64,000 nt of DNA from Cytidiella melzeri (lineage: Eukaryota; Basidiomycota; Agaricomycetes; Polyporales; Irpicaceae): positions 1-64,000 of the forward strand of contig JABYQR010000162.1 in NCBI GenBank assembly GCA_022592445.1, in the 5' to 3' direction. A model generated the notes under the pieces. It was not told where the DNA came from. It saw only the letters and a program-made list of their open reading frames with translations, and searched no databases. Made by a program: the position numbers and the translations under genes. Positions 1-64,000 of the stretch are shown piece after piece; the first letter of the stretch is position 1; every line of letters starts with the position of its first letter.

Positions 1-283
1 TTGATCTTAGAAGGACATGTCATGGTCTATCTCGACGACATCCTCATCTTCACTGAAGATAAGAAGGAAAACCGTTGCATCACACAGGAAGTGCGCAAGC
101 GTCTCCGCGAGAACGATTTATTTGCCAAACTGGAAAAATGCTTTTTTGAAAAAGATCGCATTGAGTACCTAGGCATGATCATTTCTCACGGACACATTGA
201 GATGGATCCAGCCAAACTGACCGGAGTTACTGAGTGGCCGCGACCTGAAAAGGTTAAGCAAGTCCAAGCCTTCTTAGGCTTTG

Positions 284-1021
284 TGTCGCGGAGCGACTGC
301 TGTTATGCTGCTAAGCCCTAAACAAGGGTGGAAGGGATGATGGTGGAAGAGGAAAGGGATCTCCAACGAAGACAACGAGGTCAGAGTCGATGATAAGCAG
401 GCAAGCAGGCACAAAGGCCGGATACTGGCAGTGCAAATGACGAAGTTAATATTATGCTTATACTAGGTTACATGGAGTAACTCACCTGGCAGTGCAAATG
501 ACGAAGAGGTCAAGATGCAGAACCAGGGAGGGTAAGGGGTACTATATATACTGGGTCTGGGTGGTCTGTGCACCAGTTCCCACACTAGGGACTGGAGTAA
601 CTGTGGGACTGGAGTAACAATAGAACAATAAAGAACCAGGGTAACTGTCAAGGACCTGAGTAACTGTCAAGGACCTGAGTAACTGTCAAGGACCTGAGTA
701 ACTGTCAAGGACCAGGGTACGTAGAATAATAATAGGATAAGAACAATAGAACAATAAGACCTGGGGGAATCCCTGGGGAATCCCCATCAATGGAAGAGGA
801 ACAATAGAACAATAGCCTAGGTTGATCTGGAACCGCTCCAGACTGAGTCTAGGGTTTGGGTCTGGACTATTGATAAATAAGGCAGGATGTCACGTGACCC
901 GGGTTAGGGTTAGGTCCGGTAACACTTCTAGCCGGAAAATAAGCGCTCTAGATAGGCGCCCAAGGCTGTAAACTTGTGACATTGTTGGAAAAATCCGGTC
1001 TCTGTTGGACTATCCATGTCA
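284..1021 (+). mobile_element. Solo LTR S1 (family S)
   Basis: A 738-bp TG...CA sequence starts TGTCGCGGAG and ends CCATGTCA. It is flanked by the 5-bp duplication CTTTG (279-283 and 1022-1026). Removing it and one duplication rejoins the A1 pol frame exactly. It holds a TATATATA box near 543-550, four copies of a 19-bp repeat (641-716) and two TTAGGG units near 903-915. No internal coding region is attached, so it is a solo LTR left by LTR-LTR recombination. Copies S2 (27341) and S3 (54980) belong to the same family. Confidence 0.95.
641..716 (+). repeat. 19-bp tandem repeat inside LTR S1
   Basis: Four near-perfect head-to-tail copies of a 19-bp unit beginning GTAACTGTCAAGG lie between the TATA box and the 3' end of the LTR. 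S2 and S3 show fewer copies of the same unit, so the array varies between family members. Confidence 0.85.
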
Positions 1022-3113
1022 CTTTGCCAACTTCTATCGGCGTTTCATTAAGGACTTTGCTAAACACGCGAAACCGCTCACTATTCTAACAAAGAAGGAC
1101 CAATCCTGGATCTGGAAAGATGCTCAGGAACAGGCTTTTACGTCAGCACCCATTCTGAGAATTCCAGATGACGAAAACCCTTTCCGTCTGGAAACAGACG
1201 CTAGCAACTTTGCTACAGAAGCGGTACTATCACAACTGGATCCAGCTGACAAGCTGTGGCATCCAGTAGCCTTCTACTCTAAATCACTCAATGTCCATGA
1301 ACGTAACTATGAGATATACGATAAAGAGTTGTTGGCTATTATCTGCACCCTGGAAGAGTATTGTCAACATCTGGAGGGATATCCGATCACCGTAGAAATA
1401 TGGTCGGATCATCAAAACCTGACGTATTTCAGGAATGCCCAGAAGCTCACTCGGAGACAAGCGCAATGGGCGTTATACCTCACGCGATTCAATTTCGTGC
1501 TCCGGCACAAACCCGGAAAGACCATGCTTACCGCAGATCCTCTGTCCAGGAGGCCAGATCATGAAGAGGGGGTAAATTCCGATAACAAGGACAAAATTCT
1601 CCTTAAACCCGAGTTTTTTGCCATCTCTGCTATTGAAAACTCTCATGACTTGCCTATCAATGATGATGAAATCCTAAGACGGGTCAAGGAAGCACTCATG
1701 AACGACAAAGTTACCAAGGACTATCAGCAGTTACTTAACTCTGGTCCTAGGGAGTTCAATAAATCACTAGAGGAATGGAATTTTGAGAACGGATTACTCC
1801 TATGTCGTGGAAAAGTCTACTTCCCCAAAGATCAGAAATTAGATCTGAGACGCCAAATCATCCAGATGCATCACAATCTACCTTCTGCCAGACATCCTGG
1901 CAGATGGAAAACGTACGAACTGATCTCGAGAAACTACTGGTGGCCAGGTTTAACCACTGATGTCAAGAAATACGTGACAGGCTGTGACACATGTCAGCGG
2001 ATGAAGACTCGTCCGCAACAGCCTTACAGACCACTCATCCCTAATCCGGTTCCGGCCGAACCATGGGATATCATGACTGTCAACTTGATTACTCAGTTAC
2101 TGGAGTCTGATGGCTTCAATGCTATCTGCGTAGTCGTAGACCGCCTTACTAAAAGGGCGCACTTCTTCCCTATTGTAAACAAGTTCTCGGCAAAAGATCT
2201 TGCAGCTCTACTCTATGAGAGAGTCTGGACTCTTCATGGGTTACCTTTGCAAATCATTTCCAACTGAGGTCCACAATTTGCAGCAGATTTATTCCAGGAA
2301 TGGTGTAAAATGCTAGGGATAGAATCTACGATGACCACCGCGTATCATCCGCAGACTGATGGTCAAACTGAACGAGTTAATCAAACACTCAAACAGTACC
2401 TGCGTTGTTACATTGATCTACTACATGATGACTGGGCTAGACTGCTCAGCTCGGCTGAGTTCGCATACAACAATGCAGCACACGAGGGAACTAAGCACTC
2501 ACCTTTTTACCTCAAATACGGCAGACACCCTAGAGCTGGTCCAACGCTCACTAAGGACCTGAAAAGGTCTAACATGAATTACATCATGTGGAACCGCTTG
2601 CAAGCTCAAGAGCATGCTAAAGCAGCGTTACAACTCGTGGCTGAATGCATGAAGTGGTACTACGACAAGCACGTCCAGAAGGTCCCCTTCAATGAAGGTG
2701 ATCAGGTCATGCTAGATCTGAGAGACTATCAAAAATCTGGACATAAGCTGTCAGCCAAGTACTACGGCCCATTCAAGATTGCTGAAAAGCTTTCGCCAGT
2801 CACATTCAGACTGGAATGGCCTGAACGTTCACCAAGGATACATCCTGTATTCCATGCAAGCAAGTTGGTACTGTATAACGAACCTGAATTTGAAGGCCAA
2901 AAGCTGGAGATGCCTCCGCCAGATATCATCAACGGAGAAGAAGAATACAAAGTCGAAAAGATTCTCAAGTCAAGACGTACAGGTCGTGCCAAAAAGCTTC
3001 AGTATTACATACGCTGGAAAGGCTACGGACCGAACGATGACACGTGGGAACCTGTAGAAAACATCACGCACGCTCAAGAAGCGATCAAGAAATTCTACGA
3101 CAATCATCCCTGA

Positions 3114-3384
3114 GCTATTCGCTCAGCTACAATCTACTGTGTATCAAGTTACGAACAACACACCAAGGATCATCCACGATCCAATGATGCAACCGAGGAG
3201 GGTACGGACTGGACTACCATCAGCCAATGAGGTGATAACCCCGTCAGGGACGTCGGTAGAAGCCGCTAGAGTCACTGGGAACTGCTTAGGCACCCTCTTG
3301 ACAATGGTGAAAAAGTGGACTCGATGACCAAGGTGTTCGTTCAAAACTCTTTGCACGGAGTTCAAAGCAAGAAGGGGGGGGTAA
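3114..3384 (+). other. A1 3' untranslated spacer with polypurine tract
   Basis: This is the spacer between the pol stop and the 3' LTR. It ends in the purine run GAAGGGGGGGG (about 3371-3381), directly before TAA and the LTR start. That is the expected plus-strand primer (PPT) of a Gypsy element. A short frame in it is also open in copy A3, but nothing shows that it is translated. Confidence 0.7.
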
Positions 3385-4064
3385 TGTCACAGATTTTCAA
3401 TGTTTCTACAAGACTTGCCTTACCAGGCAATGGTATTATTGGGAATATTTAAGCGCTTGTCAAGCGCTTATCCAGCGCTTATCCGGCATCTATTTAGGCG
3501 CTTATCCAGCGCTTATCTGGCGCTTATCAGGCGCTTATTCCGGCGCTTATTCTCAGTGCCTATCAATTGATGCGCTGATGCGCCTTCTGTCTCTGATGTG
3601 CTGATGCGCTCCTTTCCTTATCTGTGTATCACATGATAGAACTCTCTGGAACCTTGTGGAACATGCTGGAACTATGAGGTCATAGTATACAACATTTCAT
3701 TAGATGATGTCATAGTTCTTAGAACCTTCTGGAAAAGTCTAGCCTTGGGATTGGGTCATGGGGACAATTGCTATTGGTTGATTATTGAAGTGGCACCACT
3801 AGGGCATAGGGCATGCTTAGTAAGGTAGATTATTTCGCTTACTCATGTAGGTATTAGGGGTCTTAGGGTAGTACCTGGGGTCCTCCCCTTCATGTATATA
3901 TAGAGGCACTCCTGAGGGCATATCCCCTCAGTCTTATCCACTCTGTTGATAAAGGACTACCTTGTACTCTCCAGTACTTCACTCACCACACCTCTTACTC
4001 TCTATATCTCTATCTCCCCCTCAAGTTAAACACTTATCTGGTGAGTGTAACCTTAACTGTTACA
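3385..4064 (+). mobile_element. Gypsy-A 3' LTR of copy A1
   Basis: A 680-bp LTR runs from TGTCACAGATTTTCAATG to CTTAACTGTTACA, directly after the A1 polypurine tract. It contains several degenerate copies of GCGCTTATCC (about 3450-3560) and a TATATATA box near 3895-3902 that would be its core promoter. Three further copies are at 4734-5406 (minus), 49107-51350 and 59521-60192 (minus). The five bases after it (CACTG, 4065-4069) should match the five bases before the element's 5' end outside the window. Confidence 0.93.
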
Positions 4065-4357
4065 CACTGTTCCTCTTACCAGACTCACGCGCAAGTCCGC
4101 GACTTGGGCATGGACTGAACAGTGCCAGACTGCATTCGATACTCTCAAAAAAGCCTTCACCACTGCTCCGGTTCTGGTCCAATAGAATCCTGATGCTGCA
4201 ATCATTGTGGAAACTGACGCCTCGGACTACGCTCTTGGCGCCATACTCTCTATCATCTCCGACGGGGAGATTCATCCGGTCGTGTTTCATTCTTGCACCT
4301 TCTCCGCACCCGAACTCAGCTACAATGTACATGACAACTACTGACATCACAAAGTGA
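4065..4357 (+). pseudogene. Gypsy-C fragment: RNase H start
   Basis: About 290 bp closely match the region at 44105-44380 of copy C1, around the RT/RNase H junction. In frame it reads LTRLTRKS, then ETDASDYALGAILS, the RNase H start with its catalytic Asp. One TAG interrupts it near 4183. It stops abruptly in the NVHDK region where Helitron-like sequence starts. A1 inserted into this fragment, so its upstream part lies beyond the window start. Confidence 0.8.
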
Positions 4358-4733
4358 AATTGGATAACCAATGGCGTCAAAGTATCTTCTCAAACATCCA
4401 GATCACTATACTGACCACAAGTTTCAACAACTTTACTGGGAACAATATGTACAGGAGGTACGTGATGCCCACAAGCATATTGCATTAGAACAAGTAGCTA
4501 CCTTGTTACCCACAAGGGATGCCTCATTTCCAGCAACTGACACTGCTTTGGTGACTATTGATACGCCGGCTAATCCAAATGTCAAAATTGCCATTGATAA
4601 GAATGTACAAGGAATAGTAGGACTGTCACCTGTTCATGACTATGTTTACCATCCTGAAAAGTATGGAAATGTATCTTTATATGATTGGGTATGGCTTTCT
4701 TGTAAATCTCCAGTCAGATCAGCTAAGGGCAAG

Positions 4734-5406
4734 TGTAACAGTAATGCTACACTCACCAGATAAGTTGTTAAACTTGAGGGGATAGAGTGAGATAGAGTGT
4801 GAGAGGTGTGGTGAGCAAAGTACTGGGGAGTACTGAGTAGTCCTTTACCAACAGAGTGGATAAGACTGAGGGGATATGCCCTCAGGAGTGCCTCTATATA
4901 TACATGAAGGGGAGGACCCCAGGTACTACCCTAAGACCCCTAATACCTACATGAGTAAGCGAAATAATCTACCTTACTAAGCATGCCCTATGCCCTAGTG
5001 GTGCCACTTCAATAATCAACCAATAGCAATTGTCCCCATGACCCAATCCCAAGGCTAGACTTGTTCTAGCTTGTTCTAAGACAAGGCTAGACTTTTCCAG
5101 AAGGTTCTAAGAACTATGACATCATCTAATGGAATGTTGTATACTATGACATCATAGTTCCAGCATGTTCCACAAGGTTCCAGAGAGTTCTATCATGTGA
5201 TACACAGATAAGAAAAGGAGCGCATCAGCGCATCAATTGATAAGCACTGAAATCAGCGCTGGAATAAGTGCCTGATAAGCGCTAGATAAGCGCTGGATAA
5301 GCGCCTAAATAGATGCCGGATAAGCACTGGATAAGCACCTAGATATTCCCAATAATACCGTTGCCTGGTAAGGCAAGTCTTGTAGAAACATTGAAAATCT
5401 GTGACA
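4734..5406 (-). mobile_element. Solo LTR of Gypsy-A in Helitron 1
   Basis: A 673-bp reverse-oriented copy of the Gypsy-A LTR starts TGTAACAGTAATG and ends AAATCTGTGACA. It is flanked by the 5-bp duplication GCAAG (4729-4733 and 5407-5411). It interrupts the Helitron frame, whose flanks read through when it is removed. It lies inverted to the A1 3' LTR only 670 bp away. Confidence 0.95.
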
Positions 5407-7348
5407 GCAAGAAGTCAAAGATTCCTGCTGGGAAATGGCTGGTAGAATCTGTTATTACCTATAAATGGCCTAAAGATGCATCGAATGGTCAAATACGTGT
5501 AATATTCCATCTTCAGTAGGAAGAAGGGAATACAACCTGGGAGTTGTTATATATTTGTACACGTTTACAGGCTTTAGATGAGTACTTCAAAAAATGAGTG
5601 TCACTCACTGGTGCCAGTTGCCTGATATTACATGCAATGAAACTAGTGGCAATGATAATATTACTGACAATGAAGAAGATTCTAACAGTGAGTGCAACCT
5701 GGAAGATAGTATACCTGACAGTGAAGACAGTGAAGACAGTGAATCTGATGCCATTACCTTGGTAAACAGCTCAACTGTAGATAATTTTGATTCTTATGAT
5801 TCTGGTGAGCAGAACAACCAAACCCCTCATGAAGATCAGTACTACCAGCAAGCCTTCTTCTTGATGGATCACCTGCAGTGTTAAACTCACAAAGTATGAA
5901 TGCTGGAGGAACAACATGCTATGGTGCCTGACTCTGTAGGTGAAATTCTGCCCCGAGAAGATAAAGGTAATCAAGGGGACTACTGTATGATTATGTTGAC
6001 TCTCTTCAAGCCTCGGAGAACTGAATTGCAGTTGAAGATACCAGATAATACTTGGAGCAAGGCTTTTCATCAACAAATATTCTCTGAGCAGTCCAAAAGT
6101 ATTATGAAGAATTTCAATCTGCGGTATGAATGTATGGATGCCAGAGACAATTTTGCTGCACAACACAAATGTAGAAAATATGATGGTAATGGGTCAATGC
6201 CGTACTTCAATAATGATATGCTTGCTGAAGTTGAAGAGAACTTCGATGGAATACTGGATCAAGCTCAGTGCAGGTTTGACGAACATAATCTTACTGATAT
6301 GGGTCCTGTGGATTGGTCAACTAAACTGTAGCTTGACCGTATGATAGAAACTGAAGCTATGCTCAAACGAAATAGTTTATTGACTGCAGGCAAAAGTTTT
6401 ATCAATGTTGAGAGCTTACCTACAGTAAGGGGTACTAGTCCAAGTGATGGCATACATCATTAAGCAAGAAGAAAGACGAAATTATAACAGCCTTGCAAGG
6501 TCAGGTTGCAACTGCCAAAGCAATCAAGAATTCAAATGTGAACAGTAACATGGTGAATAAAGTAGAAGTACTTAATCAGTCATACTTTGAGAGAACTTTC
6601 AAGGCTGTTGCTGTTGAAGATCAATATCTCATTGCCAAGATCATCCAGTATTATAGCCAACCACTCAACAATTTCCAAGCCAACACAGCTAAAGATGTAC
6701 TTAGGCAGAATAGCTGGTACAGGAAAGTCTCAGGTTATCAAGGCATTAATACATTTCTATACTCAACATAATCAAGTGTACAGGTTTGTTTGTATGGCAC
6801 CTACAGGATCAGCTGTGTTGTTTATTGGAGGTTCAACATATTACTCTGTACTAGGTATAAATCTGTACTGTGAAAAAAATGATCAACTAGGTACAATTGG
6901 TGCTGTGAGAAGTAACTTACAGTATGTTGACTACTTTTTATCAATGAAATATCAATGATTGACTGTCTCAATTTGTATAATTCCAGCAGATAGATGTGTA
7001 TGGCTTTGGATGACAAGGCCAAACCTTTTGGTGGTAAGCATGTGATATTTGCAGGCAACTTTGCACAACTCCCCCCTGTATCAACTGGAAACACACTGTA
7101 TTCAAACACTGTACAGTCAGTACTTCATACAACCGATTATCACAAGGTTCAGCAAGCTGCGTTAGGTGAAGCAATATGGCATCAATTTACTACTGCCGTC
7201 ATTTTGCGTCATAATATGAGGCAGAAGTTGCAGACTTTAGAAGATGCGAAGTTATGTGCTTTGCTTGAAAGTATGAAGTATAAGCCATGCCCCAGAGATG
7301 ACATAGATCTTCTCAGATCCAGACTAGCTGGTACTTCAGAGTATAAAC

Positions 7349-7575
7349 TGTTGTTATTTTAGGTTTTCCCGCCTGTTTTGTTTGTTTCCGCTTGTTCCCG
7401 CCGCCCGCCTTTCATCATTCCGCGCAGATAACTTGTTTCGATATTCTCTTTTTGTCTTATCTGAGTTTCTAAAATAATATAAAAACCCTGTATTTGTGTA
7501 GCTATTGAATAAGATTGTGTTCAATAATTCGAGCCCCCCTCCCGTGCGCGCATCAAAACCCTGCAAAAAACAACA
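7349..7575 (+). mobile_element. Short solo LTR (227 bp) in Helitron 1
   Basis: The 227-bp sequence begins TGTTGTT and ends AACAACA, perfect 7-bp terminal inverted repeats. It is flanked by the duplication TAAAC (7344-7348 and 7576-7580). Removing it rejoins the Helitron frame as SEYKPRW, which parallels SRPKW in Helitron 2. It contains a TATAAAAA box near 7480. Length and ends would suit a Copia-type LTR, but the superfamily is inference and the strand is arbitrary. An unrelated minus-strand ORF (7354-7770) spans its edge and is not considered real. Confidence 0.85.
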
Positions 7576-7601
7576 TAAACCAAGATGGGCTGATAACAAC
7601 T

Positions 7602-7770
7602 TTTGCAATATATTACAATTTCTGAAGCATGAAGAATTGTTCCAGTGTGCTCCAGCACATTGATGCCTGTTCAGATGTGAGCTTTTTGTCCCGCAAAGTG
7701 TGGAAATTTGATGGCAGAATACAGACAGTAACAGTGTCAATAACAAAACAATGAATACAGCTGATGGCAT
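7602..7770 (+). repeat. Dispersed repeat, copy 1 (similar to 20387-20550)
   Basis: About 170 bp share clear similarity with 20387-20550, best over the stretch around GAAGAATTGTTCCA. Both copies are full of stops. The repeat starts where Helitron 1 similarity ends, so it may belong to that Helitron's non-coding tail or to another element. Identity is unknown. Confidence 0.6.
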
Positions 7771-8117
7771 TGCACTTGCCTTGTTATCAGCCCTTTATAA
7801 CTTTGTATCAGATTACTTTTGATTTTTCCAGACTGCATATGGGTACAAATCTGTGCATATAAGACACCATTGAATTAGTGCTCTGCAAAAATACCATTAT
7901 AATGCAATATAATCTCAGAATATCATTAAATACCCATTAAATACTCGCTTGTGGAATTTTTTTTAGAATACAATTACCATTAAATACAATACATTACATT
8001 ACAATACAATACAATACTATTCCTATATTTAATGGTATTTGAGAATATTATGCATGTGACAAGTTTTGAGCACATGCATGATGTACAGCCTCTTTCCTAC
8101 AATTTGCATTGTTCATG

Positions 8118-8560
8118 CACCCATACACAGTTTTTCAATGCTGCATAGCTACCTTAATCATTTGCACTGCCTTTGTTTTGCACTGCTCATGTACTCATGC
8201 ACATTTGTTGATGTTCCAGCTATGTTTTTTTTTATCTTTGTCTCTCCACTTATACAGACTGTTCCTTTTCACTGCTCATGCATCTATGTACAAGTTTTCA
8301 TGTTGCGTAGCTACCTTGATCATTTGTACTGCCCCTGTTTTGCACTGCTCATGGATTCATACATGTTTCATAGTATGTGTTCCAGCTATGTTTGTGTGAT
8401 CTTTGTCTCTCCACTTATACAGACTGTTCCCTATGTTTTGCACTGCTCATGCACCTATGTACAAGTTTTCATGTTGCGTAGCTACCTTGATCATTTGCAC
8501 TTCCCCTTTTTTGCACTGCTTATGTACTCATACAATTTTCATAAAGTTCTAGCTATTTTT
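8118..8560 (+). repeat. About 165-bp tandem repeat, three units, in the hAT element
   Basis: Three head-to-tail units share TAGCTACCTTGATCATTTG (near 8149, 8309 and 8479), TTGCACTGCTCATG and a conserved CTCCACTTATACAGACTG. Period is about 160-170 bp. Open frames across it are a by-product of the repeat. It sits between the left end and the gene, where subterminal transposase-binding repeats would be expected. Confidence 0.8.
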
Positions 8561-8694
8561 GGTCAGTGAATACATATAAAGCTTATGGTCTACTCTGAGG
8601 TTTGACACCAAGCATCTCCTAGATCCCTCACATAGTCTACATACAAGCCTCTTCATTGTGAAAAGTCTTCATCTCCTTCTACATCTGCCATCCA

Positions 8695-9821
8695 ATGAGT
8701 TCAATATTTTCAGAGAAGGCTGATGTACCTACCATCGAAGCTCAGCAGCATCTACTCCAAAGCCAACTAAAAACACTATGCCTCCTTATCAGCAATCTTC
8801 CATTTACTTTGCCTGCAGGGTTGCCTGATGGCCCATTGAGAAAGTACTTCACTGATGTGGACATTGACCCTGATGAAGGGCCATGGTACTCAGTTGACCG
8901 GGCCTGGACACGTGTATTCCAGGGTACTGAGGAGCAGCAGCTGGCACTTATCACAAGTGGTCCTGATGGCATAGGCCTAGTACAGCATTTTTCTGAGTGG
9001 ATTGCACAACAACCTGGTCTAGCAAAGTATGATGGTCACTATCTGACAGCATCTAAGGTGTACCGGGTAAATGAGCTGATAATACGTGTGTAAGTCTTGC
9101 TTGGTATTCTATTCTGGTCAGTACTGTACTGACATTGTTTCATTGATTAAGTGTTTGTAACTACCGGGGAGATCAATCTGTCCACAATGGTTTGTTTCTC
9201 CAGAAGCTGGTGTGAGCAATTCCAGTAAATCAGAAGCCTGTGGCTAGTACCCAGTCCTCTTCAAACACAAAAGTTCCAGTCCTAGGCAAAAGGAAATCTG
9301 GAACACTTCAGGCGTAAAAGTAATTCTTAAATTCTTCTACTCTTGCCACAACCTTGCAGTCTGCCAACACACCCACATCTGCACAGCCAGCCAACAAGTC
9401 AATTTTTGCATCTGCAATAGCCTTTGCATCAGTCACATCAGCTGCTCATTGGGAGACTGAGATAGACCTTTACCTCAGTGGTGCATATTCTCCTCAGGAT
9501 GATGAGGATGTACTCAATTGGTGGAAGGTATGTACCACATTTAACGCAAAATTGTGGTCCTTGCCAACCAACTTGCCTATGTAGAGTCATGCAAAGGTCT
9601 TTCCCACCCTCTCTCACATTGCACGAGACATTCTTGCAATTCCTGGTGTCAGTGTCTCAGTTGAGAGGCTATTCTCATTATGCAAGCACACTATGAGAAA
9701 CTCTTGCTCATCTCTTGGGGCCAGGAAGGCATCAAAGACTGTTATCTCAAAGGAGTGGTTACAGATTGGGCTTGGTGAGGGTATTGAGTATCTCAATGGT
9801 GTGTCTATCTGGAGCAAGTAA
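8695..9821 (+). CDS. Spliced hAT-derived gene with C-terminal dimerisation domain
   Basis: Proposed model with four phase-0 exons: 8695-9087, 9234-9311, 9360-9527 and 9585-9821, about 291 aa. The last intron (57 bp, GTATGT...GTAG) joins VLNWWK to SHAKVFPTLSHIARDIL, the diagnostic hAT C-terminal dimerisation block, followed by SVSVERLFS and TVISKEWL. The middle intron (48 bp) would be GC-AG, and the first (146 bp) starts GTGTAAGT. Exon 2 has a basic GKRKSG patch. The first 131 residues are not recognised. There is no BED zinc finger and no RNase H-like DDE core, so the product could at most bind or dimerise, for example as a repressor. The first two splice sites are less certain than the last. 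Confidence 0.65.
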
Positions 9822-10449
9822 ATGTCATTGAATGCAGCTGTGGCCACCTGTGTGTATAGCAAACATGTACCAATTTGTTCAAAGTCTATGTATTAGCACT
9901 GTCCAGTTGCAAGACAACAGATCATACCAAACTCCAATGAAGTAGTGGTAACATATACAGTGATGCTACTTATAGTGCATACTAATAGTCATGCATACCA
10001 TCTTACTGTCTTCATGAGTTCATTGTACAATGTGTTAGCGATAAATGCAAGACAATCAGAGACTCAGTTGAGGAAGGACTTGAAATTGAATCACCCAAAC
10101 ACTGACTACATCATTAAATAGCATTACTTACAAATAAATACCAATACTAACCAATACCAATACTATTAAATACATTATTATTCAATACACATCACGTGAT
10201 ATTGGTATTCAATGGTAATCATTAAATACAGGCCAGTTGGAATATTTAATGGTATTTGCTAAAGCACTACATTGAATGGCCCTATTTTGCGGAAACATCC
10301 TGGTACAAACATTCTGTCCATTGCAGTGGAATTGAGCAAGTTATGGCCAGTCTACTGAAAAAAGTCATCTAGAATCAGATTCAAACTCCACTTCTCCTGG
10401 CAAATGATGTCAAATTCTGGTCAGGTACATGTGCAGCAATCTACAGACA

Positions 10450-10702
10450 TTGATATCAATCGAGGAATGTGAAACAGAAATGAGGGTACCCAGAGTATCG
10501 GAATGATGGATGTGGCTATGCTCCAACATGATGGATGTAGCTATGCTCAACAGCAAGGGGTTCATGAGACAGGAGACAAAAGAATGTCTGATAGGGGTAA
10601 AGTCCATGAGTAGTGCTGCAAAATTCCATTAGAAACTACAGTAAGGCAACTAGTTGGAAGAACAATCTCTGTATAGATCAGAACACAGCCTGTGGTAGTT
10701 TC
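10450..10702 (+). repeat. Left arm of a long-range inverted repeat (pair 18891-19172)
   Basis: About 250 bp match the reverse complement of 18891-19172 with few differences, from the palindromic TTGATATCAATCGAGG to CAGCCTGTGGTAGTT. The arm holds two copies of a roughly 25-bp unit with CATGATGGATGTAGCTATGC; the right arm holds three. In the other orientation the sequence starts TGTAACTACC and the right copy is followed by a TATATAAG box, so it may be part of an LTR. Its limits could not be fixed. Confidence 0.75.
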
Positions 10703-11150
10703 AATGGGGGTGAGGCAGTTCAGACATCAGAATCTTCCATACAGTTTCACAACCACCAATTGCTCTATAAGCAGAGTTACCATCAGAACACATCCTGTGG
10801 CAGCTCTGATGGGGGTGATGCAGTTCAGACATCAACATGACATGGTTGCATCAGCAGCAAGCACTGCATTTATTTTTCCACAAAGTTTCACAACCATTAG
10901 TCGCTCTCTAAGGAGGGGTTACAATCACGACATAGCCTGCGGCAGTTCTGATGGAGCTGAGGCAGTTCAGACATGAACAGCATGTGGTTGCATCAGCGTA
11001 GAGCACTGCCTTTGATCCTCCCACACATTTTCACAACCACTAGTTGCTCCATAAACAGGAGTTGCAATCAGAACCCAGCCTAGTGGCAGCTCCAATGGGG
11101 GTGAGGCAGTGCAGACATTAACAGGACACATGTGACATGTTCTAGCAATT
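10690..11150 (+). repeat. Tandem array of about 143-bp units
   Basis: Four degenerate units each contain GAGGCAGTTCAGACAT (near 10707, 10817, 10959 and 11102), preceded by a GGCAGCTCTGATGGGGGTG-like block and followed by TTTCACAACCA. The first spacing is shorter, at about 110 bp. A fifth unit lies inverted at about 13190-13330. Short open frames in it repeat the same peptide and are not judged real genes. Confidence 0.75.
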
Positions 11151-13690
11151 GATTTCATGAGACACCCTCAAGCCCTGCATTCTTCAAGCAAATAATTTCT
11201 ACAATCAGCAATTAACATTGCACAAGATTAATGACGAGATAGATGAAGCCGCTTGCTACAATTGGTGACTACCTTCATCAATGTATGGCTCCTTTTAACA
11301 ACTGATACGCCAAAAGGCAGGGTTGTGTGCGAAGGAAGAGAGCACAATTAGTAATTTAACTGTACCTAAGACACAAGCGTCAAGCAAGTGAGCTAAGTAC
11401 AGGATCAGCATATGTACATACTGCAAGTGCAAGAGAGAGACAAGCTTACCCCAAGGTGCAAAGGAATAGAGCACAATGGGGGGAAAAGAGAGGAATGAGT
11501 GAACTCTTATTGTACAACAAGAGATGGCTCAATAAGAAAATGATAATCAAGAAAGCTGTGTCCGCGGGAATGAGGCTATGCTAACATGTGATTCATATAG
11601 AATGAAAACAATGAAAAGAACAAGGTCACCTTGTCCGTGAGCGAGAGCTGGAAATATCATACCTTTTCCCGCAACCAAACTTATTATTGTAGTACAGTCA
11701 CTTTATCCCTGATCAAGTTGCCTATCAAAGGTGTCACCAGTAGCAAATGCCTGTAAACCAGTCAATATTCATGACCAGATGGCTTGGCAAGCTCCTTACC
11801 AGAAACAGAGTTTTTTGTTTTTGATAACCAAGTCACAGGTGCAATTCACTATTTCATGCTATATGATTCAAAATTCCTACCAATAACATAATCACCTGTA
11901 ACCCTGCTCCTGCAGTTACCAAATTGTATCCAGATGATCCAACATAGTTCAACACCATTAAGAAGAAGACACATGTCAAACAATGTTGATCCATGCTCTA
12001 CTCCACAAACCTGTCTTAATTCTGTACTCACACCCATTGTTCCACTTCAAACAATACAGCACAGTTCCCCTTCTTTCCTAAATGATTGTGTGCTCCAGTG
12101 AACACAAACCACCAACTTACTATACATAACAGATCAACAAAGCTATTCCCAAGAAAATTACTTGTTCAGGCTATTACCAGTACCAAGTTTACTTACAAAT
12201 CTAGCTTCAAAAGTAATATTTCATTCAATCTTCAGGAATTGTACTTGCCGCTTGCTGGCCTTGCTAACGCTAGTTTAAAGTGCAGCAACAGGTGTGAGTA
12301 CAGAAGTAAAACAAGTTTGTAGACTAGAGGGTAGAGATAAAGGTTATTTGATGCACATCTGCTCCATAATGGTGTTGAACTATGTTACATAATCTATATA
12401 CAATTTAGATGAATTGCAGGAGCAGGATCACAATTAATTATGTTACTGATAGCAAATTGTATAAGTCACTTAGCCTAAAATAGTTACTTGAATTGGTGAC
12501 TTTGTTACCAGAAAGAACCTCAATAAACAATTTTGTTCGTCATGTGGTGATCACTGCATAAAAATAGACATTTATGTTGTCAAAAAAGGCACAGAAAAAG
12601 AGTACATATTTTCTTAAATATACACCTTCTGCAAAGAATTCACATTGTTTGCCTCACAAAAGTGGCCTGTTTTGCTGTACCTTTTCTGCCAAAGTAACCG
12701 TCAGTTTTCTGTTCTTCTAAATGGCACATTTTGTCTCCATTTTGCCTGATGGCATGTATTGAATAATTTGATGAACCTAATGGCCTTTGCATGCCAATGT
12801 CACCATTCATCTCTGTAATCCACAGCAATTCATTTGAACTATGTACCAGATGAAAAACAGAGACAAAATGTGCCGTTTTTCTAGGTCAGAAAATTGGCTG
12901 TTAGTTCAGTGGAGAGAGCACAAAAAACAGAGATTATTCTTTGAAGCAAATATTTTCAAACAGAAAAATGTAAGAAAGTATATACTCTTTTTCATGCCTT
13001 TTCTGATAGGGTAGATGTGGTTTGTTACGCATTGCATGAATATAGACTGTAGTAAGGGCATTTGCTATTGGTGACACCTTTGATAAGCAACTCGATCTGG
13101 GATAAAGTGACTGTACTACAGTTGATAAGTTTGGTTTCAGAAAAAGGAGCCATACATTGATAAAGGTAGATATTGGGCTGTGTTTTGATTGTAACTTCTG
13201 CTTCCAGAGACACTAGTGGTTCTGAAACTTTGTGGAACAATTGAATGTAGTGCTTGCTACTAATGCAACCACATCCTGTTGATGTCTGAACTGCCTCACC
13301 CCCATTGAAACTAGTGTTAGCAGGGCCGGCAAGCGGCAAGTACAATTCCTGAAGACTTATACATTCCTCACAACATCATAGATATGGATAAATTAAGAAG
13401 CAAAGCTTACACAGGTATCTTAAGCATCACAACATGTATACATTGCTACAGAATTGGTCAGATCATGTTTTGCTGTTGCCAACATGTTGCAGTTTACACC
13501 AATCATGTTTCTGTCATATTCAGTATGTCTACCTGTACTTATACCATTGTAGAGCCATAAATCCCTGTTATCACTTACTATACGAGAGGTATAGTGACTA
13601 TTCCCATAGTAAATGATGCCACGCAGTTTGTAATTATATCCACTAACATTAATGACATGTTGAAACCTTGAACAGCTAGGTGCTCCAAGT
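11151..13690. repeat. Non-coding field of inverted duplications
   Basis: No gene was recognised. Two blocks recur in inverted order. 11672-11800 (ACAGTCACTTTATCC, then AAAGGTGTCACCA) matches the reverse of 13030-13140. 12229-12290 (GAATTGTACTTGCCGCTTGC) matches the reverse of about 13300-13352. 11255-11300 (CATCAATGTATGGCTCC) matches the reverse of about 13145-13170. This suggests an inverted duplication of one older unit with later insertions. The last 330 bp before Helitron 2 show nothing recognisable. Confidence 0.6.
12585..13005. repeat. Imperfect foldback element (MITE-like)
   Basis: The two ends match in inverted orientation: AAAGGCACAGAAAAAGAGTA on the left and, reverse-complemented, AAAGGCATGAAAAAGAGTA on the right. 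Inner blocks CGGCACATTTTGTCTC and GGCACATTTTGTCTCC also pair. The total is about 420 bp, AT-rich and without coding sequence. No convincing target-site duplication was seen, so the assignment to a MITE is tentative. Confidence 0.4.
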
Positions 13691-14599
13691 GAAGTTAAAC
13701 GTAACTTGCAGCTTGTAGACCACTTATTGATGGATGAGATATCAATGATTGATTGTTTAAATTTAGACAATATCAGCTGGCAAATGTGTATGGCCTTGGA
13801 AAATGAGAGTGAACCGTTTGGAGGGAAACATGTCATCTTTGCAGGAGACTTTGTGCAGCTTCCCCCAGTATCAACAGGAAAGACCCTCTACTCAAGTATA
13901 GTTCAGTCTATTATCCATACAAAACAGTCCCATGAAGATCAGCAAACTGCTTTAAGTAAAGCGATATGGCATCAGTTTACCACTACCGTCACCTTACACA
14001 GCAACATGATACAAAATTCACAGACAGATGAAGATGCACAATTCTGCACTTTGCTAGGATACAAGTCTTGTACCAAAGAAGACATACTTTTCTGAAAACT
14101 AGAATAGCTGGTATTTCAAAAAGTCGACCAAAGTGGTTAATTACTGTGTTCCATAATATGTAGACTATAACATCTTACAATGCGAGTAGAGATAAACTCA
14201 ATGACAGACGAGCAGAGCAATTCTTGCAAGAGGCCCATGAACATCTGAGTTATTTTTTACTCTGTGGATTGTTATAGCTCCAACAATGATGAGACAAAGC
14301 TTTCTGAAAAGATCTGTAAAACAGAAGCAGATCTATCACCAAATACTGACTGCCTTTGTCCACATAATCAAGTTGTATTTTGATCATTGCCTCCAAGCAA
14401 CAATGGAAACCATCCTGGCAAATTAGGTATTTGTATAGGAATGCCTATTATAAATAAGAAGAACAAAGCAACAGAATGTGTTGTAAATGATGTAGCAGAA
14501 GTTGTTGTAGTTGGATGGAAATCTAAGCCTATAGAGACAAATCACAGTACATTAGATGTGTTGTTTGTAGAAGAAAAGGCAGATTGTGTTATGCTGTAG
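13690..14599 (+). pseudogene. Helitron 2: Pif1-type helicase fragment
   Basis: This is a second, differently broken Helitron helicase. It has the DEISMID motif (about 13731), FGGKHVIFAGDFVQLPPVS (about 13816-13875), the WHQFTTTVTLHSNM block, and after a stop ISKSRPKW and ITSYNASRDKLN (about 14110-14210). The C-terminal helicase block follows: KLGICIGMPIINKKN..TECVVND..VVVGWKSKP (14407-14540). It overlaps the segment kept in Helitron 1, so the two are separate copies. Walker A is absent; upstream sequence to 13430 is not similar to helicase. Confidence 0.85.
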
Positions 14600-15240
14600 A
14601 TGCTTTGTTGTATGGTATGATGTGTATTAATATTTTTATCCTTGTGAACAAGAACTTGCTGAGAAATGTGGTTTGATTGTGAGGCAGAAAGGTTAAGGCA
14701 ATTGTGAACCAGCATGCCCAACAGTATTTCATCGTGTTCCCATTTCTTGTTGAGCCATTCCGTTTACACAAGTCACGGTCATATGCTCTTGATGATCTGT
14801 TTGGCTGTATGTACATGTTGCAACACGTTATTGCATCTCAATAAATTTACGCGTAACTCGTACGTCTTCAAGCCTCACCTCCTGCTCGACCCACGGCTTA
14901 TTCATTGCAAACACGGCACAACTTTATCTGACCTACTCAGTGAACCCCGTGTCGCCAGCTATTAGGCCTCATGGTGGTGATACTGAGTTTGTTGGATGAC
15001 CACCATGAGTGTCACATGTGTGACCTATGTGATCTATGTGACTTTGCATACCTCGAAGCGCTTCCGCAACTTGTTTCGCACTCTCGTCACCTCCAACGAC
15101 TATCTCTGCCCTCGATTTGCATGCGTACACTGATTCTCGGATTCAGGACTCTTCATACCTCCAATTACCAAATCCAGCACCCCGGGGGTCTGCGCCAAGA
15201 TTACTGCCAGCATCTTCGAGCGAGTTGCAGGGGAAGTTTG
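14600..15240. other. No gene recognised
   Basis: This stretch lies between the Helitron 2 helicase and the MFS pseudogene pair. Short open frames show no family motif. A Helitron 3' end (CTRR with a preceding hairpin) was looked for by eye and not found with confidence. Confidence 0.5.
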
Positions 15241-15249
15241 TACTTGAGC

Positions 15250-16330
15250 AGCTAATGTCTGGGTGAGTACTCCCTATATGCACATTGCATGCAATGCGCC
15301 CAGCGGATGAGGAAGAGTGAGGTGTATCGGGTATGTGGGGGATTGGCTGAGGCGAGGAAGAGAGAGAAGCCGGCGGTACCGAGGAGGGCGAAGAGGATGA
15401 TGGTGAGGCCGCGTTTATGTTATTTGTCGGAAAGATACGAGGAGGCAATGGATACTGGAAAACAAACTGTCATGGGAGCAAGAAATGGTACGTACGGACA
15501 AAGGAAGCTGCGAACGGTGGGACGCTCATCAACTGTGCCTCGTTCGACGTATATCCGAGTGACGCAACGATTGAAGGCAAAAAGCTGAGTAGAACGAGCT
15601 GCCGCACTTAATCATACAAAATGGAGACTTACTAGGCCAACCCACGCAACGTCGCCCCGTTGAATAACCCCGCGCCGACGTACAACCATACGTGCGCCAT
15701 CCGCATTGCCTTCCATATATTGTTTCGCGTTACCCGTTCCTCCTGCATTTCCTTGCTTGAGTGGTCTAAAGACGGAAGGAGCTTATCCTCGCAGAGCACG
15801 TCTTCGATGTATGCTTTCTCAATCGGCGTGAGAAACGCAACGTGCGCGGGCGTCCGAGGGAGAATAAAGAACAAAAACAGACCCACGAGGACTGTGGAAA
15901 GGCATTCCTGTACATCAAATCCATATCAAGACCCTGAAATAAGTCAGTCGTGAGACGCGCACGTACGAGAATAAAGATCCGTGGCCAGCTGGGTTTACGG
16001 CCCACACCATTCATGTGAACGATTGCTGAAGCCAACAAGCCGGAGAATGCCCCTGCCAACGTAGTCGAAACGAAAAAGAGCGATATCCTAAGCATATTCG
16101 CTTGCAAGAATGACGCTGCGTACCAGAAACAACAGAAAGAAGATGACGGTGACGACGGGTAGTACCGTGCAATCTATCTTGCTCCATGCAGCCTCCGAGT
16201 CTGTTTGACGTTTGCCAGTGATATCTGTGCAGGGGGGAATGAAAGCGTGTGAAGTGGAGGCTGGTCGTCGACGAAGTGAGTCTGTCTGCAGACGGTCGAC
16301 TAGGAATGATTCTCGGACATGGTGCAGGGG
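15250..16330 (-). pseudogene. MFS transporter, allantoate/nicotinate permease type, copy 1
   Basis: This is a major-facilitator transporter of the fungal Dal5-like anion/cation group, a plasma-membrane importer of small organic anions. Minus-strand blocks in order: SEAAWSKIDCTVLPVVTVIFFLL (the conserved R/K-D segment before TM1), RISLFFVSTTLAGAFSGLLA and GVGRKPSWPRIFIL (TM4-5), FILPRTPAHVAFLTPIEKAYI, MAHVWLYVGAGLFNG, PSIVASLGYTSNEAQLMSVPP (TM7-8) and RGLTIILFALLGTAGFSLF. Introns remain visible, for example GTACGTG...TTTCAG before the loop and GTACGTACC...CAG. TM2-3 are missing, apparently deleted between the TM1 block and RISLFF, and stops occur, so it is a pseudogene. The substrate cannot be told. 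Confidence 0.8.
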
Positions 16331-16649
16331 TGAGCTGTTAGTGGTCCAATGGGCGAGCACACAAAAGACCTGTAGGGCTTATATAACTGTTGGGCGGCGG
16401 CGCGACCATGTGGGCGGCAACGAAAGAAGCTGGAGCAGAAATGGTGAGGAAAGAACAGCGGCGATTCCTGAAAGATCCCATTCGAGAATGCACAGCTTAC
16501 ACAGTAAAAGTCACAGTGTCACAGAATAATGCGAGCACCGAAACGTCGTCTATGCGACCGAGACAGCGTCGGTCGGGGGCGCGTGAGACGGTAAAGCACT
16601 GGGAGGCTCGGTACGGCGACGACATGGACTGCTCAACAAGTGTGTGCGT

Positions 16650-17480
16650 ACGAAGCGCTTGATGAGAGCGAGGCGTATCGGGTGTGGGGCTGAGGCAAGA
16701 AGACAACAAAGCCGGCGGTACTGACGAGGACGAAGAGGAGAATGGTGAGAACGCGTTTACAGTACTTGTTAGAGCAATAAAAGGAGGCAACGGATACTGA
16801 CCAAGATCGACGAACTTTGTCACAGATAGGCTTTCAAGGGAACAGCAATGGTACGTACGGACAAAAAAAACGGCGAGCGGTGGGACAGTCATGAAGTTGG
16901 CCTTGTTGGACATATATCCGAGTGACGCAACGATCGAAAAGCAAAACCTATAAAGAATGAGCTGCCGCAGTGAAATGGAGAAAATGGAGCTAGGCCAAAA
17001 CACTCAACGTCGCCCTGGTGAATAACCCCGCGCCAAAAACACAACCATACGTGCACCATCCACATTGCCTTCCAAAGTTGTTCTCTTCCTTCTGCGTTGC
17101 CTTGCTCGAGTTAGCAAAAGACGGGTGGAGGTCACCTTTGCGTAGGACATTTCCAAACCTCAATGAATGCCTTCTGTGCCGGCGTGAGGAACGCAATGTG
17201 GGCGTGCTTCCAAGGGAGAATACAGAACGAGATGGAACCAAAGAGAACTGGGAGCTTTCTTGCACATCAAGGCCCGCTCGAAAGCAGGCTTGAAGTAGAA
17301 CAACCCGTGAGATGCGCGCGTACGTACGACACTGAAAAGTTCCATGCTCGACAGGTTTGTGGCCTACACCATGCAAATGAGATACATCACACCTGAGTGT
17401 AGTCAGTTCGAAAGGCTTTGCAACGATCAATAAGAAGGCTGACCATTGCAAGTGGCATATAGCTAAGAAAAACCAACAGG
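16650..17480 (-). pseudogene. MFS transporter, copy 2 (tandem duplicate)
   Basis: A second, more decayed copy of the same transporter lies 5' of copy 1 on the minus strand. Matching blocks: HGVGHKP (about 17370), FCILPWKHAHIAFLTPAQKAFIE (about 17160-17230), MWMVHVWL (about 17050) and SIVASLGYMSNKANFMTVPPLAVFFV (about 16850-16950). Frameshifts and stops are frequent and the N-terminal membrane segments are not traceable. The shared order and spacing with copy 1 point to tandem duplication of one ancestral gene. Confidence 0.7.
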
Positions 17481-17669
17481 TTTCGACCTGAGGGATTTGT
17501 AGCCGTATCGAGGTCTTGTCATCCGTGACAAAACTATCGCAGTGTGTCAGCGGAGGTAGTAGGGAAAGCGATTCGACTTGCAATGCTGTTGTGGACGTGG
17601 CCATTGCAGTGGTACATCCAGCAGCGCACCATAGCACATGTATACAATTGTAAGGCTCATCGTGCACAT

Positions 17670-18110
17670 TGTACCCAAAAAGGACGCACCCTCAGGCCAT
17701 CATTTGGATAACTTGAGTCACTGGCAACCGACGGATGAGAGTGAGAGTGAGAGTGAGAGTGAGAGAGCGTGCGCAGGAGCTACTAGCAAACGAAAGGTAA
17801 TACTCTAACCAAACTCTAACAGAGACATCTGTCATGTGAAGAATGTTTCAAAGGCGCGTGTTACCATAATTGCTGCCACTAGCGGCGATTGTAATAGTAA
17901 TACTATTAGTTTGTAATATATAGATCCGCCCTGTACATCGACAGCTACTGTGGTAATCAATACAGTGTCACGGTGTGCGAAGGAATTGATTTATGAGATC
18001 AGTGGATATGCCAGGTATAATCAGTGGTAAGACCTGTGATGCATGCAGTGGTTCTACCAGTGAGAATAGACGGAGTTTCCAATAAAACTCGGTGCTGACA
18101 GGCAAGAGCT
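17670..18110. other. No gene; short GTGAGA microsatellite
   Basis: Contains a (GAGAGT)n-type microsatellite at about 17731-17766. Nothing else was recognised. Confidence 0.6.
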
Positions 18111-18114
18111 TATG

Positions 18115-18164
18115 TCCTCTTTTGAACAAGACGCGCGTTTCTGCGCGTCTTGTTCAAAAGAGGA
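18115..18164. repeat. Perfect 22-bp stem hairpin
   Basis: TCCTCTTTTGAACAAGACGC and its exact reverse complement pair 18115-18136 with 18143-18164, leaving a 6-nt loop. Two G-T pairs and two further pairs can extend the base. It is isolated and not at the end of a recognised gene or element. Confidence 0.9.
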
Positions 18165-18292
18165 TGTAAGTGTGATTACGCGCGCTCCGAAGTCAATGAG
18201 GTGAGCCAACAATGAGGATATACCCGACTTACCGTGCTTAGCTGCTCTTTGCAGCACCCACCCATCTACTAGTCGCCCTCGCCGACATTGCA

Positions 18293-18460
18293 ATGGATCC
18301 AGTTCCGGAAACACAAGGAGTTGAGGAGGAAGTTGAGCAAAACAAGATTGACGGGGATGGTGAGGAGGAAAACAAAGAGTCAGAGGAGGTTGAAGAAACC
18401 GGTGCACCTCGAGATGAGGACGGGGACCTTGCAAACTATGTGATTGGTACAACCGGATAG
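18293..18460 (+). CDS. Small acidic ORF, unrecognised (55 aa)
   Basis: An ATG-started frame of 55 residues (MDPVPETQGVEEEVEQ at the start) is strongly acidic and ends TTG-stop. It follows a possible acceptor (TTTGCAG, about 18248-18254), so it could be the last exon of a larger gene. No family was recognised and it may be chance. Confidence 0.25.
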   Translation: MDPVPETQGVEEEVEQNKIDGDGEEENKESEEVEETGAPRDEDGDLANYVIGTTG

Positions 18461-18890
18461 CCAAAAATAATGTGATAACCTGCAAGAAAAAGATCAGCGG
18501 GGTTCCAAACGGAGTCTGAGCAACTTTTATCCGTATATTGACTGTATATCCACAACGTTGGGTTCATCCAAGAAGATTTTTATGTCTGTGTGTTGCTGAA
18601 GGGCAGGACTATCTGATGATGTAAAATTTGTGTCTATTCATGTACATGTGTTCAATACAAAAAACAAAAACAGATTTTTGATGGGAGATTCAGCTCATCA
18701 CACGCATTTGTAGAGTGAATAACAAAGCAAATGAAACACCATCAAATCATTACACCACACTGTTACAAAATTGATTACCGCATGTATTACCCCATCAAAT
18801 TCCCACAGTTTGGGGGACAAAAAGGTCACATCTGAAAAAGCATCAATGCGCTGGCGCGAGCTGGAACGATTCTTCTTCATTCTCTAGGAA
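18461..18890. other. No gene recognised
   Basis: AT-rich sequence with no supported frame or repeat. Confidence 0.5.
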
Positions 18891-19172
18891 TTGTAACTAC
18901 CACAGGCTGTGTTCTGATCTATACAGAGATTGTTCTTCCTACTAGTTGCCTTATCGTAGTTTCTCATGGACTTTTGCAGCACTACTCATGGACTTTACCC
19001 CTATCAGACGTTCTTTTGTCTCCTGTCTCATGACCCCCTTGCTGTTGAGAATAGCTACATCCATCATGTATAAGCACAGCTACATCCATCATGTTTGAGC
19101 ATAGCCACATCCATCATTCCGGTACTCTGGGTACCCTCATTTCTGTTTCACATTCCTCGATTGATATCATTA
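18891..19172 (-). repeat. Right arm of a long-range inverted repeat (pair 10450-10702)
   Basis: This is the reverse complement of 10450-10702 with few mismatches plus one extra roughly 25-bp CATCCATCATG repeat unit (three instead of two). It is followed by a TATATAAG box (about 19203) and pyrimidine-rich sequence, as in the U3/R part of an LTR. No matching duplication was found to prove an LTR. Confidence 0.75.
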
Positions 19173-19542
19173 TTTGCCTCTATTTGTACACAGCCCCAGC
19201 ATGTATATAAGACCGCTGTAGAGCTGTAAATAGATGAACAGTCCTTTAACCTGAACCACCACCACACTTACAGTTAACTTCGCTAGCATCTCAGGTGAGC
19301 ATCCTCAACATCCCCTAAGTTGCCTGTGGGTCCAGTGCCTGTGAAGGACACTGTTCCACACTTGCAGTATCACTACAAATTTTATTTCATCACGCATACA
19401 CTGCCTTGTTGCCATCTGTCTTGTAGTATATAACCCTTTTACCTTGGCTCTCTACTTCTCCACTGTGCTTTCATCATTGCACCTGGATTAACTTGTCATT
19501 GTGTGTACTAGGTCTCTACAGTCACTCTGCAACAACAGTACC

Positions 19543-19944
19543 ATGCGCTTTGACCTCTCTTGTTTGCTTGCCACTGTCATCACTGGCACAGTCTACACAA
19601 TGAGCATGCCTATTATCCTCCCTATTGGTGAAACACCTCAAGATCCACTTACCTTGCACAACCTCAAGGACAACATGAAACTGCAGAGCAGAGCCTCGAC
19701 GTTTGATATGATAAAAGAGGGTTGGCTGACCTTTGTTCCGGATGATGTTGAACCTGGCACAAGAGTTAAATGGTACTTGAATTGGCTTGAAGAACACCAT
19801 AAAGAAGCAGCGAGGGTTAAGGAAGAGGTTGTACAAGCAGAGGCAGAAGGAAGGCAGGAGGGAAAAAATAAGGAGAAGCCTGCCAATACTAAGAAAGTGC
19901 ATTTTGACATTCCAGAAAGTGACCCACTTGAGCTTCAGGAATAA
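19543..19944 (+). CDS. Hypothetical protein, 133 aa, possible signal peptide
   Basis: The frame starts at an ATG with A at -3 (19543). A possible signal peptide, MRFDLSCLLATVITGTVY, is followed by a proline-rich segment. The C-terminal half is highly charged (EEHHKEAARVKEEVVQAEAE), likely helical, ending LELQE. An in-frame upstream extension lacks ATG. A TATATAAG box lies 340 bp upstream, and the segment 19260-19540 could hold a 5' intron. No family was recognised. It may be a host gene or a TE-borne gene; codon evidence is too thin to decide. Confidence 0.35.
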   Translation: MRFDLSCLLATVITGTVYTMSMPIILPIGETPQDPLTLHNLKDNMKLQSRASTFDMIKEGWLTFVPDDVEPGTRVKWYLNWLEEHHKEAARVKEEVVQAEAEGRQEGKNKEKPANTKKVHFDIPESDPLELQE

Positions 19945-20860
19945 GAAGGAGGTGCAATGACACTTAGGAATATTCAGTTACTAAACAGGGACATGCAGTC
20001 ATTGAGAGATTTTATATAAGAGACTGGAGATGGCACCGTGGTACAGCATCTGGTTCATAACCTGTGCCAGGTCTGCTATATGTACTGTAATATCATCATC
20101 TGTTGGCTACACTGTGCCAGACCCGTTTGATTGACAGGTCATGAGCCCTGAAACAATGTAAATTGCTTCAAATACTCATCTACCTCTCTCATTACCGCTT
20201 TAATGTCTTATTCATTGCCAACCCCTATCTACACAGTACATTCTACCTATCACCATTTCAAGCAGGAACAAACTCCCTAAACTTGAAGACAACATGAATA
20301 CAAACGCTCTATGTCAATAGTGGTGGATAGGATTGTAAAATCATCCTGGATTAGTACCTGTATGATGTTGTGCAACTTACCTGCACTATGTTACAATTCC
20401 TGAAGAATGAAGAATTGTTCCATTGCATGCCAGCACTTTGAGCTGCTGCAACATGTAACACTGTTGTTCAATGCCACAATATTTGATGGGGAATACAAAG
20501 ATTAACACTTTTTCTCTTATCACAAGGAATGCAATTGATGGGAAAGCCCCAATTTTGTTACTAACATTTCAAAACTTGTTATGTGGGCCTTTTCCCGATC
20601 AAAACACAGTTTTTGATTTTTACAGTGAGCACATGAGCACAAATGGGGGTAACATTTACACAATTCAGTAGCCCTGTGTTTTGCGGTCATTTTGGTCCCA
20701 GAAATTTGCAATTTGAAGCAAAGGTTTACCTACCGTAAACAGTGCTCAGACTCAGATTCAGAGTCAGCTGCGCGCCTACCGCAGCTGATGTTGAAGCGCT
20801 GCGATTGCAGTGCTTTGACACAGAGAACCGGTGCCTAGACACAGGGAATATTTACTAGTG
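19945..20860. other. No gene; dispersed repeat copy at 20387-20550
   Basis: The segment 20387-20550 resembles 7602-7770 (shared GAAGAATTGTTCCA). A 66-aa frame at 20471-20671 lies within and beyond this repeat and has no recognised family. The remainder shows nothing. Confidence 0.5.
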
Positions 20861-20861
20861 A

Positions 20862-20925
20862 GGGGAATTGAACCAGCAACCCATGCAAGACTGACAGGCA
20901 TAACAACCCACTGAGCTATGGGAGC
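20862..20925 (-). other. tRNA-like sequence with Pol III A and B boxes
   Basis: On the minus strand GCTCCCATAGCTCAGTGGG gives a 5' acceptor-like half plus an A box, and GGTTCAATTCC (20864-20874) a B box about 40 nt later. The 3' acceptor half is missing and the D stem does not close, so it is not a functional tRNA. It may be a tRNA-derived head of a SINE or a decayed tRNA. Confidence 0.4.
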
Positions 20926-21021
20926 ATCTACAACTAAGAGTGATGACTTTAATCTCATCATGCAAAGTGGGCACAACAACAAGATAAGGTTGCTTCTACT
21001 TCTACTAATGAGAGTTATGGC

Positions 21022-21777
21022 TGACACGGAGACGGGGCTCGACGTGACAAACAGGGACACGATGTGGATGATGAGGAGGAGGTGGTGGCAAGCGTAAAGC
21101 ACAATGCGTTCACCAGCTATCAAACTTATTCAGAAATCTAGCCCAGTAAAGACCAAGTTAGCATTGATATTACTCACTATGTAGTACAAGAGGGGGATTG
21201 CTTACCTAGCCCAGTAAAGACCAAGAGGTCAAGATGGGGGCTAGGAGCGTACATGTAGCTGCTTATATAGACCTCAGGGACCTGCGCACAGACTATGTTA
21301 AGGGAAGGCTTTGCAAGAAGCCGTGTGAACAAAGAACAATAGAACTACCTAAAGGAGAACAATAGCTATTGTCTAGACCTTGCCAAGAACTCTACTGGTG
21401 AGAGAATCTACCTAAAGAAGACCAACTATTGTATTCTATTCCCACACCTGTGAGAACATCCTTCCATAAAGAGAGCAATAGGGAAAGAACAATAAGGAGC
21501 CCATGTGGACGCTATCTATGACGTCAAACCCTAGCTATGGGCTGATCCATGTGCTTGTAGCCATGTGGTCTTACTTAAGCTAAGTCACATGCCAGTGTGA
21601 CGTAGTAGCAAGTAATGTGACCATGTGGAGCGTCTAAGCCACGTGATACAGGCGCTCAATAGATGTGCAAAGGAGTTTATGCAGAGAAGGTTGCAACTGG
21701 GTTGCAGCCCGGAGTTTTACAGATAAAAACAAGAGGTAAATTGCGAAAATTAAGGGCTAGTCGGGCCATCCACGACA
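21022..21777 (+). mobile_element. Solo LTR T1 (family T)
   Basis: The 756-bp LTR begins TGACACGGAGACGGGG and ends GGCCATCCACGACA. It is flanked by the duplication ATGGC (21017-21021 and 21778-21782). A TATATAG box lies near 21264. The related copies T3 and T4 begin TGTCACGG, so the TGA here is a point change. There is no internal region. Confidence 0.93.
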
Positions 21778-21875
21778 ATGGCCAGTAACAGCATTACTTA
21801 TGGAGGTAAATATTACAAACACATTAGTAACAGAAGTTGTAAACTGCAACAAAGTTAATTTTGAAAGTGAGTAAT

Positions 21876-22380
21876 TGTCACAAGCATGCACACTTTTTCC
21901 TTTCTTTTTTTCCTTTTATTTTCCTTATCTTATCTTATCAATGGTACATGGCTACTGCATGTGATCAAGTGCATGTGACAGACTGGTCACATGACCATAG
22001 AAGGTGCTGGAACACTGTAGAACATTGTAGAACATTGCACCATAGCACACCATACATTCCCACGGCAGTGTTAGGAGTACAGACCCGGTACCAGGGGTCC
22101 TTGTCTGAGATGTGTATAAACCCACCCTGTAGCTCCCTAAAAGACCTCAGATTCTACCTCCTGGTCTTTAGGTGACGTTCACCTTGTACTAGTCTCATCA
22201 CTGTGCTAATATATCCTGGTCTTTAGCTCATTGTTAGCTGCTCCCTTGTTGTTGTCTCTCTCTCTCTCTCTCACCATCATCATCTTCCCTGACGTCATCG
22301 TCCACGCGAGTTCACTCGTCGTTCCTCCACCCCCGTCGTCACTTTCTTGCTCTTCATAGAGTTTGGTTGTGTTCCTGACA
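21876..22380 (+). mobile_element. Gypsy-B 5' LTR of copy B1
   Basis: The 505-bp LTR begins TGTCACAAGCATGCAC and ends GTGTTCCTGACA, with a TATAAA box at about 22115-22120. The matching 3' LTR is at 29381-29876. The five bases before it (GTAAT) differ from the five after the 3' LTR (ACTGA), so B1 has no target-site duplication. Confidence 0.9.
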
Positions 22381-22399
22381 TTAGGTAGAATCTCCGTAC

Positions 22400-24655
22400 G
22401 CTCGCCTGGACGTCGCGCAACCGCACATTTCCTTTCCCAAAGTTTTTAAAAGTTTAGTCCCCCCAGTTTACCAGTACGTTGTATTGGCCCGGACCCTTGA
22501 TCTTCCTTCTCACGTCGTGGTTGTAGTGCCGAAAGACGTATGCATCCGTTGTAACGTACCCGAATCTTTCTTCAAGGCTCGACAAGAACTGCACAAACAA
22601 GGTCGTCCCCATCTCTACACAGAGAAGGACCTTGAAGCCATCGTTTCGTACGTCTCACGCTGTCCTTACTACCACCCTCTTGGTACTAGACTCCCACACT
22701 TCGACCACAAAAAGTTTGCTCGTGACAACGAGTCTATCAAGGAACGTACACGCACTGAACGTACGCAAACTCTCGCCGACTGTATTGAGAAACTGTCTCT
22801 CAAGGATCGCATCTCCCGGGCACCCGCACCACCTCGACCAGACGCGCAGAAACCGGTGACACTCGACTTTCATAAGTTCTCCATCAAGGACCAAGTCGGC
22901 ATCCTCAAGCCAAAGATCGAGGCTACCACCAGACGCCTCAAAATTCTGATCGAACTCACCTGTGACCGCAACGACTCACAGGTCAAATCAGTCCTGCTCC
23001 TTAACGACAAACTTCTGTACCTCACAGAACACATGGAGGAAGTACTCTCCACGCGCACGCCTGCCCAGCTCAAAGCACTGAACTGGGGCTTGCAGTCAGT
23101 AGGACAGATCAACTTCACGCAATTACGCAAGTAGTTGACAGAAGTCACGAGTAGAGTTGCATTTGTAGCAGACGGAGGATACTTCGACAAACTTCCCCTG
23201 TAATAGATAGTCATCATTGAGTTCGATAATCTAGTCCACGTCTTCGATCCCAACGATCTTCAGGATTGTCACGATAACAAAGAAGACCACGCGTATATTG
23301 AAGTCTGTGAGCAACAGCCATGTCCAAATCGAAATCAAAAGTTTGTAGTATCCTGTCATTTCAGAGAAGGACAACGATACTCTGGATACGTAGCCTGCAA
23401 TAACAGTCAAATACCGTTAATTGTTCCTGGAGAAGTTGATGTTCCAGAACTTGATACCAGTTTAGTCACAGCAGTTTTACCGGAAACCACCACTGCTGCC
23501 CCTGTTCCCATCATCCCCGAAACCATACCGGAAATCTCACCGGTAGCTCCTGAAGCACCCACCGTCGTCCCCACCAATTCCGCACCCGTCACAATGACAG
23601 CCCCAGCAGTAGACCCCGCCCTGGTTGCAGCCATTGTAGCTGCAGACGCGCAAGCAATGCCCAGACCGCAGGTTACGGTAAACAACAATGACTCCAAGCC
23701 CGACAGATACAAGGGCGAACACAGTCGTGACCTGGAACGTTTTCTGTCCCAGTGTGAGGCTTACTGGGTGACTGCCAGTATCACTGACAAGAAAACCAAG
23801 GTCCTGACGGCCATCTACCATCTGTCGGAGAAAGCTGCCCAATGGGCAATACCAGTCACAGATCACATGGCTGACCACAACGGTGACTTGCCGGCCAATC
23901 TTGACACGTGGGCTAAGTTCAAAACTGAACTCAAAAAGTACTTTGGCGATGCAACGCCCGAGGATACTGCCATTCGCGAACTGGAGAAGCTCTGTGGAGC
24001 TGAGAAGAAGGAAAAGAACGCGCGGGATGTCGGCACATACGTCACTGACTTCCAATCATACGTGGGTCGCATCAACGGGTTGAGCAACAAAGACAAGGAG
24101 ATCCGGTTCATAAAGGGGCTCCCAGAATACATCTACGGACAGCTTGCAACGGCTGAAGCTCCACCAGCCAACTACCAAGGTTGGATTGACAGGTCTCTGA
24201 AAATGGCAGCTGCGTATGCCCGCATCAGAGAAACAACAGAGAAGAAAATTCCGTCTGTTCCCTCATCGACCACGTCGAGACCTACTCAGTCCCAGCCCAG
24301 GTTTACCCCGGTTCCCCGAGCCTCAAATGGCCCAGTTCCCATGGAAGTTGATGCCTCCAAAATGCAGCAGGGGCGGCGGTGTTATAACTGCCAGGAACTT
24401 ACCACGGATCCCAATCATATTGCACGCACGTGTACCAAACCTGCAGTCCCTCGTCCACCTCCTCGTGGACCACGTGTAGCAGCTACCAATGCAGAGGCTT
24501 CAACCTCTAAAGCCGAAGGGAAGAAACCGGAGGCAACCGGAGAGCCGATTCCGTCAGGGGTATCAGAAGTAACCCTTAACGCAATACTTGGAGAGCTGGA
24601 AAAGTTGAAGGCGGAAAATGCTGACCTCAAGAAGAGACTTGAGGAGGGTTTTTGA
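22400..24655 (+). pseudogene. Gypsy-B gag, copy B1
   Basis: This is the nucleocapsid precursor. The N-terminal part (KDLEAIVSYVSR, SIKDQVGILKPKIEATTR, 22484-23131) continues in one frame through a TAG (23132-23134) and TAA-TAG near 23200 into the retrotransposon gag core (YKGEHSRDLERFLSQCEAYW, about 23710-23770; AKFKTELKKYFGD). The zinc knuckle CYNCQELTTDPNHIARTC (about 24379-24434) and a short coiled coil before the TGA at 24653 follow. The knuckle is CX2CX8HX4C, four residues longer than usual. No in-frame ATG precedes the N-terminal part; a one-base deletion near 22440 relative to B2 may have removed the natural start. The first ATG of the core frame is at 23594. Confidence 0.85.
24646..24652 (+). 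promoter_or_regulatory. -1 frameshift slippery heptamer GGGTTTT
   Basis: In gag frame the sequence reads G GGT TTT directly before the gag TGA (24653-24655), the X XXY YYZ arrangement. The pol frame, in -1, opens at TTG 24652. This fits gag-pol expression by -1 frameshifting. Copy B2 reads GGGCTTT here, which breaks the heptamer. Confidence 0.6.
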
Positions 24656-27600
24656 TTCGGGCCGTGATTCGAGCTGCGCAAGCACACACCCCGCGTATAC
24701 CATGTAACAATGGATTTTCTGTACTCGCGTCTGATGTATTAGAGACTGGTTCTGAATCGGAACATTTTCACATACCCATCACAGTGTCAGGAGTGCGGAG
24801 ATCTGAAGAAGTCGCAGCAATGATTGATAGTGGAGCCTCGACACTATTCATTCATAAACAGTTTGTTCGAGAGCATCGTATCAGGACCCGGAAGTTGAAA
24901 CAACCAATTCCGGTGTACAACATAGATGGAACCGCAAATCGAGACGGGGCTGTTGATGAAGTCGCCATTCTCAATATGAGGATAGGGAACCACGAGGAAA
25001 GGACTATCTTCACGGTTACCGACATTGGGCCGGAAGATGTAATCATAGGAATCGATTGGTTGAGGTACCACAACCCCACCATTGATTGGTACGAAGGTAT
25101 CATCAGGATGGATGGATGTCCTGATGCGTGTAAACCTAGAGAACGGGTTGAGGAAGCGAAGGAGGTTGTAGCTAAGAGAACAGCTGGGCCTCAACGAAAG
25201 AAGAGGACCCCGGGATTACAGAAAGTTGTGAAACAACTTCCGTACTTGCCGGTGGATACGGAGGAAGCCGAAGAAGACCTCGAGGAGACCACGGAAGGTT
25301 CAGGAAGTTTGGATGAGGCCGAATCACCGAAGTTACAGGCACAGGCCACTACTCAGCACGGTGGAAAAGGAACTCCCCAACGCATTGTACACACATGTCC
25401 AGCACCTATGGTACAAGAAGGCGAACACTTGTTCACTCTAACAGGATACACATACTCTAGTGAACTAGCTGAAGTCGAGAACCGGGCTAAACCAGTCAAA
25501 ACCTTTGAGGAGATGGTACCTGAACAATATTGTCAACATGCTCACATCTTCTCTGAAACGGAATCTCAACGACTTCCAGAACACAAATCGTACGACCATG
25601 CAATTGAGTTGATTCCGGAAGCAAAAGGATTCCACGCAAAAGTTTACCCGCTTTCACACCCTGAGCAAGAAGAGCTTGATAAGTTTATCCGAGAAAACCT
25701 AGAAAAAGGGTACATTCGACCGTCGAAGTCCCCAATGGATCACCCTTCTTCTTTGTCAAGAAAAAGGATGGAAAGTTACGCCCAGTACAGGATTACCGGA
25801 AGTTGAACAAAGTCACTATCAAAAACAGGTATCCATTGCCGTTGATCTCCGAACTCATGGATAGACTGCGAGGCGCTAGGTTCTTTACCAAGCTAGATGT
25901 CAGATGGGGATATAACAATGTCCGTATCAAAGAAGGTGATGAACACAAGGCAGCGTTTGTTACCAACCGTGGACTCTTCGAACCAACTGTCATGTTCTTT
26001 GGACTCACAAACTCTCCGGCTACGTTCCAGAACATGATGAATGATATTTTTGCCGACCTCATTGCCAAGGGCAAAGTCACGGTTTACTTGGACGACATCC
26101 TTATCTACTCCAAGGATGATATCTGAACATCGAGAAGTGGTACATGAAGTCCTAAAACGGCTCAGGCAACATGACCTGTTTTTGAAGCCTGGAGAAATGC
26201 AAGTTTGAGAGGTCGGAGATGGAGTACCTTGGCGTCATCATTGGCCAAAATCAGTTACGCATGGATCCTGTCAAAGTAAAGGCAGTGGCTGAATGGCCTG
26301 TACCGCAGAACGTCTCTGATATCCGCCGATTCCGTGGGTTTGCAAATTCTACCGAAGGTTCATCAGGGACTTTGGGAAGATATGTAAGCCCTTGGATCAT
26401 CCACGGGTAAGGTACCTTGGAAGTGGGGTCCTGAAGAGCAGTTGGCGTTTGATGAACTCTGCGACAATTTGTGGAAGCACCGGTGTTGGCAATGTGGAGT
26501 TTTGATAGACCCACACGTTTGGAAACAGATGCATCCGGATATGCAATGGGAGGAGTACTGGAGCAACAAGCCGAAACGGCATGTGGCATCCAGTAGCCTA
26601 TCGGTCCGAGGCATGACTGAGACCGAACAAAACTATGAAATCTACGATCGAGAACTAATGGCAATTGTACGAGCTCTTGAAGACTGGCGTCACTACCTGG
26701 AAGGGCTACCAGAGAAATTCCCTATCTTCTCCGATCATAATAACCTCAAGTACTGGAAGACAGCTCGTAACTTGACACATTGTCAAGCATGTTGGTTGTT
26801 ATTCCTCTCACATTTCAATTTTGAGATCATTCCAAAGCCCGGGAAATCTATGGGGAAGTTGGATTCCATGTCGCGATTGGGTCAACATGAGGTCAAAGAT
26901 GAAGAAGACAATCTGTCACAAGTAGTCTTAGCACCCGAGGTTTTCCAAGCCGCTGCTTCTCAACGTGGGCAAGCTAGCGTACAACCAGACAGAGACCTGT
27001 TGAGACGTATCCGTGAATGTTCTCTTCAGGAGACCAAGCTGGCAGAAGCACTTGCCAAAGTCAAGAAACTCAGACCTCGTCTTTTTAGCTGGGGACTCGA
27101 AGAGTGGAACATGGAAAATGGATTGTTATTGTGCTGGGGAAAGGTTTATGTCCCTAAAGATGACAAGATCTGAAAAGAACTAGTTTGGAGACACCATGAT
27201 TTACCCGCTGCCAGACATCTGGGCAGGTACAAAACACTGAAGCTACCACCTTGGAACTACTGATGGCCCAGCATGACACAATTTGTCAATGACTACGTAG
27301 ACACGTGTGACACCTGTCAAAGAACTAAGACATACCCTGCTGACATGGATAGTCCAACAGAGACCGAATTTTTCCAACATTGTCACAAGTTTACAGCCTT
27401 AGGCACCTATCTAGAGCGCTTATTTTCCGGCTAGGAGTGTTACTGGACCTAACCCTAACCCGGGTCACGTGACATCCTGCCTTATTTATCAATAGTCCAG
27501 ACCCAAACCCTAGACTCAATCTGGAGCGGTTCCAGATCAACCTAGGCTATTGTTCTATTGTTCCTCTTCCATTGATAGGGATTCCCCAGGGATTCCCCCA

Positions 27601-29253
27601 GGTCTTATTATTCTATTGTCTTTCAACTATTGTCTTCTATCTATTGTTAGGGATTCCCCCAGTTTCTATTGTTCTATTGTTTTTATTCTATTGTTCTATT
27701 GTTTTATTGTTCCAGCTCTATTGTTCTCCGTACCCTGGTCCTTGACAGTTACCCTGGTCCCTTATTTGTTCTATTGTTACTCCAGCCCCACAGTTACTCC
27801 AGTCCCTAGTGTGGGAACTGGTGCACAGACCACCCAGACACAGTATATATAGTACTCCTTACCCTCCTGGGTTCTGCATCTTGACCTCTTCGTCATTTGC
27901 ACTGCCAGGTGAGTTACTCAATGTAACCTAGTATAAGTCTGATATTAACTTTGTCATTTGCACTGCCAGTATACGGCCTCTGTGCCTGCTTGCCTGCTTA
28001 TCATCGACTTTGACCTTGTTGTTGTCGTTGGAGATCCACCTCCACTTCCACTCCCCCCTCTTCTCCACCCTTGTTTAGGGTTTGTTAGTCTAGCAGCAGT
28101 TGCTCCGCAACACCTGCCCCACCACGCGGTCCGCTCAACCCACCAGATCCATCCAATGCCCCATGGCAAAGTGTCACCATGGATTCCATTTTCAAACTAC
28201 CGCCATGCAAGAGATATGATTCCATCACGGTTGTGGTTGATCAAACAACAGCACAGATGCATGCTACCCATCACGGGAAAGCATGAAAACTCCTGAACAC
28301 GTGCAGGATTATATTGCAAATGTGTTTTGACTCCACGGTGTACCTTTCCAAATGATCTTAGACTGCGGATCAGTATTTGCGTTCAAGTTTCTCGGTGCTA
28401 TCTATGATACACTTGGAGTAAAATCATTCATGTCCACTGCGTATCATCCTCAGACAGATGGTAAAACTGAATGTATGAATCAAAAGATAGAACAGTATCT
28501 CCGAGTGTTCTGTTCCTTCCGACAGGATGACTGGGTGGAATGGTTGCCAATTGCAGAGTTTGCGCTCAATAGCCGAGTACACTTGTCCACTAGAAAAGCC
28601 CCCTTCAAGCTGATCTATGGGTATTTACCAGAGTTTCAAGTACCTCTGAACCCAGTATCAAATGTGCCAACAAACGTCTTTGAGCATTACGAGAAGCACA
28701 AGAAGACACCAAAGCCGCGTTACAACTCACTGCAGAACACATGAAACAATTTTACAATCATGGAGTTACAAAAGCTCCACAGTTTAAAGCTGGTGATAAG
28801 GTTTATGTAGAGCGTGAAAAACATCCGAAAGAACAGCCGGTGGCAAAACTAGCACCAAAACGAGATGGTCCCTATGAAGTCTTAGAAAAGATTGGGGACC
28901 TGAATTACCGGGTCAAACTCACCATTCGAGATAAGCAACACCCGGTATTTCATGTGGATAGATTGCAGCCAGCCAAGACGGCAAGTTTGGTCCATAACCA
29001 GGAATTTCCTGTACCTGAGCCAATTGTGGTCGACAAAGAGGAGGAGTATGAGGTAGAACAGATTCTTGACTCAAGGATCTTTAGGCAAAAGAAGGAGTTT
29101 CAGTATTGTGTCCAGTGGAAAGGATACCCAGAATCAGAAAACTCTTGGGAACCAGCAATCAACGTCACTCATGCCGATGAAGCTGTTAAGACTTCCACAG
29201 ACGACACCCAGGAGCTCCACAACCAATTGCTGCATCTTTATTCTTGGCAATGA
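24652..29253 (+). pseudogene. Gypsy-B pol, copy B1 (protease, RT, RNase H, integrase, chromodomain)
   Basis: Protease carries IDSGASTLF (about 24823-24849). RT follows from 25700, with [10 protein letters not shown] (26086-26115), then frameshifts, EYLGVIIGQNQL (26222) and RNase H (EIYDRELMAI, about 26638). The integrase zinc region CDTCQRTK (about 27307) is cut by solo LTR S2 (27341-28112). The core resumes at 28118 with ILDCGSVF and STAYHPQTDGKTE, and the chromodomain (EEEYEVEQIL to WKGY..NSWEP) lies at about 29037-29155. Stops and frameshifts occur near 25800, 26126, 26410 and 27171. It would encode the replication and integration enzymes, now broken. Confidence 0.9.
27341..28112 (-). mobile_element. 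Solo LTR S2 (family S) in B1 integrase
   Basis: A 772-bp reverse copy of the S LTR runs from TGACATGGATAGTCC to TTGCTCCGCAACA. It is flanked by CCTGC (27336-27340 and 28113-28117). It lies between the integrase zinc finger and core of B1, and the flanks rejoin on removal. Confidence 0.95.
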
Positions 29254-29380
29254 GTTTCCGACCAATCAACAAGAATTTTGAGAAATTACCTTCAGAAACC
29301 TTGCGGCATGTATCCTTGTGGGAAGACAGAAAAGACTCAACTCCTGCCTTCCAGAGAAAAGGCCTCTAGGAGGGGGGTAA
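29254..29380 (+). other. B1 3' spacer with polypurine tract
   Basis: Non-coding spacer ending in AGGAGGGGGGTAA immediately before the 3' LTR: the expected plus-strand primer. Confidence 0.7.
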
Positions 29381-29876
29381 TGTCACAAACATGCGCACTT
29401 TTTTCTTTTCTTTTCCTTTCATTTTCCTTATCTTGTCTTATCAATGGCACATGGCTCCTTCATGTGATTAAGTACATGTGACAGACTGGTCACATGATCA
29501 TAGAAGGTGCTGGAACATTGTGGAACATTGTAGAACATTGCACCATAGCACACCATATGTTCCCACGGCAGTGTTAGGAGTACAGACCCAGTACCAGGGG
29601 TCCTTGTCTGAGATGTATATAAACCCACCCTGTAGCTGCCTAAAGACCTCAGATTCTACCTCCTGGTCTTTAGTGACGTCCACCTTGTACCTAGTCCATC
29701 ACTGTACTAATATATCCTGGTCTTTAGCTCATTGTCAGCTACTCCCTCGTTGTTGTCTCTCCCTCTTCCCTCATTATCCTTTCTCTTGCCGTCATTGTGC
29801 ACACAAGTTTGCTTGTTGTTCCTCCACCCTGTCATCACTTCCTCACTCTTCATAGAGTTTGGTTGAGCTCTTGACA
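29381..29876 (+). mobile_element. Gypsy-B 3' LTR of copy B1
   Basis: The 496-bp LTR begins TGTCACAAACATGCGC and ends GAGCTCTTGACA. It is clearly homologous to the 5' LTR at 21876, with scattered differences and small gaps. Confidence 0.92.
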
Positions 29877-29897
29877 ACTGACTCCTCAAGTTCTCCC

Positions 29898-30345
29898 ACT
29901 CCTGAGCCCCAGCCAGACAACAAGTCCGAGCTTGAGTCCTACCCGGAGATAGACTACGAGGACCCTCTGCATCACACCATCACTTGTTCTCACAAGTGAG
30001 TTAGGTTAATACCGCTTCCGTTTGAGCTATATGAGGACCCCAACAACTTCCTTCTCCAAAACCTCCCGGGTCCAGCACTTCTGCCTCAGCCTTGCAGGAA
30101 CTGCGAGCCACGTGTATATGCCAGCAACCCTCATCTTGACCACAACCAGAGCACCTGCTCTTACGACCACCTGTACAATCCTGAGTGCGAGATCAACATC
30201 ATCAAGATCCTACTGCCACACCTTGCACATCTTGTGGTTTGTTCTTGCGCTACACATCCCAGCACGTTTGCAGTGATCTGCAGGCATGGAGAGTCCGAGT
30301 ATGTTGCAGGTAGAATCCCTGTTCCCGATCAGTAGGTGTCAAGAG
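29898..30345 (+). pseudogene. Unrecognised Cys-rich coding remnant
   Basis: One frame is open from about 29880 apart from a TGA near 29997. It encodes an acidic Pro/Ser-rich start, then FELYEDPNNFLLQNLPGPAL, CRNCEPRVYASNPHLDHNQS and CSYDHLYNPECE, ending at a TAG near 30333. The run of Cys/His residues looks like a metal-binding segment. It lies between the B1 3' LTR and the V1/A2 sequences. No family was recognised; it could be an exon of a host gene disrupted by these insertions. Confidence 0.35.
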
Positions 30346-30755
30346 GAGAAACAGGAGTCTTGTTTTGTTGTGTTACATAGTGTGTTCTTTACTGAGTTAC
30401 TGCGTCACGTCTCCTCTTTCTCTGTGTTGCGTTTCCTTGAGCTTTATCTTTGTAGCATCCGCGTCTATTGTGTTCTCTTCTTGTCTTGCATCTGCGTCCT
30501 TGTTTTGTTTCTCTTGCCAGCCTGTCTCGTGCTTCGCAAAGCTTGCTTGCTTGTTCTACTTCAAAAGGCCCACTGGCCACACTTGTTGCTACTCGCCATA
30601 CCTCCTTTGCTACCTTATGCAAAGCTTAGGACTCTTTCAACCCACTTGCACATTTTACACACAGCTCCACACAACTTGTTCACGTGATTGCCTCTCTGAG
30701 GTCTGGTGTGCTGGTTCCTGGCCCCTCTGTGTCCAGGGTGGTTGTTAGTATTTCA
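30346..30755 (+). mobile_element. Family V LTR-like fragment V1
   Basis: The last 130 bp (GACTCTTTCAACCCACTTGC to GTTGTTAGTATTTCA) match the end of V2 (reverse of 49706-49840). The upstream part is only generally similar (CT-rich, TGTGTTGCGTTTCC). The right end falls exactly where ORF0 of A2 starts to be readable. The left boundary and duplication are unresolved. Confidence 0.55.
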
Positions 30756-31131
30756 ATGCTCCCCACCAATCTCCACTTCTGTAAGACAAAGCTTATGCTT
30801 TATCAACAGAAGTTCAAACCCATGATCACAGCAGCCTGTGCTCAACAAGCTGAACACCTCTTTCACAAGTAGTGGCCAATCTTTTGATTCACGGCTCAAC
30901 ACTCATTGCAAAAATGTTCAGCTGCTAGTTGGTTGTGTCTTCATGACTGAACAGTGGTTCAAGGATCACCATACGGACAAGATGTCAGATAGGGAATCGA
31001 GAATGCTGAAAAAGGACTTAATGAGTTTGAGTAGGATTAGTTTTGTAGACATACATCAGAGATGGGGATATATCCTAGAGCTACTAAAAGGGCTGTTTAA
31101 GATGAACACCTTTGTATATGCGGAAATGGAA
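30756..31131 (+). pseudogene. Gypsy-A ORF0 fragment, copy A2
   Basis: This is the C-terminal half of the extra ORF that precedes gag in Gypsy-A. It has LHFCKTKLMLYQQKF, one frameshift near 30850, then QLLVGCVFMTEQWFKDHHTDKM, MLKKDLMSLSRISFVDIH and GYILELLKGLF up to TAA at 31131. It matches 58164-58943 of copy A3 residue by residue with scattered changes. The N-terminal half is replaced by V1. Confidence 0.75.
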
Positions 31132-31305
31132 TAAAATGTATGGGCTGACAAGCCTCATTTTACTCAGTGACAACTTCCTGAAAAGGATTTAATGTGTGAA
31201 AACAACTCTGACTAGAGGTCAATGTGTGAAAAGTGGTGTTTTCTCTTCTTCTTATACTAGAAATAGTATTTTGTTAGTCCTCTGCTAACTAAGGACTGAA
31301 AAGCA

Positions 31306-32870
31306 ATGGCCTCTCAATCCAATGCCGGATCAGCACCACTCCCGCTGCTGCTGCTGCCAACCTCACCTGCTCTGAGCCATTTGGCAAGATCACGCCAATC
31401 ATTTTCTAAACCTTTGGTCAAGAACTTTGAGCAGTTATCAGACTTTATGCAAGTTGCTAGCCCAGTAAAGACCAAGTTAGTATTGGGTACTACTAGCTAT
31501 GTAGTACAGGAGGGGTTTGCTTAACTAGCCCAGTAAAGACCAAGAGGTTGAGATGGGGGCTATGAGCGTACATGCAGCAATATATATAGACTTCAGGGAC
31601 CTGTGCACAGACCATGTTGAGGGCAGGCTTTGCAAGAAGCCGTGTGAACAAAGAACAATAGAACTACTTAAAGGAGAACAATAGCTATTGTCTAGACTTT
31701 GCCAAGAACTCTACTCATGAGAGAATCTATCTAAAAGGAGACCAACTATTGTATTCCATTCCCACACCTGTGAGAACATTCTTCCATAAAGAGAACAATA
31801 GGGAAAGAACAAAATGGAGTCCATGTGAATGGTATCTATGACATCAACCCTAGCTATGGGCTGAGCCATGTGGTTGTAGCCATGTAGTCTCACATAAGCT
31901 GAGTCATGTGCCAGTGTGATGTAGCAGCAAGTATCGTGACCATGTAGAGTGTCTAAGCCACATGATATGGGCACTTAATAGACGTGCAAGGGGTTTGCAG
32001 AGAGGATTGCAACTGGGTTGCAACTGGGTTTCAACCAGGTTTCAACCAGGTTTCAAAGGTAGAAACAAGAGGTAAAATGAAAGAGATAAGGGCTAGTTGG
32101 GCCACCCACAACAATGTGGGCAACAGGACAACAAGGAGGGTTGCTCGAAAGGAGCTTACAATAACACAGATCTGGCACATAAAAAAAACTTTGTCAAGTA
32201 GGCAGAATGCTTCCGTACACTTGGCAAGCTCTCAGCATACAAAGACAACTTGCTTATTCAGAAGCTCAAGCACGTCTCTGAAAAGGACATGCAGCTTGTC
32301 TCAAAAATCAAATTCCAACTACTTGGCCTCAATTTGTCAACCTCTTGTTGGACATCCACAAGAAGGTATATCCAGAGAAGCACAAGGCTAGATCTTTGCA
32401 AAAGAAAAGGATACACTCACTGCTATGGAGGTGGATGCTGCAGATAAAAAAAAAAGAAGAAGAACGAGAAGTGGAATAAGGGCAAAGGCAAAGAGGTGAA
32501 CTTGACTGAAAAGTTGGAAAAGTTCTGCCACATCCATAAGTCAAAAGGACATTACACGGATTAGTGTAACCTCAATGGTTTAAACAAAAAGCCCGAAAAA
32601 AAAGGATGGGAAGAAGGATGGCAAGTTGTTGGCACCAAAAAAGACCCGGGCAGCAGATGCTGAGGACTCTGGAATAGACAGCAAGGACAAGACCTGTAAG
32701 GCCTCTTTGTCTAAGACAGAAGATGTAAATACTGTGCAACTGGAATTGGCAGCTCACATTGAGGAGGTTCCAACAGAAAATGATGAAGCTTTGACTTCTC
32801 ACCTGTCCTCTGACAAGGGTAAAGGAAAGAAGCCGACCAAGGGCAATTTTTTTCCGAAGCACCATGTGAC
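31306..32870 (+). pseudogene. Gypsy-A gag, copy A2 (broken)
   Basis: The gag starts MASQSNAGS and remains recognisable to NFEQ (about 31434). A family T LTR and a deletion then replace the next part. It resumes after 32113 with QDNKEG and NNTDLAHK, a frame-shifted KLKHVSEKDMQLV, a lysine-rich stretch (about 32446) and the zinc-knuckle-like CHIHKSKGHYTD (about 32527). In this copy the gag end and protease share one frame because a T-run has seven Ts (32837-32843) instead of six. Confidence 0.75.
31437..32113 (+). mobile_element. Truncated family T LTR (T2)
   Basis: It matches T1/T3 from TTATCAGACTTT to the terminal GGGCCACCCACAACA. About the first 100 bp of the LTR are missing, and gag sequence is missing at the same point. 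This indicates a deletion after insertion. Confidence 0.85.
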
Positions 32871-34440
32871 TCCCTGCAAACATGAGTGCTTAGGCCCAGA
32901 TACCCTCAATCTTTGTACTGTATATACTGTCAATAATGTAGCACGTTCCTTTTTCTTACCAGTTACAATTTGGGTGTACGGAAAGAGAGTGCAGGTCAAA
33001 GCTCTGGTAGAGCCAGGAGCCACAACCATGTTCATCAGTAATATGTTCATCAGTAAGTCAGTGGTTGAAAGTAACAATCTGGTAACAAGTCAACTTGCAT
33101 CACCATCTAACATCATCAATGTTGACGGTACTCCCAATAAAGATGGTCAAATCACTCACTCAGCTAGAAATAGGATCACACATAGCAAGACAACACATGC
33201 TTGTTACTGATCTTGGTAGCAAACAAATAATTATTGGGATGAGCTTCTTACGCTGCCACAATCTGGAGATAGATTGGGCAAATGGCGAGTAGAGATTTAC
33301 CAGGTGTCCTTAACTCTGTGCCCCAAGAGCTTGTAAAAATATCACTGTAACTCAAGAAGAGATCGATGAACTTGAGCTGCCCAAGGGACATTTGGTGTCA
33401 GACTACCTGGACAATATAGGAAGTGTTGACCCCAATAACCCTCACATCCACTGGATTGACTTAGACAATCCAGATGACCAAGAAATGGCAAAAACAATTG
33501 CTGAACTTTCTGAAAAGGAAGAGGAGGGCTTTGAAGACGGCTTTGACGAACAAGAATCAGTCAATTGGAAACCATTAGTACCAAAATATCTATGGGAAAT
33601 TGGTGATGTCTTTTCAGAGAAAATGTCAGAACGCATGCTGTTACGCAAGCTGTACAATCACACAATCAACTTTGAGGAAGGTGGCTCCCTTCCCAAAGCC
33701 ACTAAACTATACCTGCTGTCTCCAATGGAAAAGAATTCTCTAGATCAATGGATTGAAGAGGAACTCCGAAAAGATTACATCTGCAAATTGAAAAGTCCAA
33801 TTGCAGCACCTGTATTTTTTGCCAAGAAGAAAGATGGCTTGTTGCAACTTATGAAAGACTACTAAAAACTGAACAACATCACGGTGAAAAACCGGTGCCT
33901 CATACCTCCCATCAACAATTTAATCAATTTGATAAGCCAGGCTAAGGTCTTCTCAACAATTGATCTTAGATGGGATGACAATAATGTTTGCATCCAACAG
34001 GGTGACAAATGGAAGACAGTGTTCATCACACACTGCAGCCTATTCAAGGCCAAGGTGATGTATTTTGGTTTCAGCAACACACCTGCAACGTTTCAAGCCA
34101 CGATGAATGAAATTTTGAGCGAGTTGATCTTAGAATAACATGTCATGGTGTATTTTGACGACATCCTCATCTTCACCAAGGACAAGAAGGAAGACTGTGG
34201 CATGGCACAGGAAGTGCTCAAGCATCTATGCAAGACCAAACTAAAAAAATGCTTTTTTGAGAAAGATTGCATTGAGTATCTAGGCATGATCATTTCTCAC
34301 GCACACATCAAGATGGATCCAGCCAAACTCACTGGAGTTACTGAGTGGCCGCAACCTGAAAAGGTTAAGCAAGTCCAAGCCTTCTTAGGCTTTGCCAACT
34401 ACTATCGGCGTTTCATTAGAGACTTTGCTAAACATGCAAC
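32870..34440 (+). pseudogene. Gypsy-A pol 5' part, copy A2 (protease, RT)
   Basis: The protease region begins TPCKHECLG. Its active site reads VEPGATT instead of VDSGATT, so both catalytic positions are lost. RT spans about 33600-34440 with APVFFAKKKDG (33808), LRWDDNNVCIQQGDKW, VYFDDILIF (34145) and ANYYRRFIRDFAKHA. Several stops occur. It ends at 34441, where the Gypsy-D LTR begins; the rest of A2 must lie beyond the right end of the window. Confidence 0.85.
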
Positions 34441-34441
34441 A

Positions 34442-35180
34442 TGTTAAGACCAACTATTGTCAAGAGACAAGTTGTCAAGTCAGAACCCCTTGGTGTAAAT
34501 ACACACAAGGTTGAATGATGGTCTAGGCCGTGCGGTAGCTGTGGAGCACAATGGCAGACAGATGATGGATCAATAGAAGGAATTGATACAAAGTGGATAG
34601 ACTGAGGTTCTGGCCCCATGTCTAGTGGCTATTTATACATGTTGGTCTAACTACTTCTGGAACAGTCCAACGTAGTGGTAGCAAATCGGAGGAATGGAAA
34701 GGAAGAAAAATACACAGAGAACAATAGCTACTTTGGCAAGCCAATGGAAGAAAAGACTGTCAAGGCACAGAAACAAGGGACAATGGAAAGATTGACCATG
34801 AGTCAAAGAACAATAGGAAAGGGGTTGAACCCAAAACAGGAGATAGATGGGGTTGGACCCAAAACAGGAGATAGACGGGGTTGGACCCAAAACAGGAGAT
34901 AGACAGGGTTGGACCCAATGGAACGGTAACAGAGGTATGGAAAGGCCAAGGGTGAAACCAAGGCAACAATAACCAATTGGAGTTAGGTCCGGGGGTTGAA
35001 TGGAAACAAGAAGGTAACTAATGATGTAATAGTCCTTGTTGAATGGAGGCAATGAGGATCAGGAAATAAGGGAGGGAAGACAAGTTGGATTGTCAAGGCA
35101 AGTGTAAGGAAGACAACTAGTTATCAGGATAATCAAAGAAGTAAATCAAAAATAGTAGGGTGTGAAGACCGTTTGTAACA
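34442..35180 (-). mobile_element. Gypsy-D 3' LTR
   Basis: The 739-bp LTR on the minus strand runs from TGTTACAAACGGTC to CAATAGTTGGTCTTAACA. The minus-strand sequence before it is the purine run AAAGGGGAGGTAA, so this is the 3' LTR. It abuts A2 RT directly at 34441. The 5' LTR is not in the window, so the duplication cannot be checked. Confidence 0.8.
34821..34915 (+). repeat. 28-bp tandem repeat in the Gypsy-D LTR
   Basis: About 3.4 copies of a 28-bp unit starting GGGGTTGGACCCAAAACAGG (units at 34821, 34849, 34877 and a partial at 34905). Confidence 0.9.
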
Positions 35181-35185
35181 TTACC

Positions 35186-36330
35186 TCCCCTTTAAGACTT
35201 GTTGTCTGCCAGTGTTGCATTGTTGTCACTAAGTGGAGTCAAGGGTGAAGGAGGGTACTTGGTGTAGTACCGTTGTCTTTGACAAGTGCAGGCACAGTCC
35301 TTAGCCTTGTCAATGGAGGATTGGAAGGAGTAGGAGCTGGTGGTCTCGGAGGTGGTGTGGGAGTGGGTGGCATCATGCGACATTGTTGATGAGGGTGTTT
35401 GACCTGCAGCTCATTTTCTGTCCTGGACTGAGCGAGAGGAGGGTGTGGGATGCGGTAGTAATGAGTGTTGGCCCAGGCATTGATAGATGCTGCTTCACGT
35501 CATATGACTGTAGTGCAAAGACAAAGATCCCAATCCCTTCAAAGTTGCTTGAGCCGTGCTAACCATTCCCACAGAATAAGGTCAAAGCAGGACTGCAGTA
35601 CTTGTTAGTCCTGGGAGGCAACGAGCTGCTGAATCATTTGCTCAGTGGCGGCTGTCCCAATTGGAAGGCATGGAGTAGTGATTGTCTTAGCACAAAGAAA
35701 TTTCCAATTTTGTACTGCACGTATCCATGGCCCTTCACAATCCAGTTCATCTGCTCCATTGCCAAAGATGGGGGGAAGTTGTCAGTGGAAAACCATGAGG
35801 AACATCTGGGTGCTATTCTGAATGGTAGCATTGGCCCAGTCAGGCTGATCTCCTGGCATGGTAGTGTATTCAACAATTGGCGAGGGCGTGAACATGCAAG
35901 TGGGGTTGATGGGGTCAGGAATGTTGAACCATTGATTGATACGCTGTCATGGTCTGAGTGCTCCCAGACAAGCCAAAGATGTGCCATTTGACAGAAGGCC
36001 CTACAACATCTAGGACTCCAGTATGTTCAATTGTGCGTGAAGTCCCTTGTGTTGATTTGGAGAGTGTAGACCTTGTCATCTTCATACACCTTCATGACTT
36101 GTGGGGGAATTGTTGAAAGTTAAAAGACGAGCATAATTGTAAAAAAAATTAATCAAGGCGCTGCCATGGCCAAAGGAAAAGTTGGGATAGGAAAGCAAGG
36201 GAGTTTGGAAAGACATAGCAAAAAGATGATTATTCTGAGGGAGGAGGTGGAAATTGGAATCGAGCGATGTGTGTTGCTGAGGTGAGTTTCAAGGAGAATG
36301 TCTTGTTGGTAAGGAGTGAGGGAAGTCCAG
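35186..36330 (-). pseudogene. Gypsy-D decayed accessory region before the 3' LTR
   Basis: This is the downstream half of a roughly 1.4-kb region between D pol and its 3' LTR, cut by B2. Minus-strand frames: a continuation of membrane-type ORF2 (SLTPYQQDILLETHL, then IIIFLLCLSKLPCFPI, stop at 36153), MKVYEDDKVYTLQINTRDF (about 36090), then alternating frames with WHIFGLSGSTQTMTAY, YVQYKIGNFFVLRQSLL and FEGIGIFVFALQSYDVKQHL. It ends with a Ser/Thr-rich segment (35383-35192). The pattern is of one or more real, frameshifted proteins. No family was recognised. Confidence 0.5.
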
Positions 36331-36815
36331 TGTCAGGAATACAATCAGCCTCTATGAAGAGTGAGGAAGTGACAACAGGGGTGGAGGAACGACAAGCAAA
36401 CTTGCGTGGACGATGACAACAGGGAAGATGATGATGATGAAGGAGAAACAACAACGAGGGAGCAGCTAACGATGAGCTAAAGACCAGGATTATATTAGTA
36501 CAATGATGGACCTAGTACAAGGTGGAAGTTAGCTAAAGACCAGGAGGTAGAATCTGAGGTCTTTAGGGAGCTACAGGGTAGGTTTATATACATCTCAGAC
36601 AAGGACTCCTGGTACCGGGTCTGTACTCCTAACACTGCCGTGGAAACATATGGTGTGCTATGGTGCAATGTTCTACGATGTTCCACAATGTTCCAGCACC
36701 TTCTATGATCATGTGACCAGTCTGTCACATGTACTTGATCACATGAAGGAGCCATGTGCCATTGATAAGATAAGATAAGGAAAAGAAAAGGAAAAAAGTG
36801 CGCATGTTCGTGACA
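36331..36815 (-). mobile_element. Gypsy-B 3' LTR of copy B2
   Basis: The 485-bp LTR is, on the plus strand, TGTCAGGAATACAATC to GCATGTTCGTGACA, homologous to B1's LTRs. The adjacent minus-strand purine run (AGGAGGGGGGTAA, about 36816-36830) marks it as the 3' LTR. Confidence 0.92.
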
Positions 36816-36942
36816 TTACCCCCCTCCTAAAGGCCTTTTCTCCGGAAGGCAGGAGTTAGGTCTTTTCTGTCTTCCCACAAGGATATGCGTTGTAGAGTTT
36901 CTGAAGGTAGTTTCTCAAAATTCTTGTTGATTGGTCGGAAAT

Positions 36943-39900
36943 TCATTGCCAAGAATAGAGATGCAGTGATTGGTCGTAGAGCTCCTGGGTGTCGTCTGTG
37001 AAAATCTTTAACCGCTTCATCGGCATGAGTAACTTTGCCACTGGCTGTTCCTTTGGATGTTTTTTGCGTTTCACGTAGACTTTGTCACCAACTTTAAACT
37101 GTAGAGCTTTTGCAACTCCGTGATTGTAGAGCTGTTTCATGTGTTCTGCTGTAAGCTGTAACACAGCTTTAGCGTCTTCTTGGGCTTCTTGTAACGCTCA
37201 AATATGTTTGTCTGCTGCGGGAACATTGGACACTGGGTTCAAAGACACCTGGAATTCTGGTAGATACCCATAGATCAGTTTGAAGGGGGCCTTTCCGGTG
37301 GACAAGTGTACTCAGCTATTAAGTGCAAACTCTGCAATTGGTAACCAATCTACCCAGTCATCCTGTCTGAAAGAGCAGAACACTCGGAGGTACTGTTCTA
37401 TCTCTTGGTTCATACCTTTGGTTTTACCATCTGTCTGAGGATGGTATGCAGTAGACATGGACGACTTTACTCTGAGCACATTGTAGATAGCACGGAGAAA
37501 CTTTGATGTAAACACCAATCCGTGGTCTGAGATCATTTGGTGGGGTACACCATGGGGTTGGAACACGTTTGCAATATATTCCTGCACATGTTCAGGAGTT
37601 TTCATGCTTTCCCGTGATGGATAACAATGCACCTGCGCTGTTTTTTGATCAACTGCAACCGTGATAGAATTGTATCCTTTACATGGTGGTAGCTTGACAA
37701 TGAAGTCCGTAGTGACACTTTCCCATGGAGCATTGGGTGGATCTAGAGGATTGAGTAGACTGTGTGGTGGAGCAGGGTATGTCTTGGTTCTTTGACAGGT
37801 GTCACACGAGTCTACATAGTCATTGACAAAGCGTGTCATGCTGGGCCACCAGTAGTTCCGAGATAGTAGCTCCAGTCAGTGTTTTGTACCTGCCCAGATG
37901 TCTGACGGCAGGTAAGTCATGATGTCTCCAAACTAGTTCCTTTCGGATTTTGTCATCTTTAGGGACATAAACTTTTCCCTGGAACAAAAACAGTCCATTC
38001 TCCACGTTCCACTCTTTGAGTCCCTGGCTAAGAAGGTGAGGTCCGAGTTTCTTGACTTTGGCAAGTGCTTCTGCCAGCTCGGTCTCTCGAAGAGAACATT
38101 CATGGATACGTTTCAACAGGTCTCTGTCTGGTTGTATGCTAGCTTGTCCCCGTTGAGAAGCTGCAGCTTGGAAGACCTCAGGTCCTAAGTGACAAATTGT
38201 CTTCTTCATCCTTGACCTCGTGTTGGCCTAGCTGGGACATAGAATCCAACTTTCCCATTAACTTTCCAGGCTTCAGAATGATCTCAAAGTTGAAGCGTGA
38301 GAGGAACAACAACCAATGCGCTTGACGACGTGTCAAGTTACAAGCTGTCTTCCAGTACTCGAGGTTCTTGTGGTCAGAAAAGATAGGAAATTTCTCTGGT
38401 ATCCCTTCCAAGTAATGACGCCAGTCTTCAAGGGCTCGTATGACTGCTATGAGTTCTTGGTCGTAGATCTCATAGTTTTGTTCGGTCTCAGTCATGTCAC
38501 GGAGACGGGGCTCAACGTGACAAACAGGGACACGAAGTGGATATCGACAAGGAGGTGGTGGCAGGCGTGAAGCACAATGCTCTCACCAGCTATCAGACTT
38601 TGTTCAAGTTATCTAGCCCAGTAAAGACCAAGTTAGCATTTGTACTACCAGCTATATAGTACAAGAGGGGGTGGCTTACCTAGCCCAGTAAAGACCAAGA
38701 GATCGAGATGGGGGGCTAGGAGCGTACATGTAACAGTATATATAGACTTCAGGGACCTGCGCACAGACCATGTTGAGGGCAGGCTTTGCAAGAAGCCATG
38801 TGAACGAAGAACAAAAGAACTACCTAAAGGAGAACAATAGCTAATGTCTAGACCTTGCCAAGAACTCTACTCGTGAGAAAAACTATCTAAAAGGAGACCA
38901 ACTATTGTATTCCATTCCCACACCTGTGAGAACATCCTTCCATAAAGAGAACAATAGGGAAAGAACAATAAGGAGCCCATGTGAACAGTATCTATGACGT
39001 CAAACCCTAGCTATGGGCTGAGCCATGTGCTTGTAGCCATGTGGTCTTACTTAAGCTAAGTCACATGCCAGTGTGACGTAGTAGCAAGTAATGTGACCGT
39101 GTGGAGCATCTAAGCCACGTGATACAGGCGCTTAATAGACGTGCAAAGGAGTTTATGCAGAGAGAATTGAAACTGGGTTGTAGCCCGGAGTTTTACAGAT
39201 AAAAACAAGAGGTAAATTGCGAAAATTAAGGGCTAGTCAGGCCATCCATGACAAGTCATGCCTTCAGACCGATAGGCTACTGGATGCCATGTGCCGTCTT
39301 TGGCTTGTTGCTCCAACACCCCTCCCATTGCATATCAGGATGCATCCGTTTCCAAACGTGTGGGTCTATCAAAACTCCACATTGCCAACACCGGCGCTTC
39401 CACAAATTGTTGGCGGAGTTCATCAAACGCTGACTGGTCTTCAGGACCACATTTTCAAGGAACCTTGCCCGTGAGACGGTCTAGGGGCTTACATATCTTT
39501 CAAAAGTCTTTGATGAACCTCCGGTATAAGTTTGCAAACCCACAGAATCGGCGGATATTGGAGACATTCTGCGGCACAGGCCATTCAGCCACTGCCTTTA
39601 CTTTGACAGGGTCCATGCATAACTGGTTATGACCAATGATGACACCAAGGTATTCTGTCTCCGGCCTCTCAAACTCGCATTTCTCAGGCTTCACAAATAG
39701 ATCATGTTTCCTGAGCCGTCTTAGAACTTTGTGCACCACCTCGCAGTGCTCGGATATCTCCTTGGAGTAGATGAGGATATCATCTAGGTATACAGTGCCT
39801 TTGGCAATGAGGTCAGCAAAGATGTTGTTCATCATGTTCTGGAATGTGGCCAGGGATTGGTAAGGCCAATGAACACAACTGTAGGTTCAAACAGTCCTCG

Positions 39901-40680
39901 GTTGGTGACAAATGCAGCTTTGTGTTTGTCACCTTCTTTGATGCAGACATTATTGTATGCCCACCTGACATCCAGCTTAGTGAAGAACTTAGCGCATCTC
40001 AGCCTATCCATGAGTTCAGAGATTAACGGTAGTGGATATCTATTCTTGACGGTGACTTCATTCAACTTTCAATAATCCTGAACCGGTTGCAACTTTCCGT
40101 CCTTTTTCTTGACAAAGAAGAAAGGTGACGCCATGGGAGACTTTGACAGTCGATTGTACCCTTTTTCTAGATTCTCCTGGATAAACTTGCCAAGTTCCTC
40201 TTGCTTGGAATGTGACAGCAGGTAAACCTTTGCATGGAATCCTTTTGCTTCCGGAATCAATTCAATTGCATGGTTGTATGACTTGTGTTCTGGAAGTCGT
40301 TGAGATTCTGTCTCGGAGAAGATATGAGCATCTTGACAGTATTGTTCAGGTACCATCTCCTCAAAGGTTTTGACTGGATTAATCCGGTTCTCGACCTCAG
40401 CTAGTTCACTAGAGTATGTGTATCCTGCTAAAGTGAACAAACATTCACCTTCCTTTACCATCAGTGTCAGTCGTGTGCGTAGAATGCGTTAGGGAGTACC
40501 TATTCCACTGAGCTGAGTAGTGGCCTGCGCCTGTAACTTTGGTGATTTGGCCCCATCCAAACTTCCTGAACCTTCTGTGGTTTCCTCAAAATCGTCTTTG
40601 GCCTCTTCCCTATTCACCGGCAAGTACGGAAGTTGTTCCACAACTTTTCACAATCCTGGGGACCTCTTCTTTTGTTTAGG
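36943..40680 (-). pseudogene. Gypsy-B pol, copy B2 (RT, RNase H, integrase; chromodomain deleted)
   Basis: From the right: RT ([15 protein letters not shown], about 40115; [19 protein letters not shown], about 39780; EYLGVIIGHNQL), solo LTR T3, RNase H (EIYDQELIAV, about 38470), the integrase zinc finger CDTCQRTK (about 37805), core TTDFIVKL, ISDHGLVF and STAYHPQTDGKTKG. The last has Lys in place of the catalytic Glu of TDGKTE. Near the end QPVAK jumps directly to the ADEAVK-type tail (about 37035), deleting the SH3-like region and the chromodomain present in B1. Stops and frameshifts are several. Confidence 0.9.
38495..39253 (+). mobile_element. Solo LTR T3 (family T) in B2 pol
   Basis: The 759-bp LTR from TGTCACGGAGACGGGG to GGCCATCCATGACA is flanked by AGTCA (38490-38494 and 39254-39258). 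It splits the RNase H region of B2. Confidence 0.95.
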
Positions 40681-40685
40681 CTCAA

Positions 40686-41264
40686 TGTTACAACCCAGTC
40701 CAACCACCCAACTTCACGTGACCTCTGCACCCGAACACTGCGCCGCATACTGCGCATCTCCGCACCGACGTCATCATGACCCTTGTCATCTGTTTTCTTT
40801 ACATCATGCTGTGTACAGTTCTCTTATTGCTCCGCAAGAATGCACATTTCCCTTTGTTCCGTTTTCGTCTACTCCTATCAGACTTGAAGTCATTGTAGTA
40901 TATATACAAGACCCACCTGTAGTAAATAAGTAATTTGAATATTGAATAAGACTCCCCTTCTTATGCTCTCTTTGTCTGCATTTGACTTCACTAGCTGAAG
41001 TCGTCTTACTCGTTGTTGTCCGACATCTCCTCGCTTATCCGGTGTTCCAATCACCACACCTCTGCAGGTCTGCATTTCAATTGAGCCTTGCTCTCAAACC
41101 TTTGATCCTGCTAAGTCCAAATTTGAGTCACGAGAATCCCGAGCGGCGCAACCTAACTGGTTGAAGCCAAGACTCATTCTGATCTCCCACGTTTGCTCCA
41201 CTGTTTCTGCATCTCCACAAACTCCGCAACTCCGCATCCCTTTCTTTTTGTCTTGCTCTTAACA
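40686..41264 (+). mobile_element. Gypsy-C 5' LTR
   Basis: The 579-bp LTR runs from TGTTACAACCCAGTCC to TTGTCTTGCTCTTAACA, with a TATATATA box near 40900-40907. It gives the uninterrupted reference for the CACTA insertion in the 3' LTR. Confidence 0.93.
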
Positions 41265-41380
41265 GCATATTTGAATTCCAAAACTCGGATTCTCCACTGT
41301 ATATGCCCACCCGCACAGCGATCACAAGAACCACTGAATCAATCTCATCCGCCCCGCCAACAGCTTAGCAAGCTGCCGTC

Positions 41381-42595
41381 ATGTCTCGCAATGACTCCCC
41401 CAAACTGCCCGCCAACATCAAAACCCGCAGGAGGGGTAAGGATAAAGATCCAAACCCCGGCCTGAGTAGAGACCCTGGAGGTGGAGATGGTGGAGGAGAC
41501 GATGGTGATGGTCCTGGTAATGGTAATGGTGAAGGAGATGAAAACCCTTTTGAGCAGCTTACAGCTGCTATCACACGAGCTTACACTCAAAACTTGTCCT
41601 CAAATGCCGAGTTCCGCATCCCCGACACCTTTGACGGATCAGACCGGTCAAAACTCCGCAACTTCCTCACCCAATGCACGGCTTATTTCCGTGCAAACCC
41701 AGGTAAGTTCAACTCCGGTCAAAAGAAGGTCATGTTTGCCTTCTCTTACCTGACGGACTCCACCTTGGAGTGGTTCGAGTTGAAGTTCCTCCAATTCCAG
41801 GAATGGGAGGAAAGCAGAAGTATATTTCCCATCTCGAATGCCGGCACACCTCACCCTCCAGCATCCGATGACAACGGCGATGATGTGGTGGATGCAACCG
41901 CCAAACACAATTGGGTCCGGAACTGGTTGGCCTTTGTTGCCAAAATCCGCAAGCACTTTGGTCCTGCAGACAACGTTGGTGAAGCAGAACGCCGCCTTGC
42001 GAATCTCTCTATGCCATCGGACAAGAAATTGTTCTGGTATAACCTCCGTTTCACCTGCTACTCCATGTGCACCGGCTGGGATGATTGTGCCCTCTGCTAC
42101 CAATACTACAACGGCCTCCCAGAACGCCTCCAGGATGATATCACGTCCAACGGCAAGCCTCACACACTTGTGAAGCTCAAGGAAATGGCCCTTAAGTGGG
42201 ATCAAAGGTACTGGGAGTGTCAGGGTGAGGAGAAGAAGAAAACCGAGCGGGAACAGAAACCCGCAAAGTTCGCATTGTCCTGGACCCCCGCTGTCACCGT
42301 CACTACCGCTGTCGCCATGGCTATGCCCTCTGGCTCTTGAAAACCCCGTCCCGCCGCAACCACTACTACCACCACTGCAACTCCGAAGACTAACCCCATT
42401 GCCAACCTCTTGGGAAGCAATGGCAAGCTCTCAAGTGTCAAACATGCCCGCCGCATTGCAAACAACCTCTGTTTGTTCTGCGGTCTACCCAGACATCGCG
42501 CAAGCGAATGCTGCAAGGCCGCAAAGGCTTGTGCCACCCAGTTGGCAGCACAGACCCCAGCGCCGAATGCTGCATCCGGGTTGGGAAATGTCTGA
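41381..42595 (+). pseudogene. Gypsy-C gag with canonical zinc knuckle
   Basis: The gag starts MSRNDSPKLPANIKTRRRG, then a Gly/Asp-rich linker (41478-41545), the retrotransposon gag core (FDGSDRSKLRNFLTQCTAYF, about 41633-41690; WVRNWLAFVAKIRKHFG) and, after a TGA at 42338-42340, the same frame continues to the knuckle CLFCGLPRHRASEC (about 42470-42511; CX2CX4HX4C). A second TGA follows at 42593. Protease is in the same frame downstream. Either both TGAs are decay or one marks a readthrough gag-pol junction. Confidence 0.85.
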
Positions 42596-42619
42596 GCAGC
42601 CCTCAGTCCTCTGCACAAG

Positions 42620-45600
42620 TTGAGGGCTGCACTGACCCCGCTCGTGCACCCAAGGAGGTATACCTCAACACTTCCAGTCTTTCTTCGGATGCTTTGTACA
42701 TTTTTGTATCTTGTGATACAATTTCCTTTACGAGCTCTGATTGATAGCGGTTCCTCCCACTGCTTCATGGACATTGATATTGCAAAGAAGTACTCTCTCC
42801 CTCTCGTCTCCATTCCCGCAATTCCGCTCTGTTTGTTTGATGGTCTTTCACGGTCTCTGATTCAATTCATGATAACACTACCACTCCGCTTCCCTTCAGG
42901 AAAAATCTGTATGACACCTCTCTACATAACAAATCTTGACAAATCCGCTTCTATTGTTTTAGGATACAACTGGCTCTCCCGCTACAACCCGTTGGTTGAC
43001 TGGGCTAAGGGTCATATAACCTTCCAAGACAAAGAAGAAACTCTGATCCGGAGTTCCTCCACAACAGACGATTCAGATGAGTCCTCTGATGCGGACACTC
43101 CCGCATCTCATGCTTCAGAAGTTCCTCCGGTATCCTTTATAGGTGCTGCCACGTATATACGCGCATGCAAACTGCCAGGCTCTGTTCAGATGCATTTCTC
43201 GCTGCGCGCCGCGCAGAATCATTCCTCCAAACCAAATCCAGACATCTCTGCACTTCCATCTGATTATCATGAATTCTGATGTTTTTTTTAATACCAAGGC
43301 CGACATTCTAGCCCCACATCGTCCCTACGACATCTGAATCAATTGAGAGGACAACAAACCTCTACCACAGAGCCCCATGTATTTGCTCTCCGCAGTCGAG
43401 TAAAAGGCTCTCCGCGAGTTCCTTGACAAAAACGTCAACTCCGGATTCATCCAACAATCTACTTCTCTGCATGGTGCTCCAATTCTTTTTGTCAAAAAGA
43501 AGGATGGAACTCGTCAACTCTGCGTCAACTATTGAGCACTTAACTGTATCACCAGCAAGGATTGCTATCCACTACCACTCATTTCCAACCCTCTGAACAG
43601 TCTGGGCAAGGCCCGACTCCATACAAAAATCGATCTCCGCCATGCCTATCATCTTGTCCGCATCACCAAAGGTGATGAGTGGAAAAAAACCTTTCGCACA
43701 CGTTATGGTTCATTTGAGTGGCTTGTAATGCCATTCAGACTTTTCAATGCACCCGCGGCTTTCCAACGTTTCATGAACAACATTTTCCAGGACCTCCTCA
43801 ATGTCAATGTCATTGTCTACTTAGATGATATCCTTATCTTCTCCAGTGATATACAGTCCCACAAGAAGCACGTCAAGGAAGTCCTACGCCGCCTCCGCAA
43901 ACATGGGCTTTACGCTCGTGCTGATAAATGCAAATTTCACACGGTAGAATACTTGGGCTTTATCCTTTTCCCCGAGGGCCTCCGCATGTCCTCAGATAAG
44001 GTCCAAACCATCCTAGACTGGCCAACTCTGCGCAAGGTCAAGGACGTCCAGTCTTTCCTTGGATTTGCCAATTTCTATTTTTTTTTATTCCACACTACTC
44101 GGACATCACTGTTCCTCTTACCAGACTCACGCGCAAGTCCGCGACTTGGGCATGGACTGAACAGTGCCAGACTGCATTCAATACTCTCAAAAAAGCCTTC
44201 ACCACTGCTCTGGTTCTGGTCCAATGGAATCCCAATGCTACAATCATTGTGAAAACTGACACCTCGGACTACACTCTTGGCGCCATACTCTCTATCATCT
44301 CTGACGGGAAGATTCATCTGGTCGCGTTTCATTCTCGCACCTTCTCCACACCCAAACTCAACTACGATGTGCACGACAAGGAACTACTAGCAATTCATGA
44401 AGCCTTCCAGACTTGGTGTCATTACCTGGAGGGTACTCTCTCTCCAATAGACGTGATCACCGACCCCAAGAACCTGGAGTATTTTTTGACTACAAAACTC
44501 CTCACCCAACAACAGGCTTGTTGGTCCAAATTCTTATCCAGTTTTGAATTTGTAATCTGCTTCAGACCTGGGAAACTTGGAAACAAGCCGGACGCATTAA
44601 CTAGACAATGGGACGTCTACCCTAAAGAGGGAGGTAGTGGCTATGCCAGTGTAAACCCGCATAACTTCAAACCTATCTTCTCCTCCAAACACCTCATTGC
44701 CTCGATCCGCGCATCTGCACTCATGAAACCAACGCTTTGCAGTGTTAATATCTTTGACTCCGAAGAACTCTACAAGGATATCCTCCAATCCCTACCCTCA
44801 GACACGTATGCTCAACAACTCCGTTCAAAACCTCTTCCTCCGAGGTGGGTTGACAATCTGTAAGGATTGTTACTCCATGACGGCAAGATATATGTCCCGG
44901 ACGTTGCTGGCCTCTGCGTCCGTGTCCTCCACTACAGACACGACCACCTCTTATCGGGTCACTACGGGGTTAGTAAGACACTAGCCCTGGTCTGAAGAGA
45001 GTTCTCATGGCCAAAACTCCGAACTTTTGTACAAGATTACTGCAAGTCTTGCACAACTTGTAAGCGATCAAAGGCTCCAAGACATAAGCCTTATGGTACA
45101 GTCCAACAGCTCCCAGTCCCGATGCGCCCTTGAGATTCTATTTCTATGGATTTCATTGAGCAACTCCTGGACTCCGCAGGCTTCACAGCCATACTTGTTA
45201 TCATGGACCGCCTCAGCAAACAAGGCATATTCATCCCCACATATGACACAATAGACTCTCCGGGTTTGGCTAAACTATTTGTACTTCATGTCTTTTCTAA
45301 GCATGGAGTTCCTTCTCACTGCACCTCCGACCGGGGCACGGAGTTTGTGTCACGGTTCTTCAGAGCCTTAGGACAGGCTTTGGACATGAACCTCCACTTC
45401 ACCTCCGGTTACCACCCCAAAGCAAATGGTCAGACAGAAAGGACTAACCAAACCCTTGAGCAATACCTCTGCGCAAACTGCAACTACCAGCAAGACAACT
45501 GGTTGGACTTGCTACCTCTCGCGGAGTTTGCTGTCAACAACGTCCCTAGCGCAACTACCAGTGTTTCCCCCTTCTTCGCAAACAAAGGCTACCATCCCAA

Positions 45601-46225
45601 CATCACCATACACCCCGAACATAGTCTTGCCTCCACACGCGCTCATGAGCTCGCCATTAACCTCGAGGACTTACACAAATACTTGAAAGAAAGCATGTGC
45701 GAAGCCCAACTCCGATATCAAGGTCCCGCCGACGCTGCACAAAAAGCGCCTCTGCAATGGGACATCAGAGATTGTGTCTTTGTCAAAGCAAAGTACTTCA
45801 ACACCACACGACCGTCTAAAAAACTTGCCGAGAAGTATCTCAGACCTTTTGTGATTATTGGACGCGTTGGTCCGCAATCCTTCACGCTCAATCTCCCTGA
45901 CGCAATGCGAGCAGTACATCCAGTCTACCACGTCTCTATGTTAGAGTCACACACACCCAGCAAAATCCCCGACTGAGTCCCATTGCCACCTCCGCCGGTT
46001 GAAATTAATGGAGAAATTGAATACGAGATCACGGAGGTACTCGACTGTAAACTCAATTGCCGACACTGCACATGTCCGCTTCTTTACCTAGTTCAATGGC
46101 TAGGATATGAGGGAACGGACAAAGAAACTGCATGGGTTCTAGCTACAGAGATGGATGGCGCTCCAGAAGCCATTGCCAATTTCCATAACCGTTATCCAAA
46201 GAAACCCGGCCCTTTACCTTTGTAA
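42620..46225 (+). pseudogene. Gypsy-C pol (protease, RT, RNase H, integrase, chromodomain-like end)
   Basis: Protease IDSGSSHCF (about 42741) is intact. RT has GAPILFVKKKDG (43469), [11 protein letters not shown] and YLDDILIF (43819). A poly-T slip near 44080 shifts the frame in ANFY. RNase H has TDTSDYTLGAIL (44252). The integrase zinc region C..CTTCKRSK (about 45043), core MDFIEQLL (45146), TSDRGTEF and GQTERTNQTLEQYL keep all three catalytic acids. The C-terminal chromodomain-like part is EIEYEITEVL to YLVQWLGYEG (46014-46115). Stops near 43277, 43335, 43399, 43532, 44861, 44993, 45133 and 45974 inactivate it. Confidence 0.9.
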
Positions 46226-46303
46226 TTATCTGTTTGTTTGTTTCATTATCCTTATATCATCTCCGCATTTCCGCAACTCCTCAAATCCGCACACATTCAT
46301 GCT

Positions 46304-47144
46304 TCATAACAAAAGTGCAAGGACAACGGTAGAGGTCTCATGGACCACCCTCTGCTTAACCCTTCCCCATCTCCTTGATCGAGATGTTACCAATTTGCAA
46401 GACCGTTTACCGGTCCTGCAAGCGTAACACACTTTCCCCTTTGTCTTTGCATTCAACTCCCAGAAGCAATCGGACTTGTACTTGATGCACGTATTGCATC
46501 ACACCTCTGACGTGCTTCAGTGGACCTCTATGACAGTCTCTCCGCAAACCACCCTTGTTGTCTTTGTAACGACTTGCACCTTCTTTTTCTTTGGAGTCCG
46601 CTCCGTGTCCTCCTCATCCTCGTCCGTCTCCTCCTCCTCCTCATCTTTGTCCGTAGGGACATATTGCGAGGTTGCAGGACTCAAAGTCCTGCTCCGCCAA
46701 ATTGTACCCGCAACAAACAGAGAAGGCACCGTTGCTGCATTCGCCGTAAGTTTTGCCGCAATCTCAGCGGCTGCCAACTCTACAATTGCCTTGCGCTGCA
46801 TCTCTGCTGCGGCCCTCTTCGCCAGCACTAACCGCTAACCCTCAGCGGCCACCTTTTTCTTTGCCTCCTCAGCTTCCGCCTTCTTCCTCGCCTTCTCAGC
46901 CTCCATCCTCATCTTCTCCTGCGCCGCCGCAACCAACTCTGCCGTCCTTTGGTGTTCCTCCTCAGCTGCTGCCTCTGCCCTCAACTCCTCCTCCTCCTGC
47001 TCCATCCTCGCCAGCTCGGCCTTCCTCTCAGCAATTTCTTGCTGCCTCCGTGCAAACCAATCAGCGGCAGTCTCTGGAAAGGAGTTGTTGAAGTCAGCCT
47101 ATCTCCATCAAGGAGCGGAAATACTCACCATTTGGGGTGGACAT
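46304..47144 (-). pseudogene. Antisense accessory ORF of Gypsy-C with Zn2Cys6 motif
   Basis: Minus strand, between pol and the 3' LTR. ATG at 47144 starts MSTPN; a 55-bp intron (47128-47074, GTGAGT...CTGAC...CCAG) splices to ETAADWFARRQQEI. A long Ala/Glu/Lys-rich coiled-coil-like segment, VPTDKDEEEEETDEDEEDTE, and KKKKVQVV (a possible nuclear signal) follow. In the same frame, after TAG (46837), TGA (46519) and TGA (46501), comes a cysteine cluster with codons starting at 46498, 46489, 46468, 46429, 46420 and 46399: CX2CX6CX12CX2CX6C, the fungal Zn2Cys6 consensus. It ends at TGA 46306-46304. One frame across 780 coding bases plus a good intron indicates a real, recently decayed gene, possibly a nuclear DNA-binding protein. 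No known family was assigned. Confidence 0.65.
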
Positions 47145-47289
47145 GTTGTTGCTGGGTACGGGGTAGTGGTGGGTGAAGGAAGAAAAGTTTAAGTCCAGCA
47201 TTCGCACACTCTCAGGACTTTATACCAAAACTCCAGATCTCCAATGCGGATACATTAAAAGCATTGCCCTCAGGGGTTCGGGCCTTAAG

Positions 47290-47311
47290 GGGGAGGTACT
47301 GTTACAACCCG
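47290..47311 (+). other. Gypsy-C polypurine tract
   Basis: AAGGGGGAGGTAC directly before the 3' LTR start, the expected plus-strand primer. Confidence 0.65.
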
Positions 47312-48528
47312 GTCCAACCACCCGACTTCACGTGACCTCCGCACCCAAACACCGCGCCGCATACTCCGCATCTCCGCACTGACATCATCATGACCCTTAT
47401 AATCTGTTTCCTTTACATCATGCTGTGTACAGTTCTCTTATCGCTCCGCAAGAATGCGCATTTCCCTTTGTTCCGTTTTTGTCTACTCCTATCAGACTTG
47501 AAGTCATTGTAGTATATATACAAGACCCAACTGTAGTAAATAAGTAATTCAAATATTGAATAAGACTCCCCTTCTTATGCTCTCTTCGTCTGCATTTGAC
47601 TTCACTAGCTGAAGTTGTCACTAGGGGCAAATGCCGATTTCACACGCCTTAAAATTTGCATGATTACACACTTGAAAGTTAACTATCAGCAGATAATCCA
47701 TAAGCAATTTTGGGCTCAGAATTGTTTTTTAATGTTTGAGAATACACAATAATGCTATACAAATTCTGTGCCTTTTCAGGGGCAGGAATTTCTGTTTTTT
47801 AAGTGGTAATTAAATCAAAAAGAAAGATGAAAGGAAGTCTACCTTTCAAGGCTCAGAAAATCAAGTGGAAAAGATATCTTCCACAGATTTGGAAAAGGGC
47901 ATGAAAACATCCAGAAAAGGAAAGGGCAGGTAGAATTTCCGGCGACGCGCTACTGAAAAGTTCTGGAAAGTTGTTTGCCACGTTATGTTTGCCATCACCC
48001 GACACACATGGGAAATCTATTTGTCTTTACAATTTTAGGTCGGTCGAAAATCTGCCCGAAAAATCAATATTCACACAGATTTTCGGAGCACGGAAAGGCT
48101 GCCAGTAGATAGGCTTGAAAATTTGTAGAAAAATCACAAAAATGTCTTTGATTGTATATTAATCTAACCCACCAAACATAACCAGATATTCACAGGATTT
48201 TTGACATCTCAAATAACTCTCACAATAATTTCATGCCATGTGAAATTGGCCTTTGCCCGCAGTGCGTCTTACTTGTTGTTGTCCGACATCTCCTCGCTGT
48301 CTCCAGTGTTCCAGTTACCACACCTCCGCAGGTCCACATTTTGATTGAGCCTTGCTCTTGAACCTTTGATCCTGCTAAGCCCAAATTTGAGTCACGAGAA
48401 TCCCGAGTGGTGCAATCTAACTGGTTGAAGCCAAGACTCATTCTGATCCCTCTTGTTTGCTCCACTGTTTCCGCATCTCCACAAACTCTGCAACTCTGTG
48501 TCCCTTTCTTTTTGTCTTGCTCTTAACA
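47312..48528 (+). mobile_element. Gypsy-C 3' LTR (interrupted)
   Basis: It runs from TGTTACAACCCGGTCC to TTGTCTTGCTCTTAACA. Apart from the 646-bp insertion and its duplication, it aligns along its length with the 5' LTR. Confidence 0.92.
47619..48264. mobile_element. Non-autonomous CACTA-type (EnSpm/CMC) element
   Basis: A 646-bp insertion has 26-bp imperfect terminal inverted repeats: CACTAGGGGCAAATGCC on the left and, reverse-complemented, CACTGCGGGCAAAGGCC on the right, both continuing to ATTTCACA. The intact 5' LTR shows the empty site; the flanks imply a 3-bp duplication (TGT at 47616-47618, CGT at 48265-48267). CACTA ends plus a 3-bp duplication fit the CMC superfamily. No coding sequence was seen. 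Confidence 0.8.
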
Positions 48529-49106
48529 CTCAGCTGTTCTCTTAGCTGCAGCCCCCCTTGTTCCTCAACCCGTTCCCTGGGTTTGCACGTATCAGGACAT
48601 CCATCCATTCTGATGATGCCTTCGTACCAATCAATGGTGGGATTGTGATACTGCAACCCATCAATTCCTATGATTACATCTTCTGGCCCAATCTTGGTAA
48701 CCGTGAAAATAGTCCTTTTCTCGTGGTCCCCTATCTTCATATTGAGAATAGCAACTTCATCAATAGCCCCGTCTCAATTTCGGGTTCCATCTATGTTGCA
48801 CACCGGAATTGGTTGTTTCAACTTCTGGGTCCTGATACGATGCTCTCAAACAAACCGTTTATGAATGAATAGTGTCAAGGCTCCACTACCAATCATTGCT
48901 GCGACTTCTTTATATCTCCGCACTCCTGAAACTGTGATGGGTACGTGAAAATGTTCCAATTCAGAACCAGTTTCTAATACATCAGACGCGAGTACAGAAA
49001 ATCTATGGTTACATGGTATATGCGGGGCACGTGCTATTGCAGCTTGAATCATGGCCTGAATCAAAAGCCCTCCTCAATTCTCTTCTTGAGGTCAGCATTT
49101 TCTGCC
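48529..49106 (-). pseudogene. Gypsy-B copy B2: gag end and protease
   Basis: This continues B2 between C1 and A3. It reads from the gag tail (KKRIEEGF, before TGA near 49065) into pol: VLASDVLETGSE, then the protease site, which is MIGSGALTLF where B1 has MIDSGASTLF, so the catalytic Asp is lost. IGPEDVIIGIDGLQYHNPTIDW and the RVEE region follow to the C1 junction. Confidence 0.85.
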
Positions 49107-49705
49107 TGTAACAGTAAGGTTACTACTCACCAGATAAGTTGTTAAACTTGAAGGGATAGAGTGAGATAGAGTGTGAGAGGTGTGGTGAGCAAAGTACTGT
49201 GAGGTACTGAGTAGTCCTCTATCAACAGAGTGGATAAGACTGAGGGGATATGCCCTCAGGAGTGCCTCTATATATACATGAAGGGGAGGACCCCAGGTAC
49301 TACCCTAAGACCCCTATACCTACATGAGTAAGCGAAGCAATCTACCTTACTAAGCATGCCCTATGCCCTAGTGGTGCCACTTCAATAATCAACCATTAGC
49401 AATTGTCCCCATGACCTGACCCCATGACCCCAGTCCCAAGACAAGGCTAGACTTTTCCAGAAGGTTCTAAGAACTATGACATCATCTAATGGAATGTTCT
49501 ATACTATCACATCATAGTTCCAGCATGTTCCACAAGGTTCCAGAGAGTTCTATCATGTGATACACAAATAAGGAGCGCATCAGCGCATCAATTGATAGGC
49601 ACTGAGAATAAGTGCTGGAATAAGTGCCTGATATGCGCCAGATAAGCGCTGGATAAGCGCCTAAATAGACGCCGGATAAGTGCTGGATAAGCACCTGATA
49701 TGTGC

Positions 49706-51278
49706 TGAGACACTAACACCCCCCCGGACACAAAGGGACTGGGCACAAACACACCTGACCTTGCGAGAGGCAATTACATGTGTAAGTAGGGGTTGAGGGT
49801 ATGCGTGAATGTAGGTTGCAAGTGGGTCCAAGAGTCCTAGGCTGCACCTAGACTCGGGTGAGCGGTGATGCATTTGCAGGGCTCGGAGTGCCAGGCCAAA
49901 AGCGCTGTGGTTTGTTTGGCTAGCTGGGAAAAGTTCCGGGTAGAAAGATGTAAAGTGAAGCCAAGCAAGGCAATGCAATGCAAAGGGGCAATAGAACTTA
50001 AGTGTTGCAAAAGAAAGTGGTATAAAAGTGATAGAGCTAGAGGCAACACAGTGGTGAAGAAATGGGAGCAATTGGAATGCGATACACAAGAGGGGGGAGA
50101 GGAAGTGGTGTGGTAAAGTGCGAGAGAAAGGACTGTGCTGGCTCATTGCAAGAGGATAACACAAAACGCCATGGCAAACACAGTAGGAAACGCAATGGGA
50201 ACACAGAATAAACGCAAACTAAATCGCAGTAGCCTTGAGAAAGAGAAGGGGCGGCTGTAAAAGGGGGTCACAGTGAAGGAGAAATGCAACACAGTAATTA
50301 ATGCAGTGATATAAACGCAGTAGGAACTCAAAATGGGGTTGCAATGAAGGAGAAAGTGACGCAGGGTGAGAGATACGCACTGCGGAGTTGCTCAAGAAGC
50401 AAGGGAAAAGTGGCAGGGGCAACTTTGAGGGGAAAACTGCGGGGGTGTCATATTCTAAGCTAAGCAAGGTACAGACACAGCATATATAAGTAAAAGGCAA
50501 TAGGGGCTATAGCAAATTGAAGCCATGCGAGAGCAAGGCAGGAAAGGGGCATCGCGCGATGAAACGAGGGACAAACGCGAAACATGTTACAGGAGCGATG
50601 GGGCACTGCCTTTAGCCGCTCTGCAAAGAGAACAGGCTGCGGAATCCAAGGGAGTGGAAAAGGGGTCCGGGGGGTTCCAACAGCTATGAGCTTGAGTGCG
50701 AGGGACTACAAGGATGCAATATGCGGCAAGTGAAGCCATGCGAACCAAAGCAGAGGGAATGCAACGCGAGGCAGCGCAAGGCAAAGCAAGGCGGCACGAC
50801 GCGACGCGAGGCAATGCGAAGCAAGGCAATGCAAGGCGACGCAAGGCCAAGCAAAGCGGAGGAGAAGCGAGGCAACGCGAGGCAGTGCAAGATAACGCGA
50901 GGCAAAGCAAGGCGGCGCGATGCAACGCGAAGCAACATGGAAGGCGAGGCAAGGCAAGGCAAAGCAAGGCGAAGCAAAGCAGAGGGAATGCAATGCAATG
51001 CAAGGCAAGGCAACACGAGGCAGCGCAAGAAAACGCGACGCAACGCAAAGGGAATGCAAGGTGAGGGGGCGGGAAGCAAAGGGAAGCAAAGCGACCCAAT
51101 GCGAAGCAAGGCAAAATGAAGCAATGCAAAGCAAAGCAAGGCGAAGCGATGCAATGGAAAGCAAAGCAAAGCGAGGCGATGCAATGCAAGTCTTGCCAGA
51201 ACCAAGGGCTGCTGCTAGTCCATGCAAATGTGCTCGCCTTTGGGCCTGTTGCACGTCCAGCAATTTCCGGGCGTATCA
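49706..51278 (-). mobile_element. Family V LTR-like insertion V2 (1.57 kb)
   Basis: The insertion runs from TGAGACACTAACACCC to CCGGGCGTATCA on the plus strand; as read on the minus strand, TGATACGCCC...GTTAGTGTCTCA, with TG/CA ends. Flanks GTGC and GCGC suggest a 4-bp duplication with one change, but a longer one cannot be excluded. It carries no enzyme domains. It contains the long GCNAN pentamer tract. It may be a long solo LTR or a non-autonomous LTR element. Confidence 0.65.
50700..51230 (+). repeat. Degenerate pentanucleotide tract (GCRAN)n
   Basis: About 500 bp are made almost wholly of 5-mers such as GCAAG, GCAAA, GCGAG and GCAAT in mostly unbroken register. On the minus strand it is pyrimidine-rich and open in all three frames, giving low-complexity Cys/Ala/Leu/Phe peptides. 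These frames reflect composition, not genes. Confidence 0.85.
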
Positions 51279-53882
51279 GCGCTTAAATATTCCCAATAAT
51301 ACCGTTGCCTGGTAAGGCAAGTCTTGTAGAAACATTGAAAATCTGTGACATTACCCCCCCTTCTTGCTTTGAACTCTGTGCAAAGAGTTTTGAACAAACA
51401 CCTTGGTCATTGAGCCACTTTTTCGCCATTGTCAAGAGAGTGCCTAAGCAGTTCCGAGTGACTTTAGCGGCTTCTACCAATGTCCCTGACGGGGTTATCA
51501 CCTCATTGGCTGATGGTAGTCTAGTCCGTACCCTCCTCGGTTGCGTCATTGGATTGTGGATGATCCTTGGTGTGTTGTTTGTAACTTTATACACAGTAGA
51601 TTGTAGCTGAGCGGATAGCTCAGGGATGATTGTCGTAGAATTTCTTGATTGCTTCTTGAGCGTGTGTAATGTTTTCTACAGGTTCCCACGTGTCATCGTT
51701 CCGTCCGTAGCCTTTTCAGCATATGTAATACTGAAGCTTTTTGGGACAACCTGTACGTCTTGACTTGAGAATCTTCTCGACTTTGTATTCTTCTTCTCCG
51801 TCAATGATATCTGGCAGAGGCATCTCCAGCTTTTGACCTTTGAATTCAGGTTTGTTGTATGGTACCAACTTGCTTGCATGGAATACAGGGTGTATCCTTG
51901 GTGAACGTTTGGGCCATTCTAGTCTGAATGTGACTGGCGAGAGCTTTTCAGCAATCTTGAATGGACCATAGTACTTGGCTGACAGCTTATGTCCAGATTT
52001 TTGGTAGTCTCTTAGATCTAGCATGACCTGATTGCCTTCGTTGAAGTGAACCTTCTGAACGTGCTTGTCATAATACCATTTCATGCGTTCAGCCACAAGT
52101 TGTAACACCACTTTAGCATGCTCTTGAGCTTGCAAGCGGTTCCACATGATGTCATTCATGTCAGACCTTTTCAGGTCCTTAGTGAGTGTTGGACCAGCTC
52201 TAGGGTATCTGCCGTATTTGAGGTAGAAAGGCAAGTGCTTAGTTCCCTTGTGCGCTGCATTGTTGTATGCAAACTCAGCCGAGCTGAGCAGTCTAGCCCA
52301 GTTGTCATTTAGTTGATCAACGTAACAATGCAGGTACTGTTTGAGCGTTTGATTAACCCATTCAGTTTGACCATCAGTTTGCGGATGATATGCGGTAGTC
52401 ATTGTAGATTCTATCCCTAGCATTTTACACCATTCCTGGAATAAATCTGCTGCAAATTGTGGACCTCGGTCGGAAATGATCTGCAAAGGTAACCCATGAA
52501 GGGTCCAAACCCACTCATAGAGTAGAGCTGCAAGATCTTTCGCCAAAAACTCGTTTACAATAGGGAAGAAGTGCGCCCTTTTAGTAAGGTGGTCTACAAC
52601 TACGCAGATAGCATTGAAGCCATCAGACTCCGGCAACTGAGTAATCAAGTCGACAGTCATGATATCCCATGGTTCGGCCGGAACCGGATTAGGGATGAGT
52701 GGTCCATAAGGCTGTTGCGGACGAGTCTTCATTTGCTGACATGTGTCACAGCCTGTCACGTATTTCTTGACATCAGTGGTTAAACCTAGCCACCAGTAGT
52801 TTCTCGAGATCAGTTCGTATGTTTTCCATCTGCCAGGATGTCCGGCAGAAGGTAGATTGTGATGCATCTGGATGATTTGGCATCTCAGATCTAATTTCTG
52901 ATCTTTGGGGATGTAGACTTTTCCACGGTATAGGAGTAATCCGTTCTCAAAATTCCATTCCTCTAGTGATTTCTTGAACTCCCTAGGACCAGAGTTAAGT
53001 AACTGCTGATAGTCCTTGGTAACTTCGTTGTTCATGAGTGCTTCCTTGACCCGTCTTAGGATTTCATCATCGTTGATAGGCGAGTCATGAGAGTTTTCGA
53101 TAGCAGAGATGGCAAACAACTCGGGTTTAAGGAGAATTTTGTCCTCGTTATCGGAATTTACCACCTCTTCATGATCTGGCCTCCTGGACAGAGGATCTGC
53201 GGTAAGCATGGTCTTTCCGGGTTTGTGCCGGAGCACAAAATTGAATTGCATGAGGTATAACGCCCATCGCGCTTGTCTCCGAGTCAGCTTCTGAGCATTC
53301 CTGAAATATCTCAGGCTTTGATGATCCGTCCATATTTCTACGGTAATTGGATGTCCCTCCAGATGTTGACAATACTCTTCCAGGGCACAGATAATAGCCA
53401 ACAACTCTTTATTGTATATCTTATAGTAATGTTCATAGACATTGAGTGATTTAGAGTAGAAGGCTACTGGATGCCACAGCTTGTCAGCTGGATCCAGTTG
53501 TGATAATACCACTCCTGTAGCGAAGTCGCTAGCGTCTGTTTCCAGACGGAAAGGGTTTTCGTCATCTGGTATCCTCAGAATGGGTGCTAACGTAAAAGCC
53601 TGTTTCAGACTTTGGAAGGCCTGTTCCTGAGCATCTTTCCAGATCCAGGATTGGTCCTTTTTTGTCAGAATAGTGAGCGGTTTCGCATGTTTAGCAAAGT
53701 CCTTAATGAAACGCCGATAGAAATTGGCAAAGCCTAAGAAGGCTTGGACTTGCTTAATTTTTTCAGGTTGCGGCCACTCAGTAACTCCGGTGAGTTTGGC
53801 TGGATCCATCTCAATGTGTCCGTGAGAAATGATCATGCCTAGGTACTCAATGCAATTTTTTTCAAAAAAGCATTTTTCCGGT

Positions 53883-54639
53883 TGTCGTGGATGGCCCGAC
53901 TAGCCCTTAATTTTTGCAATTTACGTCTTGTTTTTATCTATAAAACTCCAGGCTGCAGCTTAGTTGCAACCTTTTCTGCACAAACTCCTTTGCACGTCTA
54001 TTAAGCGCCCGTATCACGTGGCTTAGACGCTCCACATGATCACATTATTTGCTACTACGTCACACTGGCATGTGACTTAGCTGAAGTAAGACCACATGGC
54101 TACAAGCACATGGCTCAGCCCATAGCTAGGGTTTGACGTCATAGATACCATTCACATGGGCTTCTTATTGTTCTTTCCCTATTGTTCTCTTTATGGAAGG
54201 ATGTTCTCACAGGTGTGGGAATGGAATACAATAGTTGGTCTCCTTTTAGATAGATTCTCTCACGGGTAGAGTTCTTGGCAAGGTGTAGACAATAGCTATT
54301 GTTCTCCTTTAGGTAGTTCCTTTGTTCTTTGTTCACACGGCTTCTTGCAAAGCCTGCCCTCAACATGGTCTGTGCGCAGGTCCCTGAAGTCTATATATAC
54401 TGCTACATGTACGCTCCTAGCCCCCATCTCGACCTCTTGGTCTTTACTGGGCTAGGTAAGCAAACCCCCTCTGTACTACATAGCTGGTAGTACCCAATAC
54501 TAACTTGGTCTTTACTGGGCTAGACATCTGCATAAGGTTTATAGCTGGTGAGAGTATTGAGCTTCACGCCTACCACCACCACTTCGTCGTCATCCACTTC
54601 GTGTCCCTGTTTGTCACGTCGAGCCTTGTCTCCGTGTCA
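53883..54639 (-). mobile_element. Solo LTR T4 (family T) in A3 RT
   Basis: The 757-bp LTR on the minus strand has plus-strand ends TGTCGTGGATGGCC and CTCCGTGTCA. Flanks CCGGT (53878-53882) and CTGGT (54640-54644) are a duplication with one C/T change. It separates the FAKP and EKCFFEK halves of the RT thumb region. Confidence 0.93.
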
Positions 54640-54979
54640 CTGGTTTGGCAAATAGATTGTTCTCGCGTAGATGCTTGAGCACTTCCTGTGTGATACGACG
54701 GTTTTCCTTCTTGTCTTCAGTGAAGATGAGGATGTCGTTGAGATACACCATGACATGTCCTTCTAAGATCAGATCACTCAGAATTTCATTCATCATGGCT
54801 TGGAATGTTGCAGGTGCGTTGCTAAAACTGAAGTACATCACCTTGGCATCAAAAAGGCCACGGTGTGTGATGAACGCCATCTTCCATTTGTCACCCTTTC
54901 GGATGCAAACATTATTGTATCCCCATCTAAGATCAATCTTTGAGAAGACCTTAGCCTTGCTTAATGAATTGATTAAATC

Positions 54980-55760
54980 TGTTGCGGAGCGACTGCTGCT
55001 ATACTGCTAAACCCTAAACAAGGGCAGAGAAGAGGGGGAGGGGAAGTGGAAGTGGATCTCCAACGACGACAACAAGGTCAAAGTCGATGATAAGCAGGCA
55101 AGCAGGCTCAGAGGCCGAATACTGGCAGTGCAAATGACGAAGTTAATATCATGCTTATACTAGGTTACATGGAGTAACTCACCTGGCAGTGCAAATGACG
55201 AAGAGGTCAAGATGCAGAACCAGTGAGGGTAAGGGGTACTATATATACTGTGTCTGGGTGGTCTGTGCACCAGTTCCCACACTAGGGACTGGAGTAACTG
55301 TGGGGCTGGAGTAACAATAGAACAATAAGGAACCAGGGTAACTGTCAAGGACCAGGGTACGTAGAACAATAGAGCTAGAACAATAGAACAATAGAACAAT
55401 AGGATAAGAACAATAGAACAATAGAAACTGGGGGAATCCCTGGGGAATCCCTAACAATAGACAGAAGACAATAGTCGAAAGACAATAGAACAATAAGAAC
55501 TGGGGGAATCCCTGGGGAATCCCTATCAATGGAAGTTGAACAATAGAACAATAGCCTAGGTTGATCTGGAACCGCTCCAGATTGAGTCTAGGGTTTGGGT
55601 CTGGACTATTGATAAATAAGGCAGGATGTCACGTGACCCGGGTTAGGGTTAGGTCCGGTAACGCTCCTAGCCGGAAAATAAGCGCTCTAGATAGGTGCCT
55701 AAGGCTGTAAACTTGTGACATTATTGGAAAAATCCGGTCTCTGTTGGACTATCCATGTCA
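54980..55760 (+). mobile_element. Solo LTR S3 (family S) in A3 RT
   Basis: The 781-bp LTR from TGTTGCGGAGCGAC to GACTATCCATGTCA is flanked by AAATC (54975-54979 and 55761-55765). It is the third S copy in the window, again in a Gypsy pol. Confidence 0.95.
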
Positions 55761-56545
55761 AAATCGTTGATGCGAGGTATGGGGTACCGGTTTTTTACCG
55801 TGATGTTGTTCAATTTTTGGTAGTCTTGCACAAGGCGCAATAAGCCATCTTTATTCTTGTTTGTCAAAGCCGTCTTCAAAGCCCTCATCTTCCTTGCCAG
55901 AAAGTTCAGCGATTATTTCTGCTATTTCTTAGTCTTCTGGATTGTCTAAGTCAATCCAGTGGATGTGAGGGTTGTCCGGGTCGACACTTCCTATTCCGTC
56001 CAGGTTGTCTGACACCGAACGTCCCTTAGGTAACTCAAGTTCATCGATCTCTTCTTGAGTCACAGCGATGTTTTTATGAGCTCTTGGGGCGCAGAGTTCA
56101 GGACATCTGGTAAATCTCCACTCGCCATTTGCCCAATCTATCTCCGGATTGTGGCGGCGTAAGAAGGTCATCCCGATAATCATTTGTTTACTACCGAGGT
56201 CAGTGACGGGCATGTGTTGTCTTGCTCGGTGCGAACCTATTTCTAGGTATGCACGTACTGAGTGAGTGATTTGACCATCTTTATTGGGAGTCCCGTCGAC
56301 GTTGATGACGTTAAATGGTAATGCCAGTTGATTTGTTACCAGATTGTTACTTTCAACCACTGACTTACTGATGAACGTGGTTGTGGCTCCTGAATCTACC
56401 AGAGCTTTGACCTGCACTTTCTTTCCATATACCCAAATTGTAACCGGTAGAAAAAATGAATTCTTTGAACGCGCTCCATTTTTGACAGTATCTACGGTAC
56501 AAAGATTAAGGGTATCAGTGCCTAAGCATTCATGTTTGCAGGGAG

Positions 56546-57993
56546 TCACAGAATGCTTCGGAAAAAATCCTTGCCCTTGGCCGGCTTTTTCCCTTTACCC
56601 TTGTCAGGGGACGGGTGAGGAGTCGAAGGTTCATCATCTTCAGTTGGAACCTCCTCAATATGAGCCACCAATTCAAGGCGCGCAGTGTTTACGTTTTTTG
56701 TCTTAGACAACAAAGCCTTAGGGGTTTTGGCCTCGCTGTCTGTCCCAGAGTCCTCGGCATCTGCTGCCCGAATCTTCTTCGGTGCCGAAGACTTGTCATC
56801 CTTCTTCTTATCATGGGGCTTCTTCTTTAGGCTGTTGAGGTTGTACTCATCCATATTATGTCCTTTTGACTTGTGGATGTGGCAGAACTTCTCCGACGGT
56901 TCAGTTGAGTTCATCTCTTTGCCCTTGCCCTTGTTCCGCTTGTCATTCTTCTTCTTCTTCTTATCCGCAGCGTTCACCTCCATAGGAGTGGACGTATCCT
57001 TCTCCTTCGCAAAGATCTGGCCCTGCACTTTCTCCAGATAGACCTTCTTGTGGATGTCGAGCAAGAGGTCGAGGAATTGAGGCCATGTGGTAGGGATTTG
57101 ATTTTCATCTTTCTCAATCATGACAAGCCTCATGTCCTTCTCGATGACGTGCTTGAGTTTATGAATGAGCAAGTTGTCCTCGTATCCAGAAAGCCTGCCA
57201 AGCGTACGGAAGCGTTCCGCGTACTTGACGAAGTTCTTGTGTGCCAGATCCGTATTGTTGAACAAGGCGTTAAGCTCCTTTTGAGTGCCCTCCTTGTTGT
57301 CCCATTGACCGTATTGTACCTTGAGCTCATTTTTAACTCTTCCCACGTTTCAATCGTCTGACCCTTCGTGAGCTTCTTGATCCACGGCTCCATGTATTGA
57401 GCCGCCGCGCCTGAGAGCCGGTTCATCGCAACAGCAATACCTTGCCTGTCTGTAGCAATGTTCTCGTGGACAAGCTACAGACAGATCTTGTGCAACCACT
57501 CGTTGAACTTGACCTTGCTGTCAGTGCCGTTGAACTCCGGAGGTTCGCCAATCTTGGGCTGGCGCGAGGATCCTCCTTGTCCTTGAGACAAGGGAAGCTG
57601 GTTGATCTGATTGACCACGTTAGTGATCGTCATTTTGACCATGTCTAGGTCAGTGTCCATTCACTGGACTTGTGTGTCTGCAGCACATTGTGAGTAAAGG
57701 TCTTGAGCGACCTTATCAACGTATTCCTGGAGGTTATCCTCCAACAACGACAGCTGATTGTTCCATATGAGAACCATCTGATTCATCATGTTGTGAACAA
57801 TGGTCGTAGTCACTTCTCCCTCAACTGTGCGGGTGAAAGCCTTTTGGGCTATATTGAGGTTGTGGAATATGTGCTGCTCGAAGTTCTCAACTGAAGGGTT
57901 ATAAACAATGGGAGTGATTTTCCCAAAAGGAACAGAATGAGTGAGGTTGGCAGCAGCAGGGGCAGCACTGGATCCGGCGTTGGATTGAGTGGC
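56546..57993 (-). pseudogene. Gypsy-A gag, copy A3
   Basis: The likely start is ATG at 57993 (MATQSNAGSSAAPAAANL). The frame has TGA at 57661 and a stop at 57475, and a frameshift near 57340 leads into WDNKEGTQKELNALFNNTDL. A gag core (QPKIGEPPEFNGTDSKVKFN, about 57560) is followed by IHKLKHVIEKDMRLV, a lysine run, and the knuckle-like CHIHKSKGHNMDEY (about 56880), in which the last Cys of A2 is Tyr. The end is acidic. The last part (57346-56546) is intact and leads to the frameshift site. Confidence 0.85.
56561..56567 (-). promoter_or_regulatory. -1 frameshift slippery heptamer TTTTTTC
   Basis: On the minus strand the gag frame reads GAT TTT TTC, giving T TTT TTC in X XXY YYZ register. The gag stop (TGA 56548-56546) follows four codons later and the pol frame is -1 relative to gag. 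Copy A2 has an extra T, which fuses the frames. Confidence 0.7.
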
Positions 57994-58163
57994 CATTTCT
58001 TCTAATTTCTTAGTTAGCAAAGGATAAGCAGACTACTGTTTCTAGTGTAAGAAGAGAAACACCACTTTTCACACATTGAACTCTTGTCAGAGTTGTTTTC
58101 ACACATTAAATCCTTTTCAGGAAGTTGTCACCACTTAAAATGAGGCTTGTCAGCCCATACATT

Positions 58164-58943
58164 TTATTCTGTTTCCGCATATACAAAGGCATTCATGTCG
58201 AACAGCCCTTCTAGTAACTCTAGAATATACCCCCATCTCCAATGAATATCCACAAAACTAATCCTACCCAAACTCTTTAAGTCCTTTTTTAGCATTCTCC
58301 ATTCCCTATTCGACATCTTGTCCGTATGATTCTCCTTGAACCACTGTTCAATCATGAAAACACAACCAATCAGTAGCTGGGCTTTTTCTTGACGAGTGTT
58401 GAGCTGATGGTTAGACGATTGCTCACCACTCGAGAAAGAGGTGTCCAGCTTCTTGAGCACAGGCTCAAGCCTTTGACAGGCTGCTGTGACCATTGGTTCG
58501 AATTCCTGTTGACAAAGCATAAGCTTTGTTTTACGGAAGTGGAGAGAGGCGGGGAGCGGGTTGGGAGTGGGAATGTAAGCACATTGGTTGCGCTCCTCGA
58601 TATGTTGGAGAAGAGAAAGCTTTTCAGCTTCCTTCTTCTCTTGCTTCTCAATACGATCGAGAAGGCTAAGCTGAGACATGAGACTAGAGACCTTGCTCAT
58701 ACAAGCTTGGTGCTCTTTGTGCTCAATAGTCGTACAAGCTTGCTGCTCGAGGTCAATCCTCTTGATGAGCGGCTTGTTGTCAGGGTATTTGAGCTGGCGA
58801 AGCTTGCCAGCGTCCTTGAACTTGTTGAGAGTCTCCTTGGAGACTGTGAGGCGTTCTTGAAGTCCAGTAACTTTGTTGCGGACAGGGATGGAGTAAGGGG
58901 TCTTGCAACCAGACCTAGCAGCAATGAAGCGGGAAAGCGGCAT
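58164..58943 (-). CDS. Gypsy-A ORF0, extra ORF upstream of gag (259 aa)
   Basis: An intact ATG-started frame lies between the 5' LTR leader and gag. N-terminus MPLSRFIAARSGCKTPYS is basic; residues 60-140 are rich in Glu/Lys/Leu with heptad character (LMSQLSLLDRIEKQEKKEAE), then KLMLCQQEFEPMVTAACQRL, and a C-terminal block QLLIGCVFMIEQWFKENHTD and RISFVDIHWRWGYILELLEG. Copy A2 keeps the C-terminal half. Typical Gypsy elements have only gag and pol. No similarity to retroviral proteins was recognised. It may be a captured or regulatory gene, or a gag-associated protein. Confidence 0.7.
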   Translation of the reverse strand: MPLSRFIAARSGCKTPYSIPVRNKVTGLQERLTVSKETLNKFKDAGKLRQLKYPDNKPLIKRIDLEQQACTTIEHKEHQACMSKVSSLMSQLSLLDRIEKQEKKEAEKLSLLQHIEERNQCAYIPTPNPLPASLHFRKTKLMLCQQEFEPMVTAACQRLEPVLKKLDTSFSSGEQSSNHQLNTRQEKAQLLIGCVFMIEQWFKENHTDKMSNREWRMLKKDLKSLGRISFVDIHWRWGYILELLEGLFDMNAFVYAETE

Positions 58944-59520
58944 AGTGACTGTGTGACAATGTGTGATGAGCTTGACAGCTCAGTGATGTGCGACACAAAT
59001 CTCCATAAAGCAGAGGTCCTGTGTGTGCGTGGGGTAGTGCCGGCGTCGGCCTAGACTCTCTCTCCAGGTCCGGTGGTGAAAAGGATCTCTGTCATGGTTC
59101 CACTCATGCGGCAAATGGTTGGCGGATCAGTATTTCACTGACCCTAAGTCCGGCCAGAACTAGGTACCCGTCTTTGTGCCTAGGCACTCATGGGCTTCTA
59201 GTCCTGTTGTCTAACTCTTATAACGAGCTTCTAACACCAGACTCCACTATCACCTGTGGGGAGGCACACTTTCATCATGTTGGCATAATGCCAACCCCTG
59301 CTCTGATCAGCTCTAGGAGTGTCAGGCGAGAGGGTGATTCAAGTTGTGTGCATCAAGGCAATGCCTAGACACGACTGCCACTTAGAGCCTATGTTCTGGC
59401 TACCTCTATGTCTAGAGGATTTGTAAGGGGCCCACGCTCAGGCACAAGACCTAGAAGAAAGGGGAAAGAAACCTCCAGCATGTCCAGAGACGTGAGGGAG
59501 TAGGGGCAGTCTTATCCAAA
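58944..59520 (-). other. Gypsy-A 5' leader, structured
   Basis: The 577-nt untranslated region between the 5' LTR and ORF0 has several short palindromes: TTGGCATAATGCCAA (about 59278-59292), GTGCCTAGGCAC (about 59187-59198) and CCTCTATGTCTAGAGG (about 59403-59418). It should contain the primer-binding and packaging signals. No tRNA-complementary primer site was identified with confidence. Confidence 0.5.
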
Positions 59521-60192
59521 TGTAACAGTAAGGTTACTACTCACCAGATAAGTTGTTAAACTTGAAGGGATAGAGTGAGATAGAGTGTGAGAGGTGTGGT
59601 GAGCAAAGTACTGTGAGGTACTGAGTAGTCCTCTATCAACAGAGTGGATAAGACTGAGGGGATATGCCCTCAGGAGTGCCTCTATATATATATAAAGGGG
59701 AGATCCCAGGTACTACCCTAAGACCCCTAATACCTACATGAGTAAGCGAAGTAATCTACCTTACTAAGCATGCCCTATGCCCTAGTGGTGCCACTTCAAT
59801 AATCAACCAATAGCAATTGTCCCCATGACCTGACCCCATGACCCAGTCCCAAGGCTAGACTTGTTCTAGCTTGTTCTAAGACAAGGCTAAACTTTTCCAG
59901 AAGGTTCTATGAACTATGACATCATCTAATGGAATGTTCTATACTATGACATCATAGTTCCAGCAGGTTCCACAAGGTTCCAGAGAGTTCTATCATGTGA
60001 TACACAGATAAGGAAAGGAGCGCATCAGCGCATCAATTGATAGCGCCTGATAAGCGCCAGATAAGTGCTGGATAAGCGCCTAAATAGACGCTGGATAAGC
60101 GCTGGATAAGTGCCTGATAAACACTTAAGTATTCCCAATAATACTGTTGCCTGGTAAGGCAAGTCTTGTAGAAACATTGAAAATCTGTGACA
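59521..60192 (-). mobile_element. Gypsy-A 5' LTR of A3
   Basis: The 672-bp intact LTR, plus-strand TGTAACAGTAAGGTTACTAC to GAAAATCTGTGACA, has a TATATATATATA box at about 59683-59694 and GCGCTTATCC-type repeats near 60040-60120. Confidence 0.94.
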
Positions 60193-60197
60193 CTGCC

Positions 60198-62427
60198 CTC
60201 AGCTTCTCCAATTCTACTAGTATGGCATTGAGCGTTACTTCTGTTACACTTGACAAGCTTGATGCTGCCTCCTTCTCAGGCTTCTTTTCTTTGGCTTTGG
60301 AAGAGGATGCCTCCACATCGGTAGCGGCCACACGGGGTCCTTGAGGAGGTGGACAGGGAACTGCTGGTTTTGTGCACATGCGTGCAATGTGGTTGGGGTC
60401 AGTTGTAAGCTCCTGGCAGTTGTAACACCGCCGACCCTGTTGAATTTTGGAGGCGTCTACCTCCATAGGGACTGGACTGTTTGAGGGACGTGGAGCCGGA
60501 GTGAAACGAGGTTGCAGGGTTGGTTTTGACGTAACCAACGAGTAAGTTGGCAATGGTTTCTTGTCCGTTGTTTCATGGATACAGGCATAGGCAGCTGCCA
60601 TCTTGAGAGACCGGTCAACCTAGTCCTGGTAGTCTTTCGGCGGTGCTTCTGCCGTTGCCAATTGTCCGTATATAAACTCCGGGAGACCCTTGATGAACCG
60701 AATCTCCTTATCCTTATCGCTCAATCAAGGGATCCAGCCTACGTAGGATTGCAAGTCGGTGACATACTTCCCTACATCACCCGCGTTCTTCTCCTTTTTC
60801 TCAGCTCCACATAGTTTTTCCAGCTCACAAATGGCTGTGTCCTTGGGGGTAGCATCGCCGAAGTATTTCTTGAGCTCTGTCTGAAACTTTGCCCACATGT
60901 CAAGGTTGGCTGTTAGTGCACCATTGTGACCAGCCATGTGATCCGTGACTGGGATAGCTCACTGAGCTGCTCTTTCAGAGAGACGGTAGATTGCCATCAT
61001 CACCCTAGTCTTTTCATCATCAACACTGGCAGTTACACAATACGCTTCACACTGGGATAGGAATCATTCCAGATCACGAGCATGTTTGCCCTTGTACTTG
61101 TTGGGCTTAGAGTCATTGTTGTTGACCGTGAACTGGGGTCTTGGCATTGCCTGTGCAACTGCAGCCACAATAGCCACAATTAAAGCAGGATTGACCGCGG
61201 GTGCTGTCATTATGACAGGAGTGGAGACAACAGTTTGAATTTCTGGTAGGGTTTCTGGTATAAACTCGGGGGTGACAGGAGCAGTGATGGGATCGGGTGA
61301 AACCAGTGGGACTTCCGGTACAACTAAACTGGCATCAATTTCTGGTTCTCCTAGAAATTTGACTTCTTCAGGAACTTCAACAATCAACGGTATTTGACTG
61401 TTATTGCAGGGTACGTAACTAGAGTATCATTGTCCTTCTCTAAAGTGACGAGATACTGGTGCAAACCGTTGACTTCAATTTGGACATGGCTGTCGTTTGC
61501 AGACTTCAATGTACGCGTGATCCTCTTTGTTATTGTGGCAATCCTGAAGATCATCAGGATCAAAGACGTGGAATAGATTATTGCACTCAATGATGACTAT
61601 CTATTACAAAGGAAGTTTTTCAAAGTATCCTCCGTCTGCTACAAATGCAACTCTACTCGTAACTTCTGTCAACCTCTTGCGTAATTGTGTAAAGTTGATC
61701 TGCCCTACTGACTGCAGGCCCCAATTCAGTGATTTGAGTTGACGGGTGTGCGTATGGAGAGTACTTCCTCCATATGGTCAATGAGATGTAGGAGTTTATT
61801 GTTGAGGAGTAAGATGGCCTGGGTCTGTGGATTGTTTTGGTTGCGAGTGAGTTCAATCAGAATCTTGAGGTGTCTGATAGTAGCCTCAATCTTCAGCTTG
61901 AGGATGCCGACTTGATCCTTGATGGAAAACTTGTGGAAATTGAATGTCACAGGTTTTTGTGCATCTGGGCGAGGTGGCGGGGGTGCCCGGGAGACGCAAT
62001 CCTTGAGAGATGGTTTCTCAATTTGCTCCACGAGGGTTTGCACGCGTTCTGTGCATGCATGTTCCTTGATGGACTCGTTGTCATGAGCAAACTTTTCGTG
62101 GTTGAAGGCAGGAAGTCTGGTGCCCAGGGGATGGTAGTGAGGGTGGCGTGAGACGTAAGAGACAATGGCTTCAAGGTTCTTTTCTGTGTAGAGACAAGGA
62201 TGACCTTGCTTGCATAGTTCTCGGCGAGCCTCGAAGAAAGACTTGGGTATGCGGCAACAAATGTGTACGTCCTTGGGCACTACAACCATGAAGTGAGATG
62301 CAAGATCAAAGGTTTGGGCCAATACAACGTACTGGTAAACCGGGGAGGCTAAACTTTCATAAACTTTGGGGAAAAGGAAGTGTGCAGTTGCGCGACGTCC
62401 AGGCGAGCATACGGAGATTCTATTTAA
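60198..62427 (-). pseudogene. Gypsy-B gag, copy B2
   Basis: From the right: VVVPKDVHICC, EKNLEAIVSYVSRHPHYHPL and SIKDQVGILKLKIEATIR (62300-61850), a Pro/Val-rich segment (61387-61200), the gag core YKGKHARDLE and AKFQTELKKYFGDATPKDTA (about 60900), the basic/Pro region, knuckle CYNCQELTTDPNHIARMC (about 60430) and NAILVELEKL, where A3 is inserted. The knuckle has the same CX2CX8HX4C spacing as B1. Several stops and frameshifts are present. Confidence 0.85.
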
Positions 62428-62923
62428 TGTCAGGAATACAACCAAACTCTATGAAGAGTGAGGAAGTGATGATGGGGGTGGAGGAACAACGAGCAAACTC
62501 GCGTGGATGATGACAACAGGGAAGATGATGATGATGAAGGAGAAACAACAACGAGGGAGCAGCTAACAATGAGCTAAAGACTAGGATTATGTTAGTACAA
62601 TGAGGGACCTAGTACAAGGTGGACATCAGCTCAAGACCAGGAGGTAGAATCTGAGGTCTTTAGGGAGCTACAGGGTAGGTTTATATACATCTCAGACAAG
62701 GACTCCTGGTACCGGGTCTGTACTCATAACACTGCCGTGGGAACATATGGTGTGCTATGGTGCAATGTTCTACAATGTTCCACAATGTTCCAGCACCTTC
62801 TATGATCATGTGACCAGTCTGTCACATGTACTTGATCACATGCAGGAGCCATGTGCCATTGATAACATAAGATAAGGAAAATAAAAGGAAAAGAAAAGGA
62901 AAAAAGTGCGCATGTTTATGACA
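62428..62923 (-). mobile_element. Gypsy-B 5' LTR of copy B2
   Basis: The 496-bp LTR, plus-strand TGTCAGGAATACAACC to GCGCATGTTTATGACA, is followed by TCCAG, which matches the five bases before the 3' LTR 26 kb away. Confidence 0.94.
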
Positions 62924-63191
62924 TCCAGAAGGTACTTATAAGGTCTTGCTTATAATCCCAATAGATCTGATCCAACTGGTCACAGTTTTGTACAAACAAA
63001 ATTGTGGTGTCACGGAAGAAGGCAGTTGTGATGTTGGTATAGTGAAGAGCCAATAAAGGAATGGAGAAAAACAATAATAAAAGCAAGGTAGATCGGAAGT
63101 TAGTTAACTATCCCTTCCAATCCAAACCAAAGAAACATGTGTGAACAAGGACAGAGATCATAGTAGTGACAAAGATGGTGTAAGGGAACAT
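62924..63191 (-). pseudogene. Gypsy-D accessory ORF2, hydrophobic (N-terminal part)
   Basis: ATG at 63191 starts MFPYTIFVTTMISVLVH, a signal-anchor-like segment, two bases after the ORF1 stop. A TAG (63107-63105) interrupts it. The frame goes on with STLLLLLFFSIPLLALHY (a second hydrophobic segment) and QLDQIYWDYKQDLISTF to the B2 insertion, then continues in frame at 36330-36153. Total about 148 codons. No family was recognised; an Env-like or other membrane role is only a guess. Confidence 0.5.
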
Positions 63192-63192
63192 T

Positions 63193-63378
63193 TTAGTCCC
63201 ACATTGTTAGGGAGGAACTGGTGGAGGAGCGACACTTGATGTAGTGTGTGCCTCTTTCAAGGGCTTCATGTTGTTTGGGAGTAACAACATTGATGTGGTA
63301 GTAGATAAAGAAAACAGAGAAGATAAGAGATGCAGTGGCAGCAATGGTGAGGGCGGTGAGGTCAGCAGCTGTGCTCAT
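63193..63378 (-). CDS. Gypsy-D accessory ORF1, small membrane protein (61 aa)
   Basis: The frame starts at ATG 63378, whose ATGA overlaps the pol stop. MSTAADLTALTIAATASLIF continues into SVFFIYYHI, a single predicted membrane helix, then VVTPKQHEALERGTHYIKC and a Ser-rich tail. It is intact. The arrangement (pol stop overlapping the start, ORF2 right after) resembles coupled translation units. No homologue is recognised, so function is unknown. Confidence 0.5.
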   Translation of the reverse strand: MSTAADLTALTIAATASLIFSVFFIYYHINVVTPKQHEALERGTHYIKCRSSTSSSLTMWD

Positions 63379-64000
63379 GCTTGATTTCTTTGCTTTGATT
63401 TCTGCGGATTTTGGCCCTTATGTACTGCACTGGGGTATTTCTGATGGAACTCTGCTATAGCTTCTGTCGTGTTCTCCATATCTTGAGGTCAAGTCCAGGA
63501 GTTCTTCGAATCTCCATACCCAGTCCACTTTACCAAGTATTCAAGTTTCCCTTGCCTGTTATGGCTACTATGGAGCATTGCCTCAACTTTGTATTTGTAT
63601 TCTTCTTCATCATTGACAATTTCTGGAGGTGGTTTGATGTATGCTGGTCCATACTCCGGAGTTTCTATGAACGAGGTAAGAAGTCCTGCATGGAACACAG
63701 GGTGGATCTTCCAGTCCAATGGTAGTCGGAGTTTGTAAGTGATTGGTGCCAGTACTTTGATTATTTCAAATGGTCCATGACGTTTGGGTGCTAGTTTAGC
63801 CAAGAGCCTTCTGATAGTGATGTTCTTTCCTTCCAGCCAGACTTTCTGACCCACAATGTATGGCTGAAACCCTTGCTTGTTGCATGACATGTGTACTGCT
63901 TCTCCTGCCATGCGGCTGCTGGCATGTAGTTCATCTTGGATCTGAACCATCGGATGAATGCACTTGGTGATAGAGGGAATGTTGGAACACAGATTGATGA
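63375..64000 (-). pseudogene. Gypsy-D pol C-terminus (integrase end, chromodomain)
   Basis: The minus-strand frame includes HPMVQIQDELHASSRMAGEA, GQKVWLEGKNI, LAKLAPKRHGPFEIIKVL, HPVFHAGLLTSF and a chromodomain (EEEYKYKVEAML to YLVKWTGYGDSKNSW, about 63620-63495). A TGA near 63490 is followed in frame by TTEAIAEFHQKYPSA and ends at TGA 63377-63375. The rest of pol lies beyond the window. This is the fourth chromovirus lineage in the window. Confidence 0.85.

Follow-up and report, generated by a model that had tools for sequence, protein, structure and literature searches.

The role of antisense accessory genes in LTR elements is an open question, and it is called unknown in the portions of the reviews available to us. 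One such gene, brtn of the Boty element, reportedly goes back to Zhao et al. 2011. According to the available parts of the published accounts, antisense genes in the interval from pol to the 3′ LTR have been described from plants and from Boty of Botrytis (PMC7264820). Boty, or BcGypsy1, of Botrytis cinerea is, like the element described here, a fungal LTR element whose pol carries a chromodomain (PMC4227169), and its brtn gene likewise lies antisense between pol and the 3′ LTR (PMC7264820; also PMC8365987). Among the plant elements, gene23 of Grande and TRP28 of Retand share the position and orientation of the gene described here, and in the retroviruses HBZ of HTLV-1 and the APH genes of HTLV-2 to -4 are antisense and spliced, as is predicted in the present case (PMC10186651, available text). 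The gene studied here lies in a Ty3/Gypsy element within the window (the whole stretch of Cytidiella melzeri DNA that was analysed, 64,000 nucleotides), which has the following features.

40686-48528, plus strand: Ty3/Gypsy element with LTRs, gag, pol, chromodomain and polypurine tract
40686..41264, plus strand: 5′ LTR, 579 bp, TGTTAC...TTAACA, from self-BLAST against the 3′ LTR
41369..42337, plus strand: gag open frame (Retrotrans_gag 25.3 bits, cut-off 24.1; DUF4939 29.7, cut-off 29)
42596..46222, plus strand: pol, its frames broken by stops, with protease, RT, RNase H, integrase, SH3_Tf2-1 and chromodomain
47287..47299, plus strand: polypurine tract AAGGGGGAGGTAC, directly 5′ of the 3′ LTR
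47300..48528, plus strand: 3′ LTR, split by a 641-bp insert at 47620-48260
47233..47252, minus strand: stretch TATCCGCATTGGAGATCTGG, read by sequence as a candidate promoter
47219..47224, minus strand: TATAAA, 80 bp upstream of the antisense ATG, between the polypurine tract and the ATG
47129..47144, minus strand: exon 1, 16 bases, MSTPN plus the first base of the next codon, with the ATG at 47144 (family 2, described below, also has five codons, MSAPA)
47074..47128, minus strand: predicted phase-1 intron, 55 bp, GTGAGT...TTCCAG, at a position shared across families
46341..47073, minus strand: remains of exon 2, with charged N-terminus, acidic stretch, basic patch and six-cysteine domain
46397..46498, minus strand: six-cysteine domain C-x2-C-x6-C-x12-C-x2-C-x6-C, from a pattern search of the window

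The two LTRs are 94.1% identical over 320 bp and 89.9% identical over 268 bp (self-BLAST within the window) and the element is flanked by a target-site duplication, CTCAA (40681-40685) and CTCAG (48529-48533), matching at four of five bases. The Pfam matches along pol are RVP_2, RVT_1, RT_RNaseH, RT_RNaseH_2 and SH3_Tf2-1, together with rve at 26.9 bits, under its cut-off of 32.6; Chromo (45977-46222) scores 24.0 bits in the window copy, just under the cut-off of 25.1, and 28.4 bits against the same cut-off in a family-2 homologue (L061). With its LTRs, gag, protease-RT-RNaseH-integrase order and C-terminal chromodomain the family is a chromovirus (Ty3/Gypsy with a chromodomain). The insert that splits the 3′ LTR has the ends CACTAGGGGCAAA...GCCCGCAGTG and the flanks TGT/CGT, and by eye resembles a CACTA-type miniature element. 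Elsewhere the window holds two inverted 93% copies of another chromovirus pol (1124-3318 and 51415-53609, the first with a Pfam Chromo domain), a G/A-rich array of 5- and 10-base units (AAGGC, GCAAAGCAAG) at 50587-51315 with long open frames on both strands, and short GATAAGCGC-type repeats (5239-5345, 49608-49707 and 60026-60120) that recur next to related repeat copies.

A first-pass annotation had described, opposite the strand of pol and before the 3′ LTR, an antisense frame with a 55-bp intron near its start, three stops, an acidic run, KKKK and a CX2CX6CX12CX2CX6C pattern. All of these were found: the ATG is at 47144 on the minus strand, the predicted intron (GTGAGT...TTCCAG) is present in the sequence at 47128-47074, and the cysteine pattern, at 46498-46397 on the minus strand, is the sole stop-free match to C-x2-C-x6-C-x5-14-C-x2-C-x6-8-C in the six frames of the whole window. 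The end of the gene, on the other hand, had been placed wrongly at 46304. The last 38 bases of that stretch (nt 804-841) sit 0.57-0.59 kb further on in other copies, the offset being taken from those copies whose match reaches the break and which also contain the nt 804-841 piece, and from this it follows that about 0.57 kb has been lost from the window copy at about 46341. As this copy is also frameshifted after the last cysteine, position 46304 falls past the true stop. The window copy is dead (three stops, the frameshift and the loss), and the antisense gene is larger than had been annotated.

A search of the 49.7-Mb genome at the DNA level gave 24 matches; at the protein level one intact exon 2, used as the query, gave 48, and from these family 1 (in the wide sense, including the window copy) was counted at no fewer than 18 places; two places on contig C319 are possibly one copy split by insertion, and distant members are 63-72% identical. 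Family 2 was first met in this protein search, at 34-37% identity around the cysteines, and a search with a family-2 protein found it at at least 26 places, both counts being lower bounds. In family 1 seven matches span all 431 residues and four of these are without stops in exon 2 (about 430 aa), and 16 of 23 near-full matches in family 2 have no internal stop. The antisense coding frame between pol and the LTR is thereby kept in most copies of a family, as in an aORF-3R. Four of the first five family-2 loci read (L058-L062) have the gene antisense and downstream of the chromodomain end of pol; L060 has something other than pol on that side. The LTR pairs of two family-2 insertions date both as very young, one pair being free of mismatches with a single gap over 620 bp and the other having one mismatch over 614 bp, and in both insertions the antisense frame is open. 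A degenerate third variant of the six-cysteine protein is seen at L063 (G000:C35:271300-273000; CNWCNKAGVDCYWRSNRNGLLCQRCNKDKTRC). It had also been suggested that the element captured a host nuclear DNA-binding gene. This is unsupported, as none of the 16 Zn_clus matches in the genome falls at any place of the antisense gene and, apart from the two families, the protein searches of the genome for relatives turned up only L063, which is degenerate, and two weak matches (C568:160750 and C345:34698).

The plan of the gene is common to both families, and the place of the intron and its splice signals are conserved. In family 1 MSTPN is followed by a 55-bp phase-1 intron (six of six copies examined) and then by E-T-A-A-D, and in family 2 MSAPA is followed by a 52-bp phase-1 intron at the same codon (12 of 13 loci, the thirteenth being the third variant, L063) and then by E-T-T-A-Q; the intron GT has decayed in an old copy, L021. 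In 14 of the 15 other family-1 copies TATAAA is found at -77 to -80, and in all 12 family-2 copies that have exon 1 it is found at -91/-92; the distance from the ATG to the LTR is 152-155 bp in 12 of 15 family-1 copies (those with a recognised tract). About 40 bp adjoining the polypurine tract are nearly identical between the families. At the ATTGGAGAT site the 12 other family-1 copies read ATTGGAGAT (seven), ATCGGAGAT (three), ATCGGAAAT (one) or ATCAGAGAT (one). ATCGGAGAT lies 12 bp upstream of TATAAA in three of 12 family-1 copies and 11 bp upstream in five of the five family-2 loci printed, and ATTGGAGAT, ATCGGAAAT and ATCAGAGAT could be variants of it produced by CG decay. The antisense stop faces the pol stop with 0.12-0.16 kb between them (five copies measured). 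The product, about 350-435 aa long, is charged at its N-terminus and contains acidic and basic stretches as well as the six-cysteine cluster.

The classical Zn2Cys6 cluster has the spacing C-x2-C-x6-C-x5-12-C-x2-C-x6-8-C and its two halves fold alike. The antisense domain fits this spacing in two families and one remnant, with a loop of x12 in family 1 and x10 in family 2 and L063, and the Pfam family matched by most members is Zn_clus (five of five). The scores, at 9.9-15.4 bits, are all under the cut-off of 21, and other families edge out Zn_clus in L061 (PSI_integrin, 14.0 vs 13.7) and L063 (DUF5651, 15.9 vs 15.4); three Zn_clus domains of host proteins in this genome reach 28.5-33.4 bits. 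The best Zn_clus stretch places the second half of the three family-1-type members on profile positions 1-14 and the first half of L061 and L063 on positions 16/18-30/31. With nine host Zn_clus fragments as the reference (four of the 13 fetched were left out), hhalign paired the first half of the domain with the second half of the host domain (probability 27 for the whole domain, 60 when that half was used by itself) and its second half with the first half of the host domain (probability 19). In most of the host fragments an aromatic residue follows the last cysteine, and its counterpart here is the tryptophan that follows the third cysteine. Neither half gave a Zn_clus match when scanned alone against Pfam. 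These scores are weak, and they suggest that the six-cysteine cluster may be a Zn2Cys6 cluster with swapped halves. The Zn2Cys6 assignment made in the annotation therefore holds as regards spacing, whereas the Pfam gathering cut-off is missed and the classical order of the halves is, on weak matches, apparently reversed. The predicted structure of the 63-aa cysteine region of the window copy was poor (mean pLDDT 59) and a fold search of the PDB with this model gave no match at E 0.001. Sequence searches of the PDB gave nothing significant, either with the antisense protein or with a profile of the cysteine domain (Pho7 chains at E 3.8 and 5.3 only). In a protein collection whose fungal content may be small, one exon-2 protein had no match at E 0.001 among the 7993 best candidates and exon-2 residues 188-420 had none at E 1 among 2196 candidates. 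A Pfam scan of the antisense protein found no other domain of Zn2Cys6 factors and no match to TRP28.

Pho7, a classical Zn2Cys6 factor, uses TCG(G/C)A... and two of its sites have a single CGG (PMC5559640, available part). By analogy CGG was taken as the candidate target, a choice made after seeing the sequence, and motif counts in the window (either strand) gave the following positions.

47338, 47365, 47373 and 47445 (47338..47450): TGCGGA/TCCGCA, four times in the 3′ LTR
48325 and 48470: further TGCGGA/TCCGCA
40759, 40831, 41223 and 41231: TGCGGA/TCCGCA in the 5′ LTR
47245: TGCGGA/TCCGCA in the antisense promoter stretch
46262, 46270 and 46286: TGCGGA/TCCGCA elsewhere

TGCGGA thus occurs four and six times in the family-1 LTRs of the window (expected 0.19 and 0.18; reached in 0 of 300 shuffles), and two family-2 LTRs hold ATCGGA seven times each (expected 0.6-0.8; 0 of 300 shuffles) and TCGGA 12 and 14 times (expected 2.5-2.8; 0 of 300 shuffles). 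TGCGGA is absent from these two family-2 LTRs and ATCGGA from the family-1 LTRs, and none of the motifs was found in two control stretches (600 and 480 bp, the presumed LTR behind the tract in two other chromoviruses). When all 6-mers were ranked, ATCGGA or CTCCGA came top in family 2 and TCCGCA third in family 1, after TCTGCA and TATATA. Among the other family-1 copies TGCGGA is present 3-9 times in 11 of 12 LTRs (it is absent from the rearranged L019) and in nine of 12 promoter stretches, sometimes not upstream of the TATA box. Family-1 pol (5, expected 0.90; 1 of 300 shuffles) and gag (3, expected 0.40; 3 of 300 shuffles) likewise contain more TGCGGA than expected, which counts against LTR specificity.

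We propose, with a probability of about one half, that the antisense gene is inherited in a chromovirus lineage and that its product is a self-encoded nuclear regulator of the element's own LTR. Within a lineage of fungal chromoviruses this accessory gene would be passed on in antisense orientation in the interval from pol to the 3′ LTR; its product would be a nuclear, zinc-dependent protein that binds DNA through the cysteine cluster, perhaps as a dimer pairing through predicted charged helical parts; and it may recognise the CGG-containing motifs repeated in the LTR of its own family and in its own promoter stretch, by which it would control transcription of the element and of the antisense gene itself. 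A real nuclear protein that acts at a later step (import of cDNA into the nucleus, choice of integration site or chromatin tethering together with the chromodomain), with a host Zn2Cys6 factor binding the LTR motifs, seems rather doubtful to us. The genome has Zn_clus domains of its own, and the plant antisense proteins are nuclear (Grande GENE23) or predicted to bind DNA (Retand TRP28), their transcriptional role being unproven in the available parts of PMC7264820 and PMC11963269. However, the families that differ in the antisense protein differ in the motif too, and the motif is found in the antisense promoter stretch of the 9/12 family-1 copies given above, although a host factor would still be compatible with both observations.

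Two copies of a family-2-like element (C98 and C730, which share an identical 286-bp stretch and are either two insertions or one duplicated region) are without the antisense gene, the pol end and the tract being only about 0.2 kb apart, and the LTR of C98 has 12 TCGGA in 640 bp. Two other chromovirus families, read in a single copy each (L072 and L073), have the tract soon after pol, leaving no room for the gene. L073 (G000:C29:97500-101500) also holds, at 2602-3999 element-sense, a 466-aa open frame with knuckle-like cysteine motifs, antisense to and downstream of the chromovirus pol and tract, which by eye is part of another nearby-inserted element. As gene-less copies exist, the gene is confined to part of the chromoviruses of this genome and is dispensable in cis; the finding of full-length copies lacking the frame, which the annotation had named as evidence against its interpretation, is partly borne out by the two family-2-like copies. 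If the product is a regulator of its LTR, we lean modestly towards an activator over a repressor because the gene-less relative keeps the LTR motifs. A repressor resembling HBZ, which would damp its own LTR and favour long-term persistence, is a sub-case of the regulator reading (counted within its probability) and is in our view unlikely. HBZ of HTLV-1, an analogue studied in depth, is antisense, has spliced and unspliced forms, is nuclear and lowers 5′-LTR expression (PMC10186651, available text), and motif copies beside the gene's own TATA box would suit feedback, but a protein that helps in trans would account more readily for the motifs of the gene-less relative, and the acidic stretch is weakly compatible with activation.

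Comparison of copies indicates that within families the gene is constrained as a protein. Pooled within-family pN/pS in the gene frame is 0.42 in family 1 (six copies) and 0.41 in family 2 (11 copies, leaving out L062, which has an early stop, and L063), the pooled pairs not being independent. The two shifted frames of the gene strand give 0.70-1.12 and two frames of the opposite strand 0.80-1.37, but one opposite-strand frame is nearly as low (0.49 and 0.44), and the comparison, with its ratio below 1 in the gene frame, therefore does not by itself name the strand. All six cysteines, together with the tryptophan following the third, were seen in 25 of the 30 distinct loci examined (28 of 33 entries, three of which were duplicates), a count that took in 12 of the 26 family-2 places and is biased, as family 2 was found via the cysteine region; the five misses (L017, L018, L019, L023 and L024) are cut, interrupted or decayed at that region, the last cysteine of L019 having changed to glycine. 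An antisense RNA rather than a protein, forming dsRNA with the element RNA and leading to RNA silencing, is an improbable basis for the gene. Spliced antisense non-coding transposon RNAs, including those of LTR elements, are documented in Blumeria (PMC10648671) and dsRNA has also been proposed for the plant antisense genes (PMC7264820), in both cases in the text available; the codon-level constraint and the protein homology at saturated synonymous sites nevertheless point to selection on the protein, and in each of the five copies measured the coding part of the gene lies clear of that of pol.

Dinucleotide shuffles of the intact exon 2 of L010 and L061 gave a mean longest of six frames of 191 and 194 codons, respectively, and at least 1 of 300 shuffles was open over the full length in each case, so that frame length alone is weak evidence. 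A chance open frame opposite a conserved feature of the element strand would fit these long shuffled frames, the stop-poor composition and the long open frame on the element strand of family 2 (352 aa in three of five loci, 416 aa in one), but is extremely improbable, as the homology of the two families in this reading frame (E 2e-12 across 108 residues, against 0.005 for the next best pair of frames), the common intron position and TATA box, and the cysteines go beyond chance and all favour the antisense frame.

Between families the antisense gene is, as judged by sequence comparison, less conserved than pol and appears to evolve fast. For L010 and L061 the C-terminus of pol (267 codons) is 84% identical, with dN 0.089 and pS 0.73, and exon 2 is 33% identical, with dN 0.69 and pS 0.70; two more between-family pol pairs are 73% identical with dN 0.19 (their family-2 frames, L058 and L059, end in frameshifted tails, and the pol figures come from seven pairs). 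As synonymous sites are saturated between families, no dN/dS is claimed. A narrower form of the regulator reading, which we hold tentatively, is that the element has its own sequence-specific transcription factor on the antisense strand, with a half-swapped Zn2Cys6 cluster; protein and LTR motif (TGCGGA vs ATCGGA/TCGGA) would have changed together, with pol far more conserved, giving each family a private circuit that gene-less relatives may use in trans.

Among the matches listed from the open-licence PMC literature (titles and starts of abstracts) no paper dealt with a zinc-cluster gene antisense to a fungal Gypsy element, and the main text of 'LTR Retrotransposons in Fungi' (PMC3248453) contains none of the strings zinc, zn2 or captur. 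Within the literature so searched we did not find described the cysteine cluster, the intron plan across two diverged families or the family-specific LTR motif. The case offers a candidate DNA-binding domain and a candidate LTR target for an antisense accessory gene. Two families with different protein and motif suit a swap-type binding test, for which young open-frame copies are usable and gene-less relatives are a natural control. If binding proves true, this would be an element-encoded LTR-specific regulator in fungi, with a logic comparable to that of retroviral regulators, and perhaps also a major fungal DNA-binding domain in rearranged form.

When the gene is set beside the known systems, the accounts of brtn, which is known to us by description only, mention in their available parts neither a zinc cluster nor an intron. 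gene23 of Grande has its own promoter (an antisense transcript has been shown) and a nuclear product, whereas here there is a TATA box at a fixed distance only; TRP28 of Retand, predicted to bind DNA, is a candidate likeness, but Retand belongs to a non-chromovirus lineage and the present element is a chromovirus. The plant genes carry TRP28 or SMC domains, in the accounts available, and here a six-cysteine cluster is found instead. The HBZ and APH proteins are nuclear, with APH-3 in the cytoplasm as well; LTR activity is lowered by HBZ, APH-3 and APH-4, and the promoter of these antisense genes lies inside the 3′ LTR, in contrast to the TATA box outside the LTR seen here (PMC10186651, available text); HBZ is a bZIP protein whereas the antisense protein has a cysteine cluster, and no homology is claimed. 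From the fungal Zn2Cys6 factors (PF00172, e.g. Pho7) the antisense protein differs in falling under the Pfam cut-off, in the apparently swapped order of its halves and in having no other Pfam domain of such factors, yet it shares with them the cysteine spacing and, in its presumed target, motifs of the CGG type.
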